Shown in pieces: positions 1-64,000 of a stretch of DNA of 64,000 nucleotides (the first letter of the stretch is position 1; the number at the start of each line of letters is the position of its first letter). This DNA is from Rhodococcus qingshengii JCM 15477 (GTDB lineage: Bacteria > Actinomycetota > Actinomycetes > Mycobacteriales > Mycobacteriaceae). Below the pieces are notes generated by a model that saw nothing but the letters and a program-made list of their open reading frames with translations, was not told where the DNA came from and did not search any database. Both the position numbers and the translations under genes were made by a program. The DNA is taken from the NCBI RefSeq assembly GCF_023221595.1, contig NZ_CP096563.1, positions 3,925,501-3,989,500 on the forward strand. Reading direction: 5' to 3'.

Positions 1-676
1 TGTAGGGGAAGTCTGCCGAGAAGTGCGTGAGCTGATACCAGAGCAGCGCGCCGGTTTCGCGAGCGATTCCGTGCAACTGGGATTCGCGGGTGAAGACAGC
101 CGGGCCCTGACGAGTAGGTGCGGTCCACGCCTGGAGTCCTGTGTCGCGGGCCATCGTCCGCGTTCGCAAGGAGTGCCACGGGTCACTGACCAGGACAGCG
201 GAATTGATTCCCTGCGAGGACATCTCGGCACTGACTGCGTCGATGCTGAGCAGTGTGTCCGAACCGGTCTCCACCGCGGTGATCGCACTCGAAGGAATTC
301 CGCGATCGGTCAGATACATCTTTCCCGACGCCGCTTCGGTGTACTCGTCGCCTTCTTGTTTACCGCCGACAGTGATGATCTGCGGAGCCACTCCGCGCTT
401 GTACAGCTTGTACGCCTGCTCGAGTCGGGCCTCGAAGACGGATGACGGAGTGCCGGAATACTGAGCCGCGCCCAGAACGACTATCGCGTCGGCCGGCCGC
501 GTGTCGTCGATGCGCGCCACCTGCCACACCCGGAACGCAGTACCCCCGACCAGAACCACGGCCATCAACACGGCACCGGCGATCAGTCGGCGCGTCCAGC
601 GAGCCAATCCTGCCCCGAAGCCGCCCGCCCGTGAGGGTGATGGGTCGTGGGGGCGGTTACCGAAAGCAGGTTTCAC
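1..676 (-). CDS. YdcF/SanA-like (DUF218) membrane protein, 3' end cut by window edge
   Basis: Only the first 225 codons lie in the window. The reading frame opens with GTG at 676 (an ATG about 38 codons further in is an alternative). It has a basic, Pro/Gly-rich head, then a hydrophobic segment at about residues 32-50, then a periplasmic-type domain. That domain carries ADAIVVLGAAQYSGTPSSVF, a VGG turn and ESGSDTL-like and SDPWHSLRT segments, the usual signature of the YdcF/SanA (DUF218) family. Members of this family are linked to envelope or peptidoglycan-precursor integrity; the exact reaction is not settled. It is divergent from the TPM-domain gene. The family call is firm; the function is inferred. 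Confidence 0.75.
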   Translation of the reverse strand, partial: MKPAFGNRPHDPSPSRAGGFGAGLARWTRRLIAGAVLMAVVLVGGTAFRVWQVARIDDTRPADAIVVLGAAQYSGTPSSVFEARLEQAYKLYKRGVAPQIITVGGKQEGDEYTEAASGKMYLTDRGIPSSAITAVETGSDTLLSIDAVSAEMSSQGINSAVLVSDPWHSLRTRTMARDTGLQAWTAPTRQGPAVFTRESQLHGIARETGALLWYQLTHFSADFPY

Positions 677-733
677 TCCCGCAATTCTGCCAGTTCGCGG
701 CGATCACCTCCGATGCCGACGCGCCACAACGGA

Positions 734-739
734 TAGATT
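734..739 (+). promoter_or_regulatory. -10 element for leaderless transcription of the TPM gene
   Basis: The hexamer TAGATT fits the actinobacterial TANNNT -10 and ends exactly six bases before the ATG at 746. The predicted transcription start is therefore the A of the start codon. No Shine-Dalgarno sequence lies upstream of that ATG. Confidence 0.5.
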
Positions 740-745
740 TGCGTC

Positions 746-2812
746 ATGGCCCTCGCACCACACTTCTCGCAGTTGTCCTCGGTAGAGCAGAGTCGGACAA
801 TCACCCGACCCGTTCGGCGTCGGGGAAGCGCCGCCGCCGTCGCTGCGATTTTCGCTCTGCTGGCGCTCGTCTTCAGTCCTGCGCTCGCCTCGGCAGACGC
901 CCCGATGGTGTTGCCGAATCACATCACCGACACCTCCGGGGTCCTCGATTCCGGGCAACGCAGCGACATACAAGCCGCGATCGATCAACTCGGCGAGGAC
1001 CACCAGATCGATCTGTGGGTCGCGTTCGTCCCCGATTTCAACAACCTGGGTGGCCAGGCGTGGGCACAGCAGACAGCCACGAAGTCGACGCTGAGCACGA
1101 AGTCCGTCCTGCTTGCAGTTGCCACGGCAGAGCGTGCTTACTACCTCGATGTGCCCGCTGAGCTGAGCAACATCACGGATTCCGACATCGAATCGATCAA
1201 TACCGACGCGGTGGAACCGGCTCTTGCCGAGGATGATTGGACCGGCGCGGCAATTGCCGCAGCCGGCGCACTCGGCGACGCGAACAACACGAGCGGCGGA
1301 ATGGGAGTCGGAACACTCCTCATCGCGGGCGGCGCTGTGGTGGTCGGGACGGGCGGTGTGGTCCTGTACTCACGTAAGCGCAAGAACGACAAGAACAAGG
1401 CAAGCGTCGAAGCCGCGAAGAACATCTCCCCCGACGACATCGCCAGCCTCAACGCACTCCCGCTGCCGACGCTCGACGAACGCGCGAAGGAGATCCTCGT
1501 CGAGACGGACAACGCGATCGCCGGCAGCCAGGAGGAGCTCGATCTGGCCCGCAGCGAGTTCGGAGATTCCGCCGTCGCACCCTTCTCGGCAGCATTCGAC
1601 AAGGCCAAGGCCACCCTCGCCGAAGCCTTCGCGATCAGGCAGCGACTCGACGACGCCATCCCGGAAACTCCCGATCAACGCCGACAGATGCTGATCGACA
1701 TCATTTCCTCGTGCGGTCGAGCCGACCAAGAACTCGAAGCTCGCGTCGAGGAATTCGACGGACTACGCGACCTTCTCATCAACGCCCCCGCCCGCCTCGA
1801 TGCGTTGACGCAGAGTGTTGTTTCTCTCAGCGTGCGCTTGCCCGAATCCGAGGCGATTCTGACCAAATTGAAGGATCAATTCCCCGCGCCGACGCTGGCA
1901 TCGGTCGTGAACAACGTCACGATGGCGAGTGAGCGCCTGACGCTCGCCGAGAAGTCGATCGAGGAAGGACGAGACGCGACGGCACTGCCGGCCGGTAAGC
2001 AAGGCGCTGCCGTCACTGCGATTCGCACGGCCGAAGCCGCCCTCGATCAGGCACGCAAGCTACTCGACGGCGTCGATCACGCCGCCGACGACATCCGAAA
2101 CGCCATCGCGACACTTCCGTCCGCGATGGACGACGTCCAGCAGGGCATCACCGCTGCAGACGCTTACCTGGCGCAGGGCGGGCAGAAGTTGGCGGACGCG
2201 AAGGCCGCGGCCCAGGCAGCGTTGGCGAATGCTCAGACGTCGAAGGACAGCGATCCGCTGACAGCCTTCAACCAGATCGTCGCGGCCGACGCCCAACTCG
2301 ACGCGCTTCTTGCCGACGCTCAGGAGCAGAAGCAGCAGCTCGAACGTGCACAGCAGCGCCTCGCCCAGGACATTCTGGCCGCACAGGCTCAGGTGACCGC
2401 TGCAGGCGACTTCCTCGGAACCAGGCGCGGCGCGATCGGAGCGGAGGCGCGCACTCGCTACGCCGAGGCTCAGCGGCACCTGCAGGCGGCCCAGCAATTG
2501 CAGGCCTCGGATCCGTCGAAGGCGCTGCAACACGCCCAGGCCGCGACCACCTTGGCGACGCACTCACTTCGCGCCGCGCAGAACGACGTCAACACCTGGG
2601 AAGCAAACCAACGACCCCGTGGCGGCGGTGGCGATGCGACAGGAGCGATCCTCGGCGGCATCCTGATCAACAGCATTCTGCGAGGTGGCGGAGGGCCCCG
2701 TTCGTACGGCGGACCGAGCAGCAGCGGACGCTCCGGTCGCGGTGGCGGCGGCGGTGGTTTCGGCGGCGGGGGCGGCGGCCGAACCAGTCGAGGCGGCGGC
2801 GGCCGGTTCTGA
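746..2812 (+). CDS. TPM-domain secreted/membrane protein with Gly-rich tail
   Basis: This 688-residue protein has an export signal (basic residues then a hydrophobic core at about 28-51, ending in an Ala-Ser-Ala-type site). A TPM domain follows at roughly 55-175, with a transmembrane helix at about 188-208 followed by a basic stop-transfer run. A long Ala/Gln/Glu-rich helical, probably coiled-coil region spans about 215-620. The last 63 residues are almost only Gly, Ser and Arg. TPM domains occur in membrane-linked proteins of bacteria and plants, some tied to photosystem repair or phosphatase activity; here no enzyme activity can be assigned. The Gly-rich tail resembles those that let TPM proteins associate with membranes or matrix. 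The ATG is favoured by a -10 box placed for a leaderless mRNA. Confidence 0.8.
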   Translation: MALAPHFSQLSSVEQSRTITRPVRRRGSAAAVAAIFALLALVFSPALASADAPMVLPNHITDTSGVLDSGQRSDIQAAIDQLGEDHQIDLWVAFVPDFNNLGGQAWAQQTATKSTLSTKSVLLAVATAERAYYLDVPAELSNITDSDIESINTDAVEPALAEDDWTGAAIAAAGALGDANNTSGGMGVGTLLIAGGAVVVGTGGVVLYSRKRKNDKNKASVEAAKNISPDDIASLNALPLPTLDERAKEILVETDNAIAGSQEELDLARSEFGDSAVAPFSAAFDKAKATLAEAFAIRQRLDDAIPETPDQRRQMLIDIISSCGRADQELEARVEEFDGLRDLLINAPARLDALTQSVVSLSVRLPESEAILTKLKDQFPAPTLASVVNNVTMASERLTLAEKSIEEGRDATALPAGKQGAAVTAIRTAEAALDQARKLLDGVDHAADDIRNAIATLPSAMDDVQQGITAADAYLAQGGQKLADAKAAAQAALANAQTSKDSDPLTAFNQIVAADAQLDALLADAQEQKQQLERAQQRLAQDILAAQAQVTAAGDFLGTRRGAIGAEARTRYAEAQRHLQAAQQLQASDPSKALQHAQAATTLATHSLRAAQNDVNTWEANQRPRGGGGDATGAILGGILINSILRGGGGPRSYGGPSSSGRSGRGGGGGGFGGGGGGRTSRGGGGRF

Positions 2813-2911
2813 CGGATCCCGTCGAGGTAGTAAAATCCCTACTTTGTTCACGACCGCACTCGTCGTACGCTTCATCCGGCAAGTCGGGATCACAGATCAT
2901 ACGAAGGTGTT

Positions 2912-3649
2912 ATGGAAAGCGTCGCCCCGCAGATAACCGTCGTTGTACCTACATACAACGAGCGTGAGAACCTGCCAAAGCTCGTCGATCGCCTCGCCGC
3001 GTTGAAGATCCCGAACCTGCACGTCCTCGTGGTGGATGACAACTCCCCCGACGGAACGGGTGAGGTTGCGGACAAGTTGGGTATCGACGGTCCCATCCCG
3101 GTCGGAGTGCTTCACCGCACGGTCAAGGACGGACTCGGCCGTGCTTACGTCGCGGGCATGAGCCGGGCTCTGGCGGAGAACGCAGACATCGTCATTCAGA
3201 TGGACGCTGATCTCTCGCACCCGTCCGAAGCGATCCCCGCCATGATCGAGATCCTCACCACTACCGATGCGGCAGTCGTTCTCGGCTCCCGCTATGTCGA
3301 AGGCGGCGCAGTCGCCGGCGACTGGCCGTGGCACCGCAAGGCTTTGTCCGCCTGGGCGAACTTCTACGTCAACGCCATTCTGCGACTGCACGTCAAGGAT
3401 GCGACCGCCGGCTTCAAGGCGTGGCATGCAAAGACCTTGCGCGACATCGACGTCGAATCGGTGCAGAGCAACGGCTACGCGTTCCAGGTCGAGATGAACT
3501 ACCGAGTTGTTCAGCGCGGCATGAAGATCGCCGAAACGCCCATCCGCTTCGAGGAGCGCACCGAAGGCGTCTCCAAGATGAGTCTCTCGGTTCAGTTGGA
3601 GTCTGCTCTGGTGCCGTGGAAGCTCAAGTTCGGCAAGAAGTCCCTGTGA
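2912..3649 (+). CDS. ppm1: Dolichol-phosphate-mannose-synthase-like GT2 (polyprenol monophosphomannose synthase)
   Basis: This 245-residue family 2 glycosyltransferase would transfer mannose from GDP-mannose to polyprenyl phosphate at the inner membrane face. The product is the donor for lipomannan, lipoarabinomannan and protein mannosylation. The N-terminal VVVPTYNERENL, the DDNSPDGT nucleotide-binding segment and the DADLSHP metal-binding motif at about residue 95 are all intact. There is no C-terminal membrane domain, as in the catalytic domain of mycobacterial Ppm1. In M. tuberculosis that domain is fused to Lnt; no lnt gene is adjacent here, so this could be a paralogue rather than the main Ppm1. 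A GAAGG site precedes the ATG. Its end overlaps the convergent XRE gene by 26 bp. Confidence 0.82.
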   Translation: MESVAPQITVVVPTYNERENLPKLVDRLAALKIPNLHVLVVDDNSPDGTGEVADKLGIDGPIPVGVLHRTVKDGLGRAYVAGMSRALAENADIVIQMDADLSHPSEAIPAMIEILTTTDAAVVLGSRYVEGGAVAGDWPWHRKALSAWANFYVNAILRLHVKDATAGFKAWHAKTLRDIDVESVQSNGYAFQVEMNYRVVQRGMKIAETPIRFEERTEGVSKMSLSVQLESALVPWKLKFGKKSL

Positions 3650-4430
3650 CCTCGGCGGCCGATCGAAAGTAGTCGGCCGTCTGCGTGTCCGACGGGTAGA
3701 ACGATTCGATCGCAATCTCTGCGAGCGTGACGTCGCGCGGCGTACCGAACACGGTGGTGGTGCTGAACATCGCCAGTTCGGTATCGCCGACGCGTACACG
3801 CAACGGAACCAGCAGGGAATTCGGGCGGTCGTCGTGCCAGTCTCCGCCGCTGGGATAGGCGCGCAGCTCGTCGAGCATCGACGACAGCTGCGCATCCGCA
3901 CTGACCTCCACTTCCCGAGCCAGCCTTGTGAGCAGGTGGGCCCGCCACTGCGCGAGGTTCACGATCCGCGGCGCCATGCCCTCGGGATGCAAGCTCAGAC
4001 GCAATACGTTCACCGGTGGTTCCAGGAGGAAATCAGCGGCGCCCGCGGTCAAAATTCCCACGGCCTGGTTCCCGGCGACCATCTCCCACTGCTGATCGAC
4101 CACCACGGCCGGATACGGGTCATGCGCGTCGATGATGCGATCGATGGCCTCACTCACCGCTGACATCGGCGCTTCTGCCAACGACTTCTGCGAGTACTCC
4201 GGCGCGTGGCCACTTGCCAGCAGAAGCGTGTTCTGTTGTCGTAGAGGAACATCCAGACATTCGGACAGGTGAAGAATCATGTCCCGGCTCGGCTTGGAGC
4301 GGCCGGTTTCGATGAAGCTCAGATGCCTGGTCGACACTCCTGCCGCCGCCGAGAGTCCCAACTGAGTGAGCCTTCGCCGCTCCCGCCACCGCTTGAGTTC
4401 GGAGCCCACGTCCATCGTCTCGAAGGTCAT
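3624..4430 (-). CDS. XRE-family regulator with MmyB-like ligand-binding domain
   Basis: This 268-residue protein has an N-terminal helix-turn-helix (about residues 10-65; the segment from RRLTQLGLSAAAGVS to FIETGRSKPS is typical of Cro/CI-type HTH). A MmyB-like PAS-related domain at about 100-260 follows, with the family's AVVVDQQWEMVAGN start and LLVPLRVRVGD strand. Proteins of this family are thought to bind a fatty-acid-like ligand. It is divergent from the SnoaL-like gene at 4569, the most likely target besides itself. A TAACTT -10 six bases before the ATG suggests a leaderless transcript. Confidence 0.85.
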   Translation of the reverse strand: MTFETMDVGSELKRWRERRRLTQLGLSAAAGVSTRHLSFIETGRSKPSRDMILHLSECLDVPLRQQNTLLLASGHAPEYSQKSLAEAPMSAVSEAIDRIIDAHDPYPAVVVDQQWEMVAGNQAVGILTAGAADFLLEPPVNVLRLSLHPEGMAPRIVNLAQWRAHLLTRLAREVEVSADAQLSSMLDELRAYPSGGDWHDDRPNSLLVPLRVRVGDTELAMFSTTTVFGTPRDVTLAEIAIESFYPSDTQTADYFRSAAEVTGTSCRT

Positions 4431-4436
4431 TCTTTC

Positions 4437-4442
4437 AAGTTA
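4437..4442 (-). promoter_or_regulatory. -10 element for leaderless XRE regulator
   Basis: Read on the minus strand, TAACTT is followed by six bases and then the ATG at 4430, so transcription is predicted to begin at the start codon. Confidence 0.5.
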
Positions 4443-4568
4443 GCGACCCGAGGTAGCCGAGGCCATGACCTCAGAGGTAATCGACCCGACGCAGTTTCGG
4501 AGTAACAGTGGTCTCAGCCGGCGAGGCCGCCGGACATTCACCACCGGAAACTGATCAAGGGAGCGACC

Positions 4569-4934
4569 ATGAGCGACTTCGACGCAATCGCCGACGCCTA
4601 CATCGACATGTGGAACGAAACCAATACCACCGCCCGTAAAGCACGGGTCGAGCAATTGTTCGCACCCGGCGGTCGCTACACCGATCCGCTCGCGGACGTC
4701 ACCGGACACGATCAGATCGACGCGATGATCAACGCTGTGCAGCAACAATTTCCGGGCATGCACTTCACCCTCGTCGGACCTGTGGACGCGCATCACCGAC
4801 AGGCCCGATTCGGTTGGGCTCTCGGCCCGTCGGGGGCCGAGTCACTGATCGACGGATTCGACGTACTCGAACGCGACGACGACGGCCGGGTGACGCTTGT
4901 CCTCGGGTTTCTCGACAAGGTGCCTTCGGCCTGA
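4569..4934 (+). CDS. SnoaL-like / NTF2-fold protein
   Basis: This 121-residue protein has the alpha+beta cone pattern of SnoaL/NTF2-like proteins: DFDAIADAYIDMWNE at the start, a RYTDPLADVTGHDQI segment, and a closing strand rich in Val and Leu. The fold houses small polyketide cyclases, isomerases and binding proteins; no catalytic residues allow a specific substrate here. A GGGAG Shine-Dalgarno lies upstream of the ATG. It is divergent from the MmyB-type regulator, which may control it. Confidence 0.75.
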   Translation: MSDFDAIADAYIDMWNETNTTARKARVEQLFAPGGRYTDPLADVTGHDQIDAMINAVQQQFPGMHFTLVGPVDAHHRQARFGWALGPSGAESLIDGFDVLERDDDGRVTLVLGFLDKVPSA

Positions 4935-4943
4935 ATCGGGACT

Positions 4944-4980
4944 ACCACCGACAGCGTTCGTCACGAAGGTTGTCGGTGGT
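4944..4980 (+). terminator. Hairpin after the SnoaL-like gene
   Basis: A ten-base stem (ACCACCGACA pairing with TGTCGGTGGT) encloses a second short stem, TTCG/CGAA, with a three-base loop. It starts ten bases after the SnoaL stop codon. There is no T-run after it, so it may act as a weak or factor-assisted terminator, or structure the 5' end of the next message. Confidence 0.45.
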
Positions 4981-5000
4981 TCGTGGCATCATCGGTGCCG

Positions 5001-5474
5001 ATGAACGCCGACGGATTTACCTGGTCCACACCGATTCCCGAGTCCGAGGGTGCTGAGTACGACGCTCACACGCTGACCGTCAACGGCCTTCCCACCGTCT
5101 ATCGAACCGCCAAGACGACGCCGACCAAGCTCGGTCAGTTCGTCACACTGTGGCGCCGTTCCGAGGCCGGGCCCATCCGCCCATTCGACGCCAGCGACCG
5201 CGTGATGCTGTTCGTGGTGAAGGTATACGACGAAGAGCATTCGGGGCACTTCGTCTTTCCCGTCGAAACCCTCGTCGAACACGACATCGTCTCGACGAAC
5301 TTCTCCGGCGGTAAGCGCGCTGTCCGGGTCTATGCACCCTGGGTTACGCCGACCAGCGCGCAAGCAGTCAGAACTCAGCGCTGGCAGATCCGGCATTTCG
5401 GCGAGTTCCCTGATGTACTCAGCTCGACTGTGTTCAGCTCAACTGTGTTCAGCTCAACTGATACGTCGCGATGA
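5001..5474 (+). CDS. MepB-family protein
   Basis: The protein (157 residues from the ATG at 5001; 163 if a GTG at 4983 is used) matches the MepB family, named for a gene in the staphylococcal mepRAB locus and of unresolved function. Characteristic segments are EGAEYDAHTL, VYRTAKTTPTKLGQFVTLW and the conserved VRVYAPW. The downstream ATG is preferred because the GTG abuts a hairpin. The C-terminus ends in a repetitive SSTVF tail coded by a 15-bp tandem repeat that overlaps the end of the convergent RibD-C gene, so the normal C-terminus was probably extended. Confidence 0.72.
   Translation: MNADGFTWSTPIPESEGAEYDAHTLTVNGLPTVYRTAKTTPTKLGQFVTLWRRSEAGPIRPFDASDRVMLFVVKVYDEEHSGHFVFPVETLVEHDIVSTNFSGGKRAVRVYAPWVTPTSAQAVRTQRWQIRHFGEFPDVLSSTVFSSTVFSSTDTSR
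5419..5460. repeat. 15-bp tandem repeat at a convergent gene junction
   Basis: Two full units and one 12-base partial unit of TCAGCTCAACTGTGT (first unit with one change) lie at 5419-5433, 5434-5448 and 5449-5460. On the plus strand each unit codes for five residues of the MepB tail. On the minus strand each unit contains the TGA that ends the RibD-C reductase gene. Confidence 0.85.
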
Positions 5475-6030
5475 TGACGCCTGTTGTCGTGGGGACGCTG
5501 TCGGTGAGGGTGAACTGAGCGAGCGCAGCTCCGTCGGGGAACAATCTGCGCCCGGTTCCGAGAACCAGCGGATGTATCAGCAGAGTGTAGGTGTCGACGA
5601 GACGTCGCTCGGCCAAGGACGTGATCAAGTCGCCGCTGCCCAGAATCACCAGATCCGGGCCCTCACTTTCCTTGAGCGTGGCGACCGCTTCGGCGGCATC
5701 ACCTTTCAACAAGGTCGAGTTCTTCCACGGCAGCGGTTCACCCAAAGTCCTTGACGCTACGTACTTCTGCGTGTTGTCGAGCACCTCGGTAAACGGATTG
5801 TCGGTCTGAAACGGCCAGTACGAGGCGAAGTTTTCGTAAGTTCTGCGACCGAACAGCAACGCCGATTTCTTCGCCATCCCCTCCCCCATCTTCTGCGCCA
5901 TGACGGAATCGTTGAAGGGTGCTGCCCACCCACCGTGCTCGAATCCGCCACGACGGTCCTCGTCCGGCCCACCGGGCGCCTGCATGACACCGTCGAGAGT
6001 CACGCTGTTGGTCACGCTGAGTTTTCTCAT
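5449..6030 (-). CDS. RibD C-terminal-domain (dihydrofolate-reductase-like) protein
   Basis: This 193-residue protein has the DHFR-like fold of the RibD C-terminal family: RKLSVTNSVTLDGVMQAPGG at the start, LLFGRRTYENFASYW in the middle, and a final segment LVILGSGDLITSLAERRLVD followed by a GTGRRLFP loop. These stand-alone reductases are common in actinobacteria; they bind NADPH, but their substrates are largely unknown. It converges with the MepB gene and overlaps it by 26 bp. The upstream gap to the glyS terminator is about 45 bases. Confidence 0.82.
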   Translation of the reverse strand: MRKLSVTNSVTLDGVMQAPGGPDEDRRGGFEHGGWAAPFNDSVMAQKMGEGMAKKSALLFGRRTYENFASYWPFQTDNPFTEVLDNTQKYVASRTLGEPLPWKNSTLLKGDAAEAVATLKESEGPDLVILGSGDLITSLAERRLVDTYTLLIHPLVLGTGRRLFPDGAALAQFTLTDSVPTTTGVIIATYQLS

Positions 6031-6073
6031 AACTTCGATCCTGCGCCTGAAGGACCATCGGGGAAAGAGAAAA

Positions 6074-6107
6074 CGGGCGGTCCTTCTCGATTGAGAAGGA
6101 CCGCCCG
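6074..6107 (-). terminator. Intrinsic terminator of glyS
   Basis: A perfect 15-base stem (CGGGCGGTCCTTCTC and its complement) with a four-base loop is followed, in the minus direction, by CGTTTTCTCTTT. It begins 18 bases after the glyS stop codon. The strong stem plus T-rich tail is a textbook intrinsic terminator. Confidence 0.9.
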
Positions 6108-6124
6108 TCAGCTTCGAACGAGAA

Positions 6125-7516
6125 TCAGGAGCCGATCAGCCGTGCGGCCAGGTAGCTTTCCACCTGATCGAGGGCGACGCGTTCCTGCGCCATGGAGTCA
6201 CGCTCACGCACCGTCACAGCCTGGTCTTCGAGAGTGTCGAAGTCGACCGTGATGCAGAACGGTGTGCCGATCTCGTCCTGGCGACGGTAACGACGACCGA
6301 TGGCGCCGGCGTCGTCGAACTCGACGTTCCAATTCTGACGCAGCTGCGCTGCAAGATCTTTGGCCTTCGGCGTCAGGTCCGCGTTACGCGAGAGCGGCAG
6401 AACGGCAGCCTTGACGGGAGCGAGTCGGCGATCCAGGCGGAGCACTGTGCGCTTGTCGACGCCGCCCTTGGAGTTGGGCGCCTCGTCCTCGGTGTAGGCG
6501 TCGACCAGGAAGGCCATCAGCGAACGCGTGAGACCGGCCGCCGGCTCGATGACGTACGGCGTGTACCGCTCGCCCGTCGTCTGGTCGTAGTAGTTCAGCT
6601 CGGTGCCCGAATGCTTGGAGTGCGTCGAGAGATCGAAGTCGGTACGGTTCGCGATGCCCTCGAGCTCGCCCCATTCGCTGCCCTGGAAGTGGAAGCGGTA
6701 CTCGATGTCGGTCGTGCCCTTCGAGTAGTGCGAAAGCTTTTCCGGCGCATGCTCGTACAGACGCAGGTTGTCCTTGTTGATACCGAGGCCGGTGTACCAG
6801 TCAAGGCGGTAGTCGATCCAGTACTGATGCCACTGCTCGTCCTCGCCCGGCTTGACGAAGAATTCCATCTCCATCTGCTCGAACTCGCGGGTGCGGAAGA
6901 TGAAGTTGCCCGGGGTGATCTCGTTACGGAAGCTCTTGCCGATCTGACCGATCCCGAACGGCGGCTTCTTACGCGAGGTGGTCAGCACGTTGGCGAAGTT
7001 CACGAAGATGCCCTGTGCGGTCTCGGGGCGCAGGTAGTGCATGCCCTCTTCGCTCTCGACGGGGCCGAGGTACGTCTTGAGCATCATGTTGAAGTCGCGC
7101 GGCTCGGTCCACTGGCCGACGGTGCCGCAATCGGGGCAACCGATGACATCCATCGAGACGTCGTCCGGGTTGGCGAGCTTCTTCTTCTCCGCGTACGCCT
7201 CCTGCAGGTGATCCTGACGGTGACGCTTGTGACAGTTGAGGCACTCGACGAGCGGGTCGTTGAAGACACCGACGTGACCGGACGCGACCCACACCTCGCG
7301 GGGCAGAATCACCGACGAGTCGAGGCCGACAACGTCCTCGCGGCTGGTGACCATGTTGCGCCACCACTGGCGCTTGATGTTCTCCTTGAGCTCGACACCC
7401 AATGGGCCGTAGTCCCATGCGGACTTGGTACCGCCGTAGATCTCACCGCACGGGTAGACCAGGCCTCGCCGCTTGGCGAGATTGACAACGGCTTCGATCT
7501 TGGACTTGGGTGCCAC
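6125..7516 (-). CDS. glyS: Glycyl-tRNA synthetase
   Basis: This class II synthetase charges tRNA-Gly. From the chosen GTG the protein is 463 residues, the usual length of the single-chain actinobacterial enzyme. It contains [20 protein letters not shown] at the N-terminus, the [14 protein letters not shown] motif and the C-terminal anticodon-binding domain with [17 protein letters not shown] Shine-Dalgarno lies about eight bases before this GTG. In-frame ATGs at 7531 and 7618 exist but would add residues outside the conserved N-terminus. It is divergent from smtB-zur, the same arrangement as M. tuberculosis Rv2357c-Rv2359. Confidence 0.93.
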
Positions 7517-7611
7517 TCGATTGCTCTCCATCTGGGTAATAGATGCATGATTTTCGTGCGCTTTTCGCACCATCAGCCTATCTGGCGGCTGCCACGCACT
7601 TCCGTCCAAGG

Positions 7612-7640
7612 TTGACATGCATACTTGTGCATATCAAAAT
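7612..7640 (+). promoter_or_regulatory. Promoter of smtB-zur with overlapping repressor half-sites
   Basis: TTGACA at 7612-7617 and CAAAAT at 7635-7640 are separated by 17 bases, giving a good -35/-10 pair. The spacer holds a TGCA(6)TGCA-type repeat (7618-7633), similar in position to the SmtB operator described at the mycobacterial smtB-zur promoter. The position of the operator is inferred. Confidence 0.6.
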
Positions 7641-7654
7641 GAAAGTGATTTGCA
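7640..7654. promoter_or_regulatory. Candidate Zur/SmtB box
   Basis: The imperfect palindrome TGAAAGTGATTTGCA is AT-rich and resembles actinobacterial Zur boxes. It sits at the expected transcription start, 61 bases before the smtB start codon. It would fit autoregulation by zinc sensors; this has not been shown here. Confidence 0.45.
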
Positions 7655-7714
7655 ATAATGTGGTGAGATGGCTATGCCCGGACATCATGATCTACCCCTC
7701 GAAGGAGCCTCGCT

Positions 7715-8098
7715 GTGAGCATTGCGGATACCGGCGATCTCCACAAAAGCCATGATCATTCCGACCTCGGACACACGCACGACCCGTTCGAAGCCGCACC
7801 GCCCGCGCCCGTGCCGCCCAAGGAAACCCTGGCGGCAGCCGGCGAAATTCTGCGGGCGCTCGCTGCACCCGTTCGGATCGCGATCGTGCTTCAGTTGCAC
7901 GAGTCGGAGCGTTGCGTTCACGAACTCGTCGGAGCTCTCGGTGTCACTCAGCCACTCATCAGCCAGCATCTGCGCGTACTCAAAGCAGCGGGCGTCGTCC
8001 GCGGCGAGCGCAACGGACGAGAAGTTCTCTATCGACTCGTCGACGATCACCTTGCACACATCGTCGTCGACGCTGTCGCCCACGCCGAAGAAGGATGA
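7715..8098 (+). CDS. smtB: ArsR/SmtB-family metal-sensing repressor
   Basis: This 127-residue winged-helix repressor has a His/Asp-rich head (residues 10-24) that may bind metal. The DNA-recognition helix is in the segment VTQPLISQHLRVLKAAGVV. In the last helix D110, H112, H123 and E126 reproduce the D-x-H(10)H-x-x-E zinc site (alpha-5 site) of cyanobacterial SmtB. The GTG start follows a clear GAAGGAG. The gene overlaps zur by four bases. In mycobacteria the orthologue releases the operon when zinc is high, which lets Zur act; the same logic is likely here. Confidence 0.9.
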   Translation: MSIADTGDLHKSHDHSDLGHTHDPFEAAPPAPVPPKETLAAAGEILRALAAPVRIAIVLQLHESERCVHELVGALGVTQPLISQHLRVLKAAGVVRGERNGREVLYRLVDDHLAHIVVDAVAHAEEG

Positions 8099-8541
8099 GA
8101 TTCCACCGCATGAACACCCCGGGCAGTACGACCTCGAAACGTGGACCGGCCACAGTCGGCGTTCGTTCCACGAAACAGCGCAGCGCCATCTCCGCCCTGC
8201 TCGACGACATCGACGAATTCAAGTCGGCACAGGAATTGCACGACGAACTGCGCAAGCGAGGTGAAGGCATCGGCCTGACCACCGTCTACCGCACGCTGCA
8301 GGCACTCTCCGACGCCGGAACCATCGACGTCCTACGCACCGACACAGGTGAGTCCGTCTACCGACGCTGCTCCTCCGGGCACCACCATCACCTGGTGTGC
8401 CGCAACTGCGGATTCACCGTCGAGGTCGAGGGCCCGACGGTCGAGCAGTGGTCACAGACCATCGCCGAGGACAACGGTTTCACCGAAGTGAGTCACACCG
8501 TCGAGATCTTCGGCACCTGCCGCGACTGCGCCGCCGCCTGA
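8095..8541 (+). CDS. zur: Zinc uptake regulator, Fur family
   Basis: This Fur-family repressor is 148 residues from the ATG at 8095, whose ATGA overlaps the smtB stop; an ATG at 8110 is the alternative. The winged helix contains LTTVYRTLQALSDAGTIDVL. The dimer domain has the HHHHLVCRNCG metal site and the CxxC pair at the C-terminus (GTCRDC) that holds structural zinc. It is expected to repress zinc uptake genes and alternative ribosomal proteins when zinc is sufficient. No target other than its own operon is seen in this window. Confidence 0.9.
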   Translation: MRFHRMNTPGSTTSKRGPATVGVRSTKQRSAISALLDDIDEFKSAQELHDELRKRGEGIGLTTVYRTLQALSDAGTIDVLRTDTGESVYRRCSSGHHHHLVCRNCGFTVEVEGPTVEQWSQTIAEDNGFTEVSHTVEIFGTCRDCAAA

Positions 8542-8546
8542 GAGCG

Positions 8547-8969
8547 TCAGGGAATCAAACCCTGCCGGGCGGTATCGGCACCGGTGAGCGCCAGTAGCAA
8601 CATCGTGGTCAGTGCCTCGTCGTCCAGTCCGGCGGCAGGGAACGTGTAACGCAGGATGACGTCCGCCAGACTGCCGTGGCCGAACACCGCGATGGAGCCG
8701 AATTGGATGGTGCGATTCCGCTCGGCCACCTTGCGATGCAGTGCCGCGCTCACCGGTCGGTCCCATGCGAGAACACACGTCATGGACAGCACGTCCAGAC
8801 CCTCGGACAGATTCATCGCCTGGATGGAACACAGCGCGCCGGAGTACTGGAAACCCAGTGATCCGTCGGCAGCCACATCGACCGTCACGAAATGCGCCAG
8901 CGAGGCGGCCGCGCGTTCTTGTAGGCGGGCTGCTTCGTCGGTGGTGTCGGTCATGTTCTCCCCTGTCAT
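8547..8969 (-). CDS. YbjN-like conserved hypothetical (Rv2360c-type)
   Basis: This 140-residue protein has the type III secretion chaperone-like YbjN fold pattern: a helix, then strands such as [17 protein letters not shown] and [15 protein letters not shown]. It is the last gene of the recO-uppS operon, and its start overlaps the uppS stop by four bases. In M. tuberculosis the same slot holds Rv2360c. No enzyme residues are evident; a chaperone-like or regulatory role would be a guess. Confidence 0.7.
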
Positions 8970-9784
8970 TTGACGCCACCGAATCTACGGTCACGTGAGG
9001 CGTACTCGACGCAGGCGGCCCAAAGGTCGCGGCGGTCGAAATCGGGAAACAGCTTCTCCTGGTACACCATTTCGGCGTAGGCGGATTGCCAGATCAAGAA
9101 ATTGGACGTCCGCTGTTCCCCCGACGGACGCAGGAAGAGATCGACGTCGGGCATGTCGGGTTCGTCGAGGTACTTGGCAACCGTCGCCTCGGTGATCTTG
9201 TCCGGATTGATCTCACCGGCCGCGACACGCTTCGCGATTTCCTTTACCGCATCGGCAATTTCGGCCCGGCCGCCGTAGTTCACACACATGGTCAAGTTCA
9301 TGACGGTGTTGTTCTTGGTCAGTTCTTCGGCGATCTCGAGTTCCTTGATCACGCTGGCCCACAGGCGTGGCTTACGACCGGCCCAGCGAACACGCACACC
9401 CATTTCGTTCATCTCGTCGCGTCGACGGCGGATGACATCACGGTTGAAGCCCATCAGGAATCGAACCTCGTCGGGACTGCGCTTCCAGTTCTCGGTGGAG
9501 AAGGCGTAAGCGGAGAGCCACTCGACACCCATCTCGATGCACCCGCAGACGGTGTCCATCAGGACAGCTTCGCCGCGTTCGTGCCCGGCGGTTCGGGGCA
9601 GACCGCGCTCCTGCGCCCATCGTCCGTTGCCGTCCATCACCAAAGCGACGTGGCGCGGGATCAGTTCGGTCTGCAGGATCGGCGGGGTCGCCCCGGACGG
9701 ATGTGGGTCCGGTGGTCGGATCACCCGGTCAGCAGCAGAATCAAGCGGAGTTCGCGGTTCGCGTCGTCGAATCACGTGTTCCAT
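8966..9784 (-). CDS. uppS: Long-chain Z-isoprenyl diphosphate synthase (decaprenyl/undecaprenyl)
   Basis: This 272-residue cis-prenyltransferase makes the polyprenyl diphosphate that becomes the lipid carrier for peptidoglycan, arabinogalactan and mannosylation. The active-site [13 protein letters not shown] (about 45-57), [11 protein letters not shown] and the C-terminal [15 protein letters not shown] are intact. The N-terminal extension and gene position match Rv2361c, which makes the decaprenyl product. Its start overlaps recO by 44 bases, so translation is probably coupled. Confidence 0.93.
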
Positions 9785-10556
9785 CCTGCCTCACGGGCAA
9801 GTCGACCTCGACGGCTGCATGCGGCCTCGAACGCTCGATCAGCGGCAACGTCCGCAATTGGCGCTCGAGATGCCACTGCAGGTGTGCCGCGACCAGTCCG
9901 CTGGCTTGCGTCCGCAGCGTCGCGGGCGCCGAATCGGTACCCTCCCACTCCCCTCGGAGCAGGGCTTCCATCAAGTCGAGCACTCCGGGCGACGGCGTCG
10001 CAGCACCCGCCGGGCGGCAATAGGTACACACGGCTCCGCCTGCGGCGACATGAAAGGCCCGGTGCGGTCCAGGAGCACTGCAGCGGGCGCACTCTTCGAG
10101 GGCAGGCGCCCAACCCGCATAGCCCATGGCTCTCAACAAGAACGCGTCGAGCACGAACTCGACCGGTCGTGCCTGCTCGGCGATCGCACGCAGTGCTCCC
10201 ACCGTCAATCGCTGAAGCTGCGGGGCCGGCGCGCGTTCCTCGCCGGCCAACCGCTCGGCAGTTTCGAGTACGGCGCAGGCCGTGGTGTACCGGCTGTAGT
10301 CGTCGACGATGTCGGTGGCGAATGCGTCGACCGTCTGCACCTGAGTGATGATGTCGAGATTCTTGCCCGGAAGTAGTTGCACGTCGATGTGAGCAAACGG
10401 TTCGAGTCTGGCACCGAATTTGGAGGTGGTTCGGCGGACACCTTTGGCCACGGCACGTACCAACCCGAACTGACGGGTGAGCAACGTGACGATGTGGTCG
10501 GCTTCGCCCAGTTTGTGCAGGCGCAGCACCACCGCCGTGTCTCGATACAACCTCAC
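9741..10556 (-). CDS. recO: DNA repair protein RecO
   Basis: This 271-residue protein loads RecA through RecF-O-R and anneals single strands. An N-terminal OB fold ([20 protein letters not shown], then [16 protein letters not shown]) precedes the helical domain, which contains a four-Cys zinc site (CARC about residue 174 and CTYC about 195). The GTG start at 10556 matches where homology begins. It lies six bases after GACACT, suggesting a leaderless message. It is first in the recO-uppS-ybjN-like operon. Confidence 0.92.
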
Positions 10557-10562
10557 TCGACC

Positions 10563-10568
10563 AGTGTC
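10563..10568 (-). promoter_or_regulatory. Candidate -10 for leaderless recO
   Basis: Minus-strand GACACT ends six bases before the recO GTG. The surrounding TGGGACACTGG is identical to the sequence before the hemW GTG at 42226. Confidence 0.4.
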
Positions 10569-10640
10569 CCACGTTGTACCGACGACCGATCCCGATGCCG
10601 CGCCCGATGACAAGTCGGAAACACGGCAGGTCCGTCCGGA

Positions 10641-10646
10641 TAGACT
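10641..10646 (+). promoter_or_regulatory. -10 for leaderless TetR gene
   Basis: TAGACT followed by six bases and then ATG at 10653 places transcription start on the A of the start codon. Confidence 0.5.
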
Positions 10647-10652
10647 GGCGCG

Positions 10653-11402
10653 ATGCCGAGCGACGCAATTGTGCAACCTGTCACTGCAGAGTTGACCGGT
10701 CGCGAAGCGCGGTGGGAGCGACACAACTCCGAGCGTCAGAAACGGATACTCACCTCGGCGGTCGAACTGATCGAAGAGCGTGCGGCAGGTGCCGAGGTGT
10801 CCGTCCAGCAGATCGCCGATCGTGCCGGCCTCGCCAAGTCGGTGGTGTACCGCCAATTCAGCGGCCGAGACCACCTCGATCGACGAGTGCGAGCGTTCGT
10901 GCTCGGCCAATTTGCGGCGGCCCTGGATGCTTCGATGAGCATTTCGGTAGGCACTCTCGACCAGATCCTGACCCGAACCATCAGCGCCGTCGCCGAGTGG
11001 ATCACCGAGCATCCGCGGATTCACGAGTTCATGGGTACCGGCCCCACCGACTACGACGACGAGAGCATCGACGCGATCAGCAGTCTGAAGGCCACAATCG
11101 CCGACTCCGCCCGCACCACTATCACCGAAGTCGGTCGATCCGTGGGGATCGACTCCTCACCCTTCGATTCACTACCGTTCGCAGTGGTGACAATGGTCGA
11201 GGGCACGCTCACCCACTGGGTCCGAAGCACCGATCCGAAACCGAGCCGCGAAGAGATCGTCGCCGACCTCGCGAAATACACCTGGTACATGTTCGACGGC
11301 GTTGCCCGCTCGAGCGGACTACAGATCGATCCCCATGTCGAATTGTCCACGCTCATAGCCGAGCTGGTGTCCTCCGACGGAGGAACTTCGCGGCTGGACT
11401 AG
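10653..11402 (+). CDS. TetR-family transcriptional regulator
   Basis: This 249-residue protein has a TetR N-terminal DNA-binding domain at about residues 28-75 (ILTSAVELIEERA, VSVQQIADRAGLAKSVVYRQ). An all-helical ligand domain follows. It is tail-to-tail with the AurF-like oxygenase gene, overlapping by four bases. The convergent arrangement is less typical for regulator and target, so the target is not obvious. Confidence 0.85.
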   Translation: MPSDAIVQPVTAELTGREARWERHNSERQKRILTSAVELIEERAAGAEVSVQQIADRAGLAKSVVYRQFSGRDHLDRRVRAFVLGQFAAALDASMSISVGTLDQILTRTISAVAEWITEHPRIHEFMGTGPTDYDDESIDAISSLKATIADSARTTITEVGRSVGIDSSPFDSLPFAVVTMVEGTLTHWVRSTDPKPSREEIVADLAKYTWYMFDGVARSSGLQIDPHVELSTLIAELVSSDGGTSRLD

Positions 11403-12388
11403 ATCCGGGTCTTGTCGGAACGCTTCGGCTCGCCGCGGTAGCGGGCGTAGTCGCCGTCGATGCGCAGCTTTCGCCACGCACGCTTCGACACCGGATTCAT
11501 CAATCCGAGTTCGTCTGCCAGGGCTCGCATTTCGCCGAAGTAGTTACCCAGGATGCGGCGTGAATGCGGGCTCCCCCAGAAGGCGCTCTTCATCACCTCG
11601 TCCGGGATTCCGAATTCTTCGGCGAATTCCTTTGGCGGTGACATGATTTCACCCGCAAGCCAACGCATCGCGCCGGGGAAGGCGACCGATGTGATGGCTC
11701 GACTCGTACGACTGAGTCTGGGGACGTGATTGCGCAGGAACTCGTGAGCAAACGAGATGTGTCTCGCTTCTTCGGCGATGTGGATCTCCATGGTGCGGAG
11801 CATCGCCGGCGGCGTGTCCTTACCCTCACGGATGAGATCCTTCTGGAAGTGGTCGATCGGTTCTTCACCAGCCAGAATGCCGATGAAGAAGATGACCGGG
11901 AACTTTGCTCCCAGCACTCCGATGATCGGCGACAGTCGCCGGAACATCGGACGCATACCCGGCACGTCGATGTCCATGCGATTGACGAGTTCCTGGAACA
12001 TCTGGATGTGATTGCACTCTTCGGTCATCTCGTGCAGGCAGTACCGGAACTCAGGCGACTGGTTGGGTAGCGCCATGATGTATTGCAGCATTCCCCGGAT
12101 CAAGATGCTCTCGAAGGCCGAACCCACCTTGGTCACGTTCGCCTGACGCCACATTCCCATGGCGATTCGACGCTCCAACGACTGATCCTGGTACCACTGC
12201 GTCGCCCCGAGGGGGTCCGACACGGACGAGAGCACCCATCTCGGATCATGCGGATCGATCGCGAACTCTGGTGAATCCCAGTCGATGTCGAGATAGGGAT
12301 CGAAACTGCGGGCAACTGAGCCCTCGGACAAAGTCTGCAGTACCTGGTGGTACGGCTTTTCCACTTCGATCGACGCTGACCGAGCCAT
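11399..12388 (-). CDS. AurF-like diiron oxygenase
   Basis: This 329-residue protein belongs to the ferritin-like diiron oxygenases related to AurF (p-aminobenzoate N-oxygenase). Metal ligands are visible as ExxH motifs in CLHEMTEECNHIQMF and EIHIAEEARHISF, with a further Glu in SAFESILIRGML. The substrate is unknown. The ATG at 12388 is chosen because GGAGAC precedes it and the conserved sequence begins there; an in-frame extension to 12580 is likely non-coding. It may share a promoter region with the DoxX-like gene upstream on the same strand. Confidence 0.82.
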   Translation of the reverse strand: MARSASIEVEKPYHQVLQTLSEGSVARSFDPYLDIDWDSPEFAIDPHDPRWVLSSVSDPLGATQWYQDQSLERRIAMGMWRQANVTKVGSAFESILIRGMLQYIMALPNQSPEFRYCLHEMTEECNHIQMFQELVNRMDIDVPGMRPMFRRLSPIIGVLGAKFPVIFFIGILAGEEPIDHFQKDLIREGKDTPPAMLRTMEIHIAEEARHISFAHEFLRNHVPRLSRTSRAITSVAFPGAMRWLAGEIMSPPKEFAEEFGIPDEVMKSAFWGSPHSRRILGNYFGEMRALADELGLMNPVSKRAWRKLRIDGDYARYRGEPKRSDKTRI

Positions 12389-12491
12389 CGGTGTCTCCTC
12401 ACGGCCAGTCCGTCGATTGCAGTCGACGGACTTGAATGAGGTCAAACATAATGGGACACCGCGTCCCACGCAACCCCCTCGGGGGCCTATT

Positions 12492-12932
12492 TCAGGCCCG
12501 ACGCAGCGGGATGATCTCGCGAACCTTCTCGTCCCGGAGATACAGTCCCGCCCACATGACGATTCCGGTGTAGACGGCAAACAGGGTCGTGCTCAGCAGA
12601 GGCTGTTCAGCTCGAAGGTTGGTCAACACCGCTCCCCCCAGGTAACCGGTGAGCAGAATCGCGCCGAGTATCGACGTTTGCGGAATCACGTACAGCGCAA
12701 GGCAGATCAGTTGCACCACCCCAGCCGTCAATGCCAGCGAGTCCGGCAACCCAAGTTCAGCCGACGCATCCTTGACTGTCTGAAGGTTGAGAATGTGAAT
12801 GATGCCGTCGAAGAGCATGAAAACGACGAACAGCCCACTCAGGACGTATCCGAGCTTGCGAGCCGTGGCCGAAGGTGTCGTCGTCGTGGCGTTACCGGAA
12901 ACAGTTTCGTTGTGGACGGGCTGGGTGGTCAT
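12492..12932 (-). CDS. DoxX-family membrane protein
   Basis: This 146-residue protein has four hydrophobic helices, starting with ARKLGYVLSGLFVVFMLFDG, as in DoxX/DoxD-like proteins. These are often linked to redox or quinone metabolism. The chosen ATG has an AGGAG six bases before it. It lies about 100 bases upstream of the AurF-like gene and could be co-transcribed with it. It is divergent from the TPP riboswitch operon. Family confidence is moderate. Confidence 0.68.
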   Translation of the reverse strand: MTTQPVHNETVSGNATTTTPSATARKLGYVLSGLFVVFMLFDGIIHILNLQTVKDASAELGLPDSLALTAGVVQLICLALYVIPQTSILGAILLTGYLGGAVLTNLRAEQPLLSTTLFAVYTGIVMWAGLYLRDEKVREIIPLRRA

Positions 12933-13071
12933 CGGAATCTCCTGGGGCGAAGGCGAGCGGCCGGTTGCCACTTCGCTTGCAATTACGACTCCCGAGCGAT
13001 CGAAAACTCATCGCGCCGGCCGTTACAACGCACCCGGCGTTCAGGACGATTCACCTCACGTGGTCTGATGG

Positions 13072-13151
13072 ACGGTGACACGGGGTGCCGAAAAAGTCGG
13101 CTGAGATCAGACCCGATGAACCTGACCAGTTAGCACTGGCGGAGGGATGTC
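13072..13151 (+). ncRNA. TPP riboswitch (THI element)
   Basis: The conserved aptamer blocks are all present in order: CGGGGTG, GGCTGAGATCAGACCC, GATGAACCTGACCAGTTAGC, and CTGGCGGAGGGA. P1 can form from GACA (13076-13079) with TGTC (13148-13151). The GGAGG used as ribosome-binding site by the ATG at 13155 is part of the conserved 3' strand of the aptamer, so TPP binding should hide it. This implies direct translational repression. Confidence 0.95.
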
Positions 13152-13154
13152 GAC

Positions 13155-13946
13155 ATGACCGAACAGCAATTTCAGCGCGCACTCAGCCTGGACGAGCAGA
13201 TCGTTCTGATCACCGGTGGCGCCCGCGGGCTCGGCGCCGCACTGAGCCGAGCATTCTCCCGCTCGGGCGCCCGCGTAATCGTGAACTACAACAAGAGCCG
13301 CGATGCCGCCGAGGCCCTGGTCGCCGAACTGGGTGAGGATCGCACCTTCGCAGTCCAGGCGGACGTGACGGACCGCAGTTCCGTCGACCAGTTGTTCTCC
13401 GCTGCACGCGAGAGATTCGACGCACCGATCTCGACCGTGGTCGACAATGCACTGGTCGACTTCTCGTTCAACGGCGATGCACGGCCGAACGCGGACACGA
13501 TCACCTGGGCCGACTTCGACTCTCAACTACGCGGAGCTGTTGCCGGAACACTCAATACCACCCAGGCAGCGCTACCAGGCATGCGCGAACTCGGCTTCGG
13601 CCGAATCATCACTGTCGGAACCAATCTGGTCCAGAATCCGGTAGTTCCGTACCACGACTACACCGCTGCCAAGGCCGCACTGTTGGCACTGACACGGACG
13701 CTGTCCGCCGACCTCGGTCCGGACGGGATCACAGTCAACATGGTCTCGGGCGGCTTGCTCCGCACCACCGATGCGAGCGCCGCAACACCGGAAGCCGTCT
13801 TCGACATGATCGCGGCAAGCACTCCCCTGCGCCGAGTCACCACGCCGGACGAATTTGCCGACGCTGCACTCTTTTTCGCCTCACCATGGTCACGGGCCGT
13901 GACCGGTCAGAACCTGGTTGTCGACGGCGGACTCGTCAAGAACTGA
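13155..13946 (+). CDS. SDR-family oxidoreductase under TPP riboswitch
   Basis: This 263-residue short-chain dehydrogenase has the cofactor motif TGGARGLG (20-27) and the active-site Tyr169 and Lys173 (YTAAK). It is odd in two places: Thr156 stands where the catalytic Ser usually is, and the NNAG structural motif is replaced by DNAL (97-100). Automated naming would be 3-oxoacyl-ACP reductase, but the riboswitch points to thiamine or thiamine-related metabolism. Its stop codon overlaps the start of the flavin monooxygenase gene (TGATG), so both are made together. The substrate is unknown. Confidence 0.85.
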   Translation: MTEQQFQRALSLDEQIVLITGGARGLGAALSRAFSRSGARVIVNYNKSRDAAEALVAELGEDRTFAVQADVTDRSSVDQLFSAARERFDAPISTVVDNALVDFSFNGDARPNADTITWADFDSQLRGAVAGTLNTTQAALPGMRELGFGRIITVGTNLVQNPVVPYHDYTAAKAALLALTRTLSADLGPDGITVNMVSGGLLRTTDASAATPEAVFDMIAASTPLRRVTTPDEFADAALFFASPWSRAVTGQNLVVDGGLVKN

Positions 13947-15226
13947 TGGGCGCACAGCTGCGGATAGGTGCGTTCCTGCTCGGGTGCGGACATCACAGTG
14001 CGGCATGGCGTCATCGCGACTCACCGGTCGAAAGTCTCGGCGACATCACGTATTACGAGTCGCTCGCCCAGATCGCCGAACGCGGCAAGCTGGACGCCGT
14101 CTTCTTCGCTGACGGTCACAGTGTTCGCGAACCCGAGTCGGGTGCGTCGTGGTTTCTCGAGCCGATCACCGCATTGACTGCCATGGCACGAGCGACAGCG
14201 GACATCGGCCTGGTGACCACCATTTCCACCACTTTCTACACGCCATTCCACGCGGCACGACTGTTGGCCTCGCTCGACCACATCAGCGGCGGACGGGCCG
14301 GCTGGAACGTCGTGACCTCGATGTTCGACCAGGAGGCGCGCAACCACGGACTCGAGGCGATGCCCGATCACGCCTCCCGATATGAACGAGCCGACGAATT
14401 TGTCGAAGTGGCCCTCGCATTGTGGGATTCGTGGTCGGAAGACGCGCTGATCCTCGACCGGGCGGGACGTTTTGCCGACGCAGGCAAGATTTCTCGCATC
14501 GATCACGACGGCAAGCATTTTCGTGTCGACGGCCCGTTGACGGTTCCTCGATCCCCGCAGGGCAGACCGGTTTTGTTTCAGGCCGGGGCGTCCGAGCAGG
14601 GTCGCGATCTGGCGGCGCGTCGCGCCGAGGCAATCTATTCGGTTGCCTACGACTTACCCAGCGCACAGGCCTACTACGCGGACGTGAAATCGAGAATCGA
14701 GCGAGCCGGCCGGGATCCGAGTTCGGTCGCCGTGATGCCGGGACTGGTCACCTACGTCGGCAGCACCGTCGCCGAGGCCAGGGCGAAGAAGGCCGAACTC
14801 GATCTCCTGCTGCCCACCGAACAGTCGATACGCCAACTCTCGTTGTTCACCGGACAGGATTGCGAGAACTGGGATCTCGACGGGCCCGTGCCCCCGTTGC
14901 CTCCACTCGAAGCGTTCACCGGGCCGCAGGGCCGCTACGCCACTATTTTGCGGATCGTCGAGAAGGACGCACCGACTGTGCGGGAACTCCTCGGGACGCT
15001 CGCTGCGGGTGGTGGTCACGCAACGATGATCGGAACACCGGAGTCGATTGCCGACGAGATGGGATCCTGGTTGAACGGCCGCGGTGCCGACGGTTTCAAT
15101 CTGATGCCGCCGACCTATCCGCAGGGCCTGGAAGATTTTGTCGATCACGTGATTCCAGTGCTGCAGGCGCGTGGGTTGTTCCGTCGCGAATACGAGGGAG
15201 CGACTCTGCGAGAAAACCTCACCTAG
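13946..15226 (+). CDS. NtaA/SnaA/DszA-type flavin-dependent monooxygenase (LLM class)
   Basis: This 426-residue TIM-barrel flavin monooxygenase carries the subgroup signature STTFYTPFHAARLLASLDHI followed by SGGRAGWNVVTS. Relatives use FMNH2 from a separate reductase to oxidise sulfur or nitrogen compounds: DszA dibenzothiophene sulfone, NtaA nitrilotriacetate, SnaA pristinamycin. No flavin reductase gene is adjacent. Translation is coupled to the SDR gene. The shared TPP riboswitch suggests oxidation or salvage of a thiamine, thiazole or pyrimidine compound; this is inference. It overlaps dinB at the 3' ends by four bases. Confidence 0.87.
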   Translation: MGAQLRIGAFLLGCGHHSAAWRHRDSPVESLGDITYYESLAQIAERGKLDAVFFADGHSVREPESGASWFLEPITALTAMARATADIGLVTTISTTFYTPFHAARLLASLDHISGGRAGWNVVTSMFDQEARNHGLEAMPDHASRYERADEFVEVALALWDSWSEDALILDRAGRFADAGKISRIDHDGKHFRVDGPLTVPRSPQGRPVLFQAGASEQGRDLAARRAEAIYSVAYDLPSAQAYYADVKSRIERAGRDPSSVAVMPGLVTYVGSTVAEARAKKAELDLLLPTEQSIRQLSLFTGQDCENWDLDGPVPPLPPLEAFTGPQGRYATILRIVEKDAPTVRELLGTLAAGGGHATMIGTPESIADEMGSWLNGRGADGFNLMPPTYPQGLEDFVDHVIPVLQARGLFRREYEGATLRENLT

Positions 15227-16521
15227 TCCGGCAGTAGCGGCACCGACAGATCCGGATCGCGTCCCAGGAGCACTCCCCTCGTGAGGGCCGCGGAGCCGAA
15301 CTTCTTCCGGACACTGTCCATTGCCGAGTCGAGGGCGGCAGTGTCCGGACCCGCGAATCCTGGACCGTCGAAGGGCAATTCGAGTTGTTCGGCGCCGTCC
15401 CGATCCAGGTTGGAGACAGCGACACCGATCAACGTGATGCCCTTGTCCGCGATCATCGGTATCGCTTCGTCCAGCAGCACCATCGAGACGCTCAGCAATT
15501 CCGCTGTGTCGGCGGTGGACCGGCGCAGCGTGTGAGATCGAGTTGCCCGCGTGAAATCCGCGAAGCGGAGCCGGAGCGTGACCGTGCGCCCCGTCCGCTG
15601 CGCCGAACGCATGCGTCGACTGACACGGTCGACAAGGGACATCAACGACGCATCGAGTTCTGCGCGGGGATGGGATCCGCGACCCAGCGCATGCTGAGCA
15701 CCCATCGAACTGCGGCCACGATAGGCGCGGACGGGGCGCGGATCTCGATTGTGTGAGAGTGCGTAGAGATGGCGACCGGCGCCGCCCCCGAGAATCGAGA
15801 CGATCGAGGATTCGTCGTGCCGAGCGATGTCACCCACCGTCACGATGTCGAAGTTTCGCAGCTTCTGGGCCGTGATCTTGCCGACGCCCCACAGCTTCTC
15901 GACCGGCAAGGGATGCAGGAACTCGGTCTCGCCCTCCGGCGGCACTCGCAGCAATCCGTCGGGTTTCGCGAATGCACTGGCGACCTTGGCCAGGAACTTG
16001 GTGCGTGCGATTCCGACCGTGATCGGTAGTCCGACCTGCTCGGCCACATCGCGTCTGAGGTTGGCTCCGATCTGCAGCGGGTTTCCCACGATCTTGGCGA
16101 GCCCGCCGACCTCGAGAAAGGCCTCGTCTATGGAGATTCCTTCGACCAGCGGCGACGTGTCGTGAAAGACGTCGAACACGTCTTTGCTCGCCTGCGAGTA
16201 CGCCGACATTCGCGGAGGGACAACTATCGCCTGAGGACACAGTGATCGGGCCTGACCACCGCTCATGGCTGTGCGAACCCCGAACGCCTTGGCCTCGTAG
16301 CTTGCCGCCAAGACCACCCCACCACCGACGATGACCGGCCTGCCGGCCAGAGTCGGGTCGTCGCGTTGCTCGACTGATGCGTAGAACGAATCGAGGTCCG
16401 CATGCAGGATTGTTGCGTCACCTGTGGACCGACTACCGCCAGAATGATTACCGCCGGAACGAGCACCGCCAGGGTGATTACCTGGCGTTTCTTGATCCAG
16501 CGATTCATGCGACACGAACAT
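15223..16521 (-). CDS. dinB: DNA polymerase IV (Y family)
   Basis: This 432-residue translesion polymerase contains ILHADLDSFYASVEQ and SIDEAFLEV with the catalytic acidic residues, followed by the helix-hairpin-helix and little-finger domains. The first 35 residues are a Gly/Ser/Asn/His-rich stretch not usual in the family. Translation may therefore start later, though no better start is evident. A GAACATATGTTC palindrome, matching the core of actinobacterial LexA boxes, straddles the ATG, suggesting SOS control. Confidence 0.88.
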   Translation of the reverse strand: MFVSHESLDQETPGNHPGGARSGGNHSGGSRSTGDATILHADLDSFYASVEQRDDPTLAGRPVIVGGGVVLAASYEAKAFGVRTAMSGGQARSLCPQAIVVPPRMSAYSQASKDVFDVFHDTSPLVEGISIDEAFLEVGGLAKIVGNPLQIGANLRRDVAEQVGLPITVGIARTKFLAKVASAFAKPDGLLRVPPEGETEFLHPLPVEKLWGVGKITAQKLRNFDIVTVGDIARHDESSIVSILGGGAGRHLYALSHNRDPRPVRAYRGRSSMGAQHALGRGSHPRAELDASLMSLVDRVSRRMRSAQRTGRTVTLRLRFADFTRATRSHTLRRSTADTAELLSVSMVLLDEAIPMIADKGITLIGVAVSNLDRDGAEQLELPFDGPGFAGPDTAALDSAMDSVRKKFGSAALTRGVLLGRDPDLSVPLLPD

Positions 16522-16527
16522 ATGTTC
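16516..16527. promoter_or_regulatory. LexA-like (SOS) box at dinB start
   Basis: GAACATATGTTC is a perfect 12-base palindrome with the GAAC-N4-GTTC core of LexA boxes in actinobacteria and Gram-positives. It spans the dinB start codon at 16521-16519. The flanks match the longer TCGAAC-N4-GTTCGA consensus only in part. Confidence 0.5.
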
Positions 16528-16563
16528 CCATGCGCCACCGACACAATGAAAGGCCGCAAATAG

Positions 16564-16575
16564 ATTCCATGGAAT
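16564..16575. promoter_or_regulatory. MarR operator, copy 1
   Basis: ATTCCATGGAAT is a perfect 12-base palindrome in the dinB-marR intergenic region. A near-identical copy lies 44 bases further on. Confidence 0.5.
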
Positions 16576-16607
16576 TAATCACGAATCGGGCGTACGGTGA
16601 GAAAATG

Positions 16608-16619
16608 ATTCCACGGAAT
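16608..16619. promoter_or_regulatory. MarR operator, copy 2
   Basis: ATTCCACGGAAT differs from copy 1 at one base and lies 24 bases before the marR start. The centre-to-centre distance of 44 bases is close to four helical turns, fitting cooperative binding by a dimeric repressor. Confidence 0.5.
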
Positions 16620-16642
16620 GCATATCGGTTCGGAGTCTGCTC

Positions 16643-17104
16643 TTGACCAGATCAGCCCTGAGCAGGCACTTCGACAACCTCGTCCGCTTCGAAACCGAAC
16701 TGTGGACGGCCGTCGACCAGCGACTCCGAATCGAGCACGACCTGCCACTGAGTCGATTCGAGCCGATGCAGATCATCGACAGGCTCGGCTCCTGTCGGGT
16801 CTTCGACATCGCCGAGGCCCTCGCGATCACCGTCGGTGGCACGAGCAAGCTGGTGGATCGAATCGAAGCGGCTGGACACTGCCGTCGAAAATCCAATCCC
16901 ACCGACAAACGATCCTCACTCATCGAGTTGACTCCCGAGGGCAATGAGCTGTTGCGGCGGGCGAAGGCAACGTTCGACGGCGAATTGGAGCGCCGTCTCG
17001 GTTCCGTGCTGACGCCCGACGCTCTCGATCGATTCGGCGCCACACTGGCCACGCTGCGTGAAGCCAATCGAAACCTGACACCGACCACGAAGGAAAAAGC
17101 ATGA
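16643..17104 (+). CDS. MarR-family regulator
   Basis: This 153-residue winged-helix protein has the recognition region FDIAEALAITVGGTSKLVDRIEAAG and the wing RKSNPTDKRSSLIELTPEG, both typical of MarR. Translation appears to start at TTG, with GGAG about eight bases before. The stop overlaps the ATG of the oxidoreductase gene by four bases, so the two form an operon. Paired palindromes upstream suggest self-repression lifted by an electrophile or quinone; this is inferred. Confidence 0.83.
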   Translation: MTRSALSRHFDNLVRFETELWTAVDQRLRIEHDLPLSRFEPMQIIDRLGSCRVFDIAEALAITVGGTSKLVDRIEAAGHCRRKSNPTDKRSSLIELTPEGNELLRRAKATFDGELERRLGSVLTPDALDRFGATLATLREANRNLTPTTKEKA

Positions 17105-18080
17105 CCGACACAATGCGCGCAATCGTGCTCGACGCCCCCGGCCCGCCAGAAGCATTGACTATCAGAGTGATTCCGATACCCGTGCCGATTGCGGGCTGGG
17201 TACTGGTCCGGGTGAAGGCTTTCGGCCTCAATCGATCCGAACTTCACACCCGCCTCGGCCTCGCCGAAGGCGTGACATTCCCGAGGGTGCTGGGCATCGA
17301 GGCCGTCGGCGAAGTGGTGAACTGCCCCGGCGGGGAGCTCACCGAAGGCCGGCAAGTCGCCGCCATGATGGGTGGGATGGGGAGGACGTTCGACGGCGGT
17401 TATGCCGAGTACACGTGCGTTCCCGTCAGTCAGGTCGTTCCCTTCTCGAGCGAACTGGACTGGTCGACAGTGGGAGCTGTTCCCGAGATGCTGCAGACGT
17501 CCTACGGCTCGCTGACGGTAGGACTGGACGCGAAATCCGGTCAATCCCTGTTGATCCGGGGAGGAACCTCCTCGGTCGGCATGGCAACCGCAGTCCTGGC
17601 GAAGCAGTGGGGACTCACTGTCCTTGCGACCACCCGAGATGCGAACAAAGCGTCGAATTGACCGCGATCGGGGTTGACCACGTTATCGTCGACGACGGTG
17701 CTGTGGCCGGCCAGGTTCGAGACATCCTCCCGGGCGGTGTTGATCTGGCCCTCGAATTGGTCGGAACACCAACACTTCCCGACACGTTGCGCGCGACCCG
17801 CGTTCACGGCACCGTGTGTTTCACGGGAATGCTGTCCAACGAGTGGACAGTCAAAGACTTTTATCCGATCGACTACATTCCACGCGGAGTGCGATTGACC
17901 TCGTACGGTGGGGACGCGTCCGACCTGCCTGCCGGCGTACTGCAAGACTTCCTCTCCGCTGTGGCGTCAGGCGAGGCGGTGGTACCGATCGACGAGGTGT
18001 TCGCGTTCGAGGACATCGCGCGAGCACATGCCAAGATGGAAGCCGGTACGGCACGTGGCAAATTGGTAGTTGTGCTCTGA
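17101..18080 (+). pseudogene. Zinc-less quinone oxidoreductase (MDR family), frameshifted
   Basis: The first part (17101-17661, 186 residues) covers the GroES-like domain and the start of the NADPH-binding fold with a GGTSSVGMA loop, then stops at TGA. The second part (up to 18080) continues the family without a break, from LTAIGVDHVIVDDG to the C-terminal KLVVVL. Adding one base near 17654 (a GG read as G in GCGTCGAATTG) restores one 326-residue protein of normal family length. This is either a real single-base deletion or a sequence error. The intact enzyme would reduce quinones or enones with NADPH. Confidence 0.85.
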
Positions 18081-18089
18081 CCTGGCTTC

Positions 18090-18770
18090 TCACACCACGA
18101 ATCGATAACCCATTCCTGCCTCGGTGATCAGATGCTTGGGGTTCGCCGGGTCATCCTCGAGCTTCCGACGAAGTTGAGCCAGGTAGACACGTAGATAGTG
18201 GGTCTCGGTGTCGTACGCCGGTCCCCACACTTCCCGAAGCAACTCCTTCTGCCCGACCAGCTTTCCGCGGTTGCGCACAAGCATCTCGAGCATGCCCCAC
18301 TCGGTCGGAGTCAGGTGCACCTGTTCACCGCGCCGACTCACTGTTTTCGCAGCCAAGTCCACCGTGAAGGACGCGGTCTCGACCGACGGTTCCGAAGTGT
18401 CCGCCGCGGAGGTTCCCCGCCTCGCCGCAGCGCGCACGCGGGCCAGAAACTCGTCCATCCCGAAGGGCTTGGTGACGTAGTCGTCCGCACCGGCGTCGAG
18501 AGCCTCGACCTTGTCCGCGGAATCCGTGCGCGCCGACAGCACGATGACCGGCGCCGTGCACCAGCCACGCAGGCCGGCAAGCACTTCGGTGCCGTCCATG
18601 TCGGGCAGTCCGAGATCGAGTACCACGACGTCCGGTGGACGCTCGGCAGCAGCCCGCAAGGCACCGGCGCCCGTCGACGCGGTCACCACCTCGTACCCGC
18701 GCACCGAAAGATTGATACGCAGAGCTCGCAGAATCTGCGGTTCGTCGTCCACTACCAGGATTCGACTCAT
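18090..18770 (-). CDS. kdpE: Response regulator KdpE
   Basis: This 226-residue OmpR-type regulator has a receiver domain (ILVVDDEPQILRALRINL, phospho-acceptor Asp in VVLDLGLPDMDG) and a C-terminal winged helix (HLTPTEWGMLEMLVRNRG, then THYLRVYLAQLRRKLE). It would activate kdp when KdpD phosphorylates it. It is the last gene of the kdp operon and overlaps kdpD by four bases. Confidence 0.94.
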   Translation of the reverse strand: MSRILVVDDEPQILRALRINLSVRGYEVVTASTGAGALRAAAERPPDVVVLDLGLPDMDGTEVLAGLRGWCTAPVIVLSARTDSADKVEALDAGADDYVTKPFGMDEFLARVRAAARRGTSAADTSEPSVETASFTVDLAAKTVSRRGEQVHLTPTEWGMLEMLVRNRGKLVGQKELLREVWGPAYDTETHYLRVYLAQLRRKLEDDPANPKHLITEAGMGYRFVV

Positions 18771-21307
18771 GATCCATTCCCATTCGTACCGGCCGCAGCC
18801 AATTCCACGATCATCGTCAATCCCCCACCGGGTGTGTCTGTGGCGCTGACCGTTCCGCCCATCGCATCGACAAATCCGCGCACCACGGAAAGTCCGAGGC
18901 CCACTCCGCCGGTGTTGTCGCGATCTCCCATCCGTTGGAACGGCTGGAACATCGTTTCGGCCTCACCTCGCGGAACACCTGGGCCCGTATCGGCAACACT
19001 GATCACCACACGATCACCGAGTTGCGCCGCCCCGACGCGCACCGGGGTTTCTCCCCCGTAGCGCAGAGCGTTGTCGACGATGTTCGCAATCACCCGCTCG
19101 AGCAGACCTTGATCTGCTTGCACTGCAACGGTACCCACGTCGACGACTACACTTCGAGCCCGCGAATCCGAGCGTCCACCGATGCCGAGGCCCAGCAACG
19201 CGCGGTGAACCACCTCGTCCAGATACACCGGCCGGAGCGTGGGTTTCACCACCCCGGCGGCAAGGCGGGACGAGTCGAGCAAGTTCCCGACCAGTGCCGT
19301 CAACTGATCCGCCGACTCCTCGATGGTTGCCAACAATTCAGCGGTGTCTTCGGGCGAGAACTCGATGTCGTCGCTGCGCAGACTGGACACCGCCGCCTTC
19401 ACTCCGGCGAGAGGCGTTCGCAGGTCATGGCTTACCGCTGACAGCAAGGCTCGACGCAGTTGATCAGCCTCGGTGAGCGCGGCAGCCTTGCTCGCCTCGA
19501 CTGTCAGTTTCTCCTGGCGGATCATCCCAACTGCTTGGTGAGCGACCACCGTCAGCACTCGTCGGTCCCGCGCACTCAGGTCGGGCCCAGCCAACAACAG
19601 CGCGTATTCCCCGTCGTTGACCTCACAGACCGTATCCGCTTCGTCGTCCGTGGTCGGCGGCTGCGTACCGACGGCAGCGATGACTCCGTCGTCGTGATGA
19701 ATGACGGAAACCCCTCGCTGGCGATAGATTTCGAGTGCCTTCGCCAGAAGTGTCGACAGATCCGCTCCGCGGAGAACTGATCCCGCGAACAGTGTGAGCA
19801 GTTCGGCTTCCTCGGATGCGCGCTTCGCCTCGCGGGCGCGCTTTGCTGCGGCGTCGACCAGAACGGCAACTGCCACAGCCACGATCAACAGCACGACAGT
19901 AGTGATGAAGTTGTCAGGTTCGGCGATGGTGAAGCTGTACCGCGGATCGGTGAAGAAGTAATTGAGCAGCAGTCCCGAGATCAGTGCCGACAATATCGCC
20001 GGGCCGACGCCGCCGAGGAGGGCAACCAGAACGACCACGACGAAGAACAGCGCGTTCTCGCCGTTGACCCCGGAGATTCGGTCGACGAGACCCATGATCG
20101 CGGCCGCGAGCGAAGGCACGACGATCGCCGCAATCCACGACAGGACCCGGCGCTCCGAGCGCCCCAGCACCGAAATGCGTCGTCGCGCCGTCGCTTCCTC
20201 GTGCGTGACCATGTGAACGTCGATACCACCGGACTGCTGAACCACCGCAGCGCCGATCCCCTCGTCGAGGATGCGAGCCAGGCGGGAACGCCGCGACGTT
20301 CCCAGCACCAACTGTGTGGCGTTCTCCTCACGCGCGAACTCGAGGAGCGTCGACGGTACGTCGTCACCGACAACAGTGTGAAGCGTGGCGCCGACTCCGA
20401 CAGCCAACGCGCGCACCTTGCCCATCTCGGGGGCCGAGACACCGGTGAGTCCGTCACCGCGTACGACGTGGACCACCATCAGCTCGGCGCTCGACTTCGA
20501 CGCGATTCGAGATGCGCGTCGTACCAGGGTTTCCGACTCCGGTCCCCCGGTCACGGCAACGACGACACGCTCGCGCGCCTCCCAGGTATCGGTGATCTTG
20601 TTCTCGGCCCGGTATTTCGCCAGTGCGGCGTCCACCTGATCGGCCACCCACAGCAGTGCCAGTTCGCGTAGCGCCGTGAGGTTTCCGCGTCTGAAGTAAT
20701 TGCCCAAGGCCGCATCGACCCGTTCCGGTGAATACACGTTTCCGTGAGAAAGTCTGCGGCGCAGCGCCTCCGGGGTGATGTCGACCAGCTCGACCTGCGC
20801 CGCACTACGTACTACCGCGTCCGGAACCGTCTCCTGCTGAACCACGCCGGTGATGTGCGCGACAACGTCGTTGAGGCTTTCGAGGTGTTGCACGTTGACC
20901 GTGGACAGAACGTCGATCCCGGCTTCGAGCAGTTCCTGTACGTCCTGCCAGCGCTTGTGATTCTTGCTCCCTGGCGTGTTGGTATGTGCCAACTCGTCCA
21001 CCAGGACAAGGGCCGGACGCCGAGCCAACACGGCCTCGACGTCCAGTTCCGGCATCCGTGTTCCGCGATAATCCACCAGCTTGGGCGGCACTATTTCGAG
21101 GTCTCCGATCTGCGCCGCGGTGCGGGCGCGGCCGTGTGTCTCCACGACGGCCGCGACCACGTCACAGCCACGATCTCGACGCCGATGAGCCTCACCGAGC
21201 ATCGCGAAGGTCTTTCCGACGCCAGGCGCAGCGCCGAGGTAGATACGCAATTCACCACGTTTGCGTGCCCTACCGAAAGATTGACCGACCTTCTCCGAAG
21301 AACTCAC
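18767..21307 (-). CDS. kdpD: Sensor histidine kinase KdpD
   Basis: This 846-residue sensor for potassium limitation has an N-terminal KdpD domain with a Walker A site (YLGAAPGVGKT) and the LVDELAHTN segment. A universal-stress-protein domain at about 240-360 follows, then four membrane helices at about 395-490, a GAF domain, the HisKA motif SAVSHDLRTPLAG and an ATPase domain with GLGLSVVRGF. GTG at 21307 lies just after the kdpC stop; GTG 21322 or a longer frame to 21340 are possible but would overlap kdpC. Confidence 0.93.
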   Translation of the reverse strand: MSSSEKVGQSFGRARKRGELRIYLGAAPGVGKTFAMLGEAHRRRDRGCDVVAAVVETHGRARTAAQIGDLEIVPPKLVDYRGTRMPELDVEAVLARRPALVLVDELAHTNTPGSKNHKRWQDVQELLEAGIDVLSTVNVQHLESLNDVVAHITGVVQQETVPDAVVRSAAQVELVDITPEALRRRLSHGNVYSPERVDAALGNYFRRGNLTALRELALLWVADQVDAALAKYRAENKITDTWEARERVVVAVTGGPESETLVRRASRIASKSSAELMVVHVVRGDGLTGVSAPEMGKVRALAVGVGATLHTVVGDDVPSTLLEFAREENATQLVLGTSRRSRLARILDEGIGAAVVQQSGGIDVHMVTHEEATARRRISVLGRSERRVLSWIAAIVVPSLAAAIMGLVDRISGVNGENALFFVVVVLVALLGGVGPAILSALISGLLLNYFFTDPRYSFTIAEPDNFITTVVLLIVAVAVAVLVDAAAKRAREAKRASEEAELLTLFAGSVLRGADLSTLLAKALEIYRQRGVSVIHHDDGVIAAVGTQPPTTDDEADTVCEVNDGEYALLLAGPDLSARDRRVLTVVAHQAVGMIRQEKLTVEASKAAALTEADQLRRALLSAVSHDLRTPLAGVKAAVSSLRSDDIEFSPEDTAELLATIEESADQLTALVGNLLDSSRLAAGVVKPTLRPVYLDEVVHRALLGLGIGGRSDSRARSVVVDVGTVAVQADQGLLERVIANIVDNALRYGGETPVRVGAAQLGDRVVISVADTGPGVPRGEAETMFQPFQRMGDRDNTGGVGLGLSVVRGFVDAMGGTVSATDTPGGGLTMIVELAAAGTNGNGS

Positions 21308-21314
21308 GTGACAA

Positions 21315-21965
21315 TCATCCACCAGTCGTCGGTGCAGCACACGTAGGTGCCGTCAATCCGAGTGCCAGGTTCAATTCCAGTACGTTGACTCGCTCGGCTC
21401 CGAGAAATCCGAGTTGCCGACCGTCGGTGTGCTCGGCCACCAAGTCCCGCACCTGGTCTTCCGAGATGCCGTTGTTGGCCGCCACCCTCGCGACCTGCAG
21501 TTCGGCGTACGCCGGACTGATGTGGGGATCGATACCCGAGCCCGAACCGGTGACTGCGTCGACGGGAACCGATGCCGGGTCGACACCCTCACGTGCCGCG
21601 ATGGCTGCCCGGCGCTCGATGACGAATCCGGCCAGAATCTCGCTGCTCGGCCCCTGGTTGGACGGCAGTGCCGCAGCGGGATCACCGGTGGCAAACGGAT
21701 CCTCGTCCGAAACGGATCCGACAACACGATTGTGGAAGAACGGGTCCTGCTGCCCTTCGGCGACCTGCGGATCGACACCCACCCAGGCACTGCCGACCAC
21801 GCAACCGGCGGCATCGGTGACCGGTGAGCCTTCGGCAGATCCGGAGCTGATCCGGCTGACACCCCACACCGCGGCGGGATAGACCACACCGAGAACGACG
21901 GTGAGCGCGAGCAATACGAGCAAACCCGCCCACACCTGTTTGGCAAAACCGATAGTGAAACGCAT
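21315..21965 (-). CDS. kdpC: Potassium-transporting ATPase subunit KdpC
   Basis: This 216-residue single-span protein stabilises the KdpFABC complex and aids ATP binding. It has one N-terminal membrane helix (about 11-33), then an extracytoplasmic domain with SGSGIDPHISPAYAELQVARV, the family signature, and the C-terminal VNVLELNLAL. It lies six bases after kdpB. Confidence 0.95.
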   Translation of the reverse strand: MRFTIGFAKQVWAGLLVLLALTVVLGVVYPAAVWGVSRISSGSAEGSPVTDAAGCVVGSAWVGVDPQVAEGQQDPFFHNRVVGSVSDEDPFATGDPAAALPSNQGPSSEILAGFVIERRAAIAAREGVDPASVPVDAVTGSGSGIDPHISPAYAELQVARVAANNGISEDQVRDLVAEHTDGRQLGFLGAERVNVLELNLALGLTAPTCAAPTTGG

Positions 21966-21971
21966 GTCAGG

Positions 21972-24077
21972 TCACCCAATTCCAGGAATCAAACGTACGA
22001 CGAGATCGATCAACCAGATACCGACGAACGGTGTGATCACACCGCCGAGACCGTAGACGAGCAAGTTACGTCCGAGCAACTGCGATGCCGTCGACGGTCG
22101 GTATCGAACACCCTTGAGTGCCAACGGAATCAAACCGATGATCACCAAGGCGTTGAAGATCACGGCCGAGACGATCGCCGATTCGGGGGTGGCGAGACGC
22201 ATGATGTTCAACGCGTCCAGCTGCGGGTAGATGCCGCTGAACAAGGCCGGCAGGATTGCGAAATACTTCGCCAGGTCGTTCGCCAACGAGAATGTGGTCA
22301 ACGCGCCGCGGGTGATCAGCAATTGCTTGCCGATTTCCACCACCTCGATCAGCTTGGTGGGATCGGAGTCGAGATCGACCATGTTCCCGGCCTCTTTGGC
22401 TGCCGAGGTTCCCGTGTTCATCGCGACCCCGACATCGGCCTGGGCAAGGGCGGGAGCATCATTGGTCCCGTCACCGGTCATCGCGACGAGACGTCCGCCT
22501 TCCTGTTCCTTCCGGATCAGGGCCAGTTTGTCTTCCGGGGTGGCCTCCGCCATGAAGTCGTCGACGCCCGCCTCGTCGGCAATCGCCTTCGCGGTCAACG
22601 GATTGTCGCCGGTGATCATGATCGTGCGAATACCCATCGCCCGGAGTTCGGCGAACCTGTCAGCCATTCCCGGCTTGACGACGTCGGACAACGCGATCAC
22701 GCCGAGGATCGAGGTACTCTCACCATGCTTGACGGCAACTACCAGCGGCGTTCCGCCCGCTTGGGCGATGTCGTTCACGGTGTCGGTCACCGCGCTCTCC
22801 GCGTGTCCACCGCCACTGACGACCCAGTTCATCACCGCATCTGCTGCACCCTTTCGGATTTGGCGTCCGGAGTGGTCGAGTCCGCTCATCCGGGTTTGTG
22901 CCGTGAACGGAACGAACTCGGCGCGTTCTTCGTCCAACGTCGGCTCGGCAGCGAGACCGAAATCCGCTGCGCACAGCTCGACGATGCTCCGTCCCTCGGG
23001 AGTTCCGTCGGCCAGGCTCGACAAGCGAGCTGCCGCAGCAAGATCGTCGGCGGATACACCGGGCGCCGGATGGAGTGCGGTGGCCCGGCGGTTACCGAAA
23101 GTGATGGTTCCGGTCTTGTCCATCAACAGGGTGTCGATGTCGCCCGCAGCTTCCACCGCGCGCCCCGACATCGCGAGAACGTTGCGCTGGACGAGGCGGT
23201 CCATGCCCGCGATACCGATCGCCGAGAGCAGCGCTCCGATGGTCGTCGGGATCAGGCAGACGAGAAGTGCGATCAGCTTGATCGGATCCTGCTCGTGCCC
23301 CGCGTACAAGCCCATCGGGCCGATGGCTACGACGGCGAGGAGGAAGATGACGGTCAACGACGCGAGCAGGATGTTGAGCGCAATCTCGTTGGGTGTCTTC
23401 TGACGTGAAGCACCCTCGACGAGCGCGATCATCCGGTCCACGAACGAACTGCCCGGTGCTGCGGTGATTTCCACGACGATGCGGTCCGAGAGAACCGTCG
23501 TACCACCGGTGACGGCGCACCGGTCACCACCGGATTCACGGACCACCGGCGCGGATTCACCGGTGATCGCCGATTCGTCTACGGAGGCAATACCTTCGAC
23601 CACGTCGCCGTCGCCGGGGATGACCTCGCCGGCAACCACTATCACCCGATCGCCGACCACCAGTTCGGTGCCGGAAACCGATTCGATCGCACCGCTCATC
23701 GTGATCCGATGTGCTGTGGTGTCCTGCTTCACCTTTCGCAGGCTCGCCGCCTGCGCCTTGCCGCGCCCTTCGGCCACGGATTCGGCGAGGTTCGCGAAGA
23801 TCACCGTGAACCAGAGCCACAGGGTGATCACCCAGGAGAACACCGAGGGATCGGCGATCGCCATGACAGTGGTGATGACGGAACCGACGAACACCACGAA
23901 CATGACCGGGTTGCGGGCGAGGTGGCGTGGGTCGAGTTTGCGCACGGCCCCCGGCAACGCGGTGATCATCTGCCGCGGGTTGAAAACGCCTGCGTGTACT
24001 TGACGGGACTGCCCTGGATCAACCTTGTCGGCAGCGTCTTGCGCTACCACGGGTTTCTCACTGATACGCACGGTCAT
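21972..24077 (-). CDS. kdpB: Potassium-transporting P-type ATPase subunit KdpB
   Basis: This 701-residue catalytic subunit hydrolyses ATP to drive uptake. It carries the TGESAP actuator loop, the phosphorylation motif [11 protein letters not shown], the hinge [20 protein letters not shown] and about seven membrane helices. An N-terminal extension of about 30 polar residues precedes [13 protein letters not shown]. It overlaps kdpA by four bases. Long antisense frames lie opposite this gene but look like composition artefacts. Confidence 0.96.
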
Positions 24078-25759
24078 TGAAGAGCCTCCGCTAGCGGGCC
24101 CAGCGCGAGGGCCGGGAAGAATGTAAGTGCAGCAACAAGAACGACGGTGCCGGTCAACAAACCGGTGAACATCGGTCCGGACGTCGGGAGGGTGCCGGCC
24201 GTCGGCGCCACCTTCTTCTGCGAGGCAAGAGCACCGGCCAAAGCGAGAACGAAGATGATCGGCAGGAATCGGCCGAGAAGCATGCAGATTCCGAGAGACG
24301 ACTGGAACCAGTCGCTGGTGACCGTCAGACCGCCGAAGGCGCTGCCGTTGTTGTTCGAGGCGGAGGCGAAGGCGTAAAGCACCTCACTGAACCCGTGGAT
24401 CGATCCCGGCGTACCCGGATCTCCCCCATTGCCTTGATAACCGGTGGTCGAACCGAGGATGACGGTGATGGCGGTACCGATCAAGACCAGCGCGGGCATG
24501 ACCAGAATCGACAGCGCCGCAAGGGTGATCTCGCGTCGACCCAACTTCTTGCCGAGATATTCGGGCGTGCGACCGACCAGCAGTCCGCCGACGAACACTG
24601 CGATCAAAGCCAGCACAAGAATCCCGTAGAGGCCGGTTCCGACTCCACCTGGCGCAATTTCGCCGAGCAACATGTTGAGCAGGACCGCGCCGCCGCCGAG
24701 GGGGGACATGCTGTCGTGGGCCGAGTTCACCGCGCCCGTCGACGTTCCCGTGGTCGCCACCGCGAACAACGCCGATCCGGGGATTCCGAAGCGAACTTCC
24801 TTGCCCTCCATCATCGAACCAGCTGCTGTGGCGGCAACACCGCGTGCGCCGGATTCGGCAGCGAGCGTGACTGCGAGCAGCCCGCTCCACAGGATTCCCA
24901 TCACTGCCAGCAGGGTGAGGCCTTGCCTACGATCCCCGACGAGAGTTCCGAACGTTCGGGTGAGGCAGACCGGAATCAACAGGATCGCCAGGATCTCGAC
25001 GACATTGCTCAACGGGGTGGGGTTCTCGAACGGGTGCGCCGAGTTGGCAGCCAAGATCCCGCCACCGTTGGTGCCGAGTTCCTTGATCGCTTCCTGGGAC
25101 GCGACGGGGGCCAGTGCATTGGTGACCGCATTGCCGTCGAGGCCGGTGGAGGCGAAACCGCTGTGGAACGACTGGATCACTCCCTGGCTCAACAGGATCA
25201 GGGCGATCACGAATGAGAACGGGAGGAGGATGCGCAGAGAACCACGCGTCAGATCGACCCAGAAGTTGCCGATCTCGCCGCCCCTGGCCACCCGAATGAA
25301 GCCGCGAACCAATGCGATGGCCACCGCCATGCCGACCGCTGCCGAGACGAAGTTCTGCACCGCCAGACCGACGGGCTGAACGAAGTTGCTCATCGTCGTT
25401 TCCGGCGTGTACGACTGCCAGTTGGTGTTCGCCACAAACGAAATCGCGGTGTTGAACGCTACGGCGGGACTGACCCCGGACAGACCGTCACTCAGCGGCA
25501 GTACTCCCTGAATCCGTTGCAGGAAGTACAGGAACAATGCGCTGGCCAGCGAGAATCCGAGAACGCTTGCGGCGTAGCCGTACCACGTCTGCTCGGCCCT
25601 GGAGTCGATCCGACCGACGCGGTAGATCACACTCTCGACCCGAAGATCTCGCGTCGACGAGTAAACACGCGCCATGTAGTCGCCCACCGGAACGTAGGCG
25701 ATTGCCAGAACGACGAGGACAAAAGCGATCTGCAGGCCGGCTGCAAGAGCGGGCGACAT
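24074..25759 (-). CDS. kdpA: Potassium-binding channel subunit KdpA
   Basis: This 561-residue channel-like subunit of the KdpFABC complex has about ten membrane helices. It carries the repeated Gly-containing selectivity-filter loops (for example [33 protein letters not shown] and [13 protein letters not shown]). It overlaps kdpF by one base and kdpB by four, so the operon is tightly coupled. Confidence 0.96.
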
Positions 25760-25857
25760 CAGAACCTCTCAGGATCTACGAGTGCAACGAGCAGGTAAAT
25801 GACCAATGCCGCGGCGACGGCGATCAGAACCACGCTGACCACACCGGCAACCGTCAT
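25759..25857 (-). CDS. kdpF: KdpF small subunit
   Basis: This 32-residue single-helix peptide begins MTVAGVVSVVLIAVAAALVI and ends VALVDPERF, the pattern of KdpF, which stabilises the complex in the membrane. Its ATG overlaps the stop of the preceding 30-residue ORF (ATGA) and its TGA overlaps the kdpA start. Confidence 0.88.
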   Translation of the reverse strand: MTVAGVVSVVLIAVAAALVIYLLVALVDPERF

Positions 25858-25946
25858 TTGGGAGCGCTCGCCTGTAGGGCGCGCAGTACCAGCGCGCACA
25901 CGAGAAAACCGCCGAGAATCAGAGCAACGTAGGCCAGATCGGCCAT
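25854..25946 (-). CDS. 30-residue membrane peptide at head of kdp operon
   Basis: This small ORF is preceded by GAGGGAAG and codes for a peptide with one hydrophobic helix (starting MADLAYVALILGGFLVCALV) and a short polar tail. Its stop overlaps the kdpF start. Similar tiny ORFs are found ahead of kdpF in other actinobacteria, usually without a name. The overlap and good ribosome-binding site argue it is translated; a role as an extra Kdp subunit or regulator is a guess. Confidence 0.72.
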   Translation of the reverse strand: MADLAYVALILGGFLVCALVLRALQASAPK

Positions 25947-26095
25947 GAGCTTCCCTCTTCGAAATCTTTTGCCGTGCTGCTGTGCATCGCAGCCATGACG
26001 CGCGGTCGCCCTCGACCGGATGCGCTCTCTCAGCTTCGACCTCCGGAAAGGCCGATTCCGCGTCTCTGACGATCCGCTTACGCACTGACCTGGCG

Positions 26096-26115
26096 TCTTG
26101 ACGCGATCTTGACGC
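26096..26115. promoter_or_regulatory. Direct repeat, candidate KdpE site
   Basis: TCTTGACGC occurs at 26096-26104 and again at 26107-26115, an exact 11-base period. OmpR-family regulators bind direct repeats of this spacing. It lies about 150 bases upstream of the kdp operon on its promoter side, but also overlaps the -35 of the amidase promoter. Assignment to KdpE is inferred. Confidence 0.4.
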
Positions 26116-26136
26116 GAAACCGAAGTTCACTAATAC
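26109..26136 (+). promoter_or_regulatory. Promoter of amidase gene
   Basis: TTGACG (26109-26114) and TAATAC (26131-26136) are separated by 16 bases. The start point would be about 26143, just before the 22-base palindrome. Confidence 0.5.
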
Positions 26137-26147
26137 TGAAACAAGTT

Positions 26148-26169
26148 ACTGTTCGTTCGAACGAACAGT
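26148..26169. promoter_or_regulatory. 22-bp perfect palindrome, TetR-type operator
   Basis: A perfect 22-base palindrome with core CTGTTCGTTCGAACGAACAG lies just downstream of the predicted transcription start and 17 bases before the amidase ATG. A TetR-family gene follows the amidase, and is the likely repressor. Position and symmetry fit roadblock repression. Confidence 0.65.
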
Positions 26170-26186
26170 TTTGCGAAGGGAACCTG

Positions 26187-27605
26187 ATGACTTCTCGAAC
26201 CGACCACGATCTCGCCCCCGGTCTTGTCGACCAGGTTGCGAGTCTGGCCTCGGGCGCCACCTCGTCCGTCGCGGCCACGGAGGCAACGCTGAGCCGGATC
26301 GAGGCCACTCAGCCTCACCTCAATGCGTTCAAGATCGTGCGGCGCGAGAAGGCACTCGAGGAAGCTGCCGAGGCCGACAGACGTCTCGCACGCGGCGAGC
26401 GTCTGCCGCTGCTCGGTGTGCCGATCGCAGTGAAGGACGACGTCGACATCACCGGCGAACCCACCGCCTTCGGTTGCCCTGGCGATTTCCCGGCCAAGAC
26501 CGAGGACTCGGAGATGGTTCGACGCCTCCGCGACGCCGGCGCAGTGATCGTGGGCAAGACCAACAGCCCGGAATTGGGCCAGTGGCCCCTTACGAGCGGT
26601 TCAGCCTTCGGTTACACGCGCAATCCGTGGTCGCGTCACCACACTCCAGGCGGATCGTCGGGCGGCACCGCCGCGGCCGTCGCCGCCGGATTGGTCAGCG
26701 CCGGAATCGGTTCCGACGGTGCCGGTTCCATCCGAATCCCTGCGGCCTGGACCAACCTCGTCGGAATCAAACCGCAGCGCGGGCGCATCTCAACCTGGCC
26801 CGACGCCGAAGCGTTCTACGGCCTGACGGTCAACGGCCCGCTCGCTCGCACCGTCGCCGACGCGGCACTGCTGCTCGACGGCGCTGCCGGCAACCATGAC
26901 GGCGACCTCCACAAGCCGACACCGGTCACCGTCAGCGACGCGGTGGGACGCGACCCCGGAAAACTGAAAATCGCGCTTTCCCTTCGCAATCCGTTCACCG
27001 CCACTCCCGTGAAGCTGGACCCGGAAGTGCGCCTGGCCGTGCATTCGATCGCCGACACGCTGCGGGAGCTCGGACACCACGTCGTCGTCGACGATCCCGC
27101 ATACGGCCTGATCTTCGGCCTGAACTTTCTGCCCCGCTCACTCGTCGGGGTCCACGACTGGCTCGGACGCGTTCCCGACCCGAAACTGGTCGATGCCAGA
27201 ACACGCGGAAATGCCCAGAACGGCAAGCTACTTCGCGGCGCACCTCTGCGCGCGGCCCGCGCGGCCGAGCCGCGGATGCGAAAGCGGATCGGAGCGATCT
27301 TCGACACCTACGACGTCGTCCTGGCACCCACGACGGCAACTCCACCGATCATGGCGACCGCGATCGACGGCATCGGTGGCTGGGACACCGACAAGGTCAT
27401 GACCGGCGCCTGCCCCTACGCGTGGCCGTGGAACGTCCTCGGCTGGCCCTCGGTCAACGTGCCGGCCGGATTCAGCAACACCGGCCTTCCCATCGGTGCG
27501 CAGTTGATGGGCAACGAGAACACCGAACCTCTGTTGGTCTCCCTCGCTTCACAATTGGAATCGGTCCTGCGTTGGGATCAGATCCGACCCGAGCCGTGGT
27601 GGTGA
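26187..27605 (+). CDS. Amidase, amidase-signature family
   Basis: This 472-residue amidase-signature hydrolase has the Ser-cisSer-Lys triad. The Lys is in GVPIAVKDDVDI (about residue 92), the two Ser in TPGGSSGGTAAAVAAG and GSDGAGSIRIPA (about 155-185). It occupies the place of AmiA2 (Rv2363) in M. tuberculosis. Its substrate, an amide or possibly a carbamate or nitrile-derived amide, is not known. The ATG at 26187 has GAAGGGA before it. It is followed four bases later by a TetR gene; a strong palindrome precedes it. Confidence 0.9.
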   Translation: MTSRTDHDLAPGLVDQVASLASGATSSVAATEATLSRIEATQPHLNAFKIVRREKALEEAAEADRRLARGERLPLLGVPIAVKDDVDITGEPTAFGCPGDFPAKTEDSEMVRRLRDAGAVIVGKTNSPELGQWPLTSGSAFGYTRNPWSRHHTPGGSSGGTAAAVAAGLVSAGIGSDGAGSIRIPAAWTNLVGIKPQRGRISTWPDAEAFYGLTVNGPLARTVADAALLLDGAAGNHDGDLHKPTPVTVSDAVGRDPGKLKIALSLRNPFTATPVKLDPEVRLAVHSIADTLRELGHHVVVDDPAYGLIFGLNFLPRSLVGVHDWLGRVPDPKLVDARTRGNAQNGKLLRGAPLRAARAAEPRMRKRIGAIFDTYDVVLAPTTATPPIMATAIDGIGGWDTDKVMTGACPYAWPWNVLGWPSVNVPAGFSNTGLPIGAQLMGNENTEPLLVSLASQLESVLRWDQIRPEPWW

Positions 27606-27609
27606 CCCG

Positions 27610-28161
27610 ATGAGTAACCGGGACGTCCGCGAGCGAATACTCGACGCCGTTCTGCACGTCGTCGGTACCGACGGCATCCCGGGTGTGAGCAACCGGCGCA
27701 TCGCCGCGCAGGCCGGCGTCTCACTCGGATCGATCACGTATCACTTCGCCAGCCAGTCGGACATGCTCCGCGCTGCTCTGTCTCGTTTCGTGACCGACGA
27801 GACGACGCGCCTGCGCGCCTTGGCCGAGGAGTACCGCGACAAAGGTCTGAGCGTCGAGGACGCCGCGGCAATAGCCGAAAAGGTGACGCGAGATCTTTCG
27901 TTCTCGGCCGAGCGGATCGCGCCGTTCGAGATGTACATCGCCGCCGGGCGCGACCACGAACTCCACGAAGTCGCCGTCGAATGCTTCGCCGCCTACGACG
28001 ATTTGACCGTCACGATTCTGACGGCACTCGGTGTACCTGATCCGGAGTCGATTGCATCGACGCTCGTCGCCGTCATCACCGGGCTCCAACTCCGACGCCT
28101 GGCCACCGGCGTCGACGAGCAGGACATCGGCGCGGCGATCCTCAGGGTCCTCCGGCCCTAG
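27610..28161 (+). CDS. TetR-family regulator, likely represses the amidase operon
   Basis: This 183-residue protein has a typical HTH (IPGVSNRRIAAQAGVSLGSI, then TYHFASQSDMLRAAL) and a ligand-binding domain of the TetR C-terminal type. It is downstream of and probably co-transcribed with the amidase, and the 22-base palindrome at 26148 is its probable operator. It overlaps era tail-to-tail by four bases. Confidence 0.87.
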   Translation: MSNRDVRERILDAVLHVVGTDGIPGVSNRRIAAQAGVSLGSITYHFASQSDMLRAALSRFVTDETTRLRALAEEYRDKGLSVEDAAAIAEKVTRDLSFSAERIAPFEMYIAAGRDHELHEVAVECFAAYDDLTVTILTALGVPDPESIASTLVAVITGLQLRRLATGVDEQDIGAAILRVLRP

Positions 28162-29075
28162 AAGCCCAGCCGGCCGAGCTGCTTCGGGTCGCGCTGCCAG
28201 TCCTTGGCGACCTTGACGTGCAGCTCCAGGAAGATCCGCACACCGAGCAGCTTCTCGATCTGCAGGCGCGCACTGGTACCGACTTCCCGCAGACGCGCCC
28301 CGCCCTTACCGATGACGATGCCCTTCTGACTGGGCCGCTCGACGTAGAGCAACGCATGCACGTCGAGCATCTCGCCCTGCTTCTCGGTGCGACCCTCACG
28401 CGGGATGACCTCCTCGATCACCACAGCCAGAGAGTGCGGCAATTCTTCGCCGAGCCCCTCGAGCGCAGCCTCACGGATCAGTTCGGCCATGAGCACCTCT
28501 TCGGGCTCGTCCGTCAATTCGCCGTCCGGGTAGAAGGCCGGGCCCTCGTCCATCAGACCGGCGAGGACGTCGACCAGGATCTCGACCTGTTCACCCGACT
28601 TCGCGGACACCGGAACGACCTCGGATTCGGGGCCGAGCAGGGTGGACAGCGCGAGCAACTGCTTTCCGACGGCGTCGCGGCTGACCTTGTCGATCTTGGT
28701 CACGATGCCGACAAGCTTGGTCTTGGGCGCCATCTGACGGACCTGCTGCACGATCCAGCGGTCTCCGGGCCCGATGGCCTCGTCGGCCGGGATGCACAGG
28801 CAGATGACGTCGACCTCGGAGTACGTGTCGCGAACCAGGTCATTGAGGCGCTGCCCGAGCAAAGTGCGGGGCTTGTGCAGTCCAGGGGTGTCGACCAGGA
28901 TCAGCTGCGCATGCTCGCGGTGAACGATGCCGCGAATCGTGTGGCGCGTCGTCTGCGGGCGCGAGGACGTGATCGCGATCTTGCTGCCGACCAACGCGTT
29001 GGTCAGCGTGGACTTGCCCGTATTGGGTCGACCCACGAAACACACGAAGCCTGACCGGAATTCGTTCTTGCTCAT
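28158..29075 (-). CDS. era: GTPase Era
   Basis: This 305-residue ribosome-assembly GTPase binds 16S rRNA. G1 is GRPNTGKSTL, G3 is DTPGLHK, the G4-type motif is TKID, and a KH RNA-binding domain forms the last third (IVIGKGGARLREVGTSAR). It is 24 bases after the CorC-like gene in the phoH-ybeY-corC-era run, the same order as M. tuberculosis. Confidence 0.95.
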   Translation of the reverse strand: MSKNEFRSGFVCFVGRPNTGKSTLTNALVGSKIAITSSRPQTTRHTIRGIVHREHAQLILVDTPGLHKPRTLLGQRLNDLVRDTYSEVDVICLCIPADEAIGPGDRWIVQQVRQMAPKTKLVGIVTKIDKVSRDAVGKQLLALSTLLGPESEVVPVSAKSGEQVEILVDVLAGLMDEGPAFYPDGELTDEPEEVLMAELIREAALEGLGEELPHSLAVVIEEVIPREGRTEKQGEMLDVHALLYVERPSQKGIVIGKGGARLREVGTSARLQIEKLLGVRIFLELHVKVAKDWQRDPKQLGRLGF

Positions 29076-29099
29076 AGCTGCTCCTCGCTGAACTCTCGC

Positions 29100-30404
29100 T
29101 CAGTCATCGGTGTCTTCTGTCTCTTCGTCTTCGGACGGCGGGATGCGCTGCACGAACACCGTGCTGATGCGTACCCGGCCTCGGCCCGTATTGGTTCCCT
29201 CGCCGCGCAGGATCAAACCGTCGTACTCCACTTCGGAACCGGGAAGTGGCACTCGGCCGAGTACGTATCCGATCAGCCCGCCGACGGTCTCCACCTCGTC
29301 GAGTTCGAGTTCGAGATCGAACAATTCACCGAGGTCTTCGATGGGAAGTCTCGCGGATACGCGGAACATTCCGTCTCCGAGATCCTCGATGGGCGGCGTC
29401 TCGTCCTCGTCGTACTCGTCGGCGATCTCACCGACGATCTCTTCGATGACGTCCTCGATCGTGACGAGCCCGGCGATTCCGCCGTACTCGTCGACGAGTA
29501 TCGCCATGTGGTTGCGGTCGCGCTGCATCTCGGCCAGCAAGCTGTCGAGCGGCTTCGAGTCGGGAACGAAGACGGCGGGCCGCATGACGTCGCAGACGTT
29601 GACGTTCCGGCCGCCGTCGGGCAGGTGGTAGGTCTGCTTGACCAGATCCTTGAGGTAGACGACACCGAGCACGTCGTCGACGTTCTCCCCGATGACCGGC
29701 AGGCGCGAGTGACCACTGCGGACGGCCAACGACGTTGCCTGCCCGGCATTCTTGTCGTTCTCGATCCACACCATGTCGGTGCGCGGCACCATCACCTCGC
29801 GCGCCGACGTGTCTCCCAGTTCGAAGACGGACTGGATCATTCGGCGTTCTTCGTCGGCCACGACGCCGCGTTCCTGCGCCATGTCCACGAGTTCACGCAA
29901 CTCGATTTCCGACGCGAACGGGCCGTTGCGGAAGCCCTTACCCGGGGTCAATGCGTTACCCACGAGGATCAGGACGCGACTGATCGGCCCGAGCAGAACC
30001 CCGATCCACAGCAGTGGCAGCGACGCGGCCATCGCGATGGAGTACGCATGTTGGCGCCCAAGCGTTCTCGGTCCGACGCCGATGACCACGTACGAGACGA
30101 GAACCATGATCACCGCGGTGACGGTCAGTGCCCAGCCCAGCGAGAGGACGTCGATCAGGCCGCCCACGAGTACGACGGTGGCCGTGATCTCGCACAAAAT
30201 GCGAAGCAGGACCATCAGATTCACGTATCGCGGACGATCGGTCAGGATGCGTTGCACTCGCGCGGCGCCGGCTCGCTCTTCCTTTGCCATCTCGTCGATC
30301 CGCGCCGACGAAATGGTGTTGAGCGCCGAGTCGACGGCCGCGAACACACCACCGACCGGGACAAGAGCAATCGCCAGAACAAAGAGCGCTATGGCGCTAC
30401 TCAC
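29100..30404 (-). CDS. CorC/HlyC-type CNNM-CBS membrane protein
   Basis: This 434-residue protein has a CNNM membrane domain (about four helices in residues 1-170), two CBS domains at about 195-320 ([43 protein letters not shown]) and a C-terminal CorC_HlyC domain. Family members are linked to magnesium or cobalt export. The C-terminus is acidic. It sits between ybeY and era, as does Rv2366c. Confidence 0.9.
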
Positions 30405-30425
30405 TACAGAACCCCCGGATAACTG

Positions 30426-30968
30426 TTATCGGTCCACTCCGTCGACGAAACCGGTCTTACCGAGCAGCTTCTGATCGCGTTCGGCCAGTGCTGCTTCGCG
30501 GTCGATACGGCGAAGGTCTTCGTACCACTCTTCGAGGAGACTGTTCTGCAAGCCGAACATCTCCTTCTCCTCTTCCGGCTCCGCATGGTCGTAGCCGAGA
30601 AGGTGCAACACACCGTGGACGGTCAGGAGGGCAAGTTCGTGAGCCAGTGAATGCCCGGCCTTGTCAGCCTGATCCGCGGCAAAAGACGGACACAGCACGA
30701 TGTCGCCGAGCATCGACGGCCCCGGCTCGGGGGAATCGGGACGGCCACCCGGCTCGAGTTCGTCCATCGGGAACGACATGACGTCGGTCGGACCCGGCAG
30801 GTCCATCCAGCGAACGTGCAGATCCGCCATCGTCGCGGAGTCGACGAGAACCATCGACAGCTCGGCCGCCGGATGGACATCCATCCGAGCGATCACGAAA
30901 CGGGCAACGCTGATCAACTCCGGTTCGGAGATGTCCATGCCCGATTCGTTCGAGACCTCGATGCTCAT
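30426..30968 (-). CDS. ybeY: Endoribonuclease YbeY
   Basis: This 180-residue metal-dependent RNase acts in rRNA maturation. The zinc motif [11 protein letters not shown] (three His) is intact near residue 120. The N-terminal strand pair and the [20 protein letters not shown] segment fit the family. It lies 48 bases after phoH and 21 before the CorC-like gene. Confidence 0.94.
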
Positions 30969-31016
30969 GTGCGACGCTCTTTCCTGGGAAAAGTAGGGGT
31001 TGATGCGTCGCTCAGC

Positions 31017-32105
31017 CTACCGTCGCGGTGAATGAGCATGTGCAGCGCGGCGCTGCGCCCGGTTTCCGACCGCCAACTCGCCGGACCGATCCGATTCGTG
31101 ACGCTCGTAAGCGTCGACGATGTGAGAGACCAGCCGATGACGTACGACGTCGCTGCTGTCGAGAGTGGCGAAATGAATATCGTCGATCCCGGTGAGGATT
31201 TCGGATGCCGCGCGCAGACCCGAACGGGCCCCGCCCGGCAGATCGACCTGGGTCACGTCTCCGGTGACCACGATCTTGGAACCGAACCCGAGGCGGGTCA
31301 GGAACATCTTCATCTGCTCGGCCGTGGTGTTCTGCGCTTCGTCCAAGATGATGAAGGCGTCGTTGAGCGTCCGGCCACGCATGTAGGCGAGCGGAGCGAC
31401 CTCGATGACTCCGGCCTGCATCAACTTCGGAATCGCCTCGGGATCCATCATGTCGTGCAATGCGTCGTGCAGCGGGCGGAGATACGGATCGATCTTCTCG
31501 TGCAGCGTGCCGGGCAGAAAGCCCAGTCGCTCCCCGGCCTCGACTGCCGGCCTGGTCAAGATGATCCGAGAGACCTGCTTCGCCTGCAACGCCTGAACGG
31601 CCTTGGCCATGGCGAGGTAGGTCTTGCCGGTACCGGCCGGGCCGACTCCGAACACGATGGTGTTCTCGTCGATGGCGTCGACGTAGCGTTTCTGGTTGAG
31701 GGTCTTCGGCCGAATCGTCTTGCCCCGACGCGAAAGAATGTCGAGGGAGAGCACCTCGGCCGGAGACTCGCCGACCTCGTTGGTGAGCATGCCGATGGTT
31801 CGTCGAACAGCGTCCGGAGCAATGGGCTGCCCCCGACCGGCCAGCGACGCCAATTCACTGAACACACGTTCTGCCAGCGCCACGTCTGCAGCCGTCCCCG
31901 ACAAGGAGATGGTTCCGCCACGTACATGAATGTCGGCACGAAGCTCACGTTCGATCGCGGTGAGATTCTCGTCCGTCGCCCCCAGGATTTGACGCACGGT
32001 CTCCGGCGCCAGATCCATACTCGAACGGACGGTGCGCTCTGCGGGCAGAGCGCGCTCGGTGATGGTGGTTACACGGTTCCCGTCGAGTTCACTGTGTTCA
32101 CTCAC
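31017..32105 (-). CDS. phoH: PhoH-family ATPase
   Basis: This 362-residue PhoH protein has Walker A GVGPAGTGKTYLAMA, Walker B IILDEAQNT and an N-terminal KH-like region (LRADIHVRGGTISLSG). PhoH proteins are RNA-linked ATPases or helicases often paired with YbeY, as here. The GTG or ATG region near 32105 agrees with family length. Confidence 0.93.
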   Translation of the reverse strand: MSEHSELDGNRVTTITERALPAERTVRSSMDLAPETVRQILGATDENLTAIERELRADIHVRGGTISLSGTAADVALAERVFSELASLAGRGQPIAPDAVRRTIGMLTNEVGESPAEVLSLDILSRRGKTIRPKTLNQKRYVDAIDENTIVFGVGPAGTGKTYLAMAKAVQALQAKQVSRIILTRPAVEAGERLGFLPGTLHEKIDPYLRPLHDALHDMMDPEAIPKLMQAGVIEVAPLAYMRGRTLNDAFIILDEAQNTTAEQMKMFLTRLGFGSKIVVTGDVTQVDLPGGARSGLRAASEILTGIDDIHFATLDSSDVVRHRLVSHIVDAYERHESDRSGELAVGNRAQRRAAHAHSPRR

Positions 32106-32217
32106 GTGGTGAATATGGCCTGCTTTCTGGTCCGATCAGCCCACTCGACTCGTGAGCCTCGATACTTCGAAGTCTAGCGCCAGAGTCGGACACGGCCCAC
32201 TTGTTAATCGTCCCGGC

Positions 32218-32913
32218 CTAATCCTCGCGGCGACCGGACGGCAGCGATTCGCGGATCCACTCCGACGCTTCGGCGACGATCTCGGAGCTTCTGTCCGGAC
32301 TGATACCCGCGATGACCAGGCACACGGCGGCAAAGGATTCGCCCGAGTCCGTGATGAGCCCACTGTTGGCCTGATCGAACAAAGTGATCGTGATCGCCTC
32401 GGTCATCGCTACCAGAGTCTCGGCCGGCAGGTATTTCGAGAAGGTTCCGTCACGCTGACCGCGCTCGACGACGCTGATACTCACGGCGCGCGCGGGCTCC
32501 ATCAGATCGAGAATCCGCTGCTCCCCCAACTCTTTGCGAGCAAAGCTGAGCAGCATCCGGAAGCGATCACCGACCGGCCATGACAGCAATGCCAGTACGG
32601 CAGTCGCCAGATCCGGGCGCTCGGGCGGCTCGCCGGCTTGGCTCAGCGCAGCTACGAGATCGGTCGACGCCTCGTCCACGATGCCGTTGATCAGCGCCTC
32701 TCGGCTGTCGAAATGCGCGTACACGGTTCGCCTGACCACACCGGCGGCCTTTGCGACGTCGTCCATGCTCGCATCCGGATCAGCAGCGAACGCCGTGATC
32801 GCCGCCTCGATGATGCGATTGCGATTGGCCGCGGCCTGACTACGACGCTGCCGTCCGCCCGATTCGGCAGTTCCCGAAACGACTGTGCCCGAATGCGTCA
32901 ACGCGCGTTCCAC
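32218..32913 (-). CDS. TetR-family repressor of the divergent MFS gene
   Basis: This 231-residue regulator has an HTH at about residues 25-75 (IIEAAITAFAADPDASMDDVA, VVRRTVYAHFDSREALI). GTG at 32913 is used; an internal start is possible since the first 20 residues are not conserved-looking. It is divergent from the MFS exporter, with two palindromes between them that it probably binds. Confidence 0.85.
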   Translation of the reverse strand: MERALTHSGTVVSGTAESGGRQRRSQAAANRNRIIEAAITAFAADPDASMDDVAKAAGVVRRTVYAHFDSREALINGIVDEASTDLVAALSQAGEPPERPDLATAVLALLSWPVGDRFRMLLSFARKELGEQRILDLMEPARAVSISVVERGQRDGTFSKYLPAETLVAMTEAITITLFDQANSGLITDSGESFAAVCLVIAGISPDRSSEIVAEASEWIRESLPSGRRED

Positions 32914-32952
32914 CTCTTTCGACTGCCCAACTGTGATCTAGGTCAATCATAG

Positions 32953-32970
32953 TTGCACATCGGTGTGCAA
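32953..32970. promoter_or_regulatory. TetR operator, copy 1
   Basis: TTGCACATCGGTGTGCAA is an 18-base palindrome (one central mismatch pair) whose TTGCAC also serves as the -35 of the MFS gene promoter, with TAACTT 17 bases on at 32976-32981. Confidence 0.6.
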
Positions 32971-32979
32971 GTTATTAAC

Positions 32980-32997
32980 TTACACATCAGTGTGCAA
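32980..32997. promoter_or_regulatory. TetR operator, copy 2
   Basis: TTACACATCAGTGTGCAA repeats copy 1 with three changes, 27 bases away centre to centre, just after the predicted -10. Together the two sites would block the MFS promoter. Confidence 0.6.
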
Positions 32998-33041
32998 ATA
33001 GATCGAGGAGTGTCTTCGATCATCAGGAACGGAGTCGCGTC

Positions 33042-34646
33042 ATGACGACACTCATGAGCAAACCTGTCTCGGAGATGGACCAGCCGTACTCACGGCGGTG
33101 GGCCGCGCTCGGGGTGTTGTGCCTGAGTCTGCTGATCGTCGTGATGGCGAATACCGCGCTGATCGTCGCGGCGCCGGACATGACCAGAGACCTCGGCCTC
33201 ACCAGCACGCAACTTCAATGGGTCATCGACGGCTACACCGTCCCCTACGCCGCATTGATGCTGCTGTTCGGCGTGATCGGTGACAAGTACAGTCGCCGCG
33301 GCGCACTTCTCGCCGGACTCGCCGTGTTCGCCGGCGGCGCCGTCTTCGGCAGCATCGCGGACACCACCAACGCCGTCATCGCGGCACGAATGATCATGGG
33401 CGTCGGCGCCGCGATCATCATGCCCGCGACGCTTTCGCTTCTGGTCGCTACCTTTCCCAAAGCGGAGCGATCACGCGCCATCGCGGCGTGGGCGGCGACG
33501 TCGGGTCTCGCGATTGCACTCGGTCCGCTGTTGGCCGGATGGATTCTCGACAGTCATTCCTGGAGCATCACTTTCCTGATCAACGTCCCGATCGCCGCAG
33601 TCGCTGCCGTCGCCGCCGTAATTCTGGTGCCGCCGAGCAAGGCCGAGCACCTGGGCCGGATCGACTGGATCGGCGGCGCACTCTCGGTGGTCACCATTGG
33701 CTCGCTCGTGTACTCGATCATCAACGGATTCCACTTCGGGTGGACCGGCGGACCCATCGGTGCCGCCGTACTCGCTGCGATCGGCCTCGTCTCGTTCGTC
33801 GTCTGGGAACTGCGTCACCCGCAGCCACTGCTCGACGTCCGTAAGCTCGGCCAGCGCATGGTCGGCGGCGCGACGCTCGCCGTACTTCTGCTGTTCCTGG
33901 CCGCCTTCGGCGCCATCTACTTCATCTCACAGCAGTTCCAGTTCATCCTCGGCTACGGCGCACTCGAAACCGGTGTTCGTTTGCTGCCCTTGGCAATTGC
34001 CGTTTCGATCGGCGCCGTTGTCAGTGGGCGGATCACTCCGCTGATCGGCGTCCGGGCGTCCATCGTCGGCGGCATGGTGGTCGCCGCGATCGGCGTTCTG
34101 ATTCTCACGCAGGTCGACGGCGATTCGGGCTACTGGATGTTCGCAGTCCCACTGATCCTGCTCGGCCTGGGCATCGGTCTCAGCGAACCGCCGGCCACCG
34201 ACGCCATCATGGACAACTTCTCCGAGGACGATCTCGGTGCTGCGGGTGGCCTCAACGACACCGCCATCGAACTCGGCGGCTCGCTGGGTATCGCGATCCT
34301 CGGCTCGATCCTCGCTGCGAGCTACAAGGATTCGATTGCCGGATTCATCGATGGAATGCAGGTTCCGCAGTTGACGGGCGAACTTGCACAACAGGCCGCG
34401 TACGCGATGGAGGTGTCGGGCGAATCCGTCGGCGGCGCTTCGTTGGTCGCCGAAGAGATGGCAGGCAACCCGTTGGCTGCAGCTCAGGCAGGGCCGTTGC
34501 TCGACGCCGCAGGCAGTGCCTACGCCGACGCGATTTCGGCGGCCAGTTGGGCGGGCGGTCTTGCACTGTTCGTGGGGGCAGTTGTCGTGGCGTTCATCCT
34601 GCCGGGCAAGAAGGCCCCTGTGGAAGTAGACCCCGCGTCAGTCTGA
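33042..34646 (+). CDS. MFS multidrug exporter, DHA2 (EmrB/QacA) type
   Basis: This 534-residue transporter has about 14 membrane helices. It shows the DHA2 hallmarks: MTRDLGLTSTQLQWVIDGY, the loop GDKYSRRGALLAG (motif A) and the antiporter motif region GLAIALGPLLAGWIL. It would expel drugs or dyes by proton antiport. The ATG has GGAG eight bases before. Control by the divergent TetR is likely. Confidence 0.9.
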   Translation: MTTLMSKPVSEMDQPYSRRWAALGVLCLSLLIVVMANTALIVAAPDMTRDLGLTSTQLQWVIDGYTVPYAALMLLFGVIGDKYSRRGALLAGLAVFAGGAVFGSIADTTNAVIAARMIMGVGAAIIMPATLSLLVATFPKAERSRAIAAWAATSGLAIALGPLLAGWILDSHSWSITFLINVPIAAVAAVAAVILVPPSKAEHLGRIDWIGGALSVVTIGSLVYSIINGFHFGWTGGPIGAAVLAAIGLVSFVVWELRHPQPLLDVRKLGQRMVGGATLAVLLLFLAAFGAIYFISQQFQFILGYGALETGVRLLPLAIAVSIGAVVSGRITPLIGVRASIVGGMVVAAIGVLILTQVDGDSGYWMFAVPLILLGLGIGLSEPPATDAIMDNFSEDDLGAAGGLNDTAIELGGSLGIAILGSILAASYKDSIAGFIDGMQVPQLTGELAQQAAYAMEVSGESVGGASLVAEEMAGNPLAAAQAGPLLDAAGSAYADAISAASWAGGLALFVGAVVVAFILPGKKAPVEVDPASV

Positions 34647-35414
34647 CGTGCTCGGAGCCAGCGGGTCTTCGGCGAGAACCAACTCACGGGAGACCCGCCA
34701 CGACTCGGTCGAGGGTGAGAGAAATGCGTCGTGTCCTTCGCCCTCGATCACACGCAGTGCCACGGGATCACCAGCCGCTTCCGCGGCTTTCGCGTACCGG
34801 GAGCTCACCTTGGCCGGCACCTGCAGATCCTCCGCACCCGTGACGCACACAACGGGGACGCCGATCGGCAATCGATGCTGCGGCGACGCACTGCGATACA
34901 GATCCGGGTCCGCGTCGAACGGAACGCCGAACAGATCCTCGATGAAGCTGATCCGTCGTCCACGCTCGCCTGCCGACGCCAGATCGAGTGCGGCCGCCTG
35001 TGCGATGACCCGTTCAGGCCGGGTGAACGTGTCCTTCTCCCCCGCCAGCCACACTGCAAGATGTCCTCCGGCCGAATGCCCGAGCAAGCGAATCTGATTC
35101 AGATCCAATTCGGCCGAGGACTTCCCGGCAACCAGTCCGGGGATTTCGTCGTACGCCGTTTTCACGTCGGCGGACATCTCCGGCCAACCACCGCCCGCCC
35201 CGAGACGGCGGTATTCGATGTTCCACACCGCGACGCCGTGCCGCGCGAGTTCGACGGCAAATGCGGTGCCCAGAGTCAATCCGTACTGCCCGCTCCAGAA
35301 GCCGCCGTGGATCTGCATGACGACCGGGATCGGGCCGTCAGCGACTCCGTCGGGAACGTAGAGATGCCCGAACTGCTGCTCGTGTCGGCCGTACGGAATC
35401 TTGAATCGAGGCAC
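34638..35414 (-). CDS. Alpha/beta hydrolase (esterase/kynurenine-formamidase-like)
   Basis: This 258-residue hydrolase has the oxyanion HGGFW segment near residue 35, nucleophile Ser in GHSAGGH (about 112), an Asp in GAEDLQVP and His in GEGHDAF. The sequence suits small esterases or formamidases. It overlaps the MFS gene tail-to-tail by nine bases and lies just after the L,D-transpeptidase gene on the minus strand. Confidence 0.85.
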   Translation of the reverse strand: MPRFKIPYGRHEQQFGHLYVPDGVADGPIPVVMQIHGGFWSGQYGLTLGTAFAVELARHGVAVWNIEYRRLGAGGGWPEMSADVKTAYDEIPGLVAGKSSAELDLNQIRLLGHSAGGHLAVWLAGEKDTFTRPERVIAQAAALDLASAGERGRRISFIEDLFGVPFDADPDLYRSASPQHRLPIGVPVVCVTGAEDLQVPAKVSSRYAKAAEAAGDPVALRVIEGEGHDAFLSPSTESWRVSRELVLAEDPLAPSTSD

Positions 35415-35428
35415 CGAGGAAATCTATC

Positions 35429-36667
35429 TCAGGCGAGGGCGCTGCCTGCGGCCCAGTCTGCCCAGGAAAGGGTCCAGTCGCCGTTCTGCCACACCTCCAG
35501 CGGAGCGCCGCCGGTGTTCTTGATCTCGACGACATCTCCCGGCTGCGAGAAATCGAAGAACCATTTGGCATTGGCCGCACTGAGATTGAGGCAACCGTGC
35601 GAGGTGTCGGTGTTTCCCTGCGCCCAGACGGTGCTCTCCAACTCGTGAAGATAGATACCGTCCGTGCTGATGCGGGTGGCCCAGTTGATGGATTCCTTGT
35701 AGCCGAGGCGCGAGTTGATCGGCAGACCGTAGGTCGACGAATCCATGATGACGGGATTTGCCTTGTCCATCACGGTGTACGTGCCGGGCTGGGTCCAGAA
35801 CGAGAGCGTCGTGCCGCCGATCGTCTCGGTGCCGCCCATTCCCATCGAGGTCGGCATTTCCTTGATCACCTGACCGTTTTCGTAGACGGTCACCATCTTG
35901 GTGTTGTCGTCGGCGACCGAGACGTGGGAGTCGCCGATCTTGAAGGACACGGTGTCGTCCTGCTGGCCGTACAGTCCGTTGCCGAGCTGCTTGCCGTAGA
36001 TGTTCGCGTTCACCGAGACCGTCGTGCCTGGTGCGTAGTAGTTCTGCGGTCGCCAGTGAACGTTCTGACCGTCGACCCAGTACCACGATCCCTGTACGGG
36101 CGGATTGGTTGTGACCAGCAGAGACTTCTCGGCCGCGGCCTTGTCACCGATCAACTCGTCGAAATGAACGGCGACGACGGTGCCGACACCGTACGTGCCA
36201 CCGTCCGATATCGAGGCGCCACCGGTGGTGTTGATATACGCCCGGGTCTGGTTACTCGGCGCGACGGTGGTCAGCGTCGTGTTCTTGGTCGTGGCAACAC
36301 CGTTCGCGTCGACGGCGTCGACGACCAGCTTGTAAGTCTTGCCGTATCCGAGTGGTTCGCTCGGTTTCCAGGACGTCTTGTCCGGCGTGGTGATACCGGC
36401 GACTTCCTTACCCTCGGGATTGGTCAGCGCGACGGTCGTCAGTGTTCCCTTCGCGACCTGGACCTCGATGGGGTCGAGTGGACTCACCGGAGTTCCGCCG
36501 TCCGCCGGTGTGACGGTGACGAGCGCCTCGCTGGTCGGAGTAGTGGTGACGGCGCTGCTGGAGGAACCCGTGTTGTCTCCGGTGGAGACCGTGCACCCCG
36601 CGACGAGCATCAACGCCGCCGCGGCACACACCGCTCCAACGATTCGCATATGCGCACGTGACAACAT
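35429..36667 (-). CDS. L,D-transpeptidase lipoprotein
   Basis: This 412-residue secreted enzyme makes 3-3 cross-links in peptidoglycan. It has a lipoprotein signal (LMLVAGC, Cys25), Ig-like domains at about 45-250 and a YkuD catalytic domain with the motif from YLHEL to SHGCLNLS, whose Cys is the nucleophile. The architecture matches mycobacterial Ldt enzymes. A C-terminal Trp-rich tail follows the catalytic domain. ATG at 36667 has a Gly/Ala-rich upstream region with GGAGG. Confidence 0.92.
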   Translation of the reverse strand: MLSRAHMRIVGAVCAAAALMLVAGCTVSTGDNTGSSSSAVTTTPTSEALVTVTPADGGTPVSPLDPIEVQVAKGTLTTVALTNPEGKEVAGITTPDKTSWKPSEPLGYGKTYKLVVDAVDANGVATTKNTTLTTVAPSNQTRAYINTTGGASISDGGTYGVGTVVAVHFDELIGDKAAAEKSLLVTTNPPVQGSWYWVDGQNVHWRPQNYYAPGTTVSVNANIYGKQLGNGLYGQQDDTVSFKIGDSHVSVADDNTKMVTVYENGQVIKEMPTSMGMGGTETIGGTTLSFWTQPGTYTVMDKANPVIMDSSTYGLPINSRLGYKESINWATRISTDGIYLHELESTVWAQGNTDTSHGCLNLSAANAKWFFDFSQPGDVVEIKNTGGAPLEVWQNGDWTLSWADWAAGSALA

Positions 36668-36790
36668 CTGGCCTCCTGAAATCCCCGAACCAACTCACGC
36701 CGAAGGCGACCCCCGACGTCTTTACGATAGTGCGCAAATCTGACACTTCGCTGAGCGCCGGATCCGATTCAGCTCGGGATCACAACAAGA

Positions 36791-37552
36791 TCAGTGCAGT
36801 GGCCGTGGTCCCCAGCGATCGGTCAGCACTCCGATCGCGCCCAGAGCAACAGCCCCGGCGGTCGACGTGCGCAGGACCGTCGGGCCGAGAAGCACCGGAG
36901 TGGCCCCGGCCTCCGACAACGCGCTGATCTCCGAATCGTCCAGCCCACCTTCGGGACCGACAACCAGAAATACCTCGTCCGCGCTCGCCAGCGGCAAACC
37001 GGCCAACGGCGTCGTCGCCGATTCGTGAAGCACCGCAACCACAGCGCCACGGGCAACGGCGTCACGAACCAACGCGATCACCGCCGGCGTCTTGTGCAGT
37101 TCCGCAATTTCCGGGACGAACGCGCGTCTGGACTGCTTTGCCGCAGACACTGCCGCACTTCGCCAGCGTGCGACGCCCTTGGCGAGCTTGGGGCCCTCCC
37201 ACTTGGCGACACAACGCAAGGACTGCCACGGGATCACCGCGTCGATCCCCGCCTCGGTCGCCAGTTCGACGGCCAACTCGGAACGCTCGGCCTTGGGAAG
37301 TGCCTGAACGAGGGTCACCAACGGCTTGGGCTGCTCGAGAACCTGAACGTCACTGACCAACAGTTCCAGGCGGTCCTTGCCGACGCTCGTCACCTCGGCG
37401 TCGGCTACCCGGCCTCGGCCGTCGGCCAACACCAATCGCTCACCGACGCCGATCCGGCGGACAGTGGCCGCGTGGCGACCCTCCTGTCCGTCCAGAACTG
37501 CGATTTCACCGACGCCGGGAACCGGGTCGAGAAAGAAGACCGTTGCGGCCAC
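36791..37552 (-). CDS. rsmE: 16S rRNA m3U1498 methyltransferase RsmE
   Basis: This 253-residue SPOUT methyltransferase methylates U1498 of 16S rRNA. An N-terminal PUA-like domain and the knot motif VGPEGGLDDSEI, followed by LLGPTVLRTSTAG, identify it. It is two bases after dnaJ in the hrcA-dnaJ-rsmE run. Confidence 0.95.
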   Translation of the reverse strand: MAATVFFLDPVPGVGEIAVLDGQEGRHAATVRRIGVGERLVLADGRGRVADAEVTSVGKDRLELLVSDVQVLEQPKPLVTLVQALPKAERSELAVELATEAGIDAVIPWQSLRCVAKWEGPKLAKGVARWRSAAVSAAKQSRRAFVPEIAELHKTPAVIALVRDAVARGAVVAVLHESATTPLAGLPLASADEVFLVVGPEGGLDDSEISALSEAGATPVLLGPTVLRTSTAGAVALGAIGVLTDRWGPRPLH

Positions 37553-37554
37553 CG

Positions 37555-38706
37555 TCAGCGGCCGCTGAATGCTTCGCGAAGACGCGAGAACAATCCACCG
37601 CTGTTCTGCGAGGCCGTCGAGACAACCTCGGCCTCGTCACGATCGCGGAGCAGCTTGAATTCCTTGAGCAGCTTGGACTGCTTGTGATCGAGACGGCTCG
37701 GGATGACCACCTCGAGGTGAGCGTGCACGTCGCCGCGCACTCCCGACCGCAGTTTCGGCATGCCATGACCGCGAAGAACAGCAACGTGTCCGGGCTGGGT
37801 GCCTGGCTCGATGGTGATTTCCTTGGGGCCGTCGATGATGGTGTCGACGGTGACAGTCGTACCGAGCGCTGCGTCGACCATCGGAACGCGGATCGTGCAG
37901 TGCAGGTCTTCACCGTCTCGAACGAAGACGTCGTGCTGCTGCTCGACGATCTCGACGTAGAGGTCGCCGGGGTGTCCGCCGCCCGGGCCCACTTCACCCT
38001 GCGCGGTCAAACGGATGCGCATGCCACCGGCGACGCCCGCGGGAACCTTCACGGTGATGTCACGCTTGGCCCGAACTCGGCCGTCGCCGCCACACTTGTG
38101 GCAGGGATCCGGGATGGTCTCACCGGCACCGCGGCACGTCGGGCAGGGACGCGAGGTCATGACCTGACCGAGGAACGAGCGCTGGATGGACTGAACTTCG
38201 CCGGCACCGTTGCAGGTCTCACAGCGGACAGGCTTGGAGTCGCCGTTGGTTCCGGCTCCGGTGCAGCTGTCGCACAGAATGGCCGTCTCGACGGTCACGT
38301 GCTTGCTGACTCCCGTCGCACATTCTGCGAGGGTCAGCTTGGTGCGAAGCAACGAGTCGGCTCCGGGCTGAACGCGACCGCGCGGCCCACGACCTGCGCC
38401 GCCACCGCCGCCGAAGAATGCTTCGAAGACGTCGCCGAGGCCGCCGCCACCGAATCCGCCGCCGAAGCCACCACCGCCGCCACCACCGGACTCGAGCGGG
38501 TCTCCGCCGAGATCGACGATGCGACGCTTCTCCGGGTCGGTCAGGACCTCGTAGGCCGTCGAGATCTCCTTGAACTTGGCCTGCGCCGCCTCGTCAGGGT
38601 TGACGTCCGGGTGCAGTTCGCGTGCCAGCTTGCGGTAAGCGCGCTTGAGCTCCTGGTCTGTCGCGTTCTTGTCGACGCCGAGCAATCCGTAGTAATCCCG
38701 TGCCAC
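37555..38706 (-). CDS. dnaJ: Chaperone DnaJ (type I, DnaJ2-like)
   Basis: This 383-residue Hsp70 co-chaperone has a J domain with HPD (about residue 32), a Gly/Phe-rich linker rich in GGGF, and four CxxCxGxG zinc repeats ([32 protein letters not shown]), plus the C-terminal substrate domain. It lies next to hrcA and away from dnaK, so it corresponds to DnaJ2 of mycobacteria. Confidence 0.95.
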
Positions 38707-38786
38707 GTTGAGTCTCTCGTCCTTCTCTTACTTCTAGGTTTTCCTCAGTCCTCGCGAGGAGGCGTGCCGACGAATGTCGACGTCCG

Positions 38787-39830
38787 TCATCGCTCGGAGA
38801 GAACTTCGCCGATGTATCTGGCAACGGCGGCAACCGATGCAATTGTTCCCGGATAGTCCATCCGAGTGGGTCCGAGCACACCGACACCACCGAAAACGGT
38901 ACCGGCCGCGCCGTAGCCAGTCGAAATCACGGAGGTTCCGCGCATCTGTTCGACCTGCGTCTCTTCACCGATCTGAACGGTGACCGTGCCGGAGTTCTGC
39001 GTCGCAGCGAGCAGTTTGAGGACCACTACCTGCTCTTCCAGTGCTTCGAGCACTGCGCGCAGCGAACCGGGGAAGCCGGCCAGACCGGAGAAATCGGCGG
39101 CGTTGCGCGTGAGATTCGAGGTTCCGCCCAGAACGAGGCGATCTTCCGGATGCTCGACCAGGGTCTCGACCAGAACCGTTGCCGAGCGGATCACGGCGTC
39201 GCGAAGGTCGGCCGGAGACTCGTCGGCCAGTTCCGCCACGGCAATCGACGCGGCGGCCAGGCGCTTTCCTTCCAGTGCTCCGCCGAGAAGCGTGCGCAAC
39301 CGGGAAAGGTCTTCGTCTTCGAGGACGTCTCCGAGTTCGACGATTCGCTGATCGACGCGGCCGGAATCGGTGATGAGAACGAGAAGCAGGCGCGCCGGCG
39401 TCAAAGCGACCACCTCGAGGTGGCGAACCGACGACGCGGACAGCGACGGGTACTGGACAACCGCGACCTGACGGGTCAGTTGCGCGAGCAGTCGCACACC
39501 ACGACGCAGAACGTCGTCGAGGTCGACACCCGACTCCAAGAACTCGAGGATCGCTCGACGCTCGGGCCCGGACATGGGCTTGACGTCGGCGATGCGATCG
39601 ACGAATTCGCGGTATCCCTTGTCGGTGGGGACGCGGCCGGAACTGGTGTGCGGTTGGGCGATGTAGCCCTCGGCCTCGAGGAATGCCATGTCGTTGCGCA
39701 CAGTGGCGCTCGACACTCCGAGGTTGTGACGCTCGACCAGTGCCTTGGATCCCACCGGGTCCTGGGTGGAGACGTAATCGGCCACGATTGCACGTAAGAC
39801 CTCGAAACGCCTGTCGTCGGTACTCGACAT
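38787..39830 (-). CDS. hrcA: Heat-inducible repressor HrcA
   Basis: This 347-residue repressor of groE-type heat-shock genes has a winged helix at about residues 5-75 ([16 protein letters not shown], then [17 protein letters not shown]) and a GAF-like core. The ATG at 39830 has GGAGG about eight bases before; a GTG three codons earlier is less likely. I see no CIRCE inverted repeat in front of hrcA, so its targets are probably elsewhere. Confidence 0.93.
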
Positions 39831-39987
39831 CGTTGCCACCTCCGTTTCCTGAAAAGAACGAACGCCGACATTTACACATCGGTTTCCACTGGCAGTCTAA
39901 TCGCCCGAGCGCCAGAGACGGCTGTTGCCCTTACTGTGGAGTGAGATCGGCGAAAGGTCGATCGCACAACCATGGACAAGGCGGCAC

Positions 39988-40311
39988 ATGATCTTCAAAG
40001 GCGTGATGGACGGCAAACCGTATCCCGATCACGGACTGTCTCTACGCGACTGGTCGAAGTTCCCTCCACGTCAGGTTCGACTCGACGAGATCGTGACCAC
40101 CACGAAGGTCCTCGAACTCGATCGCCTGCTGTCGGAGGACTCGACCTTCTACGGCGATCTGTTCCCGCACGCAGTGCAGTGGCGCGGCACGCTCTACCTC
40201 GAGGACGGTCTGCACCGAGCGGTTCGTTCGGCCCTGCGAAACCGCGTCGTGCTGCACGCGCGTGTCTTCGACTTCGACGCGATGCCCGGTGTCATCGAGG
40301 GCGTCCGCTGA
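39988..40311 (+). CDS. Conserved hypothetical (Rv2375-type)
   Basis: This 107-residue protein contains LDRLLSEDSTFYGDLFPHAV, RGTLYLEDGLHRAVRSAL and VVLHARVFDFD. Relatives are sometimes auto-annotated as VapB-type antitoxins, but no toxin gene is next to it and no DNA-binding motif is evident. It is divergent from hrcA, as in M. tuberculosis. The last nine codons with the stop codon are duplicated directly downstream. Confidence 0.75.
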   Translation: MIFKGVMDGKPYPDHGLSLRDWSKFPPRQVRLDEIVTTTKVLELDRLLSEDSTFYGDLFPHAVQWRGTLYLEDGLHRAVRSALRNRVVLHARVFDFDAMPGVIEGVR

Positions 40312-40341
40312 CGCCCGGTGTCATCGAGGGCGTCCGCTGAC
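40284..40341. repeat. 29-bp perfect tandem duplication
   Basis: The 29 bases at 40284-40312, covering the end and stop codon of the Rv2375-like gene, are repeated exactly at 40313-40341. The second copy lies just before the stop codon of the convergent gene. Confidence 0.95.
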
Positions 40342-40343
40342 GC

Positions 40344-40964
40344 TCAGGCGATAGTCACGAGCAACGCAGGTGTCGTTTGCCCCGGCCAGGTTCCGGTGAG
40401 CGTCTCCGGGTCCGAGACTCGATCTGCGTCGATCACTCTCGCCACAGTCAGTTCCAGGCTTCCCGCGCGGATGATCGTGTCGGTGCCGACTGTCGAGCAG
40501 GTCACGGATTCGACTGCCGGTACGGAAGCGCGGGCCGTACCGCTGCCTACTACGTGAGCCGTCACGGGGATGTGATCGGCGGTGTCCGCGAAGACCATTT
40601 CGACTCCGGCCCCACCGGTCAGAATCGCGGTCGCCACCGCGCTCACGTAGACCGGATCACAGCATGCGTCGTACACCCACCGTTCGCCGAGTACCGAATG
40701 ATCCATGGTTGCGATCAGTGCGGTCTCCGCCCCGTCCAGCGGAGCACCTCGATAAGTGAGCGGGACCTGAAGAATTCGACCGTCGGCAGAGCGCATCAGG
40801 TGCGTCTCGATTCCGACCTCACCGTCCGGGTCGTCGAAACGATAGGCGTCGACGCGTTCGAGCGTCGAACAGTCGACCGACCCGAGCCACGGCTGCTTGG
40901 GCACCCACGCTCGGAGCAGGTCGTTCTTGGACGGATTCAGCTGCGCACGATGAATGATGGCCAC
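40344..40964 (-). CDS. Maltokinase N-terminal cap-like domain protein
   Basis: This 206-residue protein starts AIIHRAQLNPSKNDLLRAW and continues with LTYRGAPLDGAETALIATMD and DPVYVSAVATAILTGG. This resembles the N-terminal cap domain of mycobacterial maltokinase, but without the kinase domain. Similar stand-alone proteins are often misnamed alpha-glucan branching protein. GTG codons at 40964 and 40967 both fit a -10 at 40972-40977 for a leaderless mRNA. Role unknown; a link to maltose-1-phosphate/glucan metabolism is inferred from the domain only. Confidence 0.72.
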   Translation of the reverse strand: MAIIHRAQLNPSKNDLLRAWVPKQPWLGSVDCSTLERVDAYRFDDPDGEVGIETHLMRSADGRILQVPLTYRGAPLDGAETALIATMDHSVLGERWVYDACCDPVYVSAVATAILTGGAGVEMVFADTADHIPVTAHVVGSGTARASVPAVESVTCSTVGTDTIIRAGSLELTVARVIDADRVSDPETLTGTWPGQTTPALLVTIA

Positions 40965-40971
40965 CACGGCC

Positions 40972-40977
40972 ACATTA
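40972..40977 (-). promoter_or_regulatory. -10 for leaderless cap-domain gene
   Basis: Minus-strand TAATGT ends five or seven bases before the two candidate GTG start codons, placing the transcript start on one of them. Confidence 0.4.
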
Positions 40978-40999
40978 CGCGGCGAAGGATGGTTGCGCG

Positions 41000-42226
41000 T
41001 CAGGTCAGGATCGTGCGAATCACCGCATCGGCGAGCAGGCGACCACGGTCGGTGAGAACCACGTGATCGTTCTCGATCACGGCCAACCCGTCGACTACCA
41101 CCTGTTCGGCCGAAAGACGTTCGGATGCAGACAGTTCCGACAACGGAAGTCCCGTACGCAACCGTGCGGTCAGCATGACTCGCTCCATGTGTTCGTCCTC
41201 GGCGGTCAGTTCTTCGCTGCCGCCGACGGGAAGTTCGCCGAGCGCCAACTGTTCCGCGTACCGCGCCGGGTGCTTGACGTTCCACCACCGCACTCCGCCG
41301 ACGTGGCTGTGCGCGCCCGGACCGGCACCCCACCAGTCACCGCCGTCCCAGTAGCCGAGGTTGTGACGACACCGGGTGTCACCGGAGTCCGCGGTTTCCG
41401 CCTTTGCCCAGTTGGAGACCTCGTACCACCGCAAGCCTGCCTCGGACAGGCGTGAATCGATTCGTTCGTACCGCGAGGCCAGCACGTCGTCGTCCGGGGC
41501 GGGCAGCTCGCCGCGCCTGACCTTGCGAGCCATGGCGGTGCCGTCCTCGACGATCAACGCATAGGCCGAGACGTGATCGACATCGGCGGAAAGGACCGCA
41601 TCGAGTGAGGCGTCCAGGTCTTGATCGCGCTCCCCCGGGGTTCCATAGATCAAATCGAGATTCACGTGCGAAAAACCAGCTGCGCGAGCCTCTTTCGCGG
41701 CAGCGACGGCGCGGCCGGGAGTGTGCGTGCGGTCGAGGATCTTCAGAACGTGCTGGGCGGCCGACTGCATGCCGAGGGAAATCCGGGTGAATCCAGCGCT
41801 GCGGAGAGCACCGAAGAACTCCGGCGACGTCGATTCGGGGTTCGATTCCGTGGTCACTTCGGCGCCGGACGCCAGGCCGAAGCTGCTCCGCACCGCCGAC
41901 AGCACGTCGGACAATCCGTCACCACCGAGCAGCGACGGCGTTCCACCGCCCACGAACACGGTCTCCGCCGCCGGGGCGCCCGTCATCTCGGCCGCGAGAT
42001 CGAGTTCGCGCCGCAGACCTTCCAACCACGATTGCGGCGAGGCGGAAGTTCCGAGCTCTCCGGCCGTGTAGGTGTTGAAATCGCAGTACCCACACCTGGT
42101 GGCACAGAACGGGACGTGGATGTAGATCCCGAACGGCCGTTTCCCGACACCCTCGAGCGATCGCGCGGGCAAGGCGAAGGGCGTCGCCTCGCTCTGTCGA
42201 GTGGGAGTCGTGCTGGTGACATTCAC
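41000..42226 (-). CDS. hemW: Radical SAM heme chaperone HemW
   Basis: This 408-residue radical-SAM protein has the CATRCGYCDF cluster motif (CxxxCxxC) near residue 42 and the GGGTPSLL SAM-binding loop. HemW delivers heme rather than acting as a coproporphyrinogen oxidase, despite frequent hemN labels. The C-terminal HemN_C domain is present. The GTG start lies six bases after GACACT, the same as recO. Confidence 0.92.
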   Translation of the reverse strand: MNVTSTTPTRQSEATPFALPARSLEGVGKRPFGIYIHVPFCATRCGYCDFNTYTAGELGTSASPQSWLEGLRRELDLAAEMTGAPAAETVFVGGGTPSLLGGDGLSDVLSAVRSSFGLASGAEVTTESNPESTSPEFFGALRSAGFTRISLGMQSAAQHVLKILDRTHTPGRAVAAAKEARAAGFSHVNLDLIYGTPGERDQDLDASLDAVLSADVDHVSAYALIVEDGTAMARKVRRGELPAPDDDVLASRYERIDSRLSEAGLRWYEVSNWAKAETADSGDTRCRHNLGYWDGGDWWGAGPGAHSHVGGVRWWNVKHPARYAEQLALGELPVGGSEELTAEDEHMERVMLTARLRTGLPLSELSASERLSAEQVVVDGLAVIENDHVVLTDRGRLLADAVIRTILT

Positions 42227-42232
42227 GCCTCC

Positions 42233-42238
42233 AGTGTC
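42233..42238 (-). promoter_or_regulatory. Candidate -10 for leaderless hemW
   Basis: Minus-strand GACACT lies six bases before the hemW GTG, with flanks identical to the recO site over eleven bases. Confidence 0.4.
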
Positions 42239-42300
42239 CCAGCATCCGGAACGCGCACCTATTCAGCCTGCGATGCAGGTCGGCGTACGGCTTGAACTCG

Positions 42301-42328
42301 ATATTTCCCCCGTTTTTCGTGGAAATAT
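42301..42328. promoter_or_regulatory. Inverted repeat upstream of sulfur operon
   Basis: ATATTTCC and GGAAATAT are separated by 12 bases. They lie 46-73 bases upstream of the leader ORF start, a position suited to an activator of the sirA operon. The regulator is unknown. Confidence 0.4.
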
Positions 42329-42373
42329 GCGCCCGAGTCGGAATTATCGAGTTGACGTGGCACAATGGTCCGC

Positions 42374-42466
42374 ATGACCGGACTCGGAGTGCGACTTGTG
42401 GCGCGTCGCCATGTCGACTTCAAGCGTGTGTGCAGCTCGTCGTGTCTGCACCTGTGTAGCTGTTGA
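42374..42466 (+). CDS. Cys-rich leader peptide of sirA operon
   Basis: This ORF codes for 30 residues starting MTGLGVRLVARRHVD, with Cys at 20, 24, 28 and 30 just before the stop. CACAAT lies seven bases before the ATG, fitting a leaderless transcript; an ATG at 42365 is in frame. In mycobacteria, leaderless ORFs with clustered Cys codons sit upstream of sulfur genes and attenuate them when cysteine is plentiful. Position, size and Cys cluster match that class. It is followed by about 260 bases of non-coding leader. Confidence 0.82.
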   Translation: MTGLGVRLVARRHVDFKRVCSSSCLHLCSC

Positions 42467-42728
42467 TCTTTCACTGATCTTCCAGCCTTTCCCGCTCATC
42501 TCCATCTGCTTCACCGAAACACTCTCTGCAGAGACATGCCTTTTCAGGGACGCAGCTTCTCCAGCTGTTCGTTTTCGTGAGCACACCTGCCGGCCGCGAG
42601 CTTTCCGAGACCGAGGACAGCCCCCTCGATTTCCGACACGGACCGGTGCGTCCCGATCAGACACCGCCACAGTTCATCGATAGTGCGTGCCGCGTGCCGA
42701 TCAACCGCCCAGATCCAGGAGTTCATCG
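42467..42728 (+). promoter_or_regulatory. Attenuator/leader region between Cys peptide and sirA
   Basis: This 262-base stretch has no plausible gene. It follows the Cys-codon cluster and leads into sirA, whose AGGAG is at its end. It probably holds the RNA structures that respond to ribosome stalling on the Cys codons; I did not resolve a specific fold. Confidence 0.45.
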
Positions 42729-44459
42729 ATGACGTCGACCACCGACGCCGCCACACCCGCCGATTCGGCAGCAGCTGCCGAAGCCCGGCCTGCACGCGCT
42801 GCGCGTCCCGCCAAGCGTCGCGCCGAAGGTCAGTGGGCCCTCGGTTACCGCGAGCCTCTCAACGCCAACGAGCAGGCCAAGAAGGACGACAACCCGCTCA
42901 ACGTTCGGGCCCGCATCGAGAACATCTACTCCAAGCAGGGCTTCGACAGCATCGACAAGGGCGACCTTCGCGGCCGCTTCCGCTGGTGGGGTCTCTACAC
43001 CCAGCGCGAAGAAGGCTACGACGGCACCTTCACCGGCGACGAGAACATCGACCTGCTCGAGGCCAAGTACTTCATGATGCGCGTGCGTTGCGACGCCGGC
43101 GCTCTGAACGTCGAGCAGCTGCGCACCATCGCCGGTATCTCGAAGGAATTCGGCCGGAACACCGCCGACCTGTCGGACCGTGAGAACGTTCAGTTCCACT
43201 GGATCGAAGTCGAGAACGTCCCGGAGATCTGGAAGCGCCTCGAAGCCGTCGGGCTCAAGACCACCGAAGCGTGCGGTGACTGCCCTCGCGTCGTCCTCGG
43301 TTCTCCCCTGGCCGGCGAATCGCTCGACGAGGTCCTCGATCCCACCCCGGCGATCGACGAGATCGTGCGCCGCTACATCGGCGACCCCAAGTACTCCAAC
43401 CTGCCGCGCAAGTTCAAGACCGCCATCTCCGGCCAGCAGGATGTTGTTCACGAGATCAACGACATCGCCTTCATCGGCGTGAACCACCCCGAGCACGGCC
43501 CGGGCCTCGACCTCTGGGTCGGCGGCGGACTGTCCACCAACCCGATGCTGGCGCAGCGCGTCGGCGCCTGGATTCCGCTCGACGAGGTCCCCGATGTCTG
43601 GGAGGGCGTCGTCTCGATCTTCCGTGACTACGGCTACCGCCGTCTGCGCGCGAAGGCCAGGCTCAAGTTCCTCGTCAAGGACTGGGGTATCGAGAAGTTC
43701 CGCGAGGTTCTCGAGACCGAGTACCTGAAGCGTCCGCTCATCGACGGCCCCGCGCCCGAGAAGCCCAAGCGCCCGATCGATCACGTCGGTATCCAGAAGA
43801 CCCGCAACGGCCACAACGCAGTCGGTTTCGCTCCGATCGCCGGCCGCGTCTCGGGAGACATCCTGGCTCAGGTCGCCGACGCCGCCGAGAAGGCCGGCAG
43901 CGACCGGATCCGCTTCACTCCGTACCAGAAGCTGATCATCCTCGACGTCGCCGACGAGACGCTCGAGCCGCTCATCGCCGATCTCGACGCGCTGGGTCTT
44001 CCCGCCCGTCCGTCGCACTGGCGCAAGAACCTGATGGCCTGCTCCGGCATCGAGTTCTGCAAGCTCTCGTTCGCCGAGACCCGCAAGCGTTCGCAGGTGC
44101 TCGTGCCCGAACTCGAACAGCGTCTTGCCGACATCAACAGCCAGCTCGACGTGCCGATCACCATCAACATCAACGGTTGCCCCAACTCCTGCGCTCGCTC
44201 GCAGATCGCCGACATCGGCTTCAAGGGCCAACTCGTCGACGACGGTGAGGGGAATCAAGTCGAGGGTTTCCAGGTTCATCTGGGAGGCAGCCTCGGATTC
44301 GACAGCGCCTTCGGACGCAAGCTGCGCCAGCACAAGGTCACCAGCGTCGAGATGGGTGACTACATCGACCGCGTCGTACGTCAGTTCGTCAAGAACCGCA
44401 ACGAAGGTGAACGGTTCGCCGAATGGGCAGTGCGCGCAGACGAAGGAGATTTGCGATGA
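42729..44459 (+). CDS. sirA: Ferredoxin-dependent sulfite reductase
   Basis: This 576-residue enzyme reduces sulfite to sulfide with a siroheme and a 4Fe-4S cluster. It has two repeated ferrite reductase-like halves, and the cluster Cys residues are in CSGIEFCKLSFAETR and NGCPNSCARSQ. ATG 42729 has AGGAG before it; the frame extends to 42687 but without support. The first 40 residues are Ala/Arg/Pro-rich and likely disordered. It begins the sirA-cysH-cysD-cysN operon. M. tuberculosis has the same gene, earlier called nirA. Confidence 0.93.
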   Translation: MTSTTDAATPADSAAAAEARPARAARPAKRRAEGQWALGYREPLNANEQAKKDDNPLNVRARIENIYSKQGFDSIDKGDLRGRFRWWGLYTQREEGYDGTFTGDENIDLLEAKYFMMRVRCDAGALNVEQLRTIAGISKEFGRNTADLSDRENVQFHWIEVENVPEIWKRLEAVGLKTTEACGDCPRVVLGSPLAGESLDEVLDPTPAIDEIVRRYIGDPKYSNLPRKFKTAISGQQDVVHEINDIAFIGVNHPEHGPGLDLWVGGGLSTNPMLAQRVGAWIPLDEVPDVWEGVVSIFRDYGYRRLRAKARLKFLVKDWGIEKFREVLETEYLKRPLIDGPAPEKPKRPIDHVGIQKTRNGHNAVGFAPIAGRVSGDILAQVADAAEKAGSDRIRFTPYQKLIILDVADETLEPLIADLDALGLPARPSHWRKNLMACSGIEFCKLSFAETRKRSQVLVPELEQRLADINSQLDVPITININGCPNSCARSQIADIGFKGQLVDDGEGNQVEGFQVHLGGSLGFDSAFGRKLRQHKVTSVEMGDYIDRVVRQFVKNRNEGERFAEWAVRADEGDLR

Positions 44460-45169
44460 CAGTGGACATTTCGCGAGCAACTGCCGACGAGCTTCGGTCC
44501 ATCGCCGAGCGCGGTGCCGTAGAACTCGACGGAGCCAGCGCGCAGGAACTGTTGCAGTGGACCGAGGACACGTTCGGCGACTCGTACATTGTTGCGTCGA
44601 ACATGCAGGATGGAGTGCTGGTTCACCTTGCCGCACAGGTGCATCCGGGCGTCGACGTACTCTTCCTCGACACCGGCTATCACTTCCCCGAAACCATCGG
44701 CACGCGTGACGCGGTCGAGCAGGTGTACGGCGTCAACGTCATCAACGCTCGTGCGCTGGCAAGCGTCGCCGAGCAGGATGTCGCCGAGGGCAAGGATCTG
44801 TTCGCCCGTGATCCCAACCGCTGCTGCGCACTACGCAAAGTCGCGCCGCTCAAGCAGACACTGTCCGGGTACAGCGCGTGGGTGACCGGCATCCGCCGCG
44901 TCGAAGCGCCCACCCGCGCCAACGCTCCCCTGATCTCCTTCGACGAAGCCTTCGGACTCGTGAAGATCAACCCGATCGCTCCCTGGTCGGACGAGGAGAT
45001 GCAGAACTACATCGACACCAATTCCATCCTCGTCAATCCCCTTGTCGACGAGGGATATCCGTCCATCGGCTGCGCACCCTGCACCAGCAAGCCAGCCCCC
45101 GGCAGCGATCCGCGTAGCGGTCGTTGGGCCGGTGCCTCCAAGACAGAATGCGGGTTGCACGCATCATGA
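44456..45169 (+). CDS. cysH: APS reductase
   Basis: This 237-residue thioredoxin-dependent enzyme reduces adenylyl sulfate to sulfite. The RCCALRKV and GCAPCT Cys pairs bind the 4Fe-4S cluster found in APS-specific enzymes, and the C-terminal KTECGLH carries the catalytic Cys. This fits the absence of an APS kinase (cysC) in the operon. It overlaps sirA and cysD by four bases each. Confidence 0.95.
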   Translation: MTVDISRATADELRSIAERGAVELDGASAQELLQWTEDTFGDSYIVASNMQDGVLVHLAAQVHPGVDVLFLDTGYHFPETIGTRDAVEQVYGVNVINARALASVAEQDVAEGKDLFARDPNRCCALRKVAPLKQTLSGYSAWVTGIRRVEAPTRANAPLISFDEAFGLVKINPIAPWSDEEMQNYIDTNSILVNPLVDEGYPSIGCAPCTSKPAPGSDPRSGRWAGASKTECGLHAS

Positions 45170-46101
45170 CAGTTGACTTGACACCTTCACGGCCTCAGCT
45201 CGACGGCACACAGTTCGATACTCTCGACGCCCTCGAGTCCGAAGCGATCCACATCTTCCGAGAGGTAGCCGGCGAATTCGAACGCCCGGTCATTCTCTTC
45301 TCGGGCGGTAAGGATTCCACGGTGCTGCTGCATCTGGCGATCAAGGCCTTCTGGCCTGCGCCGTTGCCGTTCACCCTGCTGCATGTCGACACCGGCCACA
45401 ACCTGCAGGAAGTCCTCGACTTCCGCGACCACGTGGTGGCCAAGTACAACCTGCGCCTGCACGTGGCCAGCGTCGAGGAGTACATCGCGGACGGTCGCCT
45501 CACCGAGCGTCCCGACGGTATCCGCAATCCTCTGCAGACCGTGCCGTTGCTGGACGCGATCTCGGAGAATCGCTTCGACGCCGTCTTCGGTGGCGCTCGC
45601 CGCGACGAGGAGCGGGCACGTGCCAAGGAGCGGATCTTCTCACTGCGCAACGCTTTCGGCCAGTGGGATCCCAAGAAGCAGCGCCCGGAGCTGTGGAACC
45701 TCTACAACGGTCGCCACTCCCCCGGCGAGCAGGTGCGCGTCTTCCCGCTCAGCAACTTCACCGAACTGGACATCTGGCGTTACATCGCTCGCGACAATGT
45801 CGAACTCGCCAGCATCTACTACGCCCACCAGCGTCCGGTGTACCAGCGCGACGGCATGTGGATGACCCCCGGAGTCTGGGGTGGGCCGGCTGACGGCGAA
45901 GAGCTGCAGACCCTTTCGGTGCGTTACCGCACCGTCGGCGACGGTTCGACCACCGGTGCTGTTCTCTCCGATGCGGCTGACAACGAAGCGATCCTCGCCG
46001 AGGTTGCGGCATCACGTTTGACCGAGCGCGGCGCGACCCGTGGCGACGACCGAGTTTCCGAAGCGGCCATGGAAGACCGCAAGCGAGAGGGCTACTTCTG
46101 A
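45166..46101 (+). CDS. cysD: Sulfate adenylyltransferase subunit 2
   Basis: This 311-residue ATP-sulfurylase small subunit has the PP-loop SGGKDSTVLLHL and the segment GGARRDEERARAKERIFS. With CysN it activates sulfate to APS. The ATG overlaps the cysH stop; the earlier in-frame start at 45124 would lie inside cysH. Confidence 0.95.
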   Translation: MTVDLTPSRPQLDGTQFDTLDALESEAIHIFREVAGEFERPVILFSGGKDSTVLLHLAIKAFWPAPLPFTLLHVDTGHNLQEVLDFRDHVVAKYNLRLHVASVEEYIADGRLTERPDGIRNPLQTVPLLDAISENRFDAVFGGARRDEERARAKERIFSLRNAFGQWDPKKQRPELWNLYNGRHSPGEQVRVFPLSNFTELDIWRYIARDNVELASIYYAHQRPVYQRDGMWMTPGVWGGPADGEELQTLSVRYRTVGDGSTTGAVLSDAADNEAILAEVAASRLTERGATRGDDRVSEAAMEDRKREGYF

Positions 46102-47387
46102 TGAGCGATCTGCTCAGACTGGCAACTGCCGGCAGCGTCGACGACGGAAAGTCCACCCTCGTGGGCCGCCTGTTGTACGACACGAAATCCGTTCTCGCCG
46201 ACCAGATCGACGCCGTGACCCGTGCGTCGGTGGACCGCGGTCTCGACACCCCTGACCTCTCGCTCCTGGTGGACGGACTGCGCGCCGAGCGTGAGCAGGG
46301 CATCACCATCGACGTGGCGTACCGCTACTTCGCGACCCCCAAGCGCACCTTCGTGCTCGCCGATACACCGGGCCACGTGCAGTACACCCGCAACACGGTC
46401 TCCGGTGCCTCGACGGCTCAGCTCGTGATCCTGCTGGTCGATGCTCGCAAGGGCGTCATCGCGCAGACTCGCAGGCACGCAGCGGTTCTCGCGTTGCTCG
46501 GTGTCCCGAAGCTCGTTCTCGCCGTGAACAAGATCGACCTCGTCGAGAACCCCGAAGAGGTCTTCACCTCGATCTCCGCCGAGTTCAACGAACTCACCAG
46601 CTCACTTGGCTGGGCAAGCGAAGACGTCGTCGAGATCCCGGTGTCGGCACTGCACGGTGACAACGTCGCCATCCGCTCCGACAAGACCCCGTACTACACC
46701 GGCCCCACGCTGATCGAGCACCTCGAGTCGATTCCGGTCGACGCCGAGCCACATCGCGTCGGTCTGCGTTTCCCGGTGCAGTACGTGATCCGCCCCCGCA
46801 CCGCAGAGTTCCTCGACTACCGCGGCTACGCCGGTCAGGTCGCTGCCGGTTCCGTCGTGCCCGGCGACGAAGTGGTGATCCTGCCCTCGGGTACGCGCAC
46901 CACCGTCACACGTATCGACACGGCCGACGGCGAACTGGACGTCGCCCACGCCGGACGCAGCGTCACGCTGATCCTGGCCGACGACGTCGACGTCTCTCGC
47001 GGCGACACCATCGCATCGCCGTCCGACGCACCCGAGCCGATCGGCGAATTCGACGCCACTGTCTGCTGGCTGGCCGAGAAGTCGCTGCGCCCCGGTGCAC
47101 GTCTGCTGCTCAAGCACGGCACGCGAACGACGCAGGCCATCGTGGGCAGCTTGGTGGAACGCTTCAACGAGCAGGACCTCACCACGGATCAGGGCCCGGA
47201 CACTCTCGAGCTCAACGAGATCGGCAAGATCTCCATCCGGGTGGCCGAGCCGATCGTGGCTGACGACTACGCCGTCAACCGCCACACCGGCAGCTTCCTG
47301 CTGATCGATCCCGCTGGTGGAAACACTCTCGCAGCCGGCCTGGTGGGCGACGTCATTTCCGCTGTCGAATTGGGCGACCGCGTCTAA
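46101..47387 (+). CDS. cysN: Sulfate adenylyltransferase subunit 1 (GTPase)
   Basis: This 428-residue GTPase drives APS synthesis. It carries G1 GSVDDGKSTLVGRLL, G3 DTPGHVQ and NKIDLVE. The protein ends after the EF-Tu-like domains and is not fused to CysC, unlike M. tuberculosis CysNC. It overlaps cysD by one base (TGATG). Confidence 0.94.
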   Translation: MSDLLRLATAGSVDDGKSTLVGRLLYDTKSVLADQIDAVTRASVDRGLDTPDLSLLVDGLRAEREQGITIDVAYRYFATPKRTFVLADTPGHVQYTRNTVSGASTAQLVILLVDARKGVIAQTRRHAAVLALLGVPKLVLAVNKIDLVENPEEVFTSISAEFNELTSSLGWASEDVVEIPVSALHGDNVAIRSDKTPYYTGPTLIEHLESIPVDAEPHRVGLRFPVQYVIRPRTAEFLDYRGYAGQVAAGSVVPGDEVVILPSGTRTTVTRIDTADGELDVAHAGRSVTLILADDVDVSRGDTIASPSDAPEPIGEFDATVCWLAEKSLRPGARLLLKHGTRTTQAIVGSLVERFNEQDLTTDQGPDTLELNEIGKISIRVAEPIVADDYAVNRHTGSFLLIDPAGGNTLAAGLVGDVISAVELGDRV

Positions 47388-47391
47388 GTCG

Positions 47392-48147
47392 ATGGTTCCG
47401 CTCATCGCTGTTGCGCACGGCAGCCGTGACCCCCGTTCTGCTCGGGTGATCGCGGCTGCTGTGGCAGCTCTTCGTGAAGTCCGGCCAGACCTCGATGTCC
47501 GGCTGGCGTTCCTCGACCTCAATGCACCGTCCATCGATCAGGTCCTGGACGGAGTTGCACACGACGGCCACACTCACGCCGTTGTTGTTCCGATGCTGCT
47601 GGGCAATGCCTTCCACGCCCGGGTAGATCTGCCCGGACTCTTGGCCGCTGCCGCGACACGCCACCCCCAGTTGACCGTGTTCCAAGCAGACGTACTGGGT
47701 CGCGATGCTCGGCTGATCGAGGCAGTACGCGAGCGAATTCTCGAAGTGGGTGCCCGGCCGGACGATCCGTCGGTCGGTGTCGCTCTTGCGGCAGTCGGCT
47801 CGTCCGATGCGCGCGCCAATGCCGCGACCGCAGAATTGGCGTCCACTCTCCTCGGCGGAACCAACTGGTCGGGCGTTCGAATCTGTTTCGCGACATCCGC
47901 GGAACCGACAGTTGCCCAGGCGATCTCCGCACTCGAACAGGACGGCGCCGAACGTGTTGTCGTCGCACCGTGGTTCTTGGCTCCCGGCCTACTGACCGAT
48001 CGACTCAGCGCTGCCGCAGCAACTGCATGTCCGCGCGCGCGTTTCGCCGACACGATCGGTGGGCACTCTCTACTGATCGAAACGATGATCGACCGTTACC
48101 GACAAGTCGCTGATGCACTACCCGGCCGTCTGGTCCGCTCCGCCTGA
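47392..48147 (+). CDS. Sirohydrochlorin chelatase-like (CbiX/SirB family)
   Basis: This 251-residue chelatase has the LIAVAHGSRDPRS active-site His at the N-terminus and a second half with VVVAPWFLAPGLLTDRL. It probably inserts iron into sirohydrochlorin to make siroheme for SirA; M. tuberculosis Rv2393 occupies the same site. It lacks a clear Shine-Dalgarno and starts four bases after cysN, so it is likely coupled. Confidence 0.87.
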   Translation: MVPLIAVAHGSRDPRSARVIAAAVAALREVRPDLDVRLAFLDLNAPSIDQVLDGVAHDGHTHAVVVPMLLGNAFHARVDLPGLLAAAATRHPQLTVFQADVLGRDARLIEAVRERILEVGARPDDPSVGVALAAVGSSDARANAATAELASTLLGGTNWSGVRICFATSAEPTVAQAISALEQDGAERVVVAPWFLAPGLLTDRLSAAAATACPRARFADTIGGHSLLIETMIDRYRQVADALPGRLVRSA

Positions 48148-48203
48148 TCCGGTTTCACAGGCCGTTATCAGATTGTTACCGTAGTGTTGGATCTGTCCAG
48201 CTC

Positions 48204-48222
48204 GCGAAGGTACCTCCTTCGC
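48204..48222 (+). other. Small hairpin before the DUF998 gene
   Basis: GCGAAGG and CCTTCGC form a seven-base stem with a five-base loop, about 20 bases before the next start codon and 10-15 bases after a possible -10 (TAGTGT, 48182-48187). Its role in the 5' leader is unknown. Confidence 0.4.
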
Positions 48223-48241
48223 CTGCGAAACAGATCTTTGG

Positions 48242-49018
48242 GTGCAATCCCCTCAGAGCGCCGCGAGAGGGAACACCATCACTCACAATCTTCGCCTCGG
48301 CACAGCCGGCATCGCATGGGTCCTGTCGGTGCTCTACCTGCTTGTCGAAATCTTCACAGCCGGAGCATGGAAGACGCCGTACAGCTTCGCGCGCGACTCC
48401 ATCAGTTCGCTGGGCGTGACGACATGCAGCGTGGATTCATGTTCGCCGATGCACGACGTGATGAACGCGGCCTTCATGATCCTCGGTGCGCTCACCATCC
48501 TCGGTGCGGCCTTGCTGCACAAGTACATTCCGGACGGTCGTGCGAAGAAGTGGATTCTCGGTCTTGCCGTCGTCGTTGCATTGAGCACCGCGGCCACCGG
48601 CCTCTTCCCGGCGAACGACGGGACCTTCGTTCATTGGACCGCCGTACTTCCCGGCTTCGTCGCACGTCATGCCGTTCTCGTCCTCATGGCAATTCAATTC
48701 TGGAAGCACAGCAAATGGATCGCAGTGTGGTCAGGGCTGTGCGCGGCCACCGGAATCGTCGGCGCCGTACTGCTTCTCGGACGAACCCTGACCTTCGGCC
48801 TTGGTGAACGCCTGACGCTGTACCCGCTGCCTATGTGGATGGCCGTCACCGGCGTCGCGGCCCTGCTCGCGTTGATGCGCCGAACCGTGTTGAAGAACGT
48901 GGAACTGACACTGCCCGGTAACGGATTCATCACCGCTCTGTTGTCGTTGCGCCCGCGTCGATCTCGCGCGGCAGTGCCCACCGACGTTCTCGCACCACGG
49001 GAGCTGACCGGTTTGTAG
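48242..49018 (+). CDS. DUF998 membrane protein
   Basis: This 258-residue protein has about six hydrophobic helices, beginning LGTAGIAWVLSVLYLLVEIF, and the DUF998 pattern SFARDSISSLGVTTC and GLFPANDGTFVHW. Family function is unknown. The GTG start is not well supported by a ribosome-binding site. It lies between the sulfur operon and a universal stress protein and may be a separate unit. Confidence 0.75.
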   Translation: MQSPQSAARGNTITHNLRLGTAGIAWVLSVLYLLVEIFTAGAWKTPYSFARDSISSLGVTTCSVDSCSPMHDVMNAAFMILGALTILGAALLHKYIPDGRAKKWILGLAVVVALSTAATGLFPANDGTFVHWTAVLPGFVARHAVLVLMAIQFWKHSKWIAVWSGLCAATGIVGAVLLLGRTLTFGLGERLTLYPLPMWMAVTGVAALLALMRRTVLKNVELTLPGNGFITALLSLRPRRSRAAVPTDVLAPRELTGL

Positions 49019-49073
49019 CGAACCGGGGGTGAGCAGGGACACACTGGTAAGGAGGCGACGCGAGGAGACTTCC

Positions 49074-49970
49074 ATGACCAGTGCATCTGTTCGACACGGA
49101 ATCGTGGCCGGTATCGACGGCTCGGCAAGCGCGGTCAACGCCGCGAGGTGGGCAGCTTCGGCTGCAAAGAGATTCGACGAACCACTTCGCCTGACCCACG
49201 TGCTGCCAGGACAACCCGAGTCCGGTGGCGGTACCAACGTCACCGACGAAGAGATGTTCGACCACCACCTTCGCGTCGAGGGTGCAAAACTGCTCGACGA
49301 GGCTGAGGACGCCATCCGCGATGATCACACCGACGTCACCGTCGAACGTGGCCTCGTGACCGGTACTCCCGCAACCACACTCGTCGAACTCTCGAAGTCG
49401 GCTCGCATCGTTGCACTGGGTCAGGCCGGCACCAGCGAAATGCAGTCCGTGTTTCTCGGATCCGACACCATTCGGGTGGTCAACCGCGCGCACTGTCCCG
49501 TGGCCGTATTCCGCGGTACGGGTGATCACGCGATGGCCGACACCAGGCCCATCGTCGTCGGCGTCGACGGGAGCAAGCTCAGCGAACTCGCCGTCGCGCA
49601 TGCCTTCGAATTTGCCGCGTTCCTCGGCGCACCTTTGGTTGCGGTCCACACGTGGAACGAGCACGCCTCGCTGGGCGGGTATTCCGAAGCCAGGCGCTTC
49701 GTCGACTGGGGACCGTACGAACAGCATGAGCATGCACTGCTGTCCGAGTGCCTCGCCGGCTGGACGGAGAAGTACCCCGATGTCGAAGTCACCCGCAGTG
49801 TCCAGCGCAGCGGACCGATGAAGGCACTGCTCGAGCACTCGGCGGAAGCGCAACTCGTAGTCGTCGGTAGCCACGGCCGCAGCCCGTTCATGGCGTCGAT
49901 AGTCGGATCGACCAGTCAGAGCCTCATCCACCACGCCCAGTGCCCGGTCCTCGTCTGCCGAGAGGGCTGA
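49074..49970 (+). CDS. Tandem universal stress protein (UspA family)
   Basis: This 298-residue protein has two UspA domains (residues about 7-150 and 160-297). Each has an ATP-binding loop of the G-2x-G-9x-G(S/T) type; the second contains VVVGSHGRSPFMASIVGSTS. The first domain's loop, ALGQAGTSEMQSVFLGSDT, is less canonical. In actinobacteria such proteins respond to hypoxia or stationary phase. ATG 49074 follows GGAGA. Confidence 0.88.
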   Translation: MTSASVRHGIVAGIDGSASAVNAARWAASAAKRFDEPLRLTHVLPGQPESGGGTNVTDEEMFDHHLRVEGAKLLDEAEDAIRDDHTDVTVERGLVTGTPATTLVELSKSARIVALGQAGTSEMQSVFLGSDTIRVVNRAHCPVAVFRGTGDHAMADTRPIVVGVDGSKLSELAVAHAFEFAAFLGAPLVAVHTWNEHASLGGYSEARRFVDWGPYEQHEHALLSECLAGWTEKYPDVEVTRSVQRSGPMKALLEHSAEAQLVVVGSHGRSPFMASIVGSTSQSLIHHAQCPVLVCREG

Positions 49971-49980
49971 ACTCGTCTCG

Positions 49981-50076
49981 CTGTTGCCCGACCCCCACCT
50001 CTGAGCGAACGGCACTTTCGGCGCCATCAGGAGTCCGAAAGTGCCGTTCGCTCAAACAGGAGTGGGGGTACAACAG
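49981..50076. repeat. 96-bp inverted-repeat element between convergent genes
   Basis: A perfect 20-base stem (TGAGCGAACGGCACTTTCGG at 50002-50021 with its complement at 50035-50054) has a 13-base loop. Outside it are further matching arm blocks (CTGTTG with CAACAG; ACCCCCAC with GTGGGGGT). It fills the gap between the stress-protein gene and cysA. It may act as a two-way terminator, and the nested arms also suggest a small miniature transposable or palindromic element. Confidence 0.8.
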
Positions 50077-50095
50077 GTCGAACAGGGCGAGCGGG

Positions 50096-51145
50096 TCATA
50101 CCTGGCCGACCACGCTCACCGTGACCGGCTCCTGCACCGGCGTCGACACCGGGGTCTCCGGCAGATCCGGCACCCGGGTAGCACGCGCGTACACCGTCTC
50201 CCCCGCCTCGAGGTGCAGCGCTGCACTGTCACCGCGCGTGACCTGAGCCGAGAAGAGCTCGCCGGTTGCCTCGTTGCGCAGGTCCACTCGAACCTCGAAG
50301 CCGAGGTACACGACGCGCTCGACTGTTGCGCGTGTGACGCCGAGCGACTCGGCCGTTCCGGATTCCTGCGCGAGAGCCATGCTCGGATCGCGGCCGAGGC
50401 GGATGTCGTGCGGACGGACCAACTGCCCGTTGAGCTTCGCGACGGATCCGAGGAAGGACATCACGAAGTCGTTGGACGGGCGGTCGTACAGGTCGGCAGG
50501 TTCACCGATCTGCTCGATCCGCCCCTTGTTCAGCACCGCGATGCGGTCGGCGACGTCGAGAGCCTCTTCCTGGTCGTGGGTGACCAGGACGGTGGTGACG
50601 TGCACCTCGTCGTGCAGGCGACGCAACCACGTGCGCAGGTCGGCACGCACCTTCGCGTCGAGCGCGCCGAAGGGCTCGTCGAGCAGGAGCACCTGTGGAT
50701 CCACAGCCAGAGCGCGCGCCAACGCCATGCGCTGACGCTGACCGCCGGAGAGCTGCGCGGGGTACCGATGCTGAAACCCGTCGAGACCGACGATCCCCAG
50801 TAGTTCGTTGACCTTCTTCTCGATCTCCGGCTTCGGGCGCTTGCGGATCTTGAGCCCGAACGCCACGTTGTCCCGCACGGTCATGTGCTTGAACGCCGCG
50901 TAGTGCTGGAACACGAAACCGATGTCACGCTTCTGCGGCGAGACGCCGGTGACGTCCTTGCCTGCGATGGTGATGGTTCCCGAATCGAGTTCTTCGAGCC
51001 CTGCGATCGAACGCAGCAACGTCGACTTTCCCGAGCCACTGGGCCCGAGCAATGCCGTCAACGAACCCGAGGGAATGTTGACCGTCACGTCGTCGAGCGC
51101 CGCGAAATCACCGTAGTTCTTGCGGGCCCCGGTCACTGTGATCAT
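50096..51145 (-). CDS. cysA: Sulfate ABC transporter ATPase
   Basis: This 349-residue ABC ATPase has Walker [11 protein letters not shown], signature [12 protein letters not shown] and Walker [15 protein letters not shown]-terminal TOBE-like region follows (about 240-349). It energises sulfate/thiosulfate uptake with CysTW. It overlaps cysW by four bases. Confidence 0.95.
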
Positions 51146-51948
51146 GTGGTGCTCCTCTTACGGTCCAGCAGCGTCATCAGCAACAGGACAATGATGGCGA
51201 TGCCCATCAGCAGCGTTGCCGCCGAATACGCACCAAAGGTGTTGTGGTCGTCGATGTATCGCGAGTGCACCAGCAATGTCAGTGTCTGGGATACCCCCGG
51301 GAAGCCGGAAGAGACCATGATGACTGCGCCGAATTCACCGAGCGAACGCGCCACCGTCAACACGATTCCGTACGTCAGGCCCCAACGGATCGCGGGCAAG
51401 GTGATCCGCCAGAACGTCTGCCAGCCCGAGGCACCGAGCGTCGCGGCTGCTTGTTCCTGCTCGTCGCCGATCTCGTGAAGTACGGGTTCGACTTCCCGGA
51501 CGACGAAGGGCAGCGTCACGAAAATCGTCGCGATCACCATGCCTGGCAACCCGAAGATGACTTTGAACCCCAACGATTCGATGCCGCCGAACCAACCGTT
51601 GGCACCCCACAGGAGAATCAACGACACACCGACGACGACGGGCGAGACCGCGAAGGGCAGGTCGACCACCGACTGCAGAACTCCGCGGCCCGGGAAACGC
51701 CCACGCACGAGTGCCAGAGCCGTGACGACACCGAACACCACGTTGATCGGAACCACGATCGCCACGATGATCAGCGAAAGATTCAGCGCGGAAATCGCTG
51801 CCGGTGTCGTGATCGATTCGAGAAACGGGCCGATTCCGTTCTCGAACGTTCGCGTCAGGATCACACCGATCGGCACGACCAGCAACACGAACAGGTAGAC
51901 GAGAGCGATGGTCCGCAGACCGATCTTCGATCCTCTGGACACGTTCAT
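51142..51948 (-). CDS. cysW: Sulfate ABC transporter permease CysW
   Basis: This 268-residue permease has about six membrane helices and the EAA-type loop around [20 protein letters not shown]. It pairs with CysT. It overlaps cysT by four bases. Confidence 0.94.
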
Positions 51949-52793
51949 CGGGAACTCTCCTCACGTCGCTGTCCCCGCGAGGCGAAGATTCGCAGGACGA
52001 ACAGCGTCACGAATGCGATGGCCAGCAACGCTACCGAGACGGCAGCGGCGTTGGTCGGACGATCGATCTCGATCTGCTGCTGAATGTACTGCGACGTCAT
52101 CTGTGTCACGCGTGGGATGTTGCCGCCGATCAGAACGACCGAGCCGTATTCACCGATCGCTCTGGCGAACGCGAGGCCCGCACCGGAGATGACGGCAGGC
52201 GCCAACGTCGGGAGAACAACCGAGCGAAAGATCGTCCAGTTGGAAGCTCCCAACGACGCAGCGGCTTCCTCGACTTCGCGGTCGACCTCCATCAGCACCG
52301 GCTGCACGGAACGGACGACGAACGGCAAGGTCACGAAGGCCAATGCCACGATCAGTCCGGGCTGAGTTGCATTGAGATGGATGTCGATCGGTGACTGCGG
52401 GCCGTAGAGGGACAGCAGCACGATCGATGCCACGATGGTCGGTAGCGCGAACGGCAGATCGATCATCGAGTTGACGATGCGCTTGCCCGGGAAGTCGTCC
52501 CGGACCAGCACCCACGCGATGATCGTGCCCATCACGACGTTGATCAATGCCACGATCACCGAGACCAACAACGTCACGCGCAACGACGCCAAGGCGACGG
52601 GTGCGGTGACGGCGTCCCAGAATCCGGAGATCCCCTCGTCGAACGCGGTGGCGGTCAACGCGGCGAGCGGAAGCAGAACGATGACGGAGAGCCACAGGGT
52701 GGCCACTCCGATTCCGAGCGGCCCCACACTCCCCGTGACCCGCGCGAGTTTTCGCCGACGAGCCACGGGGGTGGGGTCAATAGTGTCAGTCAC
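51945..52793 (-). CDS. cysT: Sulfate ABC transporter permease CysT
   Basis: This 282-residue permease has six helices and the EAA loop REVEEAAASLGASNWTIFRSV. The first 25 residues are cytoplasmic and basic. It lies seven bases after the sulfate-binding-protein gene. Confidence 0.94.
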   Translation of the reverse strand: MTDTIDPTPVARRRKLARVTGSVGPLGIGVATLWLSVIVLLPLAALTATAFDEGISGFWDAVTAPVALASLRVTLLVSVIVALINVVMGTIIAWVLVRDDFPGKRIVNSMIDLPFALPTIVASIVLLSLYGPQSPIDIHLNATQPGLIVALAFVTLPFVVRSVQPVLMEVDREVEEAAASLGASNWTIFRSVVLPTLAPAVISGAGLAFARAIGEYGSVVLIGGNIPRVTQMTSQYIQQQIEIDRPTNAAAVSVALLAIAFVTLFVLRIFASRGQRREESSR

Positions 52794-52800
52794 GTCAGTC

Positions 52801-53832
52801 TTACTTGGTCGCGTTGTCGTAGATCACTGCGATCGAACCGGTGTCCTTGGTGAACAGAGCACTGTCCACGGCCTTCCAGCCGCCGAGGTCTGCAATGGTC
52901 CACAGCTTGGTCGGCTCGGGGAACTTGTCGGTGAACTTGGCAGCGACGGCGGGATCCACGGGACGGAATCCTGCTTCGGCCCAGAGCGTCTGACCCTCGG
53001 TCGTGTACAGGTAGTCCTTGAACGCGGTCGCCTTGTCGAGGACCTTGCTGTTCGAGATCACGGCAACGGGGTTCTCGATCTTGAAGGTCGTGGGCGGGGT
53101 GACGTGCTCGACCGGGTCGCCGTTGCCTTCGATGAACAGTGCCTCGTTCTCGTAACTGATCAGAACGTCACCGCTACCCTGCAGGAAGGCTTCCGAAGCC
53201 TCGCGTCCCGACTTGGGCTGGATCTTGACGTGGTCGTTGACCAAGGCGGTGACGTAGTCGAGACCCGCCTGCGGGTTCTTGCCACCGTCGCTCTTGGCGG
53301 CGTACGGCGCCAAGAGGTTCCACTTGGCCGAGCCGGAGCTGAACGGGTTCGGCGTGACGACCTCGAGGCCGGGCTGAAGCAGGTCGTCCCAGTCCTTGAT
53401 GCCCTTCGGGTTGCCCGGACGCGTCACGATGGTGACTACCGATCCGAACGGAATTCCGTTGTAGGCGTCCTGGTTCCAGTTCTGATCTACCAGACCGGCA
53501 TCGACCAGACGGGTGATGTCGGGCTCGACGGAGAAGTTGACGAAGTCTGCCTCGGCACCGTCCTTCACCTTGCGCGACTGGTCGCCCGAGGCGCCGTAGG
53601 AAGGATTGAAGTTGACGTTCTTGCCCTCGTCGGTCGCCTGGAAGGCTGCGGTGAGCTTGTCGAAGCCAGGCTTCGGCACGGCGTAGGCGAACAGGTTGAT
53701 CGTGCCGGCGCTACCGTCGCTGGCGGCGCTGTCACCACCCACGGTGTCGCTCGAGCCACCACTGCACGCTGTGAGTACCACGGCCCCCATGGTCGCGATA
53801 GCAGTGAGAAGTGTGCGGGAACGGCGTTTCAT
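52801..53832 (-). CDS. cysP: Sulfate-binding lipoprotein
   Basis: This 343-residue substrate-binding protein has a lipoprotein signal with lipobox VLTAC and the sulfate-family segments NFNPSYGASGDQSRKVKDGAEADFV-type (around residues 75-100), GNPKGIKDWDDLL and FSSGSAKWNLLAPYAA. ATG 53832 has GGAAGG before it; the frame extends to 53910 but is not needed. In M. tuberculosis the gene is called subI. It is preceded by a Cys leader ORF. Confidence 0.92.
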   Translation of the reverse strand: MKRRSRTLLTAIATMGAVVLTACSGGSSDTVGGDSAASDGSAGTINLFAYAVPKPGFDKLTAAFQATDEGKNVNFNPSYGASGDQSRKVKDGAEADFVNFSVEPDITRLVDAGLVDQNWNQDAYNGIPFGSVVTIVTRPGNPKGIKDWDDLLQPGLEVVTPNPFSSGSAKWNLLAPYAAKSDGGKNPQAGLDYVTALVNDHVKIQPKSGREASEAFLQGSGDVLISYENEALFIEGNGDPVEHVTPPTTFKIENPVAVISNSKVLDKATAFKDYLYTTEGQTLWAEAGFRPVDPAVAAKFTDKFPEPTKLWTIADLGGWKAVDSALFTKDTGSIAVIYDNATK

Positions 53833-54028
53833 TGCAGATACCTTCCTGAAAGGACTGACAAACGAGGGTTGGTCAAACGACAAGTCCGAGACCTCTGGGG
53901 CTGATTCCATCGGGATGTTCAGACATGGAGAGCCGACGGGCGATGAGCCCTGAATCGGGGGCGCGAGTTACGCGCAGAGAAGTTCGAGTGGGGTGCGCAG
54001 CACCACCGGAGAGGTCGAACTCAGGAAA
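53833..54028 (-). promoter_or_regulatory. Leader region between Cys peptide and sulfate-binding protein
   Basis: About 195 bases with no plausible gene separate the Cys leader stop from the cysP start. It probably carries attenuator structures; none was resolved by eye. Confidence 0.4.
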
Positions 54029-54118
54029 TCAACAACAGGCGACGTCAGCGACGTCGAGCATGCCGACAGCAATCAACGCCAACTGGTGGCGGATTACGGG
54101 AGCTGTTGCTTCGGACAC
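54029..54118 (-). CDS. Cys-ending leader peptide of sulfate transporter operon
   Basis: This GTG-started ORF codes for 29 residues beginning MSEATAPVIRHQLALIAVG and ending DVACC, with two Cys codons next to the stop. TAAAGT lies seven bases before the GTG, fitting a leaderless mRNA, the same geometry as at the sirA leader. It stands about 195 bases upstream of the sulfate-binding protein gene. It fits the class of cysteine-responsive attenuator ORFs known in mycobacteria. Confidence 0.8.
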   Translation of the reverse strand: MSEATAPVIRHQLALIAVGMLDVADVACC

Positions 54119-54125
54119 GCGGTGG

Positions 54126-54131
54126 ACTTTA
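54126..54131 (-). promoter_or_regulatory. -10 for Cys leader of transporter operon
   Basis: Minus-strand TAAAGT, matching TANNNT, ends seven bases before the GTG of the leader ORF. Confidence 0.5.
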
Positions 54132-54164
54132 GCAGAGCACCGGCGCCCGCTCTAATCGGGAGAA

Positions 54165-54242
54165 CTAACGGGTGAGAAGCCACGCGACGATCACGAGGAG
54201 AATCAGGGCTATCAGGGCGAGAGTGACCCGTGAGCGGGGCAT
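54165..54242 (-). CDS. 25-residue single-helix membrane peptide
   Basis: This tiny ORF (starting MPRSRVTLALIALILLVIVA) is nearly all membrane helix with a basic start. Its ATG overlaps the stop of the 68-residue membrane protein gene (TGATG) and GAGGAAAG precedes it, so it is likely translated by coupling. Function unknown. Confidence 0.62.
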   Translation of the reverse strand: MPRSRVTLALIALILLVIVAWLLTR

Positions 54243-54448
54243 CAGCTTTCCTCTACTTCTCGAGAATTCCTACGCAACCAGCCGAAGAGCGGCAGAGCGA
54301 GAACGGCGGCCAACACGCGATCCAGACCGATGGCCACCAGGCGGCACAGCGGAACGACGACGATCAGGACCAACGCGACCTGCGGGATGAACGGGAGCCC
54401 CGCCATCCACAGCTCGAAGCTGTCCCACCAATCCGCAATCCGATCCAC
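54242..54448 (-). CDS. Small membrane protein (Rv2401A-type)
   Basis: This 68-residue protein has an amphipathic start, a helix at about 22-45 (QVALVLIVVVPLCRLVAIGL) and a basic end with RNSREVEES. It matches the small membrane protein next to subI in M. tuberculosis. Function unknown; it may form an operon with the 25-residue peptide and, through the gap, precede the transporter operon. Confidence 0.72.
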   Translation of the reverse strand: MDRIADWWDSFELWMAGLPFIPQVALVLIVVVPLCRLVAIGLDRVLAAVLALPLFGWLRRNSREVEES

Positions 54449-54530
54449 GCCAACACCCTATCCTTCGGACGATACGGTCCCGACAGCGTGTGGATTGGAC
54501 GTGTGCCGATTCTGGCCGGATGATGGCCGA

Positions 54531-56489
54531 ATGAGTGCTGACGACGAAGTGGTGCAGACGATTCCTCCCGCCTCCACGGGTCACCATCGAAGCAACTTTC
54601 CCCCGATCGACGACTATGCGTTTCTTTCCGATTGCGAAACCTCGTGCCTGATTGCCCGTAACGGATCTGTCGAGTGGATGTGCGTTCCCCGCCCGGACTC
54701 CCCCAGCGTGTTCGGTGCCATCCTCGACCGCAGCGCAGGCCATTTCCGTATCGGCCCCTACGGCCAGAACGTGCCGGCCGCTCGGCGCTATCTGCCGGGT
54801 GGACTCATTCTCGAGACCACCTGGCAGACCGAGACCGGCTGGCTCGTCGTCCGCGACGCCCTGGTTCTCGGTCCCTGGCACAACGTCGACAAGCGATCGA
54901 ACACGCACAAGCGCACACCGACCGACTGGGATGCCGAACACACCCTTCTCCGTACGGTCAAATGCGTCAGCGGCACCGTCGAACTCGAGATGAGCTGTGA
55001 GCCCGCGTTCGACTATCACCGTGGCACGGCGAATTGGGAGTACACCGGAAAGGTCTACGAGGAAGCAACGGCAACGTGTCGCTCCGCCAAGCCCGGAGAC
55101 CATCCCACTCTGCGCTTGACCACCGACCTACGACTGGGTCTGGAAGGTCGTGAAGCACGAGCGCGGACGCGACTGGTCGAAGGCGACAACGTGTACGTCG
55201 CGCTCTCGTGGTCGGATCTTCCCGCGCCGCAGACGTTCGACGAGGCCGCCGACAAGATGTGGCAGACGTCCAAGTCCTGGCGTGAGTGGGTGACGATCGG
55301 CAAGTTCCCCGATCACCCGTGGCGCGGATACCTACAGCGCAGTGCGCTCACACTCAAGGGGCTCACCTACGCACCGACCGGAGCCCTACTCGCGGCTTCG
55401 ACGACCTCGCTACCGGAAACACCAGGCGGAGAACGCAACTGGGACTATCGCTACGCGTGGGTTCGCGATTCCACCTTCGCGCTGTGGGGCCTCTACACGC
55501 TCGGGTTGGACCGTGAGGCCAACGACTTCTTCAACTTCATCTACGACGTGTCGAGTTCGGACAACGGTCAGCCGCATCCTTTGCAGGTGATGTACGGCAT
55601 CGGCGGCGAGCGCACGCTCGAGGAATCCGAACTCAACCATCTGTCCGGCTACGACGGCGCCCGTCCGGTGCGTATCGGCAACGGGGCGTTCGATCAACAG
55701 CAGCACGACATCTGGGGCACCATGCTCGACTCGGTGTACCTCCACATCCGTACCCGCGAGCGCGTCCCCGAGGCGTTGTGGCCGCTGCTCAAGAAGCAGG
55801 TCGAGGAAGCGATCAAGCATTGGCGCCAGCCCGACCGCGGGATCTGGGAGGTGCGCGGTGAACCGCAGCACTTCACGTCGTCGAAGATCATGTGCTGGGT
55901 CGCTCTCGATCGCGGCGCCAAGCTGGCAGAGATGCAGGGCGAGAAGAGCTTTGCACAGCAATGGACAGCCATCGCGGACGAGATCAAGGCCGACATCCTC
56001 GCGCACGGTGTCGACTCGCGCGGAGTTCTGACGCAGCGGTACGGCCACGATTCACTCGACGCGTCGCTCTTGTTGGCACCGCTGCTGCGCTTCCTGCCGG
56101 CCGACGATCCGCGCATCCGGGCGACGGTGCTGGCGATCGCCGACGAGCTCACCGAAGAGGGGTTGGTCCTGCGCTATCGCGTCGACACCACCGACGACGG
56201 ATTGAGCGGAGAAGAGGGCACGTTCACCATCTGCTCCTTCTGGCTCGTCTCCGCCCTCGTCGAGATCGGCGAACTGGATCGGGCAAAGCATCTCTGCGAG
56301 CGTCTGCTCGGGTTCGCGAGCCCGCTCAAGCTGTACGCGGAGGAGATCGACGCGCACACCGGTCGCCATCTGGGTAACTTCCCGCAGGCGTTCACACACC
56401 TGGCGCTGATCAACGCCGTGGTCCACGTGATCCGCGCCGAGGAAGCTGCCGAAGCCGGAGCTTTCCAGCCCGCGCACAACGCGACCTAG
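54531..56489 (+). CDS. Glycoside hydrolase family 15, trehalase-like
   Basis: This 652-residue GH15 enzyme starts at PPIDDYAFLSDCETSCLIAR and carries the (alpha/alpha)6 core from about residue 270, including NWDYRYAWVRDSTFALWGLY. M. tuberculosis Rv2402 and its M. smegmatis relative hydrolyse trehalose to glucose, so trehalase is the likely activity. ATG 54531 matches family N-terminus; the frame is open to 54330. It is divergent from the small membrane genes and ends at a strong hairpin. Confidence 0.88.
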   Translation: MSADDEVVQTIPPASTGHHRSNFPPIDDYAFLSDCETSCLIARNGSVEWMCVPRPDSPSVFGAILDRSAGHFRIGPYGQNVPAARRYLPGGLILETTWQTETGWLVVRDALVLGPWHNVDKRSNTHKRTPTDWDAEHTLLRTVKCVSGTVELEMSCEPAFDYHRGTANWEYTGKVYEEATATCRSAKPGDHPTLRLTTDLRLGLEGREARARTRLVEGDNVYVALSWSDLPAPQTFDEAADKMWQTSKSWREWVTIGKFPDHPWRGYLQRSALTLKGLTYAPTGALLAASTTSLPETPGGERNWDYRYAWVRDSTFALWGLYTLGLDREANDFFNFIYDVSSSDNGQPHPLQVMYGIGGERTLEESELNHLSGYDGARPVRIGNGAFDQQQHDIWGTMLDSVYLHIRTRERVPEALWPLLKKQVEEAIKHWRQPDRGIWEVRGEPQHFTSSKIMCWVALDRGAKLAEMQGEKSFAQQWTAIADEIKADILAHGVDSRGVLTQRYGHDSLDASLLLAPLLRFLPADDPRIRATVLAIADELTEEGLVLRYRVDTTDDGLSGEEGTFTICSFWLVSALVEIGELDRAKHLCERLLGFASPLKLYAEEIDAHTGRHLGNFPQAFTHLALINAVVHVIRAEEAAEAGAFQPAHNAT

Positions 56490-56494
56490 ACCCC

Positions 56495-56544
56495 CTGCTG
56501 TGCGCCTTTATTAACCGCCCGCGGTTAATAAAGGCGCACAGCAG
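56495..56544. terminator. 24-bp perfect hairpin, bidirectional terminator
   Basis: Two 24-base arms (56495-56518 and 56521-56544) are perfectly complementary across a two-base centre. It is AT-rich in the middle (TTTATTAA) and lies exactly between the convergent GH15 and FecB-like stop codons, so it can serve both. The extreme symmetry is unusual for a simple terminator. Confidence 0.8.
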
Positions 56545-56546
56545 GT

Positions 56547-57536
56547 CTAGCCGGCCACCGCTTCGAGCTGCGGCGTGATCGATTCGAGCGAGTACTTCAG
56601 CGACAGCGACGACGGAGTGTTCAGGCCGGCAACAGTCGGATAGTCGACGATGGCCAATCCGCCACCCTTGACTGCAGGCAGGTCGGCAAACCCCGGCAGC
56701 TTCATCATGTCGTCGAGCGACCCGCCGTTGGGCAGCAGCACCACGACGTCGGCGCTGAGAGCGTCGACCCGTTCCGGGCTGAGTATCAGCCGGCCACCGG
56801 TCACACCGGCCTCGTCGACCAGCTTGGGCGGCAACGACATTCCCAGACGCGTGAACAGTCCCGAAGCACCGTCCTTGGGATCAGCGACGATCACCAACTG
56901 CGACGTCGGGAAGACGTACTGCGACAAAAGAGCGGTCTTACCCTTCAGCCCCGGCAACCGCTGTGCGAGCGCATCGATCTGCCCGTTTGTCGCCTCGACG
57001 ATCTCGTCGGCTCGCGACTCCTTGTCGAGAACCCGGCCGAGAATCTCCACCTGGTCCTGCCACGGATCGACCTGGACGTCGGACAGACCGGCAATTGTCG
57101 GAGCGATCTTGCTCAACTGGTCGAAATCGTCCTGATCGGCGACGGAGAACCCGCCGAGAATCAGATCGGGATCCAAGGCTGCAATTTCTTCAGCTTTGAG
57201 CGGGACACCGAACTGCTGGATCGCCGAGCGATCGAGTTCCTTCGCCGACGCGTCCACGCCACTCTCCCACGGGAACAGACCACGCTCGTCGCCCATCGGG
57301 CCGGCAGCCAGGTACCCCACCGGCTGGATTCCGAGTTCGAGCAGAGCGTCGAGCCACTGGGTGTCGGCCGCGACGATGCGCGTCGGCGTCCCGGTGATCG
57401 TGGTGGCGCCGAACTTGTGGTCGATCGTGGTGACCCGACCGCCCGCGATCTCGTCGGCGTCCGAGGACGAACATCCGCTGATACCTACGACCAGCGCTCC
57501 CAAGAGAGCCACCGCCGAAAACTTCATCGCACGCAC
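56547..57536 (-). CDS. FecB-like iron-siderophore-binding lipoprotein
   Basis: This 329-residue periplasmic-binding-protein-like lipoprotein has a signal with GISGC lipobox and the FecB/FhuD pattern (PTRIVAADTQWLDALLELG, LKAEEIAALDPDLILGG). No permease or ATPase gene is nearby, so it works with a remote transporter or has another role. GGAGGAG precedes the GTG. An IdeR/DtxR-like box overlaps its promoter region. Confidence 0.88.
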   Translation of the reverse strand: MRAMKFSAVALLGALVVGISGCSSSDADEIAGGRVTTIDHKFGATTITGTPTRIVAADTQWLDALLELGIQPVGYLAAGPMGDERGLFPWESGVDASAKELDRSAIQQFGVPLKAEEIAALDPDLILGGFSVADQDDFDQLSKIAPTIAGLSDVQVDPWQDQVEILGRVLDKESRADEIVEATNGQIDALAQRLPGLKGKTALLSQYVFPTSQLVIVADPKDGASGLFTRLGMSLPPKLVDEAGVTGGRLILSPERVDALSADVVVLLPNGGSLDDMMKLPGFADLPAVKGGGLAIVDYPTVAGLNTPSSLSLKYSLESITPQLEAVAG

Positions 57537-57555
57537 GAAAATACTCCTCCACTAG

Positions 57556-57574
57556 TTAGCAGAGGCTTACCTTC
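57556..57574. promoter_or_regulatory. IdeR/DtxR-like iron box
   Basis: TTAGCAGAGGCTTACCTTC matches the 19-base IdeR/DtxR consensus at about 12 positions and lies 20 bases upstream of the FecB-like start, suggesting iron-dependent repression. Confidence 0.5.
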
Positions 57575-57607
57575 TCATATGGGATCCGGCTGTGTCCGAC
57601 CTTGCTT

Positions 57608-58537
57608 TCAGGCGAAACGAGAGAGCAGACGCTCCGCATCGGCGCCGATGCGTCGAACCACGTCGCCGGCCGGATGGGTTCCGTGTACGAGTCCGACAGC
57701 TTCTCCGGCGTAGACGACTCCGCTGTGGGGATCCGACGGGTCGTACGCCTTTGCCAGCATTTCCTCATCGGCGTCGACTCCGTGCCAGGCGGCAGTGAAC
57801 TCGTTGGCCACCGCGCGGCCACCCCACCGCTGCGGCCACGGTTGACTGCGCGCTCGGTCGAACACCGAGGTGTAAATCGTGTCGGCACTTCCGGCTTCGA
57901 CGACGCGGTCGCGGGCATAGTCCGGCCCGACCGTCTCCGGGCTGGCGAGCAGCGCCGTTCCGATCATCACGCCTTCCCCGCCGGCTGCCAGGACTGCGGC
58001 CAAACCGCGGCCGGTCCCGATTCCGCCGGCCGCCAGTACTGGAAGTGATGTCGTTTCGAGGATCTCCTGCAGCAGCGGCAAGGTTCCGATTCGGCCCGTG
58101 TGACCGCCTGCCTCACCGCCTTGCGCGATCACGCCGTCGACACCCGCGGCCTCGACAATGCGAAGGTCTTCGAGCGTATTGATCTGTGACACAACGGGAA
58201 TGCCCGCATCGTGGATTCGTCCGACATACGAGGCGGGATCACCGAACGACAAGGTGATCATGGTCGGCTCGACGGCAATCGCGGCGTCGAGCATCAACTC
58301 GTTCTCGGGCAGCGACCACGTCATCAGGCCGACGCCGAACTTTCCGCCGATCGAGCGGGCCACCTCGGCTTCGGCCTCGATCCACTCCGGTGTGTTGTAC
58401 CGGGCCGCGCCAAGCAGACCCAACCCGCCGGCCGCCGATACAGCTCCGGCGAGCGCGCCGCCCGCGCGACCACCCATGGGCGCCCCGAGAACCGGGATTT
58501 CGACTCCGAACTCTCGGGACAACCAGGTGGTGACCAT
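57608..58537 (-). CDS. Nitronate monooxygenase family protein
   Basis: This 309-residue FMN enzyme has the family loops PVLGAPMGGRAGGALAGAVS, the QGGEAGGHTG phosphate-binding segment and AAGGIGTGRGLAAVLAAGG. Family members oxidise nitronates or act as enoyl reductases; the natural substrate is unknown. It begins seven bases before lepA ends, in the same direction, so co-transcription is possible. Confidence 0.85.
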   Translation of the reverse strand: MVTTWLSREFGVEIPVLGAPMGGRAGGALAGAVSAAGGLGLLGAARYNTPEWIEAEAEVARSIGGKFGVGLMTWSLPENELMLDAAIAVEPTMITLSFGDPASYVGRIHDAGIPVVSQINTLEDLRIVEAAGVDGVIAQGGEAGGHTGRIGTLPLLQEILETTSLPVLAAGGIGTGRGLAAVLAAGGEGVMIGTALLASPETVGPDYARDRVVEAGSADTIYTSVFDRARSQPWPQRWGGRAVANEFTAAWHGVDADEEMLAKAYDPSDPHSGVVYAGEAVGLVHGTHPAGDVVRRIGADAERLLSRFA

Positions 58538-58543
58538 GCGCTC

Positions 58544-60436
<1,893 letters not shown>

Positions 60437-60508
60437 CCCTCAGGATATCCAAGTCTCGGCGCCGCCGTACCAGGGGTTCCCACGGGCGGGTGATTATGCT
60501 CGAACGCT

Positions 60509-61042
60509 ATGGCAAGCATGTGGAAGCAGATCGGCAGAACCCTCGGCGCCCTCGCGGTGGAGAAGGGGCCCGCGTTGCTGCGCCAGTTGCAGTCGTCCAC
60601 GTCCCAGTCGTCTGCCTCGAAGCCGGGTCCGTCCGGCCGCCCGATCGCCGCGCGAACGTCTCCGACCGCACATCGCGCCCGCAAGGTCGAGTACTCCCCC
60701 GACCTCGACGGCAAGGCCGATCCGGGCGAAATCGTCTGGACCTGGGTTGCCTACGAGGAGGATCCGACCCAGGGCAAAGACCGCCCGGTGCTGGTTGTCG
60801 GCCGCGACGGCGACACGCTGCTCGGCCTGATGTTGTCTTCGCAGAGTAAACGCGAGGGTGAGCACGATTGGCTCGCAATCGGTTCGGGTCCATGGGACGG
60901 CGAGGGAAGGCCCAGCTGGGTCCGGCTCGACCGGGTGCTCGACGTTCCCGAGAGCGGGATCCGGCGCGAGGGCGCCGTCATGGATCACAAGAAGTTCGAC
61001 GCGGTCGCGGCAAAACTTCGGGCCGACTTCAGCTGGAGCTGA
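60509..61042 (+). CDS. PemK/MazF-like protein
   Basis: This 177-residue protein has a PemK/MazF-type domain at about 70-175: GEIVWTWVAYEEDPTQGKDRPVLVVGR and SWVRLDRVLDVP. A 65-residue low-complexity head precedes it. No antitoxin gene is adjacent, and the head is unlike typical MazF, so a housekeeping or orphan role is likely. M. tuberculosis Rv2405 is in the same place. A TATGCT box lies eight bases before the ATG. Confidence 0.78.
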   Translation: MASMWKQIGRTLGALAVEKGPALLRQLQSSTSQSSASKPGPSGRPIAARTSPTAHRARKVEYSPDLDGKADPGEIVWTWVAYEEDPTQGKDRPVLVVGRDGDTLLGLMLSSQSKREGEHDWLAIGSGPWDGEGRPSWVRLDRVLDVPESGIRREGAVMDHKKFDAVAAKLRADFSWS

Positions 61043-61072
61043 AGCCGACCCGGACGATGGAAACAGTGTCGA

Positions 61073-61846
61073 TCAGCTGTCCATACGGTTGAACCGTCCG
61101 AAGAGTGCTCGATAGATGAGTGCACCGAGCGCACCGCCGATGAGCGGGAACACGATGAACAACCACACCTGACCGAGTGCACCGTCCTGGAACGGTGCGA
61201 CAGCGAGGCTTCGAGCGGGGTTGACGGAGGTGTTGTCGATCGGGATCGAGATCAGGTGAATGACGGCCAGGGTGAAGCCGATGGACACCCCGGCGAGCGG
61301 CACGTCGGAGATCTGGTCGGTCGACGCGAGAACGACGAATACCAGCAGTGCTGTCAGCAGGATCTCGATGATCATGGCGGCACCGATGCCGTAGCCGTCG
61401 GAAACCACGTTTCCGAGAAGATTCTTCTCGGCAGACGGACTGTGTGCGCCCCAACCGTTTGCGCCCAAACCGTCAGCAGCACGGTTGTAAGCCGGGAGAC
61501 TGTTGGCCACCGTGTAGATCACGACGCCTGCGACCAAGCCGCCGATCACTTGCGCGACAACGTAAATCGCCGCATTGACGGCTGAGATTCGCCCGATCAC
61601 GAATTGGCCGAGAGTCACGGCTGGGTTGACGTGGCAACCGGAAATCGGTCCGATCGCATATACGAGGAACAGCAGGGTCAGGCCGAATGCGAAGGCAACT
61701 CCGAGATTGCCGACTTTCGCACCTGCAAAGACGGCAGTTCCGACTGCGGAGAACACGAGCACAAATGTTCCCACCGCTTCGGCCGCATACTTCTTCACAT
61801 CCGAGATCGGTTCGATCTCAGTCAATTCCTGTGCAGTTGGAGACAT
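61073..61846 (-). CDS. aqpZ: Aquaporin (AqpZ-type)
   Basis: This 257-residue channel has six helices and both NPA motifs (74-76 and 209-211). His197 and Arg212 fit the narrow water-selective filter of AqpZ-type channels, so water is more likely than glycerol. It stands between the MazF-like gene and the transglutaminase gene as a single unit. Confidence 0.9.
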   Translation of the reverse strand: MSPTAQELTEIEPISDVKKYAAEAVGTFVLVFSAVGTAVFAGAKVGNLGVAFAFGLTLLFLVYAIGPISGCHVNPAVTLGQFVIGRISAVNAAIYVVAQVIGGLVAGVVIYTVANSLPAYNRAADGLGANGWGAHSPSAEKNLLGNVVSDGYGIGAAMIIEILLTALLVFVVLASTDQISDVPLAGVSIGFTLAVIHLISIPIDNTSVNPARSLAVAPFQDGALGQVWLFIVFPLIGGALGALIYRALFGRFNRMDS

Positions 61847-61905
61847 ATTCCCACCTTCTTCTCATCGAACGGTAGTAATGCTCACGCGCCTAGATTTGCC
61901 GGACT

Positions 61906-62748
61906 TTACGCAAGCCTGGTGATCTCCACAACAACTTCGAGATCTGTGGAGCGTCCACCGGAAAAGATTCCCTTCAAAGGCGGCACATCCGAATAGTCCC
62001 TTCCTATTCCGACCGAGACATGCTGTTCATTCACAGCTATCGCATTGGTCGGGTCGTATCCCCACCACGCGCCGGTCCACGCTTCGATCCACGCGTGCGA
62101 TTCCCCGACCACCGTGTCCCCGACTGCCGCATCACGTTTCGGGTGGAGATAGCCGGAAACGTATCGACACGGTATTCCCATCGTTCGAAGCAACACCAAG
62201 GTCAGATGCGCATAGTCCTGGCAGACACCTTTCCTGGCCGACCAGGCCTCCACCGCCGACGTATGCACTCCGGTCGTACCGGGAACATATGACATTTCGC
62301 CGTAAACCCATTGCGACGCAGCCACTACTGCATCTTCAGGTGATTTATCTTTGCGCAATTCCTTGGCAATTGTCGCCAGCTTACGATCACGCGGAACATA
62401 TCTCGTGAAACTCAGTTGTTCGTTGAATCGATCTTTAATCGCGTTTCCCGACAATTCATCCCAGTCGACGGTTTCCTCGGGCTGAACGAACGGTTCGGTC
62501 TCCACCACCGACAGTCCGGTCACTTCGAGTTCCGTATGCGGGGCGTGCAAGTCGAAGGCGGTCACCGCGGTGCCCCAGTAATCGGTGTATCGGTAGGAAC
62601 GCGTTGCCGGCTGGGTTTCGACGCGCGTGAGTATCACCGTCTGCCTGGTGTCGCCGCGAGGTGTCAATCGCGCTTCGTTGTACGACGACGTCACCGGGGC
62701 GTCGTACGCATATCCCGTGGTGTGCACGACCCTCATTCGCCAGCTCAC
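61906..62748 (-). CDS. Transglutaminase-like protein
   Basis: This 280-residue protein has an N-terminal beta domain (MRVVHTTGYAYDAP) and a transglutaminase-like core with Cys in RKGVCQDYAHL, His in VGESHAWIEAW and Asp in GYDPTN, the full catalytic triad. GTG 62748 overlaps the alpha-E stop and has GGAGGGAG before it. With alpha-E and ATP-grasp genes it forms the conserved three-gene cluster Rv2409c-Rv2411c. Confidence 0.9.
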   Translation of the reverse strand: MSWRMRVVHTTGYAYDAPVTSSYNEARLTPRGDTRQTVILTRVETQPATRSYRYTDYWGTAVTAFDLHAPHTELEVTGLSVVETEPFVQPEETVDWDELSGNAIKDRFNEQLSFTRYVPRDRKLATIAKELRKDKSPEDAVVAASQWVYGEMSYVPGTTGVHTSAVEAWSARKGVCQDYAHLTLVLLRTMGIPCRYVSGYLHPKRDAAVGDTVVGESHAWIEAWTGAWWGYDPTNAIAVNEQHVSVGIGRDYSDVPPLKGIFSGGRSTDLEVVVEITRLA

Positions 62749-63716
62749 AGCTCTCCCTCCACCGTCGACTCCGCATACGCGGCGCCGGCATCCGTCCACG
62801 CGACCCACGGCGCAGCGTGGAAGTACTGCAATGCAATCGCCTCACCCAGTTCGCGACAGGTCTCCTGCCAACCGAGCAACCGTCCTTGCAGATCTTCGAG
62901 CAACACGCCCTGCGGCAGGAACTCGAGTTCGCTGCGTGCGCGGCCCAGAAGCCGCGGCGCCTCCGCCCGGATTCCGACGCGACTGCCCGGCTGCGGGTCG
63001 AGCTCCTGCAGGCACTTCTCGGCCTGCCTGATCGAGTGGAACACCGAGCGCGGAAAGAGCCTGTCCAACAAGATGAACTCGACGACGCGATTGGCGTCGA
63101 GTGCTCCGCGATACGTACGCAGATACGTGTCATGTGCGCCCGCCGAGCGAAGAACGCTGACCCATGCCGGCGACGACGGGCGGTCACCGGCGCGCGCCAG
63201 AAGCATCCGCACGATCATGTCGACACGTTCGATCGACCTGCCCAGCAGAAGGAACCGATAGCCGTCGTCGCGACTGAGCGTGGAATCCGCCAGGCCCGCG
63301 AACATCGCTGCGCGTTCCTCCACATAGCGGAAGAACTCGTGTGGCCCCAGCCTGCGTGAGGCACGTTCACGCTCGGCCAGTCCGTTGTACGTGGTGTTCA
63401 GGCACTCCCACATCTCACTCGACGTGACCTCACGCGCCCCGCGAGCATTCTCACGAGCACTTGCCAGCGAGTCCACGATCGAACCAACCTGGTTGCGGCT
63501 GAACGCAACCAGATCGGTGAGCGAGCGCACGTCGAGCTTGCCCTCCGGCGCCTCGATGCCGAGGACACGCAGGAGCAGACGCGACGTTCGGTCCGGGTCG
63601 ACGGTGGCGTCGTCGAGCAATTGATGGACGGCGACGTCGAGGATCCGAGCAGTGTCGTCGGCGCGCTCGACGTAGCGGCCGATCCAGTAGAGGGACTCTG
63701 CGTTGCGAGCAAGCAT
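62745..63716 (-). CDS. Alpha-E domain protein
   Basis: This 323-residue all-helical protein starts MLARNAESLYWIGRYVERAD and includes SRDDGYRFLLLGRSIERVDM. The alpha-E family always occurs near circularly permuted ATP-grasp and transglutaminase genes. Its biochemical role is unknown; a part in peptide ligation or modification has been proposed. Confidence 0.9.
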   Translation of the reverse strand: MLARNAESLYWIGRYVERADDTARILDVAVHQLLDDATVDPDRTSRLLLRVLGIEAPEGKLDVRSLTDLVAFSRNQVGSIVDSLASARENARGAREVTSSEMWECLNTTYNGLAERERASRRLGPHEFFRYVEERAAMFAGLADSTLSRDDGYRFLLLGRSIERVDMIVRMLLARAGDRPSSPAWVSVLRSAGAHDTYLRTYRGALDANRVVEFILLDRLFPRSVFHSIRQAEKCLQELDPQPGSRVGIRAEAPRLLGRARSELEFLPQGVLLEDLQGRLLGWQETCRELGEAIALQYFHAAPWVAWTDAGAAYAESTVEGEL

Positions 63717-63772
63717 CGGTCACCACGCTCCGTTCACTGATAGTTCTTGGTAGCTGGGCACTTCCGAGGTGT

Positions 63773-64000
63773 TCACTGTTGCTGCTGCTGTTGTTGCTGC
63801 GAGGTGCTCAGTTCGGGACCCTGCACCGGCTCCGCGGATTCCGGGGGCTCGGACACCAGTTCCTCGCCTGACAACTCTGGGTCTTCGTCAGAGGTGCGAC
63901 TCGCAAGCACCCACGTGTCCTTGCTTCCGCCGCCCTGGCTGGAGTTGACCACCAGCGAACCTTCCGGAAGTGCCACCCGGGTCAGGCCGCCGGGCAACAC
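63773..64000 (-). CDS. Circularly permuted ATP-grasp protein, C-terminal end only
   Basis: Only the last 75 residues are in the window; the gene continues past the right edge. It includes [20 protein letters not shown] followed by [11 protein letters not shown], the typical end of the ATP-grasp core. An acidic linker and an unusual tail of eight Gln residues follow. It starts the cluster with alpha-E and transglutaminase genes, 56 bases upstream of alpha-E. Confidence 0.85.

Follow-up and report, generated by a model that had tools for sequence, protein, structure and literature searches.

An SDR and NtaA-type monooxygenase pair behind a TPP riboswitch in Rhodococcus qingshengii, and its proposed part in salvage of the thiamine pyrimidine

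Thiamine (B1) operons controlled by TPP riboswitches (RF00059) are already known, and two of the three TPP riboswitches found in the Rhodococcus qingshengii JCM 15477 genome are of this kind: one precedes thiO-thiS-thiG, with thiE divergent (ThiO by similarity), and another precedes tenA, a thiY-like gene and an ABC gene. The remaining one, of the same aptamer class, lies in the window analysed here (64,000 nt of this genome). It differs from known TPP operons in standing before an SDR and an NtaA-type monooxygenase (the LLM), for which no described B1 role was found, and, in the window's species, in having the Shine-Dalgarno inside the aptamer. What is new is a probable TPP-controlled salvage operon with a putative oxidative step. 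Salvage by TenA is hydrolytic; it resembles the pair in that TenA is TPP-regulated in the window genome, belongs to the HMP branch and accompanies the pair in nearly all family carriers (counts below), but the pair, judged by its protein families, is oxidative-reductive, and it occurs alongside TenA. ThiV symporters are described in excerpts of PMC2211319, PMC11452348 and PMC10881298 as panF-like, TPP-regulated and likely the HMP transporter of SAR11, the latter two describing them as pyrimidine/HMP transporters. The symporter that neighbours the pair in Proteobacteria is likened to ThiV by family and description, both being SSF, panF-like and under a TPP riboswitch (excerpts of PMC2211319 and PMC11452348), and in the window no such symporter was seen next to the pair. 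Compared with CmoJ/YtnJ, NtaA, EmoA, BdsA/DszA, DmoA and RcaE, the LLM studied here belongs to a separate clade with a TPP riboswitch and an SDR partner. Rodionov et al. 2002 reportedly named an SDR, OarX, among THI-element-regulated genes; it is not known to have a monooxygenase partner. OarX is possibly of the same SDR family as the window SDR, and the regulation of the SDR may therefore already have been noted. The words "monooxygenase" and "dehydrogenase" are absent from the main text of Sun 2013 as excerpted (PMC3766115), whose gene table is in the supplement, and no paper on the SDR-LLM pair was seen by title among the matches listed.

The features of the locus are collected in Table 1. 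Both reading frames are intact, and the SDR stop and the LLM start overlap as TGATG; the ATG of this overlap was taken as the LLM start in place of the in-frame ATG at 13886 given by the mechanical ORF list. The five nearest proteins in the window were identified by Pfam scan as AurF, DoxX-like, TetR, DNA polymerase IV-type and MarR, among which no link to B1 and no sulfur, chelator or flavin-reductase family was visible, and a sigma-70 promoter scan found no promoter. The initial annotation had described an operon with no known thiamine gene, which is correct for these near neighbours and incorrect for some relatives, in which the pair can have thiM-thiE or an entire thi cluster beside it. 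We regard the SDR-LLM pair as a predicted TPP-riboswitch operon, its regulation being near certain, and the two enzymes very probably serve in an undescribed step that recovers part of vitamin B1, most likely the pyrimidine half. We put at roughly 60% the probability that the pair is a thiamine-starvation operon supplying the HMP half of B1 through release by the LLM and reduction by the SDR.

Table 1. Positions of the features at the locus, counted from the first letter of the window
Feature	Position	Strand	Evidence
TPP riboswitch aptamer RF00059	13071..13164	+	cmscan 67 bits, covariation in relatives
Shine-Dalgarno GGAGGG, within aptamer 3' part	13141..13146	+	sequence read against Rfam structure line
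SDR, NCBIfam PRK08642 family, 263 aa	13155..13946	+	437 bits, cut-off 292
NtaA/DmoA-type FMN-dependent LLM monooxygenase, 426 aa	13946..15226	+	TIGR03860 543 bits, cut-off 279.7

The complete TPP aptamer that had been read ahead of the two genes was borne out by cmscan, which returned RF00059 as the single Rfam match at gathering threshold in the whole window, covering the full model (1-105) with 67 bits against a gathering threshold of 54.3 and an E value of 5.6e-11. Alignment of 20 aptamers showed compensatory changes on both sides in 6 of 21 predicted helix pairs, located in variable helices. The folding energy of the lone aptamer was unremarkable (z -0.76, with 46 of 200 shuffles as good) and uninformative, and we consider the aptamer real because of its covariance score and conservation, not because of single-sequence folding. 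According to the Rfam structure line, GGAGGG sits in the 3' strand of P4 and the following junction, 8 nt before the ATG at 13155, and, lying as it does within the aptamer's 3' part, it should be masked once the ligand is bound. The earlier claim that the ribosome-binding site is inside the aptamer stood for the R. erythropolis group and for SDR-less Dietzia, and fell for most relatives, where the two are spaced apart. Of the 77 named loci whose upstream aptamer is on the plus strand (sampling described below), 7 have it abutting the first gene (4 from the R. erythropolis group and 3 Dietzia that lack the SDR) and 1 has it far upstream; in the other 69 the gap to the first gene, with starts approximate, is about 37-117 nt and once 156. 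An aptamer over the Shine-Dalgarno is thus ruled out as a general feature. A downstream stretch complementary to the aptamer 3' strand beyond shuffles was found in 19 of the 69 spaced loci and was lacking in 50 (p <= 0.05, mononucleotide shuffles, starts from tblastn matches and hence approximate). Given this division into abutting and spaced aptamers, the mode of control may differ between relatives.

The LLM matches TIGR03860 over its whole length (residues 8-424). Its fold is close to solved members of the NtaA/DmoA type, the closest solved relatives being YtnJ/CmoJ, NtaA and BdsA, and the riboflavin lyase RcaE is also among the closest structures. Identity to CmoJ, an S-(2-succino)cysteine-type monooxygenase, is 42-43%. 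We propose by analogy that the LLM would perform a C-N or C-S cleaving step. The SDR, whose annotated name is 3-oxoacyl-ACP reductase, is the only one of 121 SDR-like matches in the genome over the cut-off of PRK08642 (NF006393). A classical SDR active site consists of Asn, Ser, Tyr and Lys; here Asn98, Tyr169 and Lys173 are present in all 93 distinct orthologues, and Thr156 stands at the usual Ser place in all 93. We propose that it would reduce a pyrimidine aldehyde with NAD(P)H.

Conservation was examined in several sets of loci. The genus search covered 28 genomes and gave 22 loci (window's included) whose LLM orthologue reaches 71% identity or more; an SDR adjoins it in all 22 and the aptamer is upstream in 21, the one exception being L017. 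The genus paralogues, at 47-51% identity, have neither aptamer (0/8) nor SDR (0/8), and a Sinorhizobium relative at 49% identity likewise has neither, bringing the paralogues to 0/9 for the aptamer. The family and class searches yielded 20 further loci, and all 20 contain both elements. The named set has a plus-strand aptamer upstream in 77/80 loci and an SDR adjacent to the LLM in 75/80; it shares some strains with the genus, family and class sets, so these counts are not additive, and the aptamer model used for it was built partly from the same loci. Rfam at gathering, run on nine of these 80, agreed with our own model except on two strands, the plus strand of L112 and the minus strand of L103, where our model alone found an aptamer. 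For two loci, L017 and L133, no aptamer was convincing even when the search filters were turned off (highest score 8.2 bits), and L109 and L125 have the symporter's aptamer only. Nine more family loci at 66-73% identity, chosen from 22 family matches earlier given no locus, have the aptamer in 9/9 and the SDR in 7/9. The loci without an SDR beside the LLM are thus five in the named set, Dietzia among them, and two in the divergent set.

The linkage extends to plasmids. Four of the 20 plasmid matches listed were examined; aptamer, SDR and LLM are all present on the plasmids of Rhodococcus, of the alphaproteobacterium Pseudochrobactrum and of Mesobacillus foraminis (Bacillota), three of three. 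The M. foraminis plasmid, with identities of 52% for the LLM and 48% for the SDR, is the sole Bacillota locus seen. In a tree of 69 LLMs that included 8 paralogues, the 61 clade members split off with full support and 27 Pseudomonadota fell on one branch (91). Compared with the 9 paralogues, 22 LLM positions are clade-specific, and Mesobacillus has 18 of these. Sampling of relatives was sparse between 52 and 61% identity. In the class sample 6 of 345 genomes were carriers (E <= 1e-150), and when a Gammaproteobacteria sample was queried with a Halomonas LLM at the same threshold only the query's own genome was recovered (1/321), which indicates that the operon is patchy there.

The aptamer-pair linkage is kept in relatives from three bacterial phyla. 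The initial annotation had named a pair widespread without the riboswitch as the outcome that would count against it, and what was found is the reverse, with the aptamer present in 21/22, 20/20 and 77/80 loci of overlapping sets and in 9/9 more divergent ones. Chance placement of the riboswitch is ruled out by the same position in nearly all orthologues examined. An ordinary catabolic SDR and LLM that came under the riboswitch by accident, or for sulfur or nitrogen scavenging, would fit with LLMs of such kind being common (11 LLM-type matches in the window genome, this one included), but is strongly disfavoured, since the aptamer accompanies all but a few of the orthologues and none of the nine paralogues. 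The predicted TPP control of the pair is backed by this conservation and by gene context.

Context in other genomes links RF00059 and the pair to thiamine genes in the form of thiM-thiE, a thi cluster or a ThiV-like symporter. In the named set, each of the 27 loci from Proteobacteria is flanked by a sodium symporter of the SSF family (that of L112 is cut by the contig end), and in all 27 our own model finds a TPP aptamer upstream on the symporter's strand, the weakest being that of L103 (37.9 bits), which is the one not found by Rfam at gathering. Profile scans of the symporters were done for 3 by NCBIfam and 2 by Pfam (PF00474 in 2/2). The alphaproteobacterial locus L138 has no such symporter within 6 kb, an observation that goes against a pyrimidine scheme. 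In Glaciibacter superstes the pair adjoins ThiE, ThiO, ThiG, a ThiF/MoeZ-like protein, ECF transporter parts and ThiD, and in Cryobacterium it adjoins close homologues of this cluster (by similarity); at each of the two loci there are two more aptamers, of which one is clear and the other weak, and ThiC was found in neither genome. With the ThiV-like symporters, the thi clusters in ThiC-less genomes and the lack of ThiC in the window's own genome, context favours the pyrimidine (HMP) branch as the likely one. The undescribed salvage step of thiamine, thiazole or pyrimidine suggested from the sequence is thereby supported, through conservation and context, and narrowed by context to the pyrimidine branch.

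The main rivals are thiazole salvage and antivitamin breakdown. Pseudarthrobacter NamB4 has the order aptamer-thiM-thiE-SDR-LLM, placing thiM and thiE between riboswitch and pair, while two other Pseudarthrobacter loci (L091, L094) have the aptamer directly before the pair; thiM is a thiazole gene, and its presence in the NamB4 operon is an observation against the pyrimidine scheme. On this arrangement the pair might instead act on a thiazole vitamer or thiazole adduct, oxidising it and feeding ThiM/ThiE. We consider this unlikely, as the window genome has ThiS and ThiG and no ThiC, which makes the pyrimidine the missing half, and the transport described for ThiV in the excerpts cited above is of pyrimidine/HMP. 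In the second rival the pair would protect the cell from antivitamins or from damaged B1 (bacimethrin, oxythiamine and thiochrome are examples), destroying or repairing an analogue and switched on as TPP falls. Low-TPP expression would fit such a role, as would RcaE, which acts on a vitamin, being among the closest structures; however, the recognised neighbours are uptake and synthesis genes, and repair yielding HMP would merge with the pyrimidine-salvage explanation, so that we regard a separate defence function as improbable.

Thiamine genes in the carrier genomes were examined as well. The window genome has ThiE, ThiS, ThiG and TenA, and no ThiC was found in it; R. erythropolis NBRC 15567 has ThiC. 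Among 48 carriers, 11 are without ThiC and all 11 of these keep ThiE, while 37 have a ThiC match, one a fragment only, several of the genomes being drafts. TenA is present in 16 of 21 named carriers tested, and three of nine ThiC-less carriers tested lack it (Glaciibacter, V. jeotgali and Nocardiopsis ATB16-24). In a family sample of 251 genomes, 52 were carriers as defined by an LLM at E <= 1e-165. ThiC was absent from 31/52 carriers versus 36/199 non-carriers (Fisher p 2e-8) and TenA present in 50/52 versus 110/199 (p 3e-9), the test ignoring kinship in both cases; one genus-level group, in which all 15 carriers are without ThiC, supplies 15 of the 31. Replacement of ThiC as the whole story is not supported, given the ThiC match in most of the 48 carriers, and neither is replacement of TenA, given its presence in most family and named carriers. 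An excerpt of PMC7758286 describes thiamine auxotrophy as widespread among rhodococci, and R. equi, which is without thiC, is described in excerpts of PMC2947987 and also PMC11893733 as needing thiamine and not growing on HMP; the failure to grow on HMP is again an observation against the pyrimidine scheme.

These gene distributions also bear on whether the pair might form HMP from a common metabolite, independently of ThiC and dependent on O2, instead of salvaging a vitamer. The pair does stand beside a thi cluster in ThiC-less genomes, and three carriers have neither ThiC nor TenA yet keep ThiE. Even so, we find de novo formation quite improbable: uptake systems accompany the pair in 27/27 named Proteobacteria and in Glaciibacter, a ThiC match exists in most of the 48 carriers, de novo synthesis of the ring would seem to call for more than two oxidoreductases, and R. 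equi, compared by thiC status alone, needs thiamine (PMC2947987).

Returning to pyrimidine salvage, we propose the following scheme, in which the substrate and both reactions are taken by analogy from the NtaA/DmoA/CmoJ/RcaE family chemistry. When TPP is scarce, the aptamer would be open, the Shine-Dalgarno free and both enzymes made; when TPP binds, the aptamer would close over the Shine-Dalgarno, with binding and translational control both being predicted. A degraded or substituted B1 pyrimidine would be imported by ThiV-like, ThiXYZ-like or ECF transporters, and the LLM, with FMNH2 and O2, would hydroxylate the CH2 through which an N or S substituent is attached to the 4-amino-2-methylpyrimidine ring. 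Loss of the substituent would then leave a 5-formylpyrimidine, which the SDR would reduce to HMP for use by ThiD and ThiE. Such a scheme would give a reason for the SDR and account for the uptake systems and for retention of the pair in ThiC-less genomes with ThiE. Where the SDR is missing, as in Dietzia and other loci, either another reductase serves or the two-step scheme is wrong or incomplete. More tentatively, and with a good deal less confidence, the pair may be an oxygen-dependent, ThiC-free HMP route, by oxidative aldehyde release and reduction, from a vitamer or adduct undescribed as a B1 precursor, in which case many "pyrimidine auxotrophs", the window's species included, would need no intact HMP or thiamine.

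A conserved two-gene operon in tractable, non-pathogenic, ThiC-less rhodococci offers a clean genetic test of this proposal. If it is true, a family of monooxygenases familiar from work on pollutants and sulfur compounds would gain a vitamin role. Furthermore, predictions of which parts of B1 a microbe needs rest on a short gene list (ThiC, ThiV, TenA and others), and a TPP-regulated oxidative step in three phyla would alter such predictions.

The AurF-like diiron N-oxygenase and DoxX-like genes in the window are divergent to the riboswitch operon, and comparison of the flanks found no close counterparts of them beside the SDR-LLM pair in other genera.

Coordinates of the divergent neighbours and of the apparent SDR remnant at L082
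Feature	Sequence	Position	Strand	Basis
AurF-like diiron N-oxygenase and DoxX-like genes	window	11399-12971	minus	Pfam
Apparent SDR start and end	L082 (Nocardiopsis MAG)	4369-4640		by eye

ThiC is distributed unevenly among five close relatives in the R. erythropolis/qingshengii group, being present in G002 but missing in G000, G001, G012 and G022, and its absence from these four genomes is a recent loss. The ThiC match in Dietzia alimentaria (G583, the genome of locus L088) is no more than a 72-residue fragment with an internal stop (58 bits), perhaps a decayed thiC in a genome that carries the pair. At two loci, L017 (G014) and L133 (Kocuria), the SDR-LLM pair is present and a convincing aptamer was not found; by eye, there are apparent transposase remnants upstream of the Kocuria pair.

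At L082, read by eye, the SDR seems to survive between the aptamer and the LLM gene merely as its two ends, reflecting either a deletion or an assembly error. Five loci (the Dietzia loci L102, L111 and L113, together with L145 and L146) have no SDR, and there the aptamer directly abuts the start of the LLM gene. Since the SDR is gone from these loci and the aptamer lies right against the LLM start, the LLM monooxygenase seems to be the core enzyme of the pair.
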